Shown piece by piece: positions 1 through 64,000 of a stretch of DNA of 64,000 bases (position 1 is the first letter of the stretch; every line of letters starts with the position of its first letter). A program made the position numbers and the translations under genes. The notes below the pieces were generated by a model, which searched no databases, was not told the DNA's origin, and saw only the letters and a program-made list of their open reading frames with translations. Origin of the DNA: Dysidea avara (Eukaryota; Porifera; Demospongiae; Dictyoceratida; Dysideidae); assembly GCF_963678975.1 (NCBI RefSeq), contig NC_089272.1:58543574-58607573 (forward strand). The letters run 5' to 3'.

Positions 1-531
1 CACAATATTTGTTGTATAATGTATATATGACAAAAGTGTTATAGTGAAAGAATTTGTAGTCACATACGTACGTATGTACATGTTTGAGAATGGTATACTG
101 AAGGCTGAGCTCATATAATGCGGAAGATTACATAAAGATAATACACATGCATGTATTTTCTTTTACAGTGTAGCTTATCAAGTAATGGATAGGAGCATGT
201 GTTATATCTGCCCACAGAGCCATTATATAATGTCTCCCCAAAAGGAAATACAGACAAATCAGAAGCATACACACCTCATTTTTAAATAATGCTAATTATT
301 TCAGGGTTCTATCTATATGTATTGCCAGTAGCACTTTATTTTCAGTAACGCATCACAGCTGGTCACACAGCGAAACTCACTAATAGTTACGAGTTGACAC
401 GATTTCCGTACTTGAAACCTGCCATTTCTCGAGACGAGCTAGACGTACGGATACGAAATAAATTTCGTGATACATTGGATACGCCAATCGTATAAGAATC
501 CGTAACTATTACGGTTTGACATGATAATAAA
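1..531. other. no recognisable gene
   Basis: AT-rich sequence. I see no supported exon, RNA gene or long repeat in it. A few short inverted stretches are present (for example around 450-480), but none is convincing. Confidence 0.5.
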
Positions 532-766
532 ATGGCCGAGGCGACTTTGTCTTCACAAAGCCTAGCTAGGAGTCAAGCGAAATAGAAAGCGACAGTTTTG
601 TGATCACTGCCACAAAGAAGTGTCCAAGTCTACGTATTATCGGCACAAGTTAATGCATACAGAAGACTCGGATCTCGAGGAGGACGCAAGTAGGGAACTT
701 CTGGAATTCCCCGAAAATGGAAACGAAGAGGACTTTGTTGAGATATCTAACATGAGTTATGTGTGA
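532..766 (+). pseudogene. zinc-finger coding fragment, frame broken
   Basis: From about 567 one frame encodes a C-x2-C finger followed by the phrase VSKSTYYRHK, then an acidic stretch (SDLEEDASRELL) ending in EISNM near 755. From memory this N-terminal module (CxxC, STYYRHK) precedes transposon-derived proteins in cnidarian and sponge genomes. An ATG at 532 opens a different frame (MAEATLSSQS) that stops at a TAG around 583, so the natural start seems separated from the finger by a frameshift or an unseen intron. The acidic part could splice out at the GT near 756. No catalytic domain follows before the next gene. I read it as a broken remnant or an unconnected first exon; its function is unknown. 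Confidence 0.35.
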
Positions 767-986
767 GCGTGAGTTATGTGTGAGCGTGAAATTCGTTGTA
801 GAAAGAAAATTGGAGAGGGATGACACGAAATAAGCGCCATCAAAGAAAATTTATACAACTTGAGTTATTTGAACCGCTAAAACAGCCAGCTGTACAGTCC
901 AACCAGCTCGGAAATTGGCTAGTCCTAGAGAGTGGAATCAGAAATCCCAGTGGTCAATTCTTCGAGCATTTTGATTAATTAACACA

Positions 987-3444
987 ATGACCCATTACAA
1001 TACTCGAGGTAAGAAGTCAGCACACATAATTTCTACATATCACTACTTCATATACAGGTATGGATGCCAACCGTGGCACACCTCAGGGTTCAGGTCAGAC
1101 CATTCAATCACGAACTCCACAAGGCCGAGGTAAGAAGTCAGCACACATAATTTCTACATATCACTACTTCATATACAGGTATGGATGCCAACCGTGGCAC
1201 ACCTCAGGGTTCAGGTCGGACCGTTCAATCACAGACTCCACAAGGCCGAGGTAAGAAGTCAGCACACATAATTCCTACATATCACTACTTCATGTACAGG
1301 TATGGATGCCAACCGTGGCACACCTCAGGATCCAGGTCGGACCATTCAATCACAGACTCCACAAGGCCGAGGTAAGAAGTCAGCACACATAATTTCTACA
1401 CAATATTATCATTACTTATATCTAGGTATGGATGCCAACCGTGGCACACCTCAGGGACCAGATCACAGCTTTCAATCACAGACTCCACAAGGCCGAGGTA
1501 AGAAGTCAGCACATGTAATTTCTACATATCACTACTTTATATACAGGTATGGATGCCAACCGTGGCACACTTCAGGATCCAGGTCAGACCATTCAATCAC
1601 AGACTCCACAAGGCCGAGGTAAGAAGTCTGCACACATAATTTCTACACAATATTATCACTACTTATATCTAGGTATGGATGCCAACCGTGGCACACCTCA
1701 GGGACCAGATCACAGCTTTCAATCACAGACTCCACAAGGCCGAGGTGAGAAGTCGCAGACTTAATTTCTGCATATCACTACTTCTCCAATAGATATGGAT
1801 GCCAACCGTGGCACACCTCGAAGATTAGAGCAACAAATTACTTCAAGGACTCGAGGTGAGAAGGCAACAGGCCAAATTTATTCTGTGTGTTACTTGGGTA
1901 CCACTAGGTGTGGATAATAGGAACAGTCATTTGGTTGGATTCTATGCGAGATCTAGACAAGAGCAGCATAGTGAACCTGTGACCTCAGCAATTGAGGGGA
2001 AACTTGACCAGATGGCTGCTATGATGCAAAGTCAGCAGGAAGCACTATCAAAGTTTGCCATGGACAATCAGGCATTGAGGATGACCGTAGAAGCCTTAAA
2101 AGAAGAAGTTGGGTCAATGAGAGAAGAGATAGCAAACTTACAGTCTGCCGGTCAGGAAGATACCACACCAGACGAAGCACTTGCTAGCTCTAATGATGAA
2201 CGTCTCGATACCAATTTGAGTGTAAGTACTACAGTATTCATTAACAGTTAATATTAGAGAAGCTTTTATGTAAGTGCTTAAGTATTAGTTGCTGCATCTT
2301 ACTTGATTGCATCGCCATGTGCAGGTGGATTAATAAACTTTCATTTGTTTATTTACCTTGTGTTGGATTGATACTTCTGCAACCATTATCATGGCTAACT
2401 GATCATATTTGTAGGGAGATGTTAAGAAGCTATATGAAGAATTCGATGCTGATTTTGATTTAGAAGAAAGGTACGAAATAGCAAATGACAACAAATATTG
2501 ATGTAATTAAACCAGGCGCACGCCCACAGCCAGCCGAAGGCCGGTTGTGAGCGCGCACCTGGTTTACTGAACTTGTTTCCCGAAAAACGTGTGTGTGTAC
2601 CTATGTATGTTTGTCTGTACGCACCCACGTGAGCAAACCATTAGCTCAGTGGTAAAAACAGCTTATCCACAACAAGTTAAGGCTAAACAAAGCCTTTAGT
2701 GAACCACCGCACTGGTGAGCTTTGGCTTGAAGGTGGTTTCTTTTCCGAGGTTTAAAACCGGCGCAGCGACTCTCCACAGGCTTCGAGACTGGCTTTCCTA
2801 GTGGGCTGTTCAGGTGTTCTACAACTGAAAAACGCCGTAGTAGGCCTCATAGGCTCCCAGTAGATGCGTATCTCGCCATTCTAAAAGTGGGCGTGACCCG
2901 TACTTACGCAAACGAAAATGAAGAGCAGCCCGGTGGCTTTAGGGTTTGAGAGATTATATTCGTAGAAGACGGTGTACACTAATAAATTGGGGCAGGTAAT
3001 GTTGAGTGATAGCTGGTATTAGCTAGTACAGCAAAGAGAACTTAAATTTTAGTGGCAAATTATGGTGAAGTGCATTTGAAATAGTGCTGAAATAACTATT
3101 CGATAATTTGCTACTAGCATTATTCGATTCGTTAAAGACTGCCCTTCAAATCGCTGAGCATTGTTCTATTGTTGTCTTGTGTTTGTGAGTGTTTTCAATA
3201 ATTATTCTACTTAATCATCTTCCTCAACTGTTAGTCATCCATCTCTAAGCAAATTTAAAAAAATATGAAGGTTAAATCCTGCTTTAGCTTTCACCTGTTA
3301 ATAGAAAGGTGTCTGCAATAAATTAGGGCTATTAACTTAGAGCGATAGCTGATATTAGCTAGTACAGCAGAAAGAACTGAAGTTTTTGTACCTAACTGCA
3401 CTTTAAGCACCACGTGACGTGGAGCATTTATTAGAATACACATG

Positions 3445-3527
<83 letters not shown>

Positions 3528-6500
3528 CGCGCGCGCCAATAGTTTAAAAAGAGCCCCGGTAACAAGGTATTAGTTTGTTTGCATAACTACTGTAAGTTAT
3601 TTGCTACTAGAAACTTATTTAATGATGGTTGAAAATGTAGGAAATGTGGTAAGTCTTCACTCCTTAGTATGTATTGCCAATATGGATCTGGTACCGATAC
3701 CAGTAATATAGGCAGTGATACTACGTAATGTCAGTATTGGTACTTTTCTACTTTAGAGTGATTCTATTTCAAGATCGTCCTGAGAATTGCTGAGCATAGT
3801 TTTAGTGTTGTCTCATCTTCGCCTTGTAGGGATATTCAAAGTTTTGCTTATTCTGTAATTCTGCCGTTCCATTATTCCATATTTTGCCTTTTCTCACCTA
3901 ATTGTTCATTGTCAAGTGACTCAAGTCGTCTTTTCATTGCACTTGAGAACTGCAGAATTTTGGCTCAAATATTTCAAAAGAAATTTACAGTGACCAGCAC
4001 TGAAGTTTTAAAATAAATCATCTTCCTCTATAATTCAAGGTTGTTTTAAGTAAATTCTGCATCGTGATTTTCTGAATGATTGGGGTTATAATTATGATTG
4101 ACCAGCCAACATTTTGGCTGCATTGAAGTAAGAGCAATGTCACCAGGTGATATTTGTACCTTCATGAGACTACACCTAATTGAGACTACAGTACGCATAG
4201 TATGCTTTAAAGTTTTGTCGCTAATGAGGTACTTAGACCCTTTATTTACATATTACTAAATTGGTCAGCTTTTAGCAACTCTTGCTGTATATACTTTAAA
4301 AATTGATGGAACATGTACATATAGTTTTTTTGTTTAAAATCTGGGATTTGCAAGGCATACTGGTATATATTGTTTGAGTCATGTAACGTAGTACACATTA
4401 CATATTTTATTTACATATATAGATGTTGGTTATTAATATTAGAGGCAGTTCATCGTTACTATGAATCCCGTAGACGAAAGCTAGTTACTGATGTGAGGCC
4501 TGACAGGGTGGCTATTAAAGAAGCCAATGACAGAACACCAAAGTGAGGAGCAGGCAGAAAGCGGTTAGTTTTCTTTTGGTGCATCAATAAATTTCAATAT
4601 TGTGGAAACAGTTGTATGATCGTCGCAAGAAGCTATGCGCGACGAAAGAAGAATAGAAAAGATGGAGAGAAATCATACCAGCCTATATGACTGAAGAGAG
4701 TGATGACGATGAAGGCTCTTACAGAACACATTCACCATCGTGGCGATCTACTGGTTAGTTACATTACATGAATGGTATTTCTTACAACAAGGCTGATTTT
4801 ATGGTCTCCCTGATAGAACTAGAAGACTTCATTCAAGAGCTGGATCAAAGGTGGACAGTGAAAAGTGTATTGAAGAAGCCCAGAGTAGTGTCTACTCCAC
4901 TAGTGTGTGAGGCCCCGAGGGGAGCTCCAGCTTGGGCAGTGAGAGCACGGTCAATAAGTCCTACTGTGTGTTAACTTATAATTAGTATAGTGTAACAGAT
5001 GATACATTTTAGGTAACAACTGCTTATCATGATGCACCACCAAATGGTCACCAGTTGCAATCCTCCTATACTGAAGTGGAACAGGTGTGTACACAGCTAA
5101 GCTGTATCATTTGTGATTTTATTTTGACCACTACAGGTTGAAGATCCAGCTGTTGCTAGTGGTGGTACAGGTCATGATCAGATGCACGCAGCTTATGATT
5201 CTGAGGTACGTACTACGTATGACATAGCAAATACCTCTTCTGATGGCTATTATCTATTTTCAGAGCCTCACACACTATCCTCTGCCGCAAGATGATTATT
5301 CAGATGTATGTGTGTACAGTATAAAAGTTCATATGTTTAGTTTAGCTGCACATTGCAAAGGGCTATTCACCTTCACCGGGCTATTGACCTTCACCGTACT
5401 ATGCTCGCAACATACAGCCTCCACAAGACCAGTACTATCTTCAGGTAAATTAACCTACAAAATCTTCCGTGTGATGTACCTTAACTGGTTGTATTACAGT
5501 TCAGTCAACGACCAGATAACAATGATCATTGCATTAACGTAAGTGTCAAAGTGTCGATTAGGCTTACATTTACATATTATTGATTTTGTAGTGCTATGAA
5601 GAATCATTGCCATCACAGCAGGTGAGTTGTTTGTGTATAATTTGTCATTACTGTAAATAATAAGCATTGCATACTGAATATTGGGTTATTTCAATGGGAT
5701 TGCTTTATACACTACCATCATGTTAACGTTTGAGAAGAAAGTTTGTTGATTGATACTTTGGCAATACAACAGCAAATCTAGGGTGTTTTGCTTGAAATGT
5801 TAAGATTGAGTTTGTGTGGTAAAAGCTTGGCTACATCCATACATTATTGATATGTGACCAAAAGCACAGCTAGTTTTGCAATTTTCTGAAACTTTTTATA
5901 ATAACTTCTTGGTTATATATAGAGAAAAACCGATGGCCTGGGATGTCCAAAGTTTTAGCCTTAGTTTTAGAAAGCAGCATTAGAGTGAAATAATGAATTT
6001 GTACATGTCTACAGTATGTGAAAAATAAGCCACAGAAGGTAACGTTGTGTAATCCATCATAACTCATGAAGGAATTGAAGCAAGCCGCTAGGACTTGGCT
6101 CCTTTCTTCCTTATGAAATTGAACACCTAGTAAGGTGTAGTGGCTGGGCGTCCTGCATGGTATTGGAAACCTTACAACTATGAAGGCAGTTGATAGCCCA
6201 CAAATATGCATCATAAGTTGGCCTATGGGACGTGCCTTGTACAAGTGTAGCCACAACCGTGTTGTTAATCCTTATTGTAGTACCTTTGTAACCATTTTCC
6301 ACTTATGCTAGCGGTTTGGGTGAATTTAGCAGTAGCTTGAAAGAAACGTCCAGCCCGCTATTTGAGACATTGTACAAAATTATATGTATATGCTAAATTA
6401 TTTATTTTTCCTTAGGGTCAGTATGCTACACCTCCAAATCTTGTAAGTAAATTTTTTGCTGTTGAAATAAGTGGTTATTTGGTGCATATTTCTAGGTACA

Positions 6501-6552
6501 CCAAGTTGATTTGGCTGATCCAGTGGATGCCGTATTTGAAGATTCAGACTAA
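987..6552 (+). CDS. multi-exon gene: repeated mini-exons, coiled coil, basic domain, micro-exon tail
   Basis: Inferred exons: 987-1008, 1058-1129, 1179-1250, 1300-1371, 1426-1497, 1547-1618, 1673-1744, 1793-1855, 1908-2221, 2415-2470, 4423-4563, 4612-4753, 4817-4965, 5013-5084, 5137-5205, 5264-5305, 5418-5444, 5500-5538, 5592-5621, 6416-6442, 6496-6552. All have GT/AG ends, and phases match throughout except at exon 11. The product would be about 560 aa: seven copies of a MDANRGTPQ module (the last shortened), a coiled coil (IEGKLDQMAAMM to EEIANLQ), a basic domain (HRYYESRRRKL, LYDRRKKL, TEESDDDE, PWR-like WRS, FIQELDQR, GAPAWAV), then a P/Q/Y-rich tail ending FEDSD. The basic domain resembles an uncharacterised metazoan family, perhaps C14orf93-like (from memory). 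Defects are a 1-nt frameshift near 4,540 and a TAG at 4,654-4,656, so this allele may be inactive. The ATG at 987 is chosen because it is in frame with the repeat exons; upstream exons are possible. Confidence 0.6.
1009..1855 (+). repeat. tandem exon-intron repeat (72-nt exon + 47-54-nt intron)
   Basis: About seven units of 119-126 bp. Each holds a phase-1 symmetric 72-nt exon (24 codons; the last is 63 nt) and a complete intron starting GTAAGAAGTCAGCAC. Introns come in two kinds, one ending TTCATATACAG and one ending TTATATCTAG. They alternate at 1372-1672, and the exons at 1426 and 1673 are near identical, showing a recent duplication of a two-unit block (~247 bp). Confidence 0.9.
2512..2960 (+). 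repeat. SINE-like repeat with tRNA-type promoter boxes
   Basis: It lies in the 1.95-kb intron after 2,470. TAGCTCAGTGG at about 2,642 is a perfect fit to the pol III A box. A weaker B-box-like GGTTTAAAACC follows near 2,750. The segment starts with a GC-rich hairpin-like stretch at 2,513-2,560 (GCCGAAGGCCGG). No cloverleaf can be folded, so this is not a tRNA gene. It could be a tRNA-derived SINE; the copy number cannot be seen from one window. Confidence 0.35.
3449..3525. repeat. (GT)n microsatellite
   Basis: About 38 uninterrupted GT dinucleotides inside the long intron of the repeat-exon gene, followed by GCGCGCGC. Confidence 0.95.
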
Positions 6553-6663
6553 CATTTTATTTCTTTTTAATGCACGGAAAATGTAATATCTAGTATACGG
6601 AAAATTTAATATACCTATACGGAAAATGGCTAGTTTTACGGGATCTAGTTTTACTGGGACGAA

Positions 6664-6790
6664 GTTCAGCATGCTTTGATACTACCGCGACGGTGTTGCT
6701 GGGTGTTAATAGAGGACTGCTGATACGGCAAAGGATGCTTTGATACTACCGCGACGGAGGTACTGGGTGTTGATAGAGAGCTACTGTTAC
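6664..6790. repeat. two-copy ~65-bp direct repeat
   Basis: The phrase GCTTTGATACTACCGCGACGG occurs near 6,673 and 6,738 (one base changed in its context), and each copy is followed by a variant of TGCTGGGTGTTAATAGAG. It lies just 3' of the repeat-exon gene. No coding function is visible. Confidence 0.7.
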
Positions 6791-7039
6791 GGTGCCAGAC
6801 AGAATTCCGTCTCCAAGAAATGGTCCCACGACGAAGCAAGACGACTGATGATACGAAATCTGATACGAACGCTGTATCCACTCGTAACCAATCCACGACG
6901 GTATGTTATACGTACAAGGACAAGGTCGTCATAGACTACCAGTTTCGCTGTGTCAACTTATATGACAAAACAAAGCTGCATGGCACGAATCTTGTCACAC
7001 TAAGTAGTCCAAAAGAGAAATATGGAGCCAGAAATTGCA

Positions 7040-8600
7040 GAAAGTAGAAAGCAGAAATTGCAGAAAATGATATGCATAGTGACCCTCCTAATTTTGTTGG
7101 TGTCAAGTTGCTTGATGGAGCTGCTGTGGTGCACCTACTTCCCACTGGCAATGTTTTGACTTTTTGATGAATATGCAGATCAAATATTTCTTCCACATAT
7201 ATCAGAACATTGGAAAGTTGTGCTGCACGAGTTGATGCTATATGGGACACGTGTATATCCAGAAGCATCAAAGAACCAACGAGAGAGAAATGCAGCAAAG
7301 GAATCAAGAGAAAAATGAATGGAAAATATAAACTACCTGAAAAAGGGTCAATTTCTTGAGAGACTCTACAAAAACAAGAGTTATTCGCATTTCTTTGCAA
7401 CCAAGTTGCAGCAATGAAATATCCAAACAACAAAGAAATTGTCATCACTAATGAATGATATGGATGGAAGCAACAGGTCTATGGCTCCAATTTAGTGCTG
7501 AGCGGTATAGAAAAATAGCAAACAGTATACCTTCCATAAAAAGTATCACAATATTACAAAACATCACAGTATTAATGTAAAAGTTAACTACCATTTACCT
7601 CAACAAAAGCACCAAATACCCATGGTAGCTCAGCAAACCTCAGGTACAAATTACCACAAACAAACTTGTTTACATAGTTTGGTTAGCTGACTACATCAGC
7701 ACCTGCCTACAAACATTGTCACATGTCTGGTTACCTTCTAAATATGGGATGAAACAAGCCCACAGGGAGGCCATAATTCCCAGACAGTATGGTGGTATTA
7801 AAAAAAACAGGCAGTATTAAAACTAGTATGACTTGATTACTAACAATACCAGTATATCGCCCAGCTCTAGGCTCCATGTAATCATGAAAAATCAAAGCTG
7901 ACACTAGGCTTATATATATAGTGCACTTGAATGATGCAATTATACATGGCTGCTGTGACTGTTGGATCCGCACTGTTGACACCGATGTAATAATAATTAT
8001 CCTAGGTTAATTCCACTACTTAAAATCTATATCATTGCATCAAAATGTTAATATCTGGATACCATTAGTGGCAGGGAAATAATTCATACTGTCGAAAAAG
8101 TATTAGACTGTTTGGGAAGACAAAAATCACTGGCCCTTCCTGTGTTTCACAACTTTACTGGATGTGACACTTCTGAATTCCACGGGCATGGAAAGAAGTC
8201 TGCATAGGAAGATGAAACTGCTTTGATGACGTGACTCAAGCTTTTTCCTACGTGGCACTTCATCCTGATGTTGAATTAAATGCTGAGTGCTAATTTCTAA
8301 CTCCTTGAATGTTTTACTGCTATTATATATGATAAAACAACTCAACTTCAGTGTGTGAATGAAGCAAGGCAGGAATGGAAAGACTTCCTCCAACCAAGGA
8401 TTCTCTCCTGCAGCATGCAAAGCATGGCAGGAATATGATGCACCTCAGAACAGGCTTATCAAATTGTTCCATTACCAGAAGGATGGAGATGGACGCTTGA
8501 GGAGAACGTATGGAATGCTGTGTGTAGCACCATACCAACTGCTGCAAAAGCATGCAATGTTGCTGTAAGAGTAAAATGCAAAAAGGAGATGTATTCACCT
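7040..8600 (+). pseudogene. decayed transposon-derived gene (FTGCDT family)
   Basis: Pieces of one protein appear in order in changing frames: FVGVKLLDGAAVVHLLPTG and DEYADQIFLPHI (7,090-7,210); ERLYKNKSYSHFFATKLQQ (~7,355-7,415); ADTRLI..HLNDA and IRTVDTDVI (7,895-8,000); LPVFHNFTGCDT and GHGKKSA (8,130-8,200); IIYDKT, VNEARQ (8,320-8,370); then an alanine/glutamine-rich end near 8,570. I recognise this order (LLDGAAVVHLL, DEYAxxxFxPHI, EADTRxxxH, TVDTDV, FTGCDT, YDxTS..VNEAR) from a widespread uncharacterised family in cnidarian and sponge genomes. Several stops (near 7,161 and 8,202) and frameshifts show it is dead, and a MITE splits it at 7,493-7,869. There is no claim about its original enzymatic role. 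Confidence 0.65.
7493..7869. mobile_element. hAT-type MITE
   Basis: The left end TAGTGCTGAGCGGTATA and the right end (reverse complement TAGAGCTGGGCGATATA) are imperfect inverted repeats. The flanks GGCTCCAA and GGCTCCAT form an 8-bp target duplication with one mismatch (two extra T on the left), as hAT elements make. It has no coding capacity and sits inside the FTGCDT pseudogene, so it arrived later. Related copies are at 58,262 and 61,571. Confidence 0.7.
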
Positions 8601-8759
8601 TTGCAGTCACAAATATGACACAGCAGAATGACATTAAACCCCAATGATTATTAAATCTGACTGTAGTATTAGAGTAGTTGTAATAGTAGGGATTTCCAAC
8701 TAAATTAAAAAGTTTACATTCCTTAAATTCTTTGGTATGGCAAATATTGTGCATTCTTT

Positions 8760-10366
8760 TAGAATCATTTTAGTGCAAACCTCACCTCAATCGGTGGTTC
8801 CAATCAAGAGATACAAGCAAAAGAAGTCGGTAGAGCGGTGATTTTTGTGTACGACATTTTTAGGACTTTTCTCTACATTAGCATGGCACCAGGCATAATA
8901 TCCAAAGTGCCATAGCTTTTAACAGGAATCTCTTAATGACATGAAATTTTCACCACGTAACCATTCAATGTAGTAAAATGCATGAGATAAGTAAAACCTT
9001 TCTAAAGTGACCGATTCTCTGTAGAATGACCAGTTGTAATATTTAATGGTTGAGTCAGTAATTTGCTAAGAATAATGCATCCTGTCACACAATATCACTA
9101 GTTAATTATCTCTAAATGTAAGTGGGGTACCTGTGTATAATTAATACTGCACAGAATATGACCTTTGGCATCACAGGTCATAGTTAACAATTACTTTGTA
9201 AAAACATGACAATCAGATTGCAACATACATGATCAGTAATGTTCAGTACTATGGTAAGGTAGCATTTTTTAGATACTACTTCATTTTATGTGACACTAAA
9301 TGTATGGATAATACAAATTATTATATAATATGATGACATCACTACTTAATAAAGAACAACAATAAGCTGTTTCTGACAAGAATTACAACCATTGCAGCTG
9401 CAAAATAATTAACAATAACAGCAGTAGTACATCAGAATATCACAACAGGTAGTTGAGAAGCTTTACAAGGTATGTATCATGTGCCTAACATTGATTTTTT
9501 TAAAAGTTATGCATGATGTTGCATGCTATAAAGCTATTCCTCACAACACAACAAACTGCTTACTGTTAAATTATACTTGGACTGATGCGGATGGGTGTCT
9601 TGAACACCAGGGTGGTTGTTACGCAGAATTCTTAACAGTCCTAGATGGTGGTATACCTTTTTACATGACATATTTTCGTCGTGAGCGACCGGAAAACGTC
9701 TCTTCACCAAAAAAACGGATGGTAAATTCAAAATCAGCGTGTCCACTTTGCCCAGGATGACTTCTTTCAGCCTCACAGGCCACAGAAACTCGCGGAAAAC
9801 TCGATAACTTTTGACAAGTGGTGCCGTAAAATCCCGTACTTTCCCATACATTACGTCGTACAGATTTTTTTGTATGGGCTTCCTATGGGGAATTTTAATT
9901 TTAGAACTTTGATTTTGCGTATTTCAATAAATACTTGGTGAAATTTAATTCGGCAAAGTGCATTACGAAATACGAAGCATTGGCTATCACGTACTAGAAC
10001 AGCAGCTCGTAAAACATTTATTGAATAGTTGTATTTTGATTAGCAAAAGTATGTGTGAAAAATCAGGAGGTTGGAAATCGCTAGTAATAGACACAAAATA
10101 CTATCTTGCACAGATAAAAATTTACCCTTAGATGACATAATTTATAATCTATTATCATCATAAACGCTCTAAATTATATTATAGTTTTAAGTTAATATTC
10201 AAAAATATAAAATTAGAAAAATGCATATTTTCTGGGCTTGAACGGCTTCCTAGAAGGCATGGATGAGGTGGCTCCTATCAAAAATTTTAATCTAGCATCA
10301 AAAGGAACTCACAGAAAAAAATGGTGCTTTTGTCAGTCGTGTCCACATTTTCATGCTAAGAAACCA
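8760..10366. other. no supported gene
   Basis: AT-rich. The longest open frames (9,479-9,760 + and 9,534-9,851 -) overlap each other, lack recognisable motifs and lack splice context. I see no RNA gene or tandem repeat. Confidence 0.4.
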
Positions 10367-10621
10367 CTAATACCACCACCGTGGGACAATAAAAACACTC
10401 ACCAGGTCAGCAAACTTGTTCATCTCCACTTGAAAGCTGTGACCCTCGCTGTTGTGTCGCTGCACGAAACGCCAGTTGTCTTCCCACACTAGACGGCGTA
10501 CGGACTCAGTGGCTTCGTCTTCATACGATTTATCGTGCTGTGACTTCCACAATTCCCAGTCATCGTCCAGTGTGGCAATCGTAGCGCCAATAACGGTAGC
10601 AAGTGCCATCAAAAGTTTCAT
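10367..10621 (-). CDS. papain-family cysteine protease, first exon only
   Basis: ATG at 10,621. The frame gives a signal peptide (KLLMALATVIGATIA) and then the I29 inhibitor propeptide: DDDWELWKSQHDKSYEDEA, RRLVWEDNWRFVQRHN and FQVEMNKFADL. This matches the ERFNIN/GNFD-type pro-region of cathepsin L-like enzymes, which keeps the protease inactive in transit to lysosome or secretion. A good donor (GACCTG|gtgagtg) follows near 10,392; reading beyond it (VSVFIVPRWWY) is intronic. The mature protease exons with the catalytic Cys, His and Asn are not found downstream on the minus strand as far as I can see. Either they lie beyond repeats at lower coordinates or the gene is truncated. The inverted-repeat element E1 begins about 155 bp upstream of the ATG. 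Confidence 0.7.
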   Translation of the reverse strand: MKLLMALATVIGATIATLDDDWELWKSQHDKSYEDEATESVRRLVWEDNWRFVQRHNSEGHSFQVEMNKFADLVSVFIVPRWWY

Positions 10622-10728
10622 AACTGAAACACACAGGCAACAAAACTAAGCCACAGCTAGACTGAAGTGTGAGTCTGATACCAACAGGAATCCAACGCTG
10701 GTCTCTGAGTCCTCGCAGACTTCCTGGA

Positions 10729-10764
10729 TGCGCTTATAAATTGATTGGAGATTATAAGCGCCCT
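10729..10764. repeat. short hairpin, GCGCTTATAA arms
   Basis: GCGCTTATAA and TTATAAGCGC are separated by ~12 bases. The same core occurs in the terminal repeats of the 42.5-kb transposon and in the 34,883 MITE, so this may be a decayed relative. Confidence 0.45.
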
Positions 10765-10775
10765 TTTACTTTAGG

Positions 10776-12679
10776 CATAGATACAGTATACCAACAGGGA
10801 TTGGAAACGGAGACTCGCACACAAACATATCCGTGTCTGGCATGACGTAAAGAGCGTGTCTCATATCCGGCACTCACAACTCTACAAAAAAAAGTCCCCT
10901 CTTCAATAGAACACTAATTAGATAACTAGCTAGTCATTGTCAACGTAAAGCACGAGAAGTATCTCGGTGTGAAAGTTCCTATAGTGACGGTCGCTCGCGC
11001 ACTGTCGACTTTCAAGACTGACCAGACTGGCGGGGGGTCCGATGGAAGCCAACCGCCTGCACCCACCGTAGTCAGAAACATTCAAGCAGCGATTTAGATG
11101 AGTACTGGAAGCAATCTGGATATGGGTACTCTCGCGTCAGTGGCCTAGCCTTGCCATCAGTTGGATTATAGGTTGATTTATGAGTTAGTCACTTACCCTC
11201 TGGCAATCGGAAACTATTGTTTTCCTTTCCAGCCATTGCTGGGTGGCAGTCATTAATGTGTATACATGTTTACTGTCAGACCATGTGGTGGTGGAACTGG
11301 TATGAGCTGGTTAATGCCTGGCAGTGTAACTGATAGACGCAAGACCATGATTTCATGTGACTAGCAAGCACAACTCTGGTTTCATGCAACCCACATGCAC
11401 CCTTCATGCCAGCTTGTCTACACTACACATTCAACAGAGCTAGTACCTTCTATATACAACACAATTTAAAGCTCAGTATATTAGTGACCAACTGATAACG
11501 CACATGCTCATTGCTATAATAGTACAACACAATAGCTAACATTAATTTTGCAACACTACACAAGCAAAACGTAAAGGAAGGTAAAAAAAACAACAAATAT
11601 AACCAGTTACCACCAAGTGTGCGCTGATGTGAGAAGCACAGCTCAAGATTCACTATCAATATCTTCTGGTAAATGATACTTCCGTGTTAATGTATTGACA
11701 ACATGGCTTCAAGTTCACTATCTGAACACTTGGATTGTTCTGCACATACATATACTGGAATCAGTACTGAATGTGTGTTCTTCATCCTTATGGTAAACAA
11801 CTCTCAGATTCTTCAGTGTTAACAGTGGTTATTCAGCAATATTGTGTGTAGGTATGGATTCCATCATTGCACCTCCCATTTCCTGTAGGATTGGTTTCAG
11901 AACAATCTAATATTTACGTTACACTCTACTAATGTACTAGTAACTAATGACATGGTATATTGGTACACAAAGTTACTGATGTGTCCTCCAAAATAACACA
12001 AGTGTAAACTGTAAAATTATTAAAATGTCCAGTATGGTAACACGAATAGTAATTTCAATAAGCTATTTACACGGCACTGACGATGTAAACACCAGAAAAC
12101 ATAATGCTTTTCTAACTGCTCTTACTGGCAGGCTTACAAAATAACACAACTACTAGAAGCGCTGCTGGGTTACAACAAGCTTACCACAGAAGTTAGCGTC
12201 AATGGTCATTTCAAATCACTCGTGTACTAGAACACGCACAGGCAATTTCGCCCTCGAGTAGAACAGTAATTAGCCCAATTGTCGCAACGCTTAGGCTGTA
12301 ATTCTTCTACAACGTGCACAAAGGTGGCTTCTAACGAATTCGCGCTGCACTGGTATCTATGGTGACGGTCACTCGCGCTCGAGACACGGATGGTATTTCA
12401 CGTCTGTTGCGTCATACAGTCTATTTCAGGTTGGTTGTCCACGTAAGCCAAATGCAAAAATATCACGTGAATAGAAATAACCAATGAAATTTCACGCCAG
12501 GCGGATGGCGCTAGTTTAAACTGAAGGCTACTGATCTCATTGGCTACTTTCAAGCACGTGACTTTTAACACTTTGTTTCTCTATTCAACCAACCGGAAAT
12601 AGACTGTATTGGGAATTTGTACAGAGATATCACGTGAGTTACTTCCGTTTCTAATCCCTGTTGGTATACTGTATCTATG
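10776..12679. mobile_element. inverted-repeat DNA element, copy E1
   Basis: It begins CATAGATACAGTATACCAAC and ends with the reverse complement; the terminal repeat is about 36 bp with one difference (GGGATTGGAAACGGA versus a T-to-A change). Total length is 1,904 bp. No intact ORF. A second copy (E2) lies at 32,495-35,394. It is orientation-reversed in its outer parts, but a core of about 170 bp (E1 ~11,610-11,780) is inverted relative to the rest. No clear target duplication surrounds E1. The superfamily is unknown. Confidence 0.75.
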
Positions 12680-13245
12680 GTAGCACCACCACATGTGCTA
12701 CATTATACCAGCTCACTTAGTAAGTTTGCTATTCCCCAATTTCTGGAGATTAGATCAACGCAGGATTTGGTCAGTGCACACCTGTGTTTCTCTCCAGTCA
12801 CTCATAACACTTAAAGCTTTTAATACTAGTGTGAGCGCACACTGCACGTACTACACTAGCTACACACACACTGTAAGTGAAAGTACACTCAACAACAACA
12901 AATAAACACTTACCTACAAGCGTAGATTTGTCCACAACACCAAGTTTGTGGCCTGCACTAGTCACTCTCAGTCATATTAGCCAAAGCGAGAGCCAAAGTT
13001 CGCAACATCGTGGCTTCCACGAGATCTACTCGCAACAGCTGAAATGTACTAGAGTTCGCAGTGTAAAATCTGAACCCATCCAATACTGGAAAACTCCACA
13101 ACTATTAAACATTGGAAACTACAAATAACTGAACACTAAACCCACAATCTATAATATAATTATAGGTTTGATGGTGATTAACTAGAACTCGGCTAGAACT
13201 AATGTCCTTTATTCTTCACGCCAAACTGCTCGCTTACCTGTAGAT
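12680..13245. other. no supported gene
   Basis: Short open frames only. It may include the upstream region of the kinase fragment that starts at 13,246. Confidence 0.35.
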
Positions 13246-13631
13246 ATGGCGGGCGCTTCTTCCGTGCTTGCCGGAATGCTACTCATTGGGATAGAGCCAA
13301 CCTGTGAAGAAACTGGTAAAGGTGGAAATGGAGTAATGTACAAAGTGTCGTGGAATGGAACTATCTGTGCGGTGAAGCAAATCCATTCTGTGCTCTTGGA
13401 ATACGCCAACCCTGAGGAGCTACAATCACTGTCGCAGAACTTTTTGCAGAATGCGAGGCAAATAGTGTACTGAGGCATCCTAATCTAGTACAGTTTCTGG
13501 GTCTTTATTACCCGCCAAATTCCCTTCTACCTGCTCTTGTGATGGAGCTGATGTTCACCAGTCTAAGCAGATATTTAGAGACTGTTGGAGATTTAGAAGT
13601 GAACCTTAAAATCTCCATATCCAACAATTAA
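13246..13631 (+). pseudogene. protein kinase fragment, frameshifted and truncated
   Basis: Starts MAGASSVLAGMLLIGIE. It contains the glycine loop GKGGNGVMY, the VAIK-type lysine in CAVKQIH, then (after a 1-nt loss near 13,450) CEANSVLRHPNLVQFLGLYY, and the hinge region ALVMELMFTSLSRYLE. These are subdomains I to V of a kinase N-lobe and hinge, resembling a TKL-like set that I associate with large sponge families. The HRD and DFG catalytic motifs are absent: the frame runs into stop codons at 13,629 and AT-rich sequence. It is therefore a catalytically dead fragment, probably a partial duplicate. There is no neighbouring partner gene. Confidence 0.75.
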
Positions 13632-14340
13632 GCGACTTTTAATAAAAAAAATTTTATTGGCAAGATACACGCGTCTACACTGGAAGCAGGTTTTCAAGGC
13701 TCTGTTATGGAGCGTCAGATAACTTTTAATCCCTTTCCAGGTTCTAGCAGGAATGGCCAGCATGACATCTACTTTCACGTAAAATGTAACAGCTTAATAC
13801 GGCCTTCTTCATGGTACAAAGTAGGGGATTTAACATTACACATAGAACCATTGGCAATGAAAATATTTGCTCACCCCAACAATCCAGGCGCGAACTTTTT
13901 AACGATTCCAGGTTATCCCAGGCTAGATCTATCCTTTCTTGAATACTTCAGCTAGCTATACCGTTCGTGACGAACTTTTTACACGGTACAAATAATTTTA
14001 TAAAAATCACCATCTCAATCCAATAGTCGCATACCCTGGCTGAGCACTGATTATTAATGACGCGCGCGCTATATTGCGTGGGCGAGTTACAATGGAGAAG
14101 TATTCCGTTCTTGAATGTTTAATTCATCAACTTTTCAATGGTCAGTAGTCCTTGTACATCATGCTAATAACTTTTTTTGATCACGTGATACATCTTAGTA
14201 TTTTGTACATGTAATCAAATAAATATTTTGAAAAATGGTCATTATAAAAATTTCAAGTTATTTGTTTGCAGTTCTCCAACGTATAAACCTGTGGAAAAAA
14301 CAGTCACATTTAAATTGGTGAATTTAAAAAAATCTTTATC
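13632..14340. other. unassigned; one weak ORF
   Basis: 13,707-13,955 (+) encodes 82 residues (MERQITFNPFPGSSRNGQ) with no recognised motif. The surrounding sequence is noncoding. I do not call a gene. Confidence 0.25.
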
Positions 14341-14341
14341 A

Positions 14342-14420
<79 letters not shown>

Positions 14421-14452
14421 ATCGTACACACACACACACACACTTCACTACA
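14341..14452. repeat. (CA)n microsatellite, interrupted
   Basis: CA dinucleotides with a few interruptions (CG, ATCG). Confidence 0.95.
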
Positions 14453-14469
14453 TATTCACATAAAAATTA

Positions 14470-15900
14470 AACACTACAAGGTTTGGTAATGGTTGTTTAC
14501 ATTGGCTAATTTTGTGGTGTGCCACATATAGCAACTAGGGAAATGTGTATCTGTGATCAAGAATTTAATTTAGTTTGTAATATCATAATTAGATGGTCAC
14601 ACTATCTTTGTCAACTAGAGATGAACTGGCTTTTGGTAAAAAGGGAGGGGTAGCCAATGCCTCGGGACTCTTGTATGCTATGTGAGAAATCCAATCAGAA
14701 ATACACAAATATATTAGAAACCAAATCCTAAATCCAAAATCATGTAAAAGTAATGGAGAAAGTGAGTTTAACAAAGTAGACAATGATCGATCATGAATAA
14801 CTAGAACAAGATGTAGATCAACAACTGTACAGATAGTTACTAGTTAGCAATATCTCTAAATGCTTTTAAAAATACATAAAGATTGGGAGTCTCGTACACG
14901 CCAGTTGGGTGCTTTGTGTGGGCGTTGGCAACCCCTCTGGTACACCATTTCTGTGTTTTGCGTGGGCGTTAGCTACCACTCGGGAAAAATAAAATAATGA
15001 AAGACTATACAGAAGCTGATCTGTACAGAAGATGAGCCCTACACAGCTACGTGGGCTTCTTTTTACAAAGCATACACTCACCTTATTTGCACATAGCCCA
15101 ATCATCATCATGGACGCTTCCACCTCCCACCGTGCACTAAAGTAATAGAAACAAACATCATTAAATAATATAAGCATTAATAGTATTATAGCATAACACA
15201 GCAGCACAATATTACAGCATGATAAACAAACCAAAGTATTTATACAGAAAACTATGTCATAGACATTTAATCGTCTTTGAGCAAGGCCATTTTAACGAAG
15301 GCGCAAATTGGGCGTGGGCGGGCAATTCATTACATTCTTTTCGCCGTTTATAACTATCACTTGCAAACTAATGCATATACATACAATGTCAAAGAACGTA
15401 TATATTTAAACAGTTGTATGATACTTATAGACTGTTTTGTCACTGTCAACCACTTCTTGCGCGTGGGCGGCCCACCACCCCTCCCCTCCGCACCCTCCCA
15501 CCCCCTATATGATATACGTGCTATACAGCTGAGCATATAAAAGTTGCTAAAATTAACAGGTTTTTGTAGAATCAGTTTTATTTTTAAAATTCTAATTGAA
15601 CAAACAGTACATTTTCATACTGTAGCTGAATGACATTAAAATACATTGAATTGTCTGATATGCAATTCTTCGTGATTCGTTGCTCGGTTTGAGGTATCTA
15701 CACTCACGTAATCCTCCTATCATTCACTGTGACTTGACAGCCAATAATATTTTATTAAGCAGATCACTGACCGCTAAAGTCACTGACCTAGAGGGTCACT
15801 CGAGAGTCCTAAATATACCACAACTTTGGATGTGTTCTCATTTGGTGTACTAATGTTTATACCCACAGAATTTATGGTTATTGACCCAGAGTCTCAAGAC
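14470..15900. other. mostly noncoding; one possible isolated exon
   Basis: On the minus strand a 55-nt stretch (15,082-15,136) is framed by a pyrimidine-rich acceptor and a perfect gtgagt donor. It could encode ARWEVEASMMMIGLCANK. No partner exon is visible, so it is only a candidate. The rest shows no gene. Confidence 0.25.
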
Positions 15901-15909
15901 ATGTGGTAC

Positions 15910-16260
15910 TTAAATGAGAGATGAGTACTTTAACAAGCTACGAGATGCTGAAGTGTTGCGTCCAATCATTTTAGATTGTCTGCAAAATAGTTTCACCAAA
16001 TGACCCGGTATGGTAGAAATTTGCAAGTAGTCGAAACAACTAAATGATGGTCTACCAAGTAAACCCCCACCAGCTAAATCATCTACTCTTAAGTCTATTG
16101 AAGAAGTTGAGGCCATAATGGCATCCCTTGAATCAGACCAAGTATATGATCCTAGATAATGGCAGTCTGTGGATCGGAAATATTGCAGATTCTGATACTT
16201 GAGATTACAGTTGTCTGGAAATTAATGAAGTGGGAGATGACACAGTTACAGCAACTTAAT
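15910..16260 (+). pseudogene. unrecognised decayed coding fragment
   Basis: Reading + with stops ignored gives LRDAEVLRPIILDCLQNSF, SKPPPAKSSTLKSIEEVEA and IMASLESDQVYDP, a codon-like composition quite unlike the AT-rich flanks. Several in-frame stops and frame changes interrupt it. The family is not recognised; it is most likely an old transposon or gene remnant. Confidence 0.3.
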
Positions 16261-16812
16261 TATCTATGATATGTAAGTTGTAGCCTTTCCATACAACATT
16301 AACAACAACATTCTATATGATATTGTACAATGAAATTACTTCAATTTGGATAGGCATTTAGTAAACTTCTCAAACAAAATGTATCCTGTATACTAATATG
16401 GACACCTTAAACTTATCACGTTATGATGTACGTAATGAGAGTTATTTTTATACTGAGAATAACAGGCTGTCATTCAGGTCTCCTTATTTTTAATGATAGA
16501 TTTCTTTTGTTTGTTTGTATTTGTTTCATTCTGTTTACAGTAATTATTGTTGTTATTCTGAGACTTACCAGGTTTAGTGTAGTCCCTTATTCTGAAATGT
16601 TCCACCTCAGGATTTCCCCTAATCACCATTTAATTCGTGTCAGATAATCCCTGGGGGCACGTCAAGTTAATCTGAGTGCAATGTGATTATCAACAATGTC
16701 ATCAATTACGATTACTTGTACCAGTTTGTTGCTACCATTGCTACTGGCTCTGATATGGGAGTAGTGAATATGACCATATATGGTAAGAGTAGTTATCTGT
16801 TGTCTATTATAA

Positions 16813-17518
16813 CAGGGCCGGTGGAAGCTCTTAGTGGCTGGTCAGGCAACAAGCCAGGTTTTGATTCAGGGATTGTGATGAGTGTGCAAAGCATGATGAG
16901 TTACTGTTCCGCGAAGCACTCTGGCATGTGAAACATGCCCCTCTAGGGGGATCTGGGGGGCATGCTCCCCAAGGAAAATTTCGAATTTTAGTGTTTGTAA
17001 ACCACATTCTGAAGCAATTTTAGCACTTTACAAGAGTTGATTTTAAGATATTGGCATCATATTGCTTCATACATGCACTGACTTTTGTAACTTCCCTAGC
17101 TGTCACACAACCTTTCTATATGTTGTAAAGTCTAACTTTGTTTATACAATTGATCAGGTTTTTACAGGCTTTGCCTTCTTACCTGTACCCCCAATGATAA
17201 TAATAACCTACCTTTCAGCAGAGCTGGAAGAACGTCCACCGCACTGGTCATCACGTGCTTCGATCATTAGATGCATGAATATAATAGAGGATAAGCAAGT
17301 GGTAACGTGAAGTCGGTTGCACATCCTTTTACTGCATTAAAGGTTAGAATGTTTGGTGTCTGTCTAGAAAAATATAAATTAGTGTATGCCATGACGACGT
17401 AACTGCTATGCAGAGCTACCTTATTAGTGTATTAGTTTAGCTAGGCATGCGCTCACATGACTGGCTTGGGCTGTGAAAATCTGCTACGGAAGTGGCCATA
17501 GTGCTTACACCTGCCCTG
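16813..17518. mobile_element. non-autonomous insertion with short inverted ends
   Basis: Absent from the duplicate at about 61,000. Starts CAGGGCCGGTGG and ends CACCTGCCCTG (terminal match CAGGGC/GCCCTG). The flanks resemble the empty sequence TCTATAAA, but no perfect target duplication remains. The ends look hAT-like. No convincing ORF. Confidence 0.45.
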
Positions 17519-17629
17519 TATAAAATTAATATTGCCTTTTCACATGTAACCTAAACGCTGTCAACAGAACAAAGTCATCACCTTCTGTTTGAATAAGTGA
17601 TAATTAATGATGAACACAATGAACCAGCT

Positions 17630-18180
17630 AGAGTGACGTGTCAAAACATGTTATTGGGATTTTTCAAATGAAATTACACAACACTGAATTTCACCCCATA
17701 GATCTTAGGAATCATAAAGAATTACCAATAAAACAAATCATATTATACACTCAGCACTTTTTACGCCACCAAGTCATCCATAAAGTAACCCACACCAAGT
17801 ACCTTGGAGTGGTTATTGACTCAAAACTCTCTTGGTAACCGCATATTAAAGAGATTTCTAACAAAGCTAATAGAGTCAAAAGTTTTCTACAGTGCAATCT
17901 CCAAAATTGTCCTCAATCCATTAATCAAACCAATGTTGGGAACTTGTGTCATTTAGGCACCTCATACAAATAAACACATATCTCTGGTTGAATCAGTCCA
18001 TTAGCATGTTGCATGCAAGCTTGTTTTTATTACTTACTATCCCTTTTCTAGTATTTCTGAAATATTACAAAGACTAAATTTGAAATGACTCGTCTAATAT
18101 GATACATATGTCAAATTCAGAAATCTTTATGTGAAATAAATTTTGTGTGATAAGGCCCTCCCATTTTTCAACAAATATTT
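17630..18180 (+). pseudogene. decayed non-LTR reverse transcriptase 3' part
   Basis: VTHTKYLGVVIDSKLSW (17,787-17,838), then after a stop HIKEISNKANRVKSFL and NLQNC, then frame breaks. This is the region after the catalytic palm in CR1/L2-like LINE proteins (YLGV.ID..LSW..HI..I..KA). The paralogous copy is at 61,130-61,500. Both are dead. Confidence 0.7.
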
Positions 18181-18252
18181 GAATGTGGCATTGTTGTAGT
18201 GGCATATTCATCCTTCATAAATTAATGTATGTACTACAGCCATAGCTAACAC

Positions 18253-21147
18253 CAGAGCTCAATATAATGGTTTTATTTTGATCTGTCAGATTAAAATGAG
18301 ATTTGACAGGTCATCAGTTAGAATTGCATAGGCCATAATTTTGAATGTGAAGGAAATGCCTTGTGATACCTTACAGTGTGCTAAGCACACTCCATGAGCC
18401 TTGTAGGGAAGTCTGGGGACATGCCCCCACCAGAAAAGTTTAAAGAATAGGTTGTACAGATATGCTATTTTAGTATATTTTAACTGTAAATAATTTATGC
18501 ACATACATAGATAACATGTTCTATTTATTTCCAATTGTTTTCAATAATTTTTAAACAACATTTTTATTTGATGTACACTATGTAATAAACCATGCTTAAA
18601 AACACTTTCGTTGTTGATTAATTTAATGCAATGAATTACTATTAAAAATGTATAAGAAGTGTAGATGTACAGTTAGTCACCATCAGATGATATGTCCGAG
18701 TCATCACTGGAACAAAACCACCGGTCCCATTCATCAAGAGTGAGTTTTTGTGTTTCACTATCTTCATCGGATTCTAGTTCATCTACAGTAGTGGAGGATG
18801 ACCTTGTAGTCTGTTCTCTTGACTTGTACTTCTTCCTGGCACTCTGTTGAGGTCTTCATTTGCACTCGCTTAGCCACAATTCAATTGCACTGTCAGCTGA
18901 AAATTCTGCTAATGTGGGCCCTTCAATGTATAATTCCAAAAGGTCATTCAGTGTGGATGTTTGGAGACTGTTTCTTTTGGTGCTTTTAAGGTATTTCAAA
19001 CTTGAAAAGATTGTTTGACTCTTGCATTAGAGAAAGGTAAGCTAAAAAGTAGCTTGCACAGCATCAAAACATTTGGCCACTTTGCTGAATCTGGACAAAC
19101 AAACAGATTGTACCACACCTTGCGATAGTCAGTACTCTCTAGTCTCTATTCCTAGGTAAGACCTGGCATACACCAAAGCATCCTCTATTTCATCTTGCGT
19201 GGACAGAACGCTGACATCTGTTGCCTCCAGTGGATCTCTAAAGCATGAACATAACAACTCAATGCTATCTTTAACATCCTGCAGTGAAGCATCATCATCA
19301 GTAGAGTCAATAGTTGGCCTCTTTACCCAGCTCTGTATGTCTAAAAAGGCTATTGTTGCCCTCAACACACCAGTGTCTGACCACTCTAGTCTTTCCTGAA
19401 TGGCTTTGTACAACCTGTCTAGGTCACCCAGAGCTTGCTTCTTGCAATATTCTAATGTGGCAACTGTGTAATTTTTAAGAGTTGCTCCTTGGTAACTGAC
19501 ACTACTTCCGTCACTGACAACCCTGTCTTGTACCAATTTGACAGTGGGCCACTCTGATGGGTCCTTTTTTCTTAATGATCTCAATGAGTTCACTGTCTTA
19601 AGAATTTGCTTGAGGCCGTCTACAATATCACAGTCTAATTTCTGCAAGCATAAACTAAGTATTGCTGGCCCCTTAAGAACCTCAACAAACATAGCACTTC
19701 CAAGCAAAAACTTGGCACGTGACCACTTCAGCAAGTATCTCTTTAGGCGAGCCCTGTCTTGAGATTTAAGTGAAGCATCTTCACATAGGGTAACTAGGTG
19801 AGAAAGGTAGGCACCAAATTGATCAATGATCCTTTGTAGAGCTTTTCGTTTGTGGTTTAGCCACCGAGAACCTTGTGCACGTACTGGTAGACAGCCATTC
19901 TCCTTAAAATCAAATACCTCTTTAAGATCTTCAACAATAGATTTTAATCCCCAAACCTTTTTAGGGGATTTCTCATACAAATAATATAGCCTTAGTAACA
20001 TTTCTTCAATTCTTTTAAACAGTGAGCTAACAAAACCATTCTTGGATGCTAGTTCCAAACGATGTGCAAAACACCAGCTCCAGTAAATCCATGGTAAACT
20101 ACAGCATAGATTTGCCTTGATGCTTGAATGTTGGGCAATATTTACTGATGCCCCATCAGTTCCTCCTCCTACTAAGATTGGGTTACATGCTAAGACGTTT
20201 GCTTGATCACATATATTCTCGATCCCCAATGTGTTTGAAAGTATTTCTCCCAGGCACTTCAGCAAGCCATCAGTATCTGTCTTGCATACTGTACCAACTG
20301 ACAAGAACCTGGCACAAGACTTGATCTCTCTACGGTGGTCATCTTGCTGACAGTACAATAACACTACAGCTTCATCTTCAACTTTTGCAACATCGGTGGT
20401 ACCATCCATTAGAAAGCTAAAGTAAGAGACTTTCTCCTTCAAAAACTCCATAAACGATGATCGTTGTGATGCAGCAATGAAGTGAGTGAAGCTTTTGCAG
20501 GATACATCATTATTATAAGTAGTACCCATATCAACTGCATGCCTACTTTCTAGTTGGTACAAAGGAGAGTACTTAGCAAACGGAATTCCTTCTTTAGCCA
20601 TGGTGAAAGACAAATCAAACTTGCGTCTTAGACGCTCGCGTGATTGGGCATCTAGCTTCATTAACAATCGTACAATGGGTGCAACAGACGTCAGCGGCTC
20701 GCCACTATCCTTCGCTTGGCCCATCTTCAAATAATTCATGGCGGCAGAATGCTGGCAACACGTCGCATGATCGACCACGTTACTTGTTCTATGGTTCGTG
20801 GAACCTTCTATCCATACCCGAGAAAAGTTTCGCTGGCCTGTGATCTTCCTTTCGTATCGTCGGCAGATTTCACACCAAAGAGCTGCCACGGTGGATTTAT
20901 CATTCTTCTCCGTATCGCACCGAAGCCAAGTAAGCGTCTGGTAATCAGCGTTGTACTGCTTCTGCCACTTTTCGAAAGTTCCGTGGGCGATTTGTCGCTT
21001 CTTCCGCTTCCCTTTATCCACTAAACCGCTAGCTGTTGCCGCACGTTTTTGAGCGGCCATTATTGACCGGTAAAACTTTATTACGAGCGGTCATGTGATG
21101 CGTGTGTCCGGATATTGACCGGTGACCGACGGTTATATTGAGCTCTG
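18253..21147 (-). mobile_element. hAT transposon (ZNF862-like), 2,895 bp
   Basis: Terminal repeats CAGAGCTCAATATAA (18,253-18,267) and TTATATTGAGCTCTG (21,133-21,147) are perfect. TAACAC flanks both sides (18,247-18,252 and 21,148-21,153). The duplicate segment has the empty site GCTAACACTATG at 62,131. The duplication is 6 bp perfect rather than the usual 8 bp for hAT. It encodes one transposase gene on the minus strand (next entry). Confidence 0.85.
18667..21060 (-). pseudogene. hAT-family transposase, ZNF862-like, frameshifted
   Basis: An open frame of 643 aa (21,060-19,129) starts MAAQKRAATASGL, followed by a basic stretch KGKRKKRQ. A BED/TTF-like zinc ligand set follows (C63, C66, H98, H104), then a DUF4371-type RNase H-like core with SFLMDGTTDVAKVEDEAV (first Asp) and GGGTDGASVNIA, and WCFAHRLELASKN. 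The frame is broken near 19,129 by 1 nt. The following frame gives DYRKVWYNLFVCPDSAKWPN and LPFSNARVKQ; after another 1-nt break comes LKSTKRNSLQTSTLNDLLEL, the hAT C-terminal dimerisation region. A TGA after WLSECK and an acidic tail end it near 18,667. Such proteins cut and paste DNA in the nucleus. With two frameshifts and a stop this copy should not make full transposase, although the long N-terminal ORF could still be translated. Confidence 0.9.
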
Positions 21148-21170
21148 TAACACTATATTTCAGTAGCTAC

Positions 21171-22665
21171 AATTCAATTCAATTCAATTCAATTATTAGC
21201 TTTATAGTGCAATGTTACAGGTGTACATGGTTGTACATCAATAAAAGTGAGTTTGTATACAATTGCACTAAAGGTAATCTGATAAGTACCAGATCCCATA
21301 ACTTAAATTAAGTACTTATCATTACTTATATAATTACAATTAGCTGCTAAATGTATCAAAGTTAGGTGGCTTGGGGTGTTTGGAGCAGATGCTACAAGGA
21401 CATGTAAAATGGAAACTATGCTGGTTGTCTGGATAGAAGTTACTTATAAAATGCTGCCATAGGATTTTAGTTAGTTGAAATTTAATGGTAACTAAGGGTT
21501 GAGTTAGGTCAATTACTGGTAAGCTGTTGAAGGTTCGAGGAAGTCTGTTAAAGTAGAAGTTTCTTTGTTGATTAGATGATGTAAAAACATGTTCAAGTTT
21601 GTTACTGGAAGAAGACCTAGTAGAATGATGACAGAATTTGATGAAGGTCTGGATGTTGAAATGATCAGATGGATTTTGAATTGATTTTATGAAAAACAGA
21701 ATGTCACACTGGTCATAAATATACATCAATGGTAGTAGGTTGAGCTTTATAAGGCGAGTTTTATAATCAGAAACATAATCGTTGAGGATGTATTTGGTAG
21801 CTCGGCGCTGTATTCTTTCAAGAGCAGAGATATCTTGGATAAGGTGGGGATGCCACAATGGGGAACAATACAGGAGCTGAGACCTTACTAGTGCTATGTA
21901 CAGAGTTCTTTTAGTTGTAGTGTTAATAGAATGGCTGAATGTACGTCTAAGCAATCCTAGGGTTTGATAAGCTTTGGATGAAATGTGGTGATAGTGGTTT
22001 CTCCAGGACAGGTCAGTAGATAGAATGATACCAAGGTCACGATGGGTGTTACTAGATATTATTGAGGAATCGTCAATGTTGTAAGAAGTTGGGAACTTTG
22101 TATTAAAGGAGAGGTGAATAAATTTCTTAGTGTTAAAAGATAGGTTTGAGTCTTGAGACCAGTCAAATAAGGAGTTGAGGTCATCCTGGAGTTTGATGGA
22201 ATCAAGTAGTTCAAAAATGAGTTTGTAGCATTTAGTGTCATCTGCAAAAGATAAAGCATTGGAGTGATGAATGGATAGATACAAATCGTTGATGAAAACT
22301 AAGAACAAAAGTGGGCCAAGGATGCTCCCCTGGGGCACACCTGATAAAACTGGAAGTAGAGTTGAGTAGGAACCATTGAGTCGTACACATTGGTATCTAT
22401 TATAGAGATATGATTTGAACCACCACCACAGGTAGCCAGTAATGCCAATTTGCCACAATTTTAAGAGTAGTTCATTGTGAGGAACTCGGTCGAAAGCTTT
22501 GGAAAAATCTAAATAGATTACGTCTGTTTGGGTTTTGTGCTCATAAATATCTTTGAGGAAGATAAGAAGTTGTTGCAAAGTTGAGCGCCCTTTCATGAAT
22601 CCAAATTGTGAGGTAGAGATACGACTAGAAATAGATTTTGTAACTTTTTCATGAATCAAAAATAT
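21171..22665 (-). mobile_element. 5'-truncated non-LTR retrotransposon (CR1/L2/Jockey-like)
   Basis: The insertion is absent from the duplicate segment (62,145-62,165 reads straight through CAGTAGCTAC to AAAAATG). It ends with a (AATTC)n tail at 21,171-21,197, the hallmark of a non-LTR 3' end on the minus strand. It starts abruptly inside the reverse transcriptase at about 22,665, so it is a 5'-truncated copy. Confidence 0.85.
21340..22659 (-). CDS. reverse transcriptase, C-terminal part of LINE ORF2
   Basis: An uninterrupted 439-aa frame. Motifs: FGFMKGRST (20-27), YLDFSKAFDRVPH (49-61), GVPQGSILGPLLF (107-119), the catalytic FADD (138-141), YLIVL-like RSQLLYCSPLW, and a C-terminal Cys cluster CPCSICSK near the end. 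This is the fingers/palm of non-LTR reverse transcriptase, which copies its own RNA at a nicked target. The endonuclease domain and N-terminus are missing because of 5' truncation, so the first Met is just the first ATG within the domain. The frame is intact, suggesting a fairly young insertion. Confidence 0.85.
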   Translation of the reverse strand: MIHEKVTKSISSRISTSQFGFMKGRSTLQQLLIFLKDIYEHKTQTDVIYLDFSKAFDRVPHNELLLKLWQIGITGYLWWWFKSYLYNRYQCVRLNGSYSTLLPVLSGVPQGSILGPLLFLVFINDLYLSIHHSNALSFADDTKCYKLIFELLDSIKLQDDLNSLFDWSQDSNLSFNTKKFIHLSFNTKFPTSYNIDDSSIISSNTHRDLGIILSTDLSWRNHYHHISSKAYQTLGLLRRTFSHSINTTTKRTLYIALVRSQLLYCSPLWHPHLIQDISALERIQRRATKYILNDYVSDYKTRLIKLNLLPLMYIYDQCDILFFIKSIQNPSDHFNIQTFIKFCHHSTRSSSSNKLEHVFTSSNQQRNFYFNRLPRTFNSLPVIDLTQPLVTIKFQLTKILWQHFISNFYPDNQHSFHFTCPCSICSKHPKPPNFDTFSS

Positions 22666-22667
22666 TA

Positions 22668-24130
22668 GTACATCAGAAATTAAAACCTCACAGCATTCAC
22701 CTCCTTAATAAGACCACCTCATTATAGTGACCATGTAAACTAGGTCCCAAGTATAGCTAAGGTTTACTTCATGACCTTAGTAAAATAGACCACCTCAGTA
22801 TAGTGACCATGGCAAATAGGTCCCAAACACAGCAAAGGTGATTTCATAACCTCATAATAAGACCACCTCCATACTATCAGGAGAGAAGTCGGATGTGACC
22901 AAATATGCAACTTTTGTTCTTCACTGTGAAAAAAGAGGGATATAAGATGGTGTTTCCGGTGGCTTATTGAATACAAAAAAGCTTGGTATAACCTGTATTA
23001 TACTAACAATCTCTTGTAAGACTTCAGTTAATGTGTTAAATATACTGAAACCATATATGTGATGGTATAGTGTGGACATTATATTAGATAAGCTATTTCA
23101 GGTAATGTGATAAGTAAACTGAAACCATATATGCAATAGTATAGTATGGATTATACTAAAGTATAAAATTAGTATAATACAGGATTTATATTAAGGCTTA
23201 TTTGTATTCAATAAGCCACTGGAAATACCATATTATATCCCACTTTTTGCACAGTGCTTGTTTCCAGCTTTATCAGCTGTTTCACTTGTGTGTCTGTTCC
23301 TTTGCTAGTGTCACCTAGTGTTCAAGCTACAGTTGACAGTGGCACTACAGTGGAGGAGGATACAGTGACATCATATACAGCAATTGGAATACCTTGACCC
23401 ACAATCAAATGGTACAAACTAAGTATATTAGTTTGTGCCAGTAAATTGAATATACTGAGTATTGTACACATGTCATACAAATTTTCAAGATAAGCAAACT
23501 TAAATGACTTGGCTGTCCACGAAGCATTTATAGTCAGTATCTTTGTTAGTAATTATTTTGATAGACAATGAGATTTCTGTCATGTAAATATGTGTACTTC
23601 AAATCAATTACTAAAGTTCTCAAAGAAGTAATTTCATTTTTAAGCTCATCCATTAACACTGTTCAATTACTCTAATAGAACATACACTATCTGTGATAGA
23701 ATGGAAAAGATACTCTAATTAAACAGTCACCTTCAAACAATAGATTTTATACTTAATAGTGTATTAGTGATTTGCAATATATATCTATCATATAGTATGA
23801 TAGTACTGTATAGTAGGGACCACAAAGGGTTGGGCATGGCCCACAAAAACATCACCAAAAAACCAGCAACAATTTTCTCTTATGATGATCAAGCAGTATT
23901 GGTTAGGTAAAACTAAGCCCAAACAAGCCTTCAGATCAACCTGAAATGCTTTCAACAAGTTACTATGGAATTTAAAAAAACTTTTCAACTGAATTTTTGA
24001 AGATTAACTGACTGACTGACTGATATCTTCAGACGATAACGGCTAGCTAAGTCTATGGGCTTGATCTTTTGTTTGACGTTGATTTAGCCAGACACATGCC
24101 TTTCGGACATACCACAGTACGGTACAAACC
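22668..24130. repeat. duplicated segment, block A2
   Basis: Matches 62,162-63,300 in the same orientation, starting ATTAGTACATCAGAAA and running through CCTCACAGCATTCACCTC to the GACTGACTGACTG tract. It has a 335-bp MITE (22,922-23,256) that the other copy lacks. It includes a possible exon remnant near 23,312-23,397 (SVQATVDSGTTVEED, then stop). Confidence 0.85.
22922..23256. mobile_element. MITE with ~55-bp inverted ends
   Basis: Left CACTGTGAAAAAAGAGGGAT and right (reverse complement) CACTGTGCAAAAAGTGGGAT; the match continues through GTGGCTTATTGAATACAAA. Absent from the duplicate at ~62,413. No coding capacity. Confidence 0.75.
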
Positions 24131-24489
24131 AGCCAAAAGTATACCACACACACGTGTGACATGCATGTACCTTTCAGCTGGCACTCGCGTGGTTTGTACA
24201 CTTGCGTGTGCCTCGCATGGTTTGCTAGCCACTGTTAGCTAGCTACTACTGAGGATTTCCAAATCTTTGCAACGCTTAAGCACAATGCGTTCACGTGCAC
24301 ACCTATCACATGAAATTTAAAATTCCTATGACATGTCATGGGGAAACACTAATACACGAGTATAAAATCTATTAACAAGCGACTTAGCTGAATCACAACC
24401 TTTGTTCCGGTCTACATGAGTAAAAGGCAAGAAGTGACCACCTACGGGATCACGTTTTCCACTTTACGTTTCAGACGTGTTGCAAAGAT

Positions 24490-24705
24490 TTGTAAATACT
24501 CAGTAGCTACGTACATATCATGCAATCTGTCTACATTCACCGGCAGTCGCACATCTACACAACATTCACTTCGTTCACCATTAGCACTCACTGGCAGTAC
24601 TCAACTTGGTATCCAATATGATAATTTTGAGTTAGAACCTGAGTAGTCTATACTGGAAACATCGCGCTAGGCTTAATTAATTAATTGTTTTTAAAGGCGT
24701 CTACA
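24490..24705 (+). repeat. repeat pair with conserved reading frame
   Basis: Matches 35,895-36,044 plus 36,878-36,950. Both copies keep an open frame reading SPLALTGSTQLGI followed by YDNFELEPE, so it may be an exon of a multi-copy gene or element. The other copy is split by an 833-bp insertion. The upstream frame from 24,416 (MSKRQEVTTYG) is unrecognised. Confidence 0.55.
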
Positions 24706-25070
24706 GAAAACAACTCCCTGTTAATTTAATATTAGTTGAAGTTAAGGTTCAGTTGAGCTTTGTGTCTCTGGCATAGTCAAGTGTCTACACTGCCTCGTAT
24801 GCAGCGATGTACTTAGCCACTCTATGTGAAAGGACAAAGGGGCGTTTAAAAAGCCGTAAGTTCCTCACACATTATCTCTAAGCCTAAAAGCCATTGAATA
24901 GCTTTAGCAATAGCTTTAGCACTTCATTTACAATATAGGTTTAGCTTCTTTTCATTTGCAATGTACATTAGTTTTAGCATTTTTTTACAATGTAACTGTT
25001 CTGAATGTCGTAGTATCAAAGCTTTGTGCTGTGTCATGTTGGTGTACCTTCGCTTTCTGTAGCAAAGTAA

Positions 25071-25220
25071 TATGTGCTTGTCGAGTTTGACGACAAGTCA
25101 ACATCTATTATTGAGCGAAACTGCGAACAGCTTAGTGTTCCTGTAGGTGACTTGGATGTGGAGAACCACTGCTCAGTAAATTGGTCTGGTGGTAATCAAT
25201 ATGATGGAAAAATAGTGCTG
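25071..25220 (+). pseudogene. isolated exon, VEFDDKS-type N-terminal domain
   Basis: Reads YVLVEFDDKSTSIIER, then CEQLSVPVGDLDVENHC, then VNWSGGNQYDGKIVL. The pattern (ALVEF-D-DKS ... V.W..G..Y.AKI) is the Tudor-like N-terminal segment that precedes BEN-type and related uncharacterised proteins in metazoans (from memory). A TAA sits directly before YVLVEF, and the frame stops at a TGA after KIVL unless spliced. It could be a 5' exon of the gene whose exons lie at 27,169-27,924, but phase cannot be proven. Confidence 0.45.
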
Positions 25221-25734
25221 TGAAATTTGGGGGGAAAGTTGCAAGTTGCTAGCTAGTTTACTTTAAAATTTAGCATCAATTTTAAATTTTAAGGCATTTT
25301 CAAGCCTTTAAATTGTAAAAATTCTGCAGCTCCTGGGGGTTGCACCCCCAGACCCCCCTTGAACTTCTAATTGCTAGCTAGCTATAAGTAAATGAACCAT
25401 ACAGCAAGTTTCATGCTGTGTCCCCTTTATGTCAGGTCACAGTCTACAATTATAGATAGTACAGAAAGTCTGCAGAACAACAGATAGGCTTGAGCATATT
25501 TATATAGCTAGCTAGCAGTGAAATATCACTAAAATTGTATATCTGAGTGTCTAATTATCAAAAATTTCCTGTGGGGGCATGCCCCCAGACCCCCCTAGAA
25601 TGCTCGTGCTTCGCACTTCGCAGAGTGTGCTTTGTACACTGTGCAACAGCTCCTCTCTCATTGGCATGTATATAGTAGCAATTTCAACATTATAGTCAAT
25701 GGCCTGACCAACTCAATTTTCCCTCCTCCAGCCC

Positions 25735-27483
25735 TGATATCATATCACCACCTTGTTATATCAATACTATCGATGTGTCGATATATTGTGGCAACACTAA
25801 CCTGATGTAAATTTCATTTAGAGACTTGATCACTTAGTGACCTGCTGTCTCAAGCTGTGATAAATGTTACTACTTTAAAGTGATGTATCTGTGTCATTTA
25901 TGATTAGTAGTTGTTTGTGATGTGTAAGTTAAGTTGAGTTATTCCAGCTACATAACAAGCAATTCTATGTGTCTAGCTGTGTACTTGCAAGCTCAATTGT
26001 AGCTGTGCTGATATAACAAACTGTCAAACTGAATGAACCAGATCCTTGATGTGTTGTAATTAAGCTACCTAAACACTGTTGCATATAAAAGTTATTTTAC
26101 CTAAACACTACAGAAAAAGACCTAAACAGAGCCTACAATAATCTGTTAAGTTTTATGGGTAGTATGTTTTGGCTCACATTAGTTTGCAGTGTTCCATTAA
26201 ACCGCAACAGCTTCAGGTTTACTGTAACAAACTTTGGCACTTCAATTCATGGCTGTAAAAGCTTGTGGTTTTATGTTTCTCATGGCTTCCCCGTTCAATC
26301 AATGCTTCACCCTGTGTGTCCTGTGTCTACCTCATGACAAATGAAATTAAGTAGCTTGTCATTTTTCTGCAGAGTGTATTTATAATTGTAATAAACAAGC
26401 TTGGATATTAAATAGTAGCTACAAGAAATACAAAACCTTGTATATCATTACCAAGCAATATTTGTGTACTCTCCAACTGGCTTGAAAAAATTTTTTGTTG
26501 GATCCTTCTAGCAGTAGCAAGTGAAGATACAGCAAAAGAAGTAGCAAACAGTAGCTGCTAGTATTGAGATTCTCCCTTCACTAATAATAGTGCCTGTGTT
26601 ACACTGTGACATTAATGTTTCAGTATCTGTTATGTCCAGGACAGTAAGCTAACAGTAAGCATATTTTATTAAGCCTCAGAGATATCAAAGAAAATTCTGA
26701 ATAAATTTCTAACATGGGTTATACATGTAAGCTTCCAAGTCAGCAAAATTTAGCACCTGAAGTTTAATTGTCTCCTATTATATTCCTCCCTCCATTGGTA
26801 GCCAGTACATAGCAGCAGCTGAGCAATGTTGACAGATCCATAATAGCCTCACATGACTAGACTGACTGCTTTCTTTTATGTGCGATAGAAAATGGTGGTC
26901 TCACCATGTATAACAAGCAAATGTGTGGACAGTTTCCAGTCCAGTCGAGTGATTGTATACAACCTTTGCGACTACAATAACAAGACTAAAACTTCACTAA
27001 CTCATTTAGTTTTGCTTGTTGCCAACTTATTAGCATGTCAGAAATTTAGGGTGCATATCCCATAACGGATATATTTATTTGTTAAGGATGTGAGGCAAGC
27101 TGGTAAAACATATTTAAATGTGTTGTGTAATTTCTTCTAACTGCATATTTTCCTTGTTTTTACTGTAGAAACTAGCTAGTAACTCAGATGACAATTTCAC
27201 CTTAGAACTGCATGGGTTCACCCAGTGGCAAATCTCAGCAAGAGGTCAGCAATTTTGTACTGAAATATGTTAAAAATGTGTGTACCCTATACATCATTAT
27301 ATATATACATACAAGTACATTGTAGACAATAATTATATTTTGTTTTGTGTTGTAGGAAGTTGGTCTTGAAGGTGATGACTCCATTAAGGAACAGTTCTTT
27401 GAGGTTAGTAAGTGTTGCAGTGCAAAAACTTACGTATAAACATATTACTTTTTGTTGTCGTTTAGTTAAGATCACAAGTAGAG
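25735..27483. repeat. duplicated segment, block A3
   Basis: Matches 56,684-60,740 in the same orientation, starting CATATCACCACCTTGTTATA. The second copy is lengthened by three insertions (57,347-58,081, 58,262-58,662 and ~59,420-60,575). Identity looks above 90 percent by eye. Confidence 0.9.
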
Positions 27484-27924
27484 ACAATGAGAAGTATAAT
27501 GAAAGCCGGTTTTCATGATTTGGAGAAAAAGATACTAGATGTTGTAAAAAGTGCATCCAACTCCACCGTGCCAGAAGTTGATACACAAAGCCACGGTAAT
27601 ACTGTTCAGACACCTTGTAATGCTGATATTGATGCCAGTATCTTTACAGGGACCGAACTACCCACAGGTACTGGTTATAAAGATCCTTCCTTCATGTCAT
27701 CCAGCAGCATGTATGGTGGAACCAACTACAGGCATGGAATTACTTCTGATTATAGTGAAAAAGACTTGAGTGCTAGCTACAGCCAACCTCCAATGAAAAT
27801 TAGAAGGACACCATTTCCCACATTTGAACCATCATACAATGAGCAGCTACACCCTGAAGAGCCAATTTCCTTCCAACCGTCATCTATGACTGCCACCAAT
27901 GAAATTGATTACAACAGGTTTTAG
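27169..27924 (+). CDS. 3' exons of an unrecognised gene
   Basis: Three exon-like blocks: 27,169-27,244 (KLASNSDDNFTLELHGFTQW), 27,356-27,403 (EVGLEGDDSIKEQFFE) and 27,466-27,924 (LRSQVETMRSIMKAGFHDLE then a Ser/Pro/Tyr-rich tail ending NEIDYNRF). All have AG acceptors, and the first two have GT donors. Exons 2 and 3 are both phase 0. Exon 1 ends in phase 1 at the best donor, so an intervening exon or another donor is needed. A short coiled coil starts the last exon. After the stop another frame stays codon-like to about 28,080 (QPQEFNYPYNSPVWSEANG), suggesting a frameshift. Exons 1 and 2 recur in block B3 (59,276-59,351 and 60,626-60,673). Not assigned to a family. Confidence 0.45.
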
Positions 27925-28099
27925 TCTCAATTTTACAAGCAGCCACCTAATCTGGATGAGTCACATTTGAACAGAACCAACCACAGGAATTTAATTATCC
28001 TTATAACAGTCCCGTATGGAGTGAAGCAAATGGCAGTGACATTACTGAAATGGACGATCCCATCCGTATAGACCAATGGTTCATTAGTTTCATATTCTG

Positions 28100-29100
28100 A
28101 GCTACTGAATCCAGTTTATTTGACAAAAGTTCATGCCAACAGCTCATCTAGGGCCAATTTTGCTGCTAATTTGATGTGAACCCTATTTTCCAAGGAGACT
28201 TTACAGCCAACCATCTTACCAGGTGTTAAAGCTCATTTTGTGTTAGTTTAGAAAGCAATCACATTGTGTAGGCGTAGCTGTTAGAACAATTGTAAGGTTT
28301 CTGAGACAATTCACAAATGTGACCTGGTCTGACAAAAGCGGGCTTATCCCCCAAATTTCACAAACCAGTTTTTTCACTTAATACTATTTAATACAATCAA
28401 GAGTAAATAATGAATAATACAAACATTATTTACTCTTGATAAAATGTATAGTACCTGCGTGCAAAGTTTCAGCATCATCCTGCATCTCATTCTCATGTAA
28501 TTCGCCAAACAAGAAATCGGCCGTTTCTTGCAAACATTGAAAACATTAATCATTACTAATTTCCGTTTACTATCGAATACCTCATGTTGACAAATCGAGA
28601 CAATTCTCAAGTTCTGCCTATTAGTTAAACTCCAGTAATTTATTGAGATCGTGCACAAGTGGTAGTGAAGTACTACAGTATCATCCCAAATGTGCATGGC
28701 CAGTAAAATGCGTAACAGAAAGATCGAGCAAGAAAGATTACATGGTAAGAAATGTTATTTAGCTTCCTTCATGGATGATTAACTGTGTATGAACAAAACT
28801 CGTACATTTTGTACCGTTTACGTGTTTGTTCTGGCGGTAGGAGACCCAATGTATCTAAAGCCACTATTAATCATTGTTACTATTGAAAGTAGTGAATAGT
28901 ACAGAGGGCAAACTTTGCTGAAATCTTGTAACAACTTCATAATAATGCCCATTGTTCTGTCATGCTAGTAGTAGATAAATATCTTGTACTCCTTGTATGT
29001 TCAACTGGTAAAGTAAATAGATACATGTAATACAATTAACTGTTATTTTGAAATGCCATGCTGATATATAATGTGTACACATTTTTATATAGGTTGTGAG
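28100..29100. other. noncoding; one 17-bp hairpin
   Basis: No supported gene. Arms ATCAAGAGTAAATAATG (28,396-28,412) and its exact reverse complement (28,424-28,440) enclose an 11-nt loop. Confidence 0.5.
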
Positions 29101-29689
29101 CATACACTAAAATTCTCTAATTTTGTCAAATAAATACTGCTTGTGCTCTGCGGAAAGTCCCACTGGTACTATTACAGGAGGAAACTGGTCAGCAGATTGT
29201 GCAGCTATCTCCTCTAAGGTACTAACTTTTGTCCGTTTGAACAGTCGTTTAAACAAACCAAAGCACCACTCAGGGGAAAATTTGAATGATATTGTTATTT
29301 CTTTATGCAAACCAACCATAACCCTCCACAGCAAATAGGCCATCATGTAGCGGTTTTTATTTTGGCCACAACAATTATCTGCATGCAGGTGTAAATGAGT
29401 CTCTCCGAAGCTGTGATTTTCAAGGAAATGGTGAAGCATTGATATGATGGCATTGGAGCCTTTCCCTATGTTATATGCCTCGTCAATCAGATAGTTCACC
29501 TGGTGAGATTAAAAAATTTAAGGTAACAACTTTTTATGTTACTTGTCTAGGTATTGACTCGCAGCAAATTCCAAACATGGCACATTTCCGAGGAGTCAGA
29601 AAGTATATCGGGCCAGGCTGCATAGGATCACAAGGGTAGTGCACCTGTTTGGAGATACAGTGAGCATTGTTTGTACATAACACTGCGCA

Positions 29690-30797
29690 CACACTACACA
29701 CAGACAAGTGCACACACACAATACGCACACACTATGTCCACACACTACACATACACACTGCGCACACACACACACTACACATACACACACACACTGCGCA
29801 CAAACACGCACACTACACACACACTGCACGCACACACAAACAACACATACACACACTATGCGTACTTACATACACCACCAAACACATGCACACACACAAT
29901 GCACACACACACACTATGCGTACTTACATACACCACCAAACACATGCACACACACAACACACACACACTATGCGTACTTACATACACCACCAAACACACA
30001 CACACACACAATGCGTACTTACATACACCACCAAACACATGCACACACACAACACACACACAACACACACACACACACACTATGCGTACTTACGTACGCC
30101 ACCAAACACATGCACACACACACAACACACACACACACTACGCGTACTTACTTACGCCACTAAACACATGCACACACACAACACATGCACACACACAACA
30201 CACACAACACATGCACACACACAACACACACACACACACTATGCGTACTTACATACGCCACCAAACACATGCACACACACACACACTATGCGTACTTACG
30301 TACGCCACCAAACACATGCACACACACAATGCACACACACACACTATGCGTACTTACATACACCACCAAACACATGCACACACACAATGCACACACACAC
30401 ACACTATGCGTACTTTCATACACCACCAAACACATGCACATACACAATGCACACACACACACACTATGCGTACTTTCATACGCCACCAAACACATGCACA
30501 CACACAATGCACACACACACACACTATGCGTACTTTCATACACCACCAAACACATGCACACACACAATGCACACACACACACTATGCGTACTTACATACA
30601 CCACCAAACACATGTACACACACACAACACACACACACACTATGCGTACTTACATACACCACCAAACACATGTACACACACACAACACACACACACACTA
30701 TGCGTACTTACATACACCACCAAACACATGCACACACACACACACACAACACACACACACACACACTATGCGTACTTACATACACCACCAAACACAT

Positions 30798-30831
<34 letters not shown>

Positions 30832-30860
30832 TGCGTACTTACATACACCACCAAACACAT

Positions 30861-30894
<34 letters not shown>

Positions 30895-30924
30895 TGCGTA
30901 CTTACATACGCCACCAAACACATG

Positions 30925-31018
<94 letters not shown>

Positions 31019-31048
31019 CGCACACACACACACACACACACACACAAA
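29690..31048. repeat. CA-rich minisatellite, ~18 units
   Basis: Units of about 45-75 bp combine (CA)n of varying length with the conserved core TATGCGTACTTACATACACC and CACCAAACACATG. The core appears about 18 times between 29,858 and 30,900. The end (30,950-31,045) is pure CA. It lies in an intron of the DUF7869-like pseudogene between the CWTCQQ and VHYPCDP exons. The long His/Thr or Cys/Val open frames through it are repeat artefacts. Confidence 0.95.
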
Positions 31049-33239
31049 TCTTTAATGCCTGTTAGGTATGATGCAAAATATAAAATTTAATTACTAGTAT
31101 TTGTAAGTTGCTCACATCACTTTTTTCACTTGTTGGTCTATTGATGGTCTTCAATATTATGGTGTTGTTTTGTTGGCAGGTCCAACATAAATCACTCATA
31201 GGCTTTCCAACAACAATAAATGGAAGGAGTGAACGCCAGTACTCACAAAAGGTGGTATATGCTACTTCCTCGATTCCAGCTACCTTACATGAGTCTCTGT
31301 AAAACTCCCAGATGGTCTGTGTGACATTACAAATTTACAATGTGTTAAAGTATTAGAAGCCAAAAATGATGTACATTGAAATTCTTATACCATGTGGAGA
31401 AAGTTCCTAAAGAGAATTCTTGATAGAAAAACTGGATCTAAAGTGCTAGTGAATCAAACTTTGGAATACAGGTATGAAGAATTTCATTGTGTGTGCAGTT
31501 TGTCGAGTAGAAATTGTAGACCTTGATCATTGGAAAATTGAAAAGTTTTTTGAGATACAAGTCGATTTGCAAATTACAACCAAATTGCTGAAAATACATG
31601 TTTGAGTTATCACCCACCTAATGTGGCTACCTTCTGATCTACTGTTACATTGTTACCAAAATTCTTTTGTAGAACATGTATACATACCCTCTTGCTTCGA
31701 TTTGATGGAAGAAGCTTTATGTCATCTCTTTTGTAACCTGGAATTCTTCCAGGTAGTAACAGGGCATTTTCCTCTGTGTAGTTTTGTAAAAACTTCACCA
31801 CATGTTTCTTAGTGAAGTATGGAAATGCATGCTTTGGGGTCCGTTTCGTGTTGTCATGAACACGTGTTTCCAGTCCATCCATGATGTAGTGCTGCTTTAG
31901 AGCTTGGAGTCAATCTTTACCGACACCATGTAGGAAAAGAAAAGTTTTCCTACAGATAGACACTCCACGGTGTTTGTATTTCATTGTTACTCTGTTTCTT
32001 GCTGCAGGATTGGCGTGGCGATCATCGATGATTGTTGTAGTCAGTAGAGCTGCAGATTGGATGTACCCCAAGATGACTAGGTTGAGCTCATCACGAGTTA
32101 AAAAATTGGCCTGTGCTCGTGTTTGTACATAGTGCTCAACAGGAAACTGATTGCTACATGGACTGCCATCAGGCTATGCCAAATTGCACTTACAGGTACG
32201 TTCAACAAACTTCTTGCATTTCTGCACGTCATGTGATGCTGTCATATCACTAGGTGTGATTGGCTCATGATCAACAGCTATTGCTGCTACAGTTTCTCCG
32301 TTGGATGTTGGCACCACAGGAGGTAGAAGTACTGCAGGTGGTTGTTCAGCAAGTTCAGCATCCTCTACTTGAGCAAAGCAGCCTTCATCTTCAAACAGTT
32401 CTGTTGGAAACAGTATTTAATCAGACGTACAAATATTTTAAATAATGTGTATTGTTTATTTTACTTACTATGAATAGTTTTACCTCTATCAGAGCATAGA
32501 TACAGTATACCAACAGGGATTGGAAACGGAAGTAACTCACGTGATATCTCTGTACAAACTCTCAATATGACGTAACAGACGTGAAATACCATCCGTGTCT
32601 CCAGCGCGAGTGACCGTCACCATAGATACCAGTGCAGCGCAAATTCGTTAGAAGCCACTTTTGTGCACGTTGTAGAAGAATTACAGCCTAAGCGTTGCGA
32701 CAATTGGGCTAATTACTGTTCTACTCGAGGGCGAAATTACCTGCGCGTGTTCTAGTACACGAGTGATTTGAAATGACCATTGACGCTCACTTCTGTGGTA
32801 AGCTTAAATGTAACCCAGCAGTGCTTCTAGCAGTTGTGTTATTTTGCAAGCCTACCAGTAAGAGCAGTTAGAAAAGTGTTATGTTTTCTGGTGTTTACAT
32901 CGTCAGTGCCGTGTAAATAGCTTATTGAAATTACTATTCGTGTTACCATACTGGACATTTTAAATAATTTTACAGTTTACACTTGTGTTATTTTGGAGGA
33001 CACATCAGTAACTTTGTGTACCAATATACCATGTCATTAGTTACTAGTACATTAGTAGAGTGTAACGTGAATATTAGATTGTTCTGAAACCAATCCTACA
33101 GGAAATGGGAGGTACAAAGATGGAATCCATACCTATACACAATATTGCTGAATAACCACCATTAGCACTGAAGAATCTGAGAGTTGTTTACCATAAGGAC
33201 AAAGAAGAACAGTGCACCGATGTGAGAAGCACAGCTCAA

Positions 33240-34400
33240 GACCATCAGAAACAAGTTGACATCATATTGCTTGATTTTGCTAAAGCTTTTGACACAGTTC
33301 CACACCAGCGATTACTTACGAAGTTACAATACTATATGGCATTAGGAACAATACATATAACTGGATCAAAACATGGTTAACTGATCGGACACAATGTGTA
33401 CTTCTTAATGGCAAATCCTCAACCCCAGTAACAGTTACATCAGGGGTACCACAAGGAACAGTACTTGGTCCTCTGATGTTCTTGTTGTATATTAATGACA
33501 TTACCAGAAGTATTTTATCCCCACTACGGCTGTTTGCTGATGACTGCTTGTTATATAGAGTAATTGATTCCCAGAATGATGCTTCCATCCTTCAGCAAGA
33601 TCTTGACAGACTATTAGAATGGGTACACATATGGCAACTTAGGTTTAATGTATCCAAATGTGTTGTAATAAGATGCATCAGATCTCAGTCACCTATAATT
33701 CACAACTATGAACTGAACAACCAATTACTGATAGACATACATACCTCAGAGTACTCTTGGACAAACATTTATCTTGGTCACCTCATGTATACAAAATAAC
33801 AGGAAAAGCATCCAGAACATTAAACTTTCTTAAGAGAAACCTAAGCAGTTGTTCTACACAAGCGAAAGCAGCAGCGTATTTAGCAATGGTAAGACCACAA
33901 CTGGAATATGCTTCAGTAGTATGGGACCCTATTTATAACAGTGATGTACATAAACTTGAAAATATTCAAAGAAGAGCAGCAAGATGGGTATTGAAAGATT
34001 ACAGTAGATCCAGTTCAGTTACTTCCATGCTCCAACATCTCTCCTGGCCTGAACTTAAAACTCGACGCAAGATATCCAGACTGCAGACATTTTACAAAGC
34101 ACTTCATAACCAAATTCCCTTATCTATTCCATCCAATTATCTCCCAATGACCAGAGAAACCAGGCAATATCATCAGTACCATTTCATACTCCCTACAACA
34201 TCTACAGTTTACCAAAAAGTTTTTTCTCCAGAACAGCTCAAGACTGAACTCGTTGCCACAACTCCTAATTGATTTAAATGACTCTGACTCTTTCTCAGTT
34301 AACGTTTCTAATTATTGTAGTAATGTACATGTGTGATTTTTTTTCCTGAGCACATCAGCAGTGCTGGCTACTCAGTAATAATAAATAAAAAATAAATAGA
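33240..34400 (+). pseudogene. non-LTR reverse transcriptase inside E2
   Basis: Frames in order: VDIILLDFAKAFDTVPHQRL (33,257 onward), then after a 1-nt shift WIKTWLTDRTQC, TSGVPQGTVLGPLMFLLYIN, the catalytic FADD (near 33,536), LEWVHIWQLRFNVSKC; after another shift LSWSPHVYKITGKASRTL, RPQLEYASVVWDPI, NIQRRAARWVLKDY and a stop at 34,272. It ends in an A-rich (AATAA)n-like tail near 34,380-34,397. A CR1/L2-like LINE, 5'-truncated and frameshifted. E-element sequence resumes at TTCACTACCAATATC. Confidence 0.85.
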
Positions 34401-34882
34401 TTCACTACCAATATCTTCTAGTAAATAATGATACTTCCATGTTAATGTATTGACAACATGGCCTCAAGTTCACTATCTGAACACTTGGATTGTTCTGCAC
34501 ATACATATACTGGAATATAATTGTTGCTGAATGTGACTTGGTAACTGGTTATATTTGTTTGTTTGCTTTTCTTCCTTTACGTTTTGTTATCTTGTGTAGT
34601 GTTGCAAAATTAATGTTAGCTATTCAGTATTTGTTGTACTATTATAGCAATGAGCATGCACATTATCAGTTGGTCACTATATAAATTGTGTTATATATAG
34701 ATGGTACCAGCTCTGTTGAATGTGCTGCCAGCTAGTGTAGACAAGCTGGCATGAAGGGTGCATGTCGGTTGTATGGAACCGGAGTCGTTATTATTTTATT
34801 ATTATTAAAGCTTTACAGTGGCCAGCACTGAAGGTCTGACAGCAACATGTGCTGCAGCCTTTGGATTAACCGTGCTACCAGC

Positions 34883-34980
34883 TAGTCTCGCGTAGCCAGA
34901 CCCTATTTCTCCGCACGGCGCTTATAATTTCCAATCGATAAGCGCCGTGCGGAGAAATAGGGTCTGGCTACGCGAGACTA
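34883..34980. mobile_element. 98-bp hairpin MITE, TAGTCTCGC family
   Basis: Nearly perfect palindrome starting TAGTCTCGCGTAGCCAGACC and ending with its reverse complement. It is flanked by a perfect 9-bp duplication GCTACCAGC (34,874-34,882 and 34,981-34,989). The ends and the GCGCTTATAA core match the terminal repeats of the 42,501-48,549 transposon, which probably supplied its transposase. Confidence 0.9.
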
Positions 34981-36044
34981 GCTACCAGCTGTATGGGATG
35001 TCTAAACCCCTGCAAAAGCGTTTCCAAATATCAGGCAACTTGTGGAGTCTTTTACGGTGGAATTCACACCAGAGTTTCTCTTTCTTTGTGGAGGTGGACT
35101 TGTACTCCCTTAAATTTTCGAATATTTCCTTAAGTTACATCACTAGCTCCGGCTCAGTCGCTGAGTTCGTCAAAAGCGTCCATTGAAGCGTCTCCGTTCG
35201 TAATATGGTGCAAAATTGCTTCAACAAACTTTCTACCACTCTCCATCCGGGAAGATCACAAAACCCACCCATAAAGCTACGGACAATTCCACTCGCCATT
35301 ACTAGCTACGGATGAAAGTTTACGTCATGCGAGACACGGATATGTTTGTGCGAGAGTCTCCGTTTCCAATCCCTGTTGGTATACTGTATCTATGGTCAGA
35401 GTAAGAGTTTTCATCATCATCACATGCCTGTATATCACTGTGTACAGTGTATCTTCACACCTTGGTAAAGACTGTATCTCCAGATCTCTGTGGCTTCCCA
35501 CCTCTTTATTAGACTCTAACTCGCTATCTTCACCTGAATGCGATAATCAACAAACGCTTCTGTGGTTTCCGCCTTACTCTTCTCATTATCTGTCTAGTCG
35601 TCATTTCCGGTGAAATATTCAGTAATAAGCGTCTCAAGCCCGTCATTGTCACTACTCTCGGAGCGAACGTACTCTTCACTAGTGAGTGTATGAAGAAGAG
35701 AAGCAATGTTTCTGGCAGCCATGGCCGATATTCCCACGTAGAAGACATGGATCGATTTGTTCGCCATCCGAATTCTTCCGTGTCAGGTACAGCGTATTGT
35801 GTTGTAACTCGCTCTGTGTGTGTTTAAATGAGCTGAAACTTTCCAGAAAGTTGTGTTTAGAGTGTATCTATGCATTGGTTCAATATAAGAATTTGGAAAT
35901 CCTCAGTAGCTACATATCGTGCAATCTGTCTGCATGCACCAGCAGTCGTACATCTACACAACATACACTTCATTCACCATTAGCACTCACTGGCAGTACT
36001 CAACTTGGTATCCGATACGATAATTTTGAGTTAGAACCTGAGTA

Positions 36045-36877
36045 CATATCAAAACATATGTATGGGATTTGTCAAATCAAGCATTTTCAGGTGGTCAACA
36101 TTAAAAGTTTTCAAAACACTGGGTTAAACCCGTAAAAATTAAGAATTATGCATTAAATAAATTTAATATCAGTTTAATAGCTTTTTGAAACCTCAACTTG
36201 GTAATACAGGCTGATTATAAAATCTCGTCATTCCCTGTCATTCGTTGTCCAATGCAAAATACATGTATTTTACACTACATACAAAAGCACTAATTTACAA
36301 CCTTTAACTCACAGAATCTCTACAGCACACCATACAATAATAGAAAGCCCTTGAATTTTTCTATCCAATTCCGACCGTACAAATGGGAAAATGTCACCAT
36401 AGCGACAGTTATTTACTGTTGATGATGACATAATACGCGCTCCATACATTAACCTATTGGAAAATTTAATCATCTTGGCAGGAAAATCCCAATTTACAAG
36501 TTGTTATCCTCAACCAACTTCGCTAAATTTGGTATCATACTACGCAGCGAAGGATGCTTAATAAGACTCCGACCGTACAAATTGTTAAACAGGTTAGTTT
36601 ACAAAGATATGCTTAAAAACACGTGTTTTTACGGGCATTCTGATCACGTAAATTTTGCGGTACAAGGCTCCTTTTTAGCTTCCCCTTCATTACTACATAA
36701 AAAACTTACACATGAATCGAATCGCCTTTCATCAAGGAGTCCGATAAACCAAACTTCTTGTCTGTCAACCAGAGTACGCGGAAGTTATGGCGCTTTGTTT
36801 AAAAGATGATGTTATTTTATATGAAACGGACGTAACCCTTTCGGAAATCCGGAATATCTTACACAAGTTTTGATATG
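36045..36877. mobile_element. 833-bp insertion with 11-bp inverted ends
   Basis: CATATCAAAAC and GTTTTGATATG bound it. The related sequence at 24,640 reads straight across (CCTGAGTAGTCTAT), giving the empty site. An open frame at 36,501-36,809 (102 aa, MLSSTNFAKFGIILRSEG) has no recognised motif. A non-autonomous DNA element is the simplest reading. Confidence 0.65.
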
Positions 36878-36954
36878 AGTCTATGCTGGAAACATCGCGC
36901 TAGGCTTAATTAATTCTATTTTAGGCTTAATTAATTGTTTTTAAAGGAGTCTAC

Positions 36955-39900
36955 AAATGCAGAACTGTCCATGTCTCATATAGCAGTTGAAGGTCCAGGT
37001 AGCCCACACCTTCAACTGTGAGACATGGTACAGCCTCCTGCGGGTTACTAGTCCTGCCCCAGGGGGGCATGCTGGCGCTGACTCATAGCACCTGAGTAGC
37101 ACACAGGTGCCCCATGCTGGCCACTGGGCAGCGTGACCACTTAGCAGTAGCTGAAGGCTTTGCTTTGCTTTTGCTTTTGTGTGTGCATGTGTGTTTGTGT
37201 GTTTGTGTTTTTTTATATACATGTGCAATGTGTGTTCATTTGTATGTATGACAGACAAGTATGTGTGTGTATGCACATGCTTGTAGATGTGCGAGTGTGT
37301 GTTGAACATGCTACCATGTTTCTGTAATCACATGTAATCACATAGTATATCAATCATGTGCATTTGGCCTTCCATATGGTGTATGTTTTGATTCAACACA
37401 AATGGTGGATGGCCAACAACCTTACAGATACATATTTAATCATTGTAATAATTAGCTCTCATTGTGTATGAAAGTTTTATACTTCCATTTTCTGCATACC
37501 TTGCAACACTCCTGGGATTAGTTAACACACATACAGTAGACACCTGGTTCTATTTGTGTAACAAGATTCACATCTTATAAGATGGTAGTCAACATTCCAA
37601 ACATTGTGTTTGATAACTTGTTTATTGTTAAAGCTCTACAATGATATGTATATAGCTAATTGGAACTGACATGATCACATACATGGTTTATTAGTTTATT
37701 ATTCATATAGTACATTTGAGCAAAATCTTCAAATATTTTAGCAACTGTAAATGGAGTGGATATGTGTAGCTGCACATATCATGAACCACGATAGTGGGTT
37801 CATAATAGTGATCGCCTATGTTTTTTGCAAAAATCCTAATAGAACACACACCTAAAAACCACCTTGAAAAGCATCCTTCAACTCAAAACAACCCTCTGGT
37901 GGTTCTTTGCAATGAGTATAGCAATGGCGTAGCCAGGAAAAATTTTTTACCAAGGCAAAGTTATACATTGACTAAATTGAGAGGGTATATTTCTGACTCA
38001 AATGATTCACAAATACTTTTAAGCATTGGTGGTACAGCATTGGCAGGTTGGATGAAGGAACTGAACCGTTTCAGAAGACTCTGTGCATTTTTCTACTTGC
38101 CATAAGTAATGCTCCAGCATACTACAGTATACCGTGCTTCAATTATTAGACTAGTTTAATTGCATGCAACACAACTTACTCTGGAGATATTTTGAGCAGT
38201 CAGGCCATCCATGAACTGCATCCACGAGCTGTCATAGTCATGCACGCTACTTTTTATTGATCTGATGTGATGTTTAAGTCTGAGATAATTATCTCTTTCT
38301 TGTGATGCTCAACTGCATGTGCTAAGCATGTCAAGCTTGTCTGGGGGAATGCTCCCTCAAGGAAAACTTTTTATGTGCTTTGAAAAGGCATGTGGAGCAG
38401 GCTATTCTTTTTTATCGTAACTGCTAATGCATGATATGCATGATCAATTAGCTCAATGTAATGCCATGCAGTTAACTCATTGGAACTTTTGAAAAGTTAC
38501 GTAAAGACAATTTACATAACTAGAAATGATCAAGCAGTGTAATGAAAACAGTGGCTATAATCTGTATTGAATGCTCTATTAGAGTATAATTTATTACGAT
38601 GACTGCTCTATTAGAGTATCTCGATCTTTTACAAATTCAAGCCACGAAAAATAGAATCTATGGCTGTAGTGCTAAGCAGGGCTGGAGCCTATGGTGACAT
38701 GGTGCCTTTCATGGTGCTGGACCACTTTTCAGCTACTGGGGTACAGTACTGCTGTCTAGTAACGTCTGAGTAGAAAATCCGGGGTGCCAAAACTCAAGCC
38801 TGCTCAGCCTGTTTTTGAGAATTAGCTGCCTCGGTTGCCTCAATGGTAGCTACGCCACTGTATAGGACCACTAGTAAGTATCAAGTGAAAAGGAAACAGT
38901 ATATGTATTTCAGACAAAATTGAAATATGCCCATTTGTTCATATTATTATTATTATTCATAATATTATTATTACTAGGACCACGTCACATACAACCAAGT
39001 ACATACACCAACGTTGCAACCTACCCATTGGGCAAGTATAAACAGTGCCATAGGCAACACTCAGAGCAGTGTGTGTGTACCAATGGAAATGATACATATG
39101 CATACGTACACAGGCAAGGGAGCATCAGAGAACCACAATACTAAACACAACCTACACAAAAACCAAGCTATATTGAAAGTAACTATATATTGTAGGTGTG
39201 ACGTATCTCTGAAGATGACTCAGCAGTGAAGTGAGGCTATGCAGAACAAGGGATATGGTGAAGGCACAATTAACAATTGATCCCAATCAAGCCAATATAT
39301 GGCACAACAGACTCTGTTGTAACTAGAGGCCACTGGTGATGTGCCAGTATATCAGCGGTGTGGCATTGGCACAGTGATCACAGTCTATAATATTATGCAT
39401 ACAGCCATGCACAACATACAGGAGATAGTTACACATTGTTGTATATGCAGCACTGCATTGGCTTCTTGTTTAGCTATTACAGACTCACAGTAGAGTAGTA
39501 GTTAAGCCGAGTGGAATTCCAGCCACTAGCAAGCCAGATGAAGGATGAGGATGTATACATTACTCATTACCTTGTTGTTCCTGTTTGTTTACGAGCGTAT
39601 CAGCTGGTATCCCAACTGGTCATCATTTGGTTGTTCACTGCATGACGCCTGGAGCACACTGATATCCTGCATACAAAATACACAGTTACAAACATTTAAA
39701 CATACTTGTAATGTTGTTGTTTACGTGTAAGGTGGCCTCTGGCTCTGTTGTAGTCACTCTTTGGATGTACTAATCTTCTCCTTCGAGCAATTTGTAATTA
39801 AACAACAGTGTGGTGCTGGGCGTTATATAGAATTACACGTACGGTAAAGTCATCAGCACGAACAGGCGTACTTATTATACGGTTGTGCCTTCATTCACAG

Positions 39901-40650
39901 GCGAATCTATCCCCACTTAGTTCATGTCTCTAGGCCTCGTAGTTTTCTCAAACATTATTTATTCATTCATTATTAATGACGTAATTTTAACCGCATTTCG
40001 TATTATTCTTAGTACTTGGTTGTATAATTATTATTCTTTCACAGGCATAGCGAAGTTTACAAGGAGAATCCTGGGATAAAAAGTAGCAAGGCTTACTGAA
40101 TGGATCATTGTGCGTGTCCATGACTTATTTTTGATTTCGTTTTCAGATGGAAACAGCCCAAACTGGGCTGTTTCTTCTTGCCAAAATGCCATTGCGTTCA
40201 AGAAGCCGTACAAGATCACGCTCAAAATTAATTTTTCTGGTGTGTGCTGCTTGTGGCTAATAGAATCTGTCTTTATTAAACTCAGTATAGGCCAGGAAGC
40301 TTAATCTGGGTTGATGACTTTGTTGCAAGGTGGTTTTTTTCGCTCTGTGTTTATTGTACGTGGGCGAGTTATCCAGATTAAATACTTTAATAGAGCAGTC
40401 ATGTAAATACTCTAATAATGCAGTCAAGTGTATAACAACAATCCTTGCACTGAATTTGACAACTATTAAAGGCACCAGTAATGTAAATTGTAACTCAAAT
40501 TGGGAGACTCTTAGTCTGTATGCACATTGCAATTTGATCAGTTTCATGTTTGTACTGAAACGTTGATGGCGTTACTATGCAGAATGCAAAAGTACACTAT
40601 TCACAATAATCTTCTTCATAATCCATATATGGATTAATAAAAAGTACACA
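36955..40650. other. repeat-rich, no supported gene
   Basis: It includes a dispersed repeat at 37,020-37,160 (GCGCTGACTCATAGCACCTG) loosely similar to 51,240-51,370, a GT-rich tract at 37,170-37,300, and copies of the TCTATTAGAGTAT motif at 38,570-38,625 and 40,381-40,435. Open frames here (37,818, 38,920, 39,545, 40,110) show no domain or splice support. Confidence 0.4.
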
Positions 40651-40651
40651 A

Positions 40652-40923
40652 ACTAGATGAATAAAAAGTTGGAAATTTTAAAATGGGAATAGGGATCGCT
40701 GAAAAAAGCCACGAAACAAGAAGGGATCGCTGGGGTGGTAATGTAAACCACAAATCCCTATTTTGACTCACTTCAAAATGACAGAGCATGTAACTAAAGA
40801 TTTATGACAGAGAGTCAAAATAGGGATTTGTGATTTACACTACCACCCCAGCAATCCCTTCTTGTTTCGTGGCTTTTTTCAGTGATCCCATTTAAAATTT
40901 CCAATTTTTTTTATTCATCTAGT
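40652..40923. mobile_element. long hairpin (foldback) element
   Basis: ACTAGATGAATAAAAA at the left pairs with its reverse complement at the right. The arms run about 120 bp (including GGGATCGCTGGGGTGGTA and ATAGGGATTTGTG) around a ~35-nt centre. No coding capacity. Confidence 0.85.
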
Positions 40924-41336
40924 ATAATGGTCACACGGACCGATTACATGCCATAAATTATCAAAACATGGTCTTAATAATCAGAGCATACTGTAAACAT
41001 GCCCCTTAGCTAAATTGTGATACCATAATGAATCAACACCTTACACTGTCAGCAAAGATAAATGGACCACAAGTCCATGAAGCATGCACTGTACGTATGG
41101 AGTATGCTATACAACATCTATGGACTAAAGTGGTGACGAACAGTGAAAAATCAAGATTGTAGCCTTAGTGGCTATAGAGTTACACTTGTGATGTGGGACG
41201 GCCACAATACCTACTTAGACTACAACAAGTTTGATACTGAAATTTGATTGGCTGAAAACGTGGTCTCTAAATCTCGTAGAGCCACGGTCATGTCCAATAG
41301 AGACCACGCTCTGAGGCGATACGAAACACGATAATT

Positions 41337-41690
41337 ACGTGCCTGTAACATTGGCAACGCATGGGCATTTAAATGGCTAGTAACAGCCGTACTGAATTAG
41401 AGGGAGGTGTAATGGGCTTGTTTGTACTAATCAACACTACATTACTTGCTTACAAGCAGCTGTCGAGGCACAACAACAGCAACAATGAGTTGTAGTCCAC
41501 TCGCTGAGTCCAGTACTTTGATACATAGCACGCGCCTGTAACATTGGCAACGCATGGGCGTTTAAACGGGTAGCAACAGCCATGCTGAGGTCCCGCCATG
41601 TCGGGAGGTGTAGAGGGCTTGTTTCTAGTAATTAGCCATACATTTCCTATTTACAAGCAGCTGTCAACTCAAGGTACAATAACGAGTTGT
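41337..41690. repeat. ~190-bp tandem duplication
   Basis: CCTGTAACATTGGCAACGCA starts each unit (near 41,341 and 41,534). Both run through GGGCTTGTTT and TTACAAGCAGCTGTC. The first unit is AT-shifted and degraded. Confidence 0.7.
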
Positions 41691-41701
41691 AGTCTAAATA
41701 A

Positions 41702-41843
41702 GTTAGACGTCAAGAACCACTGGGTTCTACGGGATTTAGAAAACCCTCAGGCCCTTAGTAGCGCCCTCGCTGCGCTCAGGCGCTACAGACCAGGGCCTTC
41801 GAGTTTTCTAAATCCCGTAGAACCCTGGTTCTTGACGTCTAAC
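41702..41843. mobile_element. 142-bp hairpin element
   Basis: GTTAGACGTCAAGAACCA and its reverse complement at the end, with arms of ~57 bp. The centre is itself a GC-rich inverted repeat (TAGCGCC ... GGCGCTA). Confidence 0.85.
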
Positions 41844-42099
41844 TATTATGTAGAACTGCCCTGTAGTCATAAAGGAAGTGTGAATATAATTGGCTGTATG
41901 AATAGCATGTTATAGATGTGCATGCAATTTAGCAACATGTGCAGAGAGTCAGAGTGTTTCCCTTCTGATATCCTAACACTTGCTTAACCTATAATTTCTG
42001 TATCATAAGTGAAGTCTGAAAGTTTCAGATTTACGTTATATGTGTAAAACAATAGTGAAATTGAATGATGCACCTAACATCTTCTAGCACAGGTTATTA

Positions 42100-42245
42100 A
42101 GTAGATTGTACGTATGGAGTGTGATAGAAGTATTTTATGGACTAAAGTGATGGCAAACAGTGAAAACATCAAGATCATAGCCTTAGTGGTTAGCAAGTAA
42201 CACTTGTGATGTGGGAAGGCTGTAATGCCTAAAACTGCCCTGTAG
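42100..42245. repeat. dispersed repeat, also at 41,070-41,220 and 60,190-60,330
   Basis: The shared text includes GTACGTATGGAGT, then GGACTAAAGTG, AACAGTGAAAA, ATCAAGAT and GCCTTAG, then AACACTTGTGATGTGGGA. The 60-kb copy is part of the composite insertion in block B3. Confidence 0.6.
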
Positions 42246-42500
42246 TATATGGTTGCATAAAGGAAGTGTGAATACAATTGGCTGTATGAATAGCATTTTA
42301 TAGATGTGCATACAATTCAGCAACATGTGCAAAGGCTCTCTTCTGTGTCTCCCTTCTGATAACCTCTTGCTCTACCAATTTTCCCACAAATTCCCTTATC
42401 ATAAGTAAGGTCTGAAAGTTTCAGATGTACATTATATTAAATTATTATAAACAATAATGAAATTGTATGATACACCTAACATCTAACAAAGGTTACAAGT

Positions 42501-42608
42501 TAGTCTCGCTTGGCCAGACCGCTATTTCAGAGCAGGGGCTTATCGATTAAAGATTATAAGTGCCCGCGCAGGAAAGGGTCTGGTCCAGTTCGCATAGGCA
42601 AGTCGTCC
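42501..42608 (+). repeat. left terminal inverted repeat
   Basis: Contains an inner hairpin: GGGGCTTATCGATTAAAG faces ATTATAAGTGCCC, itself nested in AGACC...GGGTCT, so each terminal repeat can fold on itself. Open reading through it (MARPLFQSRGLS) also appears in the right repeat and is not a gene. Confidence 0.85.
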
Positions 42609-42736
42609 TCAGCACCTTCGTCAACACTTGGAGTGCTGATCATGGGCACGTCATCAGACATTTACAATTATCCAATAACTTGTCCCATGCGCTTGTATTT
42701 GAAAGTGTAATAAAGGCGGGTAGTGTGCAAGAGACC

Positions 42737-44165
42737 ATGACAGATTCTCCTGTGATGGAACGAGTAACAGAACCGGCGGAAAAATCTATCGATGATTCGA
42801 TTACGCGGGCTTTAGAAGCAATGTCACTTAATCCACTGAAGCCTAAACAGTTGGAAGCAGTCCGTACTTTTATGTCTGGGAGAGACACGTTTGTGTCGCT
42901 CCCAACTGGTTACGGAAAATCTGTTATCTATGCTATTCTTCCACTTGCATTTGATTATTTTTTGGGTATGTATGCAGCAAATTTTTATAGTTGACTTACC
43001 ATTATTCTGTGTTCAACAGGAAGATCTGGTAGCCTTGCTGTTGTTGTTAGCCCCTTAACCTCACTAATGATGGACCAGAGACAGAGATTCGCACCTACGG
43101 GGATATCAGTTGAGTTTGTTGGAGAGGCTCAGACAGACAATGATGCATGTACCAAAGTCGTGAATGGTGAGGTGCAGCTAGTATATATCAGCCCAGAAAG
43201 TATGTTGAATACCAAGCGATACTGGCACATGTTTCAAAGCGACTCATACCAAAATAAAATGATAGCATTTGTAGTGGATGAGGCACACTGTGTAAAGATG
43301 TGGTAAGTTTCATCTTATTAATTGAATGCTATTCTATTCTGTGACTTCCAGGGGTGATAACTTCCGTGTAGCCTTTGCAAAGCTAGGAACACTACGCAGT
43401 ATTTTACCAACTAGTGTCAATGTGATGGCTTTGACAGCTACTGCAACTCAAGAAATTTTGAAATGCGTTGAAAATCGTCTTGACTTGAAGGATGTAGTAC
43501 TTATTGGGATACACTCAGGAAGGCCTAACATTAAGTTCATTGTCAAACCATCAATTGACTTAAATGATCTGGCTGCCATAGTTTCTGCTGAACTTGTTGA
43601 GTTACGAACCAATACACCAAAAACAGTTCTGTTTTGTAGATCACACTTGCAGTGTGTTAAACTATTGGTTGAATTGAAGAAACTCTTGAAAGACAAAATT
43701 ACTGAACCACCCGGCATGCCAGTAACAAATATTCACTACAGGCTCATTGATAATTTCACATCAGGATCAAAGACAGAGGCGAGAGAGGTAATCCTGCAAG
43801 AATTTTGTAAAAGGGATACCAGTCTCAGGTTGATCATAGCAACCAATGCATTTGGACTAGGGTTTGATTGTGCCGACATTACCAGAATCATACACTGGGG
43901 ATCACCTAATACACTGGAAGAATTAGCACAACAAACAGGGAGGGCTGGTAGAGATGGGTCTCATTCAGAAGCTATTTTATACAAGAAGTCCGGTAAACAT
44001 ACTTCAAGAGCAATGAAAACTTATGTTGGGAATGTTTCAGTCTGTCGGAGAAAATTATTATTTCAAGGTTTCCTTTTTGGCTCAGACAATAGTTGCTCAA
44101 TTACTGCTTGCCGTTGTTGTGATCTTTGTGCTCCACTTTGTAATTGCCATAATTGTACTATGTAG
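42737..44165 (+). CDS. RecQ-like superfamily II DNA helicase, transposon-borne
   Basis: Three exons: 42,737-42,965, 43,020-43,302 and 43,352-44,165, phases 1 and 2, all GT-AG, giving 441 aa with no stop. Motifs: Q-like LKPKQLEAV (34-42), Walker A LPTGYGKS (55-62), Ia VVSPLTSLMMDQ (85-96), YISPES, DEAH (163-166), MALTATAT (196-203), TVLFCRS (262-268), ATNAFGLGFDC (334-344) and QQTGRAGRDG (364-373). A C-terminal Cys cluster (CRRKLL ... CRCCDLC ... CNCHNC) resembles the RecQ zinc-binding region; HRDC and winged helix are absent, so it is a compact form. It should unwind DNA with ATP, presumably helping excision or repair of the element. The ATG at 42,737 is preferred; an in-frame ATG at 42,560 lies in the terminal repeat. 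All catalytic motifs are intact, so purifying selection or a recent arrival is likely. Confidence 0.88.
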
Positions 44166-44418
44166 CGCACTGCACAATCATGTAATTTTACTTTAAAGTA
44201 TTAAAATCAAAATTTCATGGAAAAAAAAATTACACAGTATGTACATAGTTTAGATAGCAGAGAAAGTCTTTGCATGTACTAGCAGGAGGCACTCCTGGTA
44301 TTAGTGTATGTACGTATTTGCATTGATGATTTTTTCTTTTACCCAGTCAGTAATTTTATCCCGATTGACATCCAGAAGCAACGGCTGTTGCTTGTAGCTA
44401 CTGTAGTTCTGTGCATTG

Positions 44419-47400
44419 TCATGTCCTTTCATTCTTTAACAGACGTACAATAGCATCCAAGTCTTTTTTAAACGATGGATATGTGTGATATTCCTTATTG
44501 ACTGATATAGACAGTTCCTTTTCAAACTGGGAGCAAACATGGCTCACTGGACCAAGTGATTTGGCCACCCTCTGAATAGCACTTGGGTAAATATTTGAGC
44601 CAGCACTTCTTATACATCCTTTTAGCTGTTTATTTAAATGCTCCATATGTAGATCACATGGAACGTTGTGACCAGGTTTGCCATGAGTGTTGATCGTCCT
44701 ACTCCACTTCAGTTCACACAATTTATGGGTTGAGAGTAATAGTGACTGCAAAGTCAAATTGAATGCTTCTTTGGCATAGTTGTGGTGGTTTTCTAATTTA
44801 AAAACCAACAACAAAAACTTCCAATATAACAATATTCGAGTACTGTCTCCTTCTTTAACGGCATCGTGAAAACCATACCACAACAATCCAAGTGTAAATA
44901 GGTCGATAGTATACAAATTAGTAGTTGACAGGGAAGGTATGTCACCAGACCCACCAACTGTCACAGAGCCAGGGTCTGTTGTGGAACTAGTAACTGTTGT
45001 AGACATGGAAGCAGAAGCTGGTACGGTAACAAGATTCATAATGGATGCTGTGGAGGTTGTGGAACCAGGAACTGTTGTGGAATCATCATCTGTGGAGGGA
45101 GAATTAGCTGTTGCAGGACCAGGAGCTGTTTCATTACTTGTTAATAAAGTTATTTTGACCCACTTTGACACAATTGCCTTAGCCGTTTCTACACAGGATT
45201 GACTCTGGGAATTGATGGTTTTGGCTGCAGTAATGACATATCCACTGAGTACTACTACTAAAAAATCTTCAAAAGCCTTCATGCTCTTTGAAGGATCTGC
45301 TCCAACTGACGATTGACTTAACAAATTTCTTAGCTGGTACAACGTTCCTTTGTCACAAGATGAATTTGTTGAGTATAGTCTGTCCCAGATCACCTGCATT
45401 CGATGAGGTAATATCAACAAATATGCAATAGTTACTAACCTTAACTAGGGTCATTCTTGCATGCCAATCTGCTATTGCAGGAACAAAACCTTCTAATCTA
45501 TCGATCGATAGATTATGAAAAGATCGCAACACCATAGCACCCCTGGTTCTCTCTACTGTCATCTGGTCTCCATAAAACTACAATGGCACTAGTCTAGGGT
45601 ATCCTGAATTTTCATTGGAAGAATTGCTGCCTTCCTGTGGAACGTACTGACTCAAGCTGCCCACTATATGGCACATGTCTCCTAGGTTTGCCTCATTCTT
45701 TAAAATGACACCAAGAGGAACCTAAATAATTTAATAATAATAATTATTTTATTGTGTTCAGTGTGTGACCATACCACATTGGACTGCCGAGACATTTCTT
45801 CAGAGTGCTCTGAGAGTATATGCCAAGTTACCATGTCAATCTGATCTTTGTATTTTGGCATGTGTCTCACAAGAATCCTGCAAAGATATAATACACATCA
45901 CCTACATCAGAAGTACACACTAAATTTATACTATCAACTAATGCAACAGTTCTAGATACTATACAGTGGGTTATTTCTTGGGTATTTTTATTTTTTATGA
46001 AGAAAAATTTCTGATAAATGGCAAGATCTTCCCACTCAAATTTTATGAAGAAAAATTTCTGATAAATGTCCCACTCCAAAAAAAATTTGCTATGTGGTAT
46101 AAATTCTTTGCAACATTTATGTTCTGCAAAGGGCTAATAATATGTACCTTGACGTAAGGATTTTAAAATCACGCATCAAATTATCAAGATCTTCTTGGGT
46201 TGGTAAAAAACTCTCAACAGATAGAACAGCTGAAGGCTTGGCATCAGATAAAGAAGAAACATCAACACGGTTCTTAGCTGCGTATGAGTGAAAATAATGC
46301 AATGACTTGGTCTGTCGATCTTGCCTTTGGTAACTTGGTCGAAAGTTCTTATCTATATTATCACCAATTATTGTAAAGCCAAGTGGACCACTTTCACTGT
46401 TAGTATCATGGGATGGCTGCAAGGTCGAACATGGTGAAGAGACAACATTTAATGGTCTTTGTAGCATGGTGTCATCTGTTGATGCATTGCTTCTCAATGG
46501 TTGATTTGGACAAATTGAGTCAGTACGGTTGCAGTGGGTGTTGCTATTGTCCATTAGCAGACACTCAACATTGCTGACTGACACTAGGGAAGAACTCTCT
46601 GCAGTAATGTCAACATTGCTGGCTGACACTGGGGAAGGATTCTGACCTTGCAATGTGGCGGTGTCCATTACAATGCAATTAGAATCACTGGCTGACACTA
46701 GAGAAGGATTCTGACCTTGTACCATGGTAGTGTCCATTACAATGCAATCAACATCACTGGCTGACACTAGGGAAGGACTCTCCGCAGTAGTGTCGACATT
46801 GCTGGCTGATGTTAGGTAGGGGTTCTGGACTTGAACCATGGGTATTTCACCCTTAGTTGGCATAGTAGTTGCAACCTCCTCTTCCTCCTCCTCACCGTCA
46901 GAAAAGAAAGACACATCACTAGGGGCACCAATGCTTTCTGTGTCACTGTCACCACCATCACCATCATCAAACAACTCAGCAATTTCGTCCATCCAATCAA
47001 ATTGCATACCAACATTCTCTGTTTCCTATAAAAATTGATCAGTAACCATATCATGCAAATTTTTAATTAAGTAACCTTAAACACTTCTTTCATCTCATTG
47101 GCCCATTCTTTTACTGGTACATCATGCTTTCCAGTGAGTTGATCAATGATCTCATAAGTGGAAGATTGTGACTGCAGATCATGAGTGGCTGAAAGTACTG
47201 GTACATCTACGGTAAAAATTTAAACACAGTGTAAATCAATAAGCACAGAATATGTGTTTGCTAGCAGCATTCCCATAAAATAGCACTGAAATCATTCGTT
47301 GCATTAGGCTCATGTGCTTGCAATTCTTTTTAAGGAGCATGCATATGACAAAAGTAATGAAGATGTTGCTAGCTTGAGGTAATATCTGCCTCATAAATCC

Positions 47401-48316
47401 GATGAGCCATGGCATTCTTGCAACAAATTCGAGCCATAATGCATTCCAGCTGAAGTTGTTTAATTCATCGTGCTTGCTTCTTAGTATTGATGGTTGATTG
47501 GTAGAACAAATATTCAATATTTCATATTTCACTTTCCCTGCGACTGCATTTAACGAATGTCTATTTGATAGATTGAAAACACCCGTAGCAGCAGATTTGA
47601 ATCGTTTCATTGCACATGACTTCACAACATCTCCTCTATTTGGTGTCATCTTCATATTCCTTAAACCAGATTTGAAATCAATTGTAACCTACACAATACC
47701 AAACAGACTGGCTAAATTAATTGCACTCCAAATCAATTTAGGATACACAACAGTATAAACAAGAGATCAACAACATACATTTGCGACTCACAAACACGTC
47801 AGGTTTTTCATCCTGATCATGACAAGCTATCCGACGAGACTTCTGAGAAGGATCGCGATGTGGAGTTTGATGATTATCACCAGATGACTCAGCAATGCCT
47901 CCGCCTTCTACCCTCTCCACCTGGGCCTCTACTGGTGCACTCTCTGTTGGTACCTCTTCAGACTCTGATAGAACCCTTTTCCTCGATTCAAGGCTTGGGC
48001 AGAGTACAGAGAGGTATTGTAGTACATTACTGATGCATCCGTTTAAATCTGTCTCTAGTCTTCTTGCTCTCTTCAGGAGTCTGCTGCAAGTAGCACAAAG
48101 GGAAGCGTCTGGATCATTCAGTTCCGAAATAAACGAGTAGTCAAGTCTTGGATGCTTCTTCTTTAAAATGGGAAATAGGATAGCTTTCTCATTTTTACAA
48201 GCGGCACCATGAAAACGCTTTCGAGTACTATTGTCACTTTCAGTTTGTAATTTCTTCAAGCACAGACAACACTTAATCTCCTGATCTCGTGGCTTGGCTT
48301 TCCTCATTCCCGCCAT
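44419..48316 (-). CDS. Academ-type transposase (DUF6589-like), 7 exons, one nonsense codon
   Basis: Exons on the minus strand: 48,316-47,792, 47,688-47,247, 47,206-47,076, 47,025-46,148, 45,877-45,775, 45,721-45,440, 45,393-44,419; total 3,336 nt, with all phases consistent. N-terminal zinc ligands C17, C19 or C16, H36, C40, C74, C77 (CCLCLKK, HGAAC, CATC); then MSLMQRMISVLFYGNAASKH; an acidic linker with degenerate repeats (SLVSASD, IVMDT, GQNPS); the core FTIIGDNID (Asp about 588), SLHYFHSYAAKNRVD, GDQMTVERTRGA (Asp about 745), ADWHARM, and GHNVPCDLHMEHLNKQLKG (Asp/Glu about 1034/1038). A DDE-type catalytic set at 588, 745 and 1038 is my inference. A TAG at 45,578-45,580 (codon 741) precedes FYGDQ, so full-length protein needs readthrough or another copy. 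The exon 2-3 junction is the least certain. Confidence 0.8.
46003..46077. repeat. two-copy direct repeat in transposase intron 4
   Basis: TTTTATGAAGAAAAATTTCTGATAAATG occurs twice (starts 45,991 and 46,041), separated by GCAAGATCTTCCCACTCAAA. It lies in the intron between 46,148 and 45,877. Confidence 0.85.
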
Positions 48317-48441
48317 TTCGCTTCAGAGAACTTACCGAATGTACGCTCATATGCGACATTCAAACGGGTTGGCCAATGACGTAGTGATCGTTGTGATGAC
48401 GTGGCCCCAATCAACACCCAACACCACGTTGTTGATTCTGT

Positions 48442-48549
48442 GAACGACTTGCCTATGCGAACTGGACCAGACCCTTTTCTGCGCGGGCGCTTATAATCTT
48501 TAATCGATAAGCCCCTGCGCTGAAATAGCGGTCTGGCCACGCGAGACTA
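48442..48549 (-). repeat. right terminal inverted repeat
   Basis: Reverse complement of the left repeat with only a few differences. It includes GCGCTTATAATC and the inner hairpin. Confidence 0.85.
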
Positions 48550-48642
48550 GGTTACAAGTGTGGATGTGTGTGGTTACAAGATGACTAGAATCACTCCAGT
48601 AAATATAAAAATAAAAGTTAGCTAATACAACAACTGTTAGTT

Positions 48643-49662
48643 TTACTGAATGTAGAGCTCCAGTTGATCAATCAAAGGAGATCCATGAATAAAGCCTTGC
48701 CTTGTACATAATCTAGCTTCTATATCATTTGTAGTTGTTCCGGACAACTCATGATAAAACCATGGTTGGGTAGGGGTATCACAACAATTACTAGTGATGC
48801 AACCAGATCTGTCCCACAATGGGTCATTGAAGTAATAGGCAGAGATATTGACAACATCAGCAGCTCCTGATTCACAGTAATAGTTGGTACCCACAAAAGG
48901 AGGAGGGGATAATCCTCCACCAACAGCACATGGACAGTTAACATTACTATCAGTACGATTATCATATCTTCCATTGCTATAACTCCAAATGTGTTGACGA
49001 GGACTACCATAGGTGATCAGTAGACCATCACCATAGTAGCCATCAATTGTTTGACCACCTCTGTGATAAAGATAAAAACCATTTGGTACTCCCTTCTGAT
49101 ATCCTCTTGCTCTACCACACACCCTCTGGTAATTTGTTCCATTAGTGGAGAAGTAGGCAGAAGAGCAAGTACCATAGTCATCGCTGACCACACGACAGAA
49201 ACTAATACCAGAGTAAGTGTCTTCACGCCATCCATTGGGACAGTCACCTCCTGCATTGATATTGATATGGGCAATTCTTCTCCATCCTCCTTCCACACCA
49301 GCACATGTGGGGATCAAGTCTCCAGTAGTGGTTGTAATTTCTGTCATGTTACAATATGTCCATTGATTGTCATTAATACGGTAGTAACCTGACTTGTCAC
49401 CAGTTTCAGGACTATTGTTATAGATGTCCTCACAGGATGATCCAGTATAACTCATCCCACAATATACCTTGGTGGGCCCATCTAGTATCCAATAATACCC
49501 TGACTTGTCCTGACTCTCAGGATTCATATTGTAAATGTCCTCACAAGACTGTCCAGGGTAGAAAGGTGATTTAAAACGATACTTGTTGCACTGGTCAGTA
49601 GCCATCACCAGTTCCTTAGTGAGGATCATAATAACAAAGTAGTAAGCAGCTAACATTTTCAA
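48643..49662 (-). CDS. secreted fibrinogen-related protein
   Basis: A single intact 339-aa frame with no intron. Residues 1-21 (MKMLAAYYFVIMILTKELVM) form a signal peptide, so it is extracellular. Two short modules follow: SCEDIYNMNPESQDKSGYYW ... YCGM (38-69) and SCEDIYNNSPETGDKSGYYR ... YCNM (75-106), each resembling the start of a fibrinogen C-terminal fold (C..I....P...SG.Y.I....YC.M). The rest is Cys-rich: PTCAGVEGGWRRIAHI, GDCPNGWRE, CRVVSDDYGTCSSA, VCGRARGYQKG, DGYYGDGLLITYGSPRQHIW, YCESGA, FNDPLWDRSGC, CCDTPTQPWFYHEL, ending SPLIDQLELYIQ. I associate this architecture with large paralogous families in sponges and cnidarians, possibly involved in recognition or matrix; no ligand is known. 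It starts 94 bp outside the transposon. The first ATG is used; a second Met at residue 3 is equally possible. Confidence 0.85.
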   Translation of the reverse strand: MKMLAAYYFVIMILTKELVMATDQCNKYRFKSPFYPGQSCEDIYNMNPESQDKSGYYWILDGPTKVYCGMSYTGSSCEDIYNNSPETGDKSGYYRINDNQWTYCNMTEITTTTGDLIPTCAGVEGGWRRIAHININAGGDCPNGWREDTYSGISFCRVVSDDYGTCSSAYFSTNGTNYQRVCGRARGYQKGVPNGFYLYHRGGQTIDGYYGDGLLITYGSPRQHIWSYSNGRYDNRTDSNVNCPCAVGGGLSPPPFVGTNYYCESGAADVVNISAYYFNDPLWDRSGCITSNCCDTPTQPWFYHELSGTTTNDIEARLCTRQGFIHGSPLIDQLELYIQ

Positions 49663-52110
49663 TAGTATAGCAAACTAACTGAACTAGTGAGCATTACTGT
49701 ATTATACAGTACAATTTATAATAGTGTAAATGATAAACATTGCTCTTGTGTGAGAGGTGCTTGGTGAGGTATGTAGAAGATGCAGTCATAACATGTAGGA
49801 GTTGATAATTGCTATATACTGATAAGGAAATTTAGAACATCTATTGGATGTTTCATTTTGTCCCTCACCCTCCACCCTCCTGTCCACTCACTGAATTGAC
49901 TTTGCCCCTTCTGATAACACTGTCTCATCTCCTCTTATGGTAATAATATAAAACTTGTTACTATTAAATGTTAGAAGGTACACATATCATATTAATAACA
50001 CTACCTTATATGGATGAATTCTAAACAGTATTCATATGGTAACACCTGGGTATACAGAAGTCTTACATATTGCAGGTAAATATAATCACACTTCATAGTA
50101 TCTTAGTTGGCTACAGTGATGAGAGTCCAGTTAACAATGATGAAGAACTAGTACTATAAGATTATTAATTTTTGTTGCATGTATTGTGTGGCTATAGTTG
50201 CTGGTACACAATTATTACATTATATTCCTGATTTTAGAAGATTCCCCTACTGGTTTACTTCCTGGTTTTGAAAGGCTTCCCTACCATATTTCTGGTTTGA
50301 AAAGTAGTAGGACTCACAAGGCAACACCACCCACATGAACAAGAATGTGTCTGGTAGCTTTTCTCCTGGTTTTAGAAGGTTTCCCTATCCAACTACTTGT
50401 ACATGTACAGTAATTCTTTTGGGAAAGTATACATTAATAAAGTAGGACCCACAGGGCAAAATTATTCATATGAGAAAGAACTAACTCATGTGACTGGTGG
50501 GCTAGCTCTTACTGCATCAAAGGAAAAATGGTGCCAGACAGGCATAATGTACACCATTACTAGAAAGTTTTGTTGCCATTTCACTTCGTTTTCAGCTTTG
50601 TTCCACCTGTTACATATATAAATGGAGAAAAGTATAAGAAGTATCTCTGCAATCAATCTAGTGACTATGGAAATTATGATTAAATGTTTTCCCTGAATAT
50701 CAATTACTGGGAAGCAAACAGCTATTCCACTTCATTTAAACACCAGCTGGGTTTGTACCACAGAGTTAGCACTATTCCCTTCAATATTCCCGCTCTATTA
50801 TTGTAAGTAGCTCACTCAGCAAAGCAACTTTCCCCAGTCTTTCTTTAGTTGTGCACAATCGCAACACATGTTTTCAATGGTAGCAATTGGTTTGTTGCCT
50901 CAAAAACACTATTAATGAACAATCAATGCATAGCTTGATTGCAGACAACTGGTAATTTCTGATAGAATTTTCCATTTTGCATTGTTCTCTAACTCGGCGA
51001 GACAACATACAGATGACAGTTGCAAGAAACTTTACTCACATTTCTCCAGTCTACCCAGCTGTACATTGGGATCCTGTGGGCCTGGAGTCAACTGGGAAGC
51101 AGCCCACCCAGCTGTAACATTATTGGATATCTGGGGAAGCAAATGCCCAACTGTCCTTATCTTGTTTGTAGGTCATTGTGGAATTTTGGGTTCCACGACC
51201 TCCCACCATGATACCTGGATAGTTCTCCTGTGGGATATCCCAGGAGGATTTGCACACATAAGGCTCAAGTACCTGAGTGGTGCACAGGAATCTCATTGCT
51301 GATATACTAGGTTGCAATAGCTGGTTTTTTGCGTATTTGCTGTAGGCTTTGTTTTTGCTTTGTGATGGTATCAGTGTGTGTAAATTTTGTATGTATAGTT
51401 CCTTTTTGGTAATCATGGTAACACCATCAATGTAAACCATAAATTGAATCACATGTTTTTCTCACACAGGAATGGAACTGACAGGTTGTTCAACACCAAG
51501 TCAATATGTAAACCATTTCCAATATGGTTACAGATTTTTTTCAATTGTTTTCATCCAGACAACCCATGGAATGATGACGCTCCATTCTCTGTTCCACCTC
51601 ACCTGCAAGACCAATATGACACTTTTGTAAGGAGGGGGGGCTACTGTTCCCACCAATCAGAATGCAGCAGCAATAGCATCAGTGTGGGGTACAAGTATTA
51701 GTAAAGCAGAAACTGATAATCTACTATCGTAAGTCTATCCATGTTGTATAAGCTATATCTTAGCTGGTGACCTGTGTTGTATGTTTCGTGACGTTGCACT
51801 TGCAAGCAGTTGACACTCATGTAGCCCATTGTAGACTCACTAGTTTTTGAACATGTATGCTAGTCATGTATTGTTATATGTGACCTAACTCACCACATGT
51901 AGTCATTGACTCACAAGAGTTCCTGAGTGGCTGCTCTAATCCTGTGTCTTCTCACACATGTGTTCCACCACAATTTTTTGCCTCATACTTACACATGCAC
52001 CTATCTTACACAATTCTATTGTTTTAAATTAGACACTGTTAGCCTTTATACATGTACCTGATAGTCTGCATGTGTTACCTTGATTATCCCAGTGACCTAT
52101 ATTAGTATAA
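49663..52110. other. intergenic, no supported gene
   Basis: It presumably holds the promoter of the fibrinogen-related gene near 49,700. An open frame at 51,444-51,701 (HPDNPWNDDAPFSVPPHLQD) looks codon-like, but I recognise no family and see no splice partner. A segment at 51,240-51,370 resembles the dispersed repeat at 37,020. Confidence 0.4.
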
Positions 52111-52120
52111 TAATGGTCAT

Positions 52121-52252
<132 letters not shown>

Positions 52253-52533
52253 AGGAGTGATTATAAATTTTCAAAAATGACAATACCAATTTTTATACTA
52301 GATCTGACATGCCAGCCCACCCAACAGCACTCAACACACTTGTTTACACTATGTTGTACAGTCACTTCACCTGGTTAGGTAATGTCCTAGAAACAAAACT
52401 TTGTCATTATGTGAAGTGAAAAGCACAGCCTTCACCCAACCTTACCTGGCCTGACAAATGTCAAACCATAAAAGGAAATGGGCAGCAATCTTGTTAATTG
52501 GTCAGCAAATAACTGTTATAATCAATCACTCCT

Positions 52534-52735
52534 GCACACTCACACATACACTAAACACTCACTACACACAAACACACACTACACACAAACACACACTACA
52601 CACAAACACACTACACACGCACACATGTACATACTACACACATGCGCACACTACATGCACACAAACACACACAGAGTAGCACACACACATGTACATACAC
52701 ACACTACACAGAGTAACACACACACGAACACATAC
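52534..52735. repeat. degenerate CA-rich repeat
   Basis: CACTACACACAAACA-type units of ~14-16 bp, decaying. Confidence 0.85.
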
Positions 52736-53171
52736 TGCAACTGGGAATCACAATTTATTTATACATTGTGTTAGCTAATTACAGTGATAAGGTGTAAAAT
52801 AGAATGTTAAATATTATATAACCAGTTTTGTGTTTAAATGCTCAAAGGCCTAGGGTATACAATATCCTTCTTTTGCTCAGGACCAAACTCCCAGATATTA
52901 TCATAAAGATATTGCTGTCGTTCTTGTGACAATCAATGTGGAATCTATAGTGAAGGCAGCTGCTGAGAGGATGGTCGCCAAGATACGTCTTTCAACAGGT
53001 TGATCTCTCGTTCATTGCAGTTGCTGGCTTGAACCATTTCCAAACATAATGCAATGTAGTCAAATTTTATGTACTCCTCGCATCAGGGACTGTGACTAAA
53101 CTGTTGGAAATCAGCATGTAGTACCAACAATCGTATTGTAATGCTTAATGTTACTACTTTTACTTTATTAG

Positions 53172-55001
53172 GCATGCTCAGCAAATCAACTGGTCAAATA
53201 CTAAGAGTGGCAGCATGCTTCAATGTGTTGTTCAGGATCCGTGAATCAACTGAGCCATGGCCAGAAAACAATCCAGAAGACAAGATTATTCGTGATGCCA
53301 TAAAAGCCGCGTGTGATTTTGTGGACATATGCTGTATTCACACAGCATTCATGGCTGGGAGGTCAACCTCATTATCAAAAATGCAAGAACTTAAAACAAG
53401 CGATGAGAATTTTTCCTTGTATTTCCTGGCAGTGTATTAATTTTAAGTGATATCATAAATGCAAGAAGGTTTAAGAGTAGGGAGAAAAAGGATGAGGCTG
53501 TAACTGCTTTAACAGCACTGCAAAATGATGGCTTGGGAACACTGAGTAACTTACCATCATCCAAGCATTCTGCACACACTGTGAGTGTCATGTGTAGTAG
53601 TATTATGGTGTTGATACAAAAATCACTTATTGCACTACAACAGAATAGTGTACGAATAATGATGTAGGAGCTCTCCTATTATTAACTATGATGAGAAATT
53701 TACCATTAAATTCATGTCCTAGTTATTGTATGATATATAAGTTTGATTTGCACACTTATAGTGGTCTAACTCACAGAATGTGTGAATAGCAATCTCAGCA
53801 AAATTGCAACATCTTGAGAATTTGGGACCCGTGCATTATATAGACTCGCGTAGCCAGACTGCTTTTTGCTTTTGTGTGGGCATTGGGGAAAATCTCTGAC
53901 ACCCACACAAGTAAAAAAGCTGTCTGGCTACACGAGACTATGCATTATATAACTCCAGAAACATTAAATATATACAGCAGTGCATGGAGTTAATAGATGT
54001 TTATGTAAAAGTGTACTTTAGGTCATGTACACTTTCTCGTCCTTTCCTGGGTCTGACTACATCAAAATAATTTTGGTACCGCTCATGGTTGATTGCAGAT
54101 AGAACTGTATACGTAAGTTGGTTACTTGCTAGAAAAGTCTAAAAATTTACATTTCATATCATAATTATGAACTTTCTAATTGCTATCTATGTAGCTAAAC
54201 CCACCTTCTCACATTCTAATCAAGTTTATGTTGCATAAATTCAAATTTGCTCTCATTTTAATTGTTTATTATTATAGGATGTACAAATAATGCAGTATGC
54301 TTAACTACATATACTATATAATGTAAATCATACATGTACAAATTATCTGATAGGCATATCAATTCACTAAGGCTAAAGTGCCAGATTCACCAGAAGGTAA
54401 AGAAAAGTTTGCTGCTGCCTTGATGAAGCGCGGGGTTTCACTGGAGGAATATGTAGAGGCATTTCAAAAGCCAAACTTCGTACATGCACCGTAAGCAATT
54501 TATTATATAGATGATTTGTGTTCCAAGTTGACAATACTACAAACAATACTTACCAATGATATTGTTATAATCGTGAAGTGTTCTCGATCAATGTTCTACC
54601 CATACTTGCCAAAGTAGTTATCCAATTGTTAGCAGCAAACACACCTTAGTTTACAGCATACAACACTAAAACTTAAACTGAGATTTCTGCTTATTGCCCA
54701 ATAAACACCTTAGTATCTAATTACAGGTAAAAAGCTACATCATTGTCCTACTATCACTCTATCAATCATACGTATAGTATTACAAGTAAAGCTACAGATG
54801 CTAAGCATTTATCCAGTCATATAATTTGTATACAGTAGACAATTTTACTGTCAATCATAATTGTAAAACATAAGATTTATAATTTATTACTTTGATACAT
54901 ATGTTTTCAGGCCATCAAAGAAGAAGAGGGCAATTATAGAGCCTGGTGAACAAAGCAAAACCAAAAAGTCCAAGGAGGTTGCAGAGTCAGATGAGAACTG
55001 A
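53172..55001 (+). pseudogene. remnant of a multi-exon gene (DUF3987-like region?)
   Basis: Exons 53,172-53,580 (frame break near 53,426), 54,354-54,490 and 54,911-55,001. The text reads GMLSKSTGQILRVAACFNVL, PWPENNPEDKIIRDAIKAAC, then PGSVLILSDIINARRFKSRE, ALTALQNDGLGTLSNLPSSK, then AYQFTKAKVPDSPEGKEKFA, GVSLEEYVEAFQKP, and a basic tail PPSKKKRAIIEPGE ending ESDEN. Phases of the last three joints fit. The helical STGQILRVAA..F..LF pattern recalls the C-terminal region of DUF3987/primase-helicase-like proteins (low confidence). One base is lost between ENFSLYF and PGSV, and no 5' exons are recognised upstream, so it is a truncated copy. A MITE sits in its 53,581-54,353 intron. Confidence 0.55.
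53841..53940. mobile_element. 100-bp hairpin MITE, TAGTCTCGC family
   Basis: Starts TAGACTCGCGTAGCCAGAC and ends GTCTGGCTACACGAGACTA. Perfect 9-bp target duplication TGCATTATA (53,832-53,840 and 53,941-53,949). Inserted in an intron of the gene remnant. Confidence 0.9.
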
Positions 55002-55449
55002 ATGAGTACAAGCATGCACTAACACTGCCGTATATCGCACTACCATAATAATAATGGATAAGTAACAGTAATGCATGCAGCACTAGCAAACTTGGTCACT
55101 TTTTGTCACTATTTGCACTGTATTACAATATTTAATTGTCACATACAAATAAGTCTTAATTTTCCTTAATGGCTTAAACGCATAGTTGCTTTCACAAAAA
55201 CTATAAACAAGTCAGTTAGAAATCTTCTTTATGGTGTAAGTCACGTTATCATTTCATCACCTCATTGAGTACACTTCTTGCATCTATCTTCAATCAACCT
55301 GCACGCTTAATAAACATTAATGACGTGCAATTTTATAACAAATAGAAAAGTAAACATACTATGTATCATACACAAATAATATACTAGTCAATACAAATAC
55401 ACTCATAATACAGTAATATTGTATATTAGGAATCATGGAGGTTTGCATT

Positions 55450-56525
55450 TTCTTACAAAACATTTTTGGACATCAGGACATTGGGATTTGATGGCAGCTA
55501 CTTATGGACCTTGGGATAGCTTAGGGATAAAACCTCAGTTGTATATTTGGACCTCTGGACTTAAAGGATAACACCTCAGTTGTATAGTTAAACCTTAGGA
55601 CCTCTGGATAACTAAGGAATAGTACCTCAGTTGTATAATTAAACCTTTGAACCTCTAGACCTTGGGATTTAATGGCAGCTATCTCTGGACCTTGGGATAT
55701 CTTTGGGATAATATATTAGTGAACCTTTGGACCTCTGGACCTTGGGATAACTAAGGAATAGTACCTCAGTTGTATACGTAGTTAAACCTTTGAACCTCTG
55801 GACCTTGGGATTTAATGGCAGCTACCTCTGGACCTTGGGATAACTTTGGGATAATATATTAGTGAACCTTAGGACCTCTGGACCACTAAGGAATAGTACC
55901 TCAGTTATATATTTGAACCTCTGGACCTTGCGATAACTTAGGGATAACACTTCTGTTGTATAGTTAAACATTTGGACCTGTGGACCTTGGGATAACTACC
56001 TCAGTCCTATAGTTGAACCATTAGACCTGTGGACCTTGGGATAACTAAGGGATAGTACCTCAGTCCTATAGTTGAACCATTGGACCTGTGGACCTTGGGA
56101 TAACTAAGGGATAACTACCTCAGTCCTATAGTTGAACCATTGAACCTTGGGATAACTAAGGGATAACTACCTCAGTCCTATAGTTGAACCATTATACCTG
56201 TGGACCTTGGGATAACTAAGGGATAACTACCTCAGTCCTATAGTTGAACCATTAGACCTGTGGACCTTGGGATAACCATGGGATAATACCTGGGATGCAT
56301 TGGACATCCGGATAACTTTGGGAAAACACCTCAGTTTTATGGTTGAACTTCTGGACCTTTGAATAGCTTAAAGATAATACATCAGTTGTGTACTTGAACC
56401 ATTGGACTTCTGGATAACCTTGAAGCCTGAAGACTTAATGACAGCGACCTCTGGAGGACCTTGGGATAAGGTAGGGATAATCACACAGTCCTATAGTTGA
56501 ACTTTTGGACCTTTGTATAACTAAA
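55450..56525. repeat. minisatellite, ~45-70-bp units
   Basis: About 18 irregular units built from GGACCTTGGGATAACTAAGG, GATAACTACCTCAGTCCTAT and AGTTGAACCATTGGACCT. The 3' units (55,960-56,290) are more homogeneous at ~66 bp; the 5' units contain variants such as TTTAATGGCAGCTACCTCTG. No ORF crosses it. Confidence 0.9.
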
Positions 56526-57346
56526 GGACTTTTATTGGCAAACCTGGACATGTATGCAGGTCATTACACCACACTACACTACACACTTAATTAAATGCCA
56601 AATACCATATGTCTGGCCTCCCCCACATCATTACACTAAGCAGTGCCACTATTGCACAATCATCGATATAACTGATTGGTATATCATATCATATCACCAC
56701 CTTGTTATATCGATACTATCGATGTATTGATATATCGTGGCAACACTAACCTGATGTAAATTTCATTTAGAGACTTGATCACTTAGTGACCTGCTGTCTC
56801 AAGCTGTGATAAATGTTACTACTTTAAAGTGATGTAGCTGTGTCATTTATGATTAGTAGTTGTTTGTGATGTGTAAGTTAAGTTGAGTTACTCCAGCTAC
56901 ATAACAAGCAATTCTATGTGCCTAGCTGTGTACTTGCAAGCTCAATTGTAGCTGTGCTGATATAACAAACTGTCAAACTGAATGAACCAGATCCTTGATG
57001 TGTTGTAATTAAGCTACCTAAACACTGTTGTATATAAAAGTTATTTTACCTAAACACTACAGAAAAAGACCTAAACAGAGTCTATAGGTAACTTGCCTAT
57101 AATAATCTGTTAAGTTTTATGGGTAGTATGTTATGGCTCACATTAGTTTGCAGTGTTCCATTAAACCGCTAGAACTTCAGCATTACTATAACAAACTTTG
57201 TCACTTCAATTCATGGCTGTAAAAGTTTGTGGTTTCATGTTTCTCATGGCTTCCCAGTTCAATCAATACTTCACCTGTGTGGCCTGTGTCTACCATGTGA
57301 CAAATGAAATTAAGTTACTTGTCATTTTTCTACAGAGTGTATTTAT

Positions 57347-58081
57347 GTAATAGTTATACCATGGCTGCGAGGGATTTTGCTGATATATACACCCAAAGCG
57401 CGAGGGCCGCAGGCCAAGGGCTGCGGGTGTATGTCAGCAAAATCCCAAGCAGCCATGGTACAAGTGATATATATCACTTGGGGCGCACTCACCTAATAGG
57501 TGAAAGAACTAATGAGAACTCATCCCATTTGTTTATACAGTAGCATCTGAAGATCGATTGTGGTTTTAATAGCCGTTAAAACGTCATTAATACGTTACTA
57601 TGCTTCAACACGCAATGTTAGAAAATTTGTGATTGTGAGATGGAGTTTATATTGTTATCATTTTTGTACTAAGTTAAGCCAACTAACTTCGCTATTGGGA
57701 CAGTAAGTAAGTTATTATATTAATTTAAGTACTTAGAACTGTAAGTTACTAACCTATTTCAACGTAGCAGTAGTAGCTTTGCTGTTCCATGGTCTGTTCA
57801 AAGGCTGATACGCGGTGGGTAGAAATACGCATCCACAATCGCCCAAACAATTATCTTGTGCCTTCATTATCCTTTAGTAACAACCAAGTTAGCAACCTCT
57901 ACAAAACCGAGTCCCACAATACAAAGCTCTATGTCGCTCAATATAACGAGTCAAAGCGCATCGATTCTTTGAACTGGCTGGGTATCAAAGTCATTGGCAA
58001 ACCGCTTTCCCATGATATTGCCCGGGCAATATGCGAGTTAAACACCGAGCGGCGCCTTTGAACGCCCACGATAAAGTGGTA
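57347..58081. mobile_element. ~735-bp insertion with palindromic left part
   Basis: Absent from block A3 (26,383 reads GTATTTATAATTG straight through). A 107-bp hairpin (57,356-57,462) begins with TACCATGGCTGC and has arms containing GGGATTTTGCTGA. The outer ends TATACCA and TGGTATA may be short inverted repeats. It carries the 90-aa frame at 57,789. Confidence 0.65.
57789..58061 (+). CDS. 90-aa ORF in insertion, unknown
   Basis: Reads MVCSKADTRWVEIRIHNRPN, KTESHNTKLYVAQYNESKRI, LNWLGIKVIGKPLSHDIARA and ends NTERRL. Codon-like composition, no membrane segment, no signal peptide. GC content is higher than the flanks. No family recognised. It may be a captured or element-encoded fragment; it has no visible splice sites. 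Confidence 0.3.
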   Translation: MVCSKADTRWVEIRIHNRPNNYLVPSLSFSNNQVSNLYKTESHNTKLYVAQYNESKRIDSLNWLGIKVIGKPLSHDIARAICELNTERRL

Positions 58082-58261
58082 TATAATTGTAATAAACAAG
58101 CTTGGACATTAAATAGTAGCTACAAGAAATACAAAACCTTGTATATCATTACCAAGCAATATTTGTGTACTCTCCAACTGGCTTGAGAAAAAATTTGTTG
58201 GGTCCTTCTAGCAGTAGCAAGTGAAGATACAGCAAAAGAAGTAGCAAAGAGTAGCTGCTAG

Positions 58262-58662
58262 TAGGGCTGGGCGGTTTCTCGGTATTATAGTAATACCGCG
58301 GTATTGCAATGAAACGATATCTGTATCGCGTAGATTTCGGTGAAACGATAATATCACGATATCGATATTATTACGATTTTTAGTGTTTGTGACAGCTTAT
58401 TAAGCCCTTAAGGTTGTTATAATGCACCTCAAATAATCACGTGATACTACTGCAAACAAGGACCTAGTACTAGCTAGTCAATTTTTTTTTACAAAGATCG
58501 AGATACTCTAATAGAACAGTCAGCTAGGATCGAGATACCCTAATAAAGCAGTCAGCTACTCTAATATAGCAGTCATCTTTAATAACCGCGATTAATAGTA
58601 ATATCGTGATATATTTCTGCACGATATATCGTGAAGCGAAACTCCAATACCGCCCAGCCCTA
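58262..58662. mobile_element. hAT-type MITE, 401 bp
   Basis: Ends TAGGGCTGGGCGGT and ACCGCCCAGCCCTA. Perfect 8-bp duplication GCTGCTAG (58,254-58,261 and 58,663-58,670). The empty site is GTAGCTGCTAGTATTG at 26,556. The interior has three copies of an ACTCTAATA(G/T)A(A)CAGTCA-like motif. Confidence 0.92.
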
Positions 58663-59419
58663 GCTGCTAGTATTGAGATTCTCCCTTCACTAATAATAGT
58701 GCCTGTGTTATACTGTGACATTAATGTTTCAGTACCTGTCTTGTCCAGGACAGTAAACTAACAGTAAGCATATTTTATTAAGCCTCAAACATCAAAGAAA
58801 ATTCTGAATAAATTTCTAACATGGGTTATACATGTAAGCTTCCAAGTCAGCAAAATTTAGCACCTGAAGTTTAATTGTCTCCTATTATATTCCTCCCTCC
58901 ATTGGTAGCCAGTACATAGCAGCAGCTGAGCAATGTTGACAGATCCATCATGGTCTCATGTGACTAGACTGACTGCTTTCTTTTAAGTGCGATAGAAAAT
59001 GGTGGTCTCACCATGTATAACAAGCAAATGTGTGGAAAGTTTCCAGTCCAGTCGAGTGATTGTATACAACCTTTGTGACTACAATAACAAGACTAAAACT
59101 TCACTAACTCATTTAGTTTTGCTTGTTGCCAACTTATTAGCCTGTCAGAAATTTAGGGTGCACATCCCATAATGGATATATTTATTTGTTAAGGATGTGA
59201 GGCAAGCTGGTAAAACATATTTAAATGTGTTGTGTAATTTCTTCTAACTGCATATTTTCCTTGTTTTTACTGTAGAAACTAGCTAGTAACTCAGATGACA
59301 ATTTCACCTTAGAACTGCATGGGTTCACCCAGTGGCAAATCTCGGCAAGAGGTCAGCAATTTTGTACTGGAATATGTTAAAAATGTGTGTACCCTATACA
59401 TCATTATATATACACTGTA

Positions 59420-59716
59420 CAAGTACACGAAAAAAATTGGAATTTTCAACTAGAGTAGGGACCATAGCACATCGATAAAAAGTACTGAAACAAGCTGGAG
59501 TAGTCCATGATATTAAATCACTGTAAAACAATAAGAAGTGTTATATCCCTACTGTGCATTTCCGTTATGGTATCTTGAGCACAGTAGGGATATAACACTT
59601 TTTATTGTTTTACGGTGATTTAATGTCATGGACTACTCCAACTTGTTTCAGTACTTTTTATCGATGTGCTATGGTCCCTACTCTAGTTGAAAATTCCAAA
59701 TTTTTTCGTGTACTTG
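59420..59716. mobile_element. long hairpin (foldback), ~140-bp arms
   Basis: CAAGTACACGAAAAAAATTG pairs with CAAATTTTTTCGTGTACTTG. The arms include AGTAGGGACCATAGCACATCG-type text and TGTTATATCCCTACTGTGC around a ~18-nt loop. A truncated relative is at 63,620-63,847. Confidence 0.9.
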
Positions 59717-60575
59717 TTTGTTAACTTTTTTTGTAAATAATTTTATTATGACTGGTGAACCCACGCATACCACATCTGAAAAGGCAACGCGTGCCCCAGC
59801 TATGTCAATTATCATGTGAAAAGTGAAGTATCCATTACGCTTCGTTATCAGCTATGTTCAACCCGTTACACAGCATTTCGAATTAAGAACTGTTTGAAAA
59901 GCACCTCCACAATCCACGCATACCAATTAAAAGAAAGAAATCATGACACGCGTCCCAATCATATTATAATTATCATCTGAAAAGTGAAGCATCCATTACG
60001 CTCGCTGTCGGCTATGTTCAACCCATTACACAGCAGTACGAATCAAGAACTGTTTGAAAAGCACCTCTGCATATCAAAATAGCCACGATGAAAAATACAG
60101 ACAGTTTCCGTTTCGAAGGGAAGCCATCACGTGCTCGCGCCAAATCGACACCTTTCCCTGTCAGCAAAGATGAATGGGACACAAAGAAGGACACTGGTAA
60201 GTCCATGAAGAATGCATTGTACGTACTGTGGTATGCCAAAGGCACCTGTCGGGCTGAAGTGACGTCGAACAGTGAAAAAATCAAGCCCGTAGCCTTAGCC
60301 GTTATCGAGTAACGCTTGTCTGAAGGCATCAGTCAGTCAGTCAGTTACTCAGTCAGTAGAAAATTCCATTGAATAAAAATGTCTGAAATTTCATAGCAAC
60401 TTGTTGAAAGCGTTTCGGGTTGATCTGAAAGCTTGTTTGGGTTTATTTTACCTCACCAATACTGCCTCATCGTCGTAAGGGAAAATTGAGGCTGATTTTT
60501 GGGTGACATTATTTTGTGAGCACCGCCTACTCCTTTTTGTGGTCCCTACTATACAGTTACTATTGTACTGTATGA
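59717..60575. mobile_element. rest of composite insertion, inverted copy of 62,965-63,560
   Basis: Runs from the hairpin to GTGGTCCCTACTATACAG. Together with it, it is absent from block A3. The middle holds a 75-aa frame at 60,088-60,312 (MKNTDSFRFEGKPSRARAK, SMKNALYVLWYAKG), a piece seen again at 63,200-63,420 and, decayed, at 24,020-24,130. A high-copy non-autonomous element is likely. Confidence 0.7.
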
Positions 60576-60740
60576 TACATACAAGTGCATTATAGACAAT
60601 AATTATATTTTGTTTTGTGTTGTAGGAAGTTGGTCTTGAAGGTGATGACTCCATTAAGGGTCAGTTCTTTGAGGTTAGTAAGTGCTGCAGTGCAAAAAGT
60701 TACATATGAATATTGTTGTCATGTAGTTAAGATCACAAGT

Positions 60741-60906
60741 ATACGGTCAGATGAGTGCAGTGTTCAAATTGATACAAGTCGTAAATGTAGCTGGCATGTT
60801 GGCCAGCCAAAGCCTCTGTGACCAAAGCCCAAGAATCCGGCTAAGGTGCACATCTGGGGAGCAATATCCATTGAAGGTGCCACATCAATTGTGATCTTTA
60901 CTGAAA
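60741..60906 (+). pseudogene. Tc1/mariner transposase fragment
   Basis: Reads SDECSVQIDTSRKCSWHVGQ, then a TGA, then PKPKNPAKVHIWGAISIEGA and TSIVIFT. This is the central catalytic region of Tc1-like transposases (second Asp in SDE; KVHIWGGIS pattern). It is cut at both ends and has a stop, so it is dead. It interrupts the third exon copy of block B3. Confidence 0.85.
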
Positions 60907-60919
60907 CTCTCACAGCCAC

Positions 60920-62138
60920 CAGCTACCATTGCTGCTGGCTCTGATATGGGAGTAGTGAATATGATAATATGTGGTAAGAATAGTTATCTGTTGTCTATAA
61001 AATGTAACACAAACACTGTCAACAGAACATAGTTATCACCTTCTGTTTGGGTATACATTCAGACAAGTGATAATTAATGATGAACACAATGAACCAGCTA
61101 GAGTGACATGTCAAAACATGTTATTGGGATTTTTCAAATGAAACCATAAAACAAAATTTTACACAACACTGAATTTTACTCCATAGTTCTTAGGAATTAT
61201 AAAGAATTACCAATAAAACAAATCCTATTATACACTCAGCACTTTTTACGCCACCAAGTCATCCTAGACGTAACCCACACCAAGTACCTTGGAGTGGTTA
61301 TTGACTCAAAACTCTCTTGGTCACAGCATATTAAAGAGATTTCTAACAAAGCTAATAGAGTCAAAAGTTTTCTACAGCACAATCTCCAAAATTGTCCTTC
61401 ATCCATTAATCAAACCAATGTTGGGAACTTGGGGTACTCCTGTGTCATTTAGGCACCTCATACAAATAATCACATATCTGTGATTGAATCAGTCCATTGA
61501 CATTCTGTATGCAAGCTTGTTTTTATTAATTACTCTCCTTTTCTAGTGTTTCTGAAGGCTAAATCGGAAATAGAGCTCGGCGGTATTGAAATTTGAATAC
61601 ACGGTATTAGTATCAGGAAAATATCACGGTATATCGGTATATAGTTAGCTTGTTATTGTAACTATTGCATCATTTCTTGGGCCTAGTATGAAGTGGTATC
61701 ATCCCCAAAAACCAAAATATATAGTTCAGTACAAGTAGGCATGTGTTGTAATGTGACAACCTCAAGAGTTTGTTTAAGGCGTGTCTGTTAAACCAACAAC
61801 AAATTGGATAATTAAACATCAAAGGCTGGGTTAAAAGCAATCCTATACCGATATTCATCAATATACCGGTATTTCGATATATCGGTTATCAAACACTGTC
61901 ACGGTATGATAATCGGTTATGATAATTTATCACGATAAACGGTATTACCGATATATCGCAGAGCACTAATCGGAAACAACTCATCTCATATGTCAAATTC
62001 AGAAACCTTTATGTGAAATAAATTTTGATCTGATGTGATAAGGCCCTCCCATTTTTCAACAAATGTTTGAAAGTGGCATTGTTGTATTGGCATATTCATC
62101 CTTCATAAATTAATGTATGTTGCAACCATAGCTAACAC
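60920..62138. repeat. duplicated segment, block B1
   Basis: Second copy of 16,728-18,246. It holds the decayed reverse transcriptase (YLGVVIDSKLSWSQHIKEIS at ~61,286-61,345). It lacks the hAT transposon and has the empty site TAACAC at 62,133-62,138. Confidence 0.85.
61571..61968. mobile_element. hAT-type MITE, 398 bp
   Basis: Left TAGAGCTCGGCGGTAT, right reverse complement TAGTGCTCTGCGATAT. Perfect 8-bp duplication ATCGGAAA on both sides. Absent from block A1 near 18,075. Confidence 0.88.
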
Positions 62139-62161
62139 TATGTATTTCAGTAGCTACAAAA

Positions 62162-63300
62162 ATGTTAGTACATCAGAAAATGAAACCTCACAGCATTCAC
62201 CTCTTTAATAAGACCACCTCATTATAGTGACCAAGTAAACTAGGTCCCAAGCATAGCTAAGGTTTACTTCATGACCTTATAAATATAGACCACCTCATTA
62301 TAGTGACCATGTCAAGTAGGTCCCAAACACAGCTAAGATGTATCATTAATAAGACCACCTCATTATAGTATCCATACTATCGGAGAGAAGTCAGATGTGT
62401 CCAAATCTACAACTTTAGTTCTGGTGTCCAGCTTTATCAGCTGTTTTACCTGTGTGTCTGTTCCTTTGCTAGTGTCACCTAGTGTTCAAGCTACAGTTGA
62501 CAGTGGCACTACAGTGGAGGAGGATACAGTGACATCATATACAGCAACTGAAATACCTTGACCCACAATCAAATGGTACAAACTAAATATATTAGTTCGT
62601 GTCAGTAAATTGAATATGCTGTGTATTGTACATGTCATGCAAATTTTCAAGATAAGCAAACTTTGTGTAACTCAAATGACTTGGCTGTCCACGAAGCATT
62701 TATAGTCAGTATCTTTGTTAGTGATCATTTGATAGACAATGAGATTTCTGTCATGTAAACATGTGTACTTCAAATCAATTACTAAAGTTCTCAAAAAATT
62801 AATTTCATTTTGAAGCTCATCCATTAACACTGTTCAATTACTCTAATAGAACATACGCTATCTGTGATAGAATGGATAAGATACTCTAATTAAACAGTCA
62901 CCTTCAAACAATAGATTTTATACTTTATGCAATATATATCTATCATATAGTATGATAGTACTGTATAGTAGGGACCACAAAGGTTTGGACATGGCCCACA
63001 AAACATCACTCAAGAACCAGCCCTGATGACGATCAAGCAGTATTGGTTAGGTAAAACTAAGCCCAAACAAGCCTTCAGATTGGCCCAAAATGTGTTCAAC
63101 AAGTTACTATGGAATTTTAAAAAATGCTGAGTAACTGACTGACTGACTGATGCCTTCAGATGATAACAGCTAGCTAAGGCTATGATCTTTTCACTGTTTG
63201 ACATCACTTCAAGCGGACATGTGTCTTTTGACATACCGATCTTTTCACTGTTTGACGTCACTTCAAGCGGACATGTGTCTTTTGACATACCGCAGTATGT
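62162..63300. repeat. duplicated segment, block B2
   Basis: Second copy of 22,668-24,130, without the MITE at 22,922. Near 63,183-63,290 a ~55-bp unit (ATCTTTTCACTGTTTGACRT) is tandemly doubled. Confidence 0.85.
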
Positions 63301-63619
63301 ACAATGCATTCTTCATGAACTTACCAGTGTGTTCCTTTGTGTCCCATTCATCTTTGCTGACAACGAATGGTGTCAGTTTGGTAGTATCATGTGATGGCTT
63401 CCCTTCATAATGGAAATCGACCATATTTTTCATGGTGGCTACTTTGTGCTTTTCAAACAGTTCTTGATTTGTAATGCTGTGTAACGGGTTGATAATAGCT
63501 TACAATGAAGCATAATGGATACTTCACTTTTCAGATGATAATTGCTAGATGGGGAATGTGGCACTATTTCTTGTGATGCAGTATGTGTGGATTTACCAGT
63601 CATACAAAAAGTTAACTAC

Positions 63620-63847
63620 CAAGTACACAAAAAATTGAAATTTTCAACTATAATAGGGACTATAACACATCGACAGAAAGTGTTGAAACAAGCTGGAGTA
63701 GTACACGGTATTAAATTACAATAAAACAATAAGAAGTGTTATATCCCTACTGTGCATTTCCATTATGGTATTTTGAGTACAGTAGGGATATAATACTTAT
63801 TATTTTATTGTGATTCAACATCAAATAGTACTCCAGCTTGTTTCAGC
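63620..63847. mobile_element. hairpin element, right arm truncated
   Basis: CAAGTACACAAAAAATTGAA, then CAATAAGAAGTGTTATATCC pairing with the following arm up to CCAGCTTGTTTCAG. The outermost right arm is missing compared with 59,420-59,716. Confidence 0.8.
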
Positions 63848-64000
63848 TATCCATAAGACATTACTACAATACTTATTTCCTTTATTAGTGAGACATTCAG
63901 GTGGGATGTTACTGTGTTGTGTTGCTACTTTCATATTTAAGTGTTACATATGTCAGTAATTTATTACTATTGCCAGATAATGTATCATAATGTGACCGGA

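What the first reader, a model, noticed from the sequence alone, without database searches (positions are those of the whole stretch)
42491..48559. Nearly complete helicase-carrying transposon with 10-bp target duplication
The sequence shows ~108-bp inverted ends, a perfect 10-bp duplication GGTTACAAGT, an intact three-exon RecQ-like helicase and a seven-exon transposase of the GDNID/LHYFHSY/GDQxTVER type, convergent inside one unit. Carriage of a RecQ-type helicase by a cut-and-paste element is unusual. The combination best fits the AcademH lineage (recalled from memory). How the helicase contributes to transposition is not established as far as I know.
Basis: partly seen in the sequence, partly recalled or inferred. 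Interest (0 to 1): 0.88.

Follow-up and report, generated by a model that had tools for sequence, protein, structure and literature searches.

The report
Helicase-carrying jumping gene (AcademH transposon)
This is a copy of a known kind of jumping gene, AcademH, that carries its own RecQ-type DNA-unwinding enzyme; this copy still has the helicase gene but its transposase gene is broken, and relatives with the same gene pair lie elsewhere in the same animal genome.

Summary
The element is real, at 42501-48549, with 112-nt inverted ends (106 identical) and a perfect 10-bp duplication, GGTTACAAGT. Four paralogous empty sites carry that 10-mer once, which shows the insertion. The helicase gene (three exons, 441 aa) is open. 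The transposase gene has the seven-exon layout but is broken in this copy: lost splice donor, frameshift, in-frame TAG, small deletion. A 98.8% identical copy on C2 has an open 1151-aa transposase but a damaged helicase. The proteins match RecQ-type helicases and Pfam DUF6589. Capped searches gave 85 helicase clusters in this genome; 71 have a DUF6589 hit within 1.5 kb, 69 of them convergent. Of 19 insertions, 14 fit a 9-bp TSD and 3, the window included, fit 10 bp, the range printed for AcademH. Helicase and transposase distances correlate across 8 families (r = 0.88), so the pair is probably inherited together. Verdict: a new member of AcademH. The helicase's role is unproven; I favour donor-gap repair, with unwinding at the transposition complex as main rival.

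The parts
42491..42500 (.). left target site duplication GGTTACAAGT
   Evidence: perfect 10-bp match; single copy in the 4 empty sites read
42501..42612 (+). left terminal inverted repeat, begins TAGTCTCGC
   Evidence: 112 nt, 95% complementary to 48438-48549
42737..42965 (+). helicase exon 1 (start codon to Walker A region)
   Evidence: open frame, GT donor; Pfam DEAD 1.2e-05, just under its cut-off
43020..43302 (+). helicase exon 2 (DEAH box)
   Evidence: AG/GT sites, frame kept; Pfam DEAD 1.6e-07
43352..44165 (+). helicase exon 3 (second RecA domain, Cys-rich C-terminus, stop)
   Evidence: Pfam Helicase_C 9.8e-13; RecQ_Zn_bind 0.0017, under its cut-off; open to stop
44419..45393 (-). transposase exon 7 (third catalytic motif DLHMEHLN at 44632-44655); the window copy has an 8-nt deletion near 44419
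   Evidence: Pfam DUF6589 1e-22 on the ORF 44419-45444; three-copy alignment; motif position
45440..45721 (-). transposase exon 6 (GDQMTVER); in-frame TAG at 45578-45580 in the window copy
   Evidence: Pfam DUF6589 6e-08
45775..45877 (-). transposase exon 5
   Evidence: splice sites present
46148..47025 (-). transposase exon 4 (GDNID and LHYFHSY motifs)
47076..47206 (-). transposase exon 3; 1-nt frameshift in the window copy
47254..47688 (-). transposase exon 2; splice donor lost in the window copy
47792..48316 (-). transposase exon 1 (start codon, Cys/His-rich N-terminus)
   Evidence: no Pfam match at E up to 1
48438..48549 (-). right terminal inverted repeat, ends GCGAGACTA
48550..48559 (.). 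right target site duplication GGTTACAAGT

Best explanation
This is a decayed copy of an AcademH DNA transposon in an animal genome. Shown here: it inserted as a unit with a 10-bp duplication; it has long inverted ends starting TAGTCTCGC; it carries two convergent genes, a RecQ-type helicase near the left end and a DUF6589 transposase with D/D/E motifs near the right end; the pair recurs together in many families of this genome. Inferred from DDE transposases in general: the transposase binds the inverted ends, cuts the element out and joins it to staggered cuts 9-10 bp apart in the target. The two start codons lie 236 and 233 nt from their ends, so the near-identical ends may hold promoters for both genes (inferred). 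The helicase is most likely an element-borne accessory that works after or during cutting: RecQ proteins unwind D-loops and promote long repair synthesis, so it would favour copying the element back into the donor gap from a sister chromatid and so raise copy number (about 40% likely). Unwinding at the transposon ends or the target is the main alternative (about 30%). This copy could move only with transposase made by another copy. The confidence below is for the AcademH identity, not for the helicase's role.
For: Ends and TSD. Empty sites. Gene models. Pfam DUF6589 and helicase domains. RecQ-family matches in PDB: 1oyw (E. coli RecQ, name recalled) 141 bits, WRN 140, BLM 139, RECQ1 130, RECQ5 100. 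Copies and deletion derivatives with these ends. The 20-nt terminus at 4210 places with up to 2 mismatches, 0 in the reversed-pattern control; other families share it. Linkage: 71 of 85 helicase clusters have a DUF6589 hit within 1.5 kb, 69 convergent. TSD 9 bp beside identical TAGTCT-type ends in 14 of 20 related loci. Distance correlation r = 0.88, reached by 1 of 5000 permutations. AcademH TSD 9 or 10 bp in print (PMC10045372 passage). Loss of BLM shortens repair synthesis at P-element gaps in flies (PMC8951532 passages).
Against: The primary AcademH paper is not held, so its alignment and reference families were not compared. Splice joints are predictions. 14 of 85 helicase clusters and 24 of 95 DUF6589 clusters had no partner in the lists; the searches score only part of the candidates, so this may or may not be real. 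Nothing here tests the helicase's biochemical role; in the fly assay HELQ and FANCM, which I do not count as RecQ, are needed too. Derivatives without the helicase gene have multiplied, so its action is either supplied in trans or dispensable.
Confidence: 0.9

Rival explanations
1. Same element, other helicase role: the helicase acts on the transposition complex itself, opening the ends or target DNA, and this is why AcademH makes 9-10-bp duplications while AcademX, with a nuclease, makes 3-4-bp ones.
For: The link between TSD length and accessory enzyme is proposed in PMC10045372 (passage). TSDs are 9 bp in the 14 readable helicase-bearing loci of other families and 9 or 10 bp in this one.
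Against: No AcademX element was examined here, so the contrast was not tested. TSD length in DDE transposons is normally set by transposase geometry (general knowledge). Derivatives lacking the helicase gene also show 9-10 bp, but this does not discriminate, as helicase could come in trans.
Confidence: 0.3
2. Same element, but the helicase serves something other than transposition chemistry or repair, such as evading host control or aiding replication.
For: Short derivatives lacking it have multiplied.
Against: The pair recurs at many loci and helicase dN/dS between two families is 0.12, with dS near saturation, so some function is kept; these data do not say which.
Confidence: 0.2
3. A Kolobok element with a RecQ helicase (KolobokH or the like).
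For: KolobokH carries a RecQ helicase, and one red-alga Kolobok encodes RecQ on the complementary strand (PMC9587614 passage), so the opposite-strand layout alone does not exclude it.
Against: The transposase matches DUF6589. The TSD is 9-10 bp, not TTAA (TTAA for Kolobok is recalled). KolobokH itself is known only from fungi and this genome has wnt genes.
Confidence: 0.02
4. A host RecQ gene that happens to lie beside or inside a transposon, captured once in this copy.
For: The helicase belongs to the RecQ family; one element family, L065, is hardly closer to it (37%) than host L072 is (36%), and in the tree the two host genes join the L065 branch.
Against: The other six families are 46-53% identical to it. 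A convergent helicase-DUF6589 pair recurs at 69 clusters. The two distance matrices correlate.
Confidence: 0.02

Closest known systems
AcademH (Academ superfamily)
   Same: transposase plus helicase, TSD 9 or 10 bp (PMC10045372 passage); reported from animals and fungi (title of Kojima 2020 in the reference lists seen)
   Different: no difference found in the tested features; the primary paper and Repbase entries could not be compared
AcademX
   Same: same superfamily (PMC10045372 passage)
   Different: 3-4-bp TSD and a nuclease instead of a helicase; here 9-10 bp and a helicase
KolobokH
   Same: carries a RecQ helicase
   Different: [quoted passage not shown] a red-alga Kolobok has RecQ on the other strand, as here
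Host RecQ helicases (BLM/WRN/RECQ1 type)
   Same: shared helicase motifs
   Different: the element protein ends after a Cys-rich segment with no RQC match in its exon ORFs; host genes L072 and L073 are 36 and 33% identical

Membership tests
AcademH | Academ-type DDE transposase (DUF6589; its link to Academ is recalled) | tested here: met
   Pfam DUF6589 1e-22 and 6e-08 on two exon ORFs; D/D/E motifs recur in related loci
AcademH | element-encoded superfamily II helicase | tested here: met
   Pfam DEAD and Helicase_C; RecQ matches in PDB; 441-aa open gene
AcademH | TSD of 9 or 10 bp | tested here: met
   window 10 bp; of 19 insertions of this family 14 fit 9 bp with at most 2 mismatches (10 of them perfect), 3 fit 10 bp with at most 1, 2 unclear
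AcademH | terminal inverted repeats (as a defining trait recalled) | tested here: met
   112 nt, 95%
AcademH | transposase groups with AcademH rather than AcademX in a tree | not testable with these tools
   no reference Academ sequences held; primary paper not held
AcademH | host is an animal or fungus | tested here: met
   27 wnt-family matches in this genome; wnt as a metazoan marker is recalled, and the 14 control genomes (0 matches) say little because those named are prokaryotes
KolobokH | TTAA target duplication (recalled) | tested here: not met
   TSD GGTTACAAGT; other copies 9-10 bp
KolobokH | RecQ helicase encoded downstream of the transposase domain | tested here: not met
   here a separate gene on the opposite strand; a red-alga Kolobok also has it on the other strand
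Host RecQ gene | closer to host RecQ genes than to element helicases | tested here: not met
   36 and 33% to host L072 and L073; 46-53% to six element families and 37% to the seventh
Host RecQ gene | RQC domain (recalled as typical of several host RecQ proteins) | tested here: not met
   no RQC match in the exon ORFs at E up to 1; a genome search for PF09382 did not complete

The most novel reading that the evidence does not exclude
The RecQ-type helicase is a co-inherited, functionally kept transposition factor of AcademH: it either copies the element back into the donor gap or shapes the 9-10-bp insertion geometry. This genome, with at least 8 diverged families, a set of near-identical recent copies and thousands of shared ends, would make that directly testable.
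Probability: 0.35. Interest if true: 0.6.

Novelty: new member of a known kind. Interest (0 to 1): 0.36.

Why it matters
AcademH is already described, so the window copy by itself adds a family. In the passages I could read, the role of its helicase is a suggestion, not a test. The genome around this copy adds material: many families with the helicase gene nearly always facing the transposase gene (69 of 71 linked clusters), correlated divergence of the two proteins, a very recent expansion, and TSDs of 9 and 10 bp within one family with an empty-site proof. That would allow a direct test of an accessory helicase in a eukaryotic DDE transposon.

Tried and rejected
Rejected: KolobokH (TSD, transposase family); a captured host RecQ (identity, recurrence); matching flanks by chance (empty sites, copies). 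A further GGTTACAAG at 48572-48580, 12 nt after the right duplication, looked like a possible excision footprint; 3 of the 4 empty sites read have it exactly and the fourth with one extra base, so it belongs to the host repeat.

Led nowhere: AlphaFold of the helicase exon-3 ORF alone gave mean pLDDT 35.5 and was not used. A genome search for the RQC family was unanswered four times. The AcademH paper is not held under either identifier. DUF6589 is named in no held paper. Codon-position counts between the three full copies were too few to tell; dN/dS of the decayed copies L017 and L018 was 0.65 and 0.60. In dN/dS between families, dS was saturated for three of the four other comparisons' genes (L062-L069 transposase, L062-L071 helicase and transposase).

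Full report
Observation. The unit at 42501-48549 is bounded by inverted repeats of 112 nt (106 identical) and by GGTTACAAGT on both sides. Joining the flanks and searching the genome gave 8 places on C1 that match most or all of the joined sequence across the junction, and 2 on C2 that match from shortly before it. Four of the C1 places were read, and all four carry GGTTACAAGT once. The insertion and its 10-bp duplication are therefore shown directly, not only inferred from matching flanks.

Helicase. Three exons (42737-42965, 43020-43302, 43352-44165) give 441 aa without a stop. Pfam finds DEAD on two exon ORFs (one just under its cut-off), Helicase_C, and RecQ_Zn_bind under its cut-off. The best PDB relatives are 1oyw (E. 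coli RecQ, name recalled), WRN, BLM and RECQ1 at 130-141 bits, with RECQ4 and RECQ5 at about 100. The protein stops after a Cys-rich segment and its exon ORFs show no RQC match. A similar CRR...CxCCDxC ending is visible in the ORFs printed for related loci (L069 gave no ORF there).

Transposase. The seven-exon layout is right, but this copy is broken. Aligned with copies on C2 (98.8% identical) and C11 (94.5%), the window copy has lost the exon-2 splice donor, has a 1-nt frameshift in exon 3, an in-frame TAG in exon 6 and an 8-nt deletion near the end. The C2 copy reads through seven exons as 1151 aa, but its helicase exon 3 has a 19-nt deletion. C11 has several indels in both genes. So none of the three full copies examined keeps both genes open. 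Pfam gives DUF6589 on two window exon ORFs and on the first 800 residues of the C2 protein. In the 20 related loci read, the first motif (GDN or IDN) is covered and kept in 19 (not covered in L071), the second (GDQ) in 20 and the third (EHLN) in 20, one of these (L055) in a damaged stretch. These 20 loci are about 7 families, several of them near-identical copies.

Copies and derivatives. The two end-searches, which scored 40 of 599 and 40 of 741 candidates, found three full-length copies, partial copies, and many derivatives of about 374 bp made of the left 174 and right 202 nt, with a 2-nt overlap at the junction in the two examined (L021, L027). The same hit borders in most rows point to one founding deletion that then multiplied, most simply with transposase supplied in trans. 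Of 19 insertions with both ends, 14 fit a 9-bp TSD with at most 2 mismatches (10 perfect), 3 fit 10 bp (the window with 0, L019 and L022 with 1), and 2 are unclear (L028, L036). Dropped before this count: L037-L045, which share their flank with L033 and so stand for the same insertion inside a larger repeat, and L020, L029 and L046-L051, with only one sound end. The 20-nt terminus occurs at 2119 + 2091 places with up to 2 mismatches, and at none for the reversed pattern; it is shared by other families, since one listed facing pair (C1:8228549 and 8234067) encloses another family's helicase, so this is not a copy number of the window's family. Of the first 100 exact places listed, 27 facing pairs lie within 10 kb, 24 of them under 1 kb.

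Relatives. A helicase search gave 132 matches, with 95 of 508 candidates scored; a DUF6589 search gave 111, with 102 of 249 scored. Grouped by strand within 3 kb these are 85 and 95 clusters. 71 of 85 helicase clusters have a DUF6589 hit within 1.5 kb, median gap 291 bp; 69 are convergent and 2 are in the same direction, of which C15:1511446 also has a convergent DUF6589 hit on its other side. 14 helicase and 24 DUF6589 clusters had no partner in the lists. At least one of the 24 (C6:39902216) has a RecQ_Zn_bind match just downstream on the other strand, so the candidate limit explains some. I fetched 20 of the 85 helicase clusters at 9.9 kb, chosen before the DUF6589 list was in hand; all 20 contain the convergent pair. 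14 of 20 show a perfect 9-bp TSD beside identical TAGTCT-type ends; L066 fits 9 bp when its end is placed at TAGTC; five (L057, L064, L067, L068, L071) were unclear. Five copies of one family (L052, L053, L054, L056, L058) are 99.8-99.9% identical with five different TSDs, which points to very recent movement; L055 and L057 of the same family were not in that comparison.

Co-inheritance and selection. Over 8 families, helicase and transposase distances correlate with r = 0.88; 1 of 5000 permutations reached it. The distances use alignments anchored on one query, so they are rough. The two trees share the L062/L069 pair at full support and differ at weakly supported nodes, such as the place of the window family and L059; the two host genes join the L065 branch, so with two host genes only, the tree does not prove that element helicases form one clade. 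Helicase dN/dS between L062 and L069 is 0.12 with dS 1.9, near saturation; the transposase dS was saturated. The window helicase is 46-53% identical to six of the 7 other families and 37% to L065, against 36 and 33% to two host RecQ genes.

Family. PMC10045372 (passages seen) states that AcademH makes 9 or 10 bp TSDs and AcademX 3 or 4, and suggests the difference is tied to helicase against nuclease. PMC10799480 (passages) names DEAD and Helicase_C domains for AcademH, KolobokH or Helitron. PMC9587614 (passages) describes RecQ in KolobokH and on the complementary strand of one red-alga Kolobok. The defining paper (Kojima 2020) is cited there but not held; anything of its content beyond these passages is recall, as is the link from DUF6589 to Academ. 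The genome has 27 wnt matches and is taken to be an animal; the species is not identified.

Mechanism. Shown: insertion as a unit with 10-bp duplication, paired convergent genes, multiplied derivatives without the genes, correlated divergence of the two proteins. Inferred: cutting and joining by the DDE transposase; promoters in the inverted ends (start codons 236 and 233 nt from the ends); helicase action in donor-gap repair (favoured) or at the transposition complex. Support for the first is by analogy: in flies, loss of BLM, a RecQ helicase, shortens repair synthesis at P-element gaps, and so does loss of HELQ (PMC8951532 passages). No result here decides between them.

Literature searches. 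No title or abstract start in their listings, and no passage I read, reports a test of what the AcademH helicase does. Most subscription papers and the primary AcademH paper are outside that library, so this is no claim that none exists.

Noticed in passing
window 41868-42334: Two 79-nt copies of a host repeat 388 nt apart (94% alike) just left of the element; the insertion lies in a repeat with 8 largely complete empty places on C1 between 58.6 and 64.3 Mb.
   Followed up: partly
window 48572-48580: A further GGTTACAAG 12 nt after the right duplication; exact in 3 of 4 empty sites read and with one extra base in the fourth, so it predates the insertion.
   Followed up: yes
L033, L037-L045: Ten derivatives of 372-381 bp share the same flank TTACCCACT (in either orientation), so a derivative was amplified inside a larger repeat.
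   Followed up: partly
L052, L053, L054, L056, L058: Five copies of an AcademH-like family are 99.8-99.9% identical with five different 9-bp TSDs: very recent activity.
   Followed up: partly
window 21340-22704: ORF of 454 aa with a reverse transcriptase domain (RVT_1, 9.5e-24), probably a retroelement piece.
   Followed up: no
window 19129-21090: ORF of 653 aa with a zf-C17orf113 match just under its cut-off.
   Followed up: no
G000 C1:8549563-8550465: DUF6589 match in an open frame of 1745 aa with no helicase hit within 10 kb in the capped list; an intron-poor relative or another lineage.
   Followed up: no
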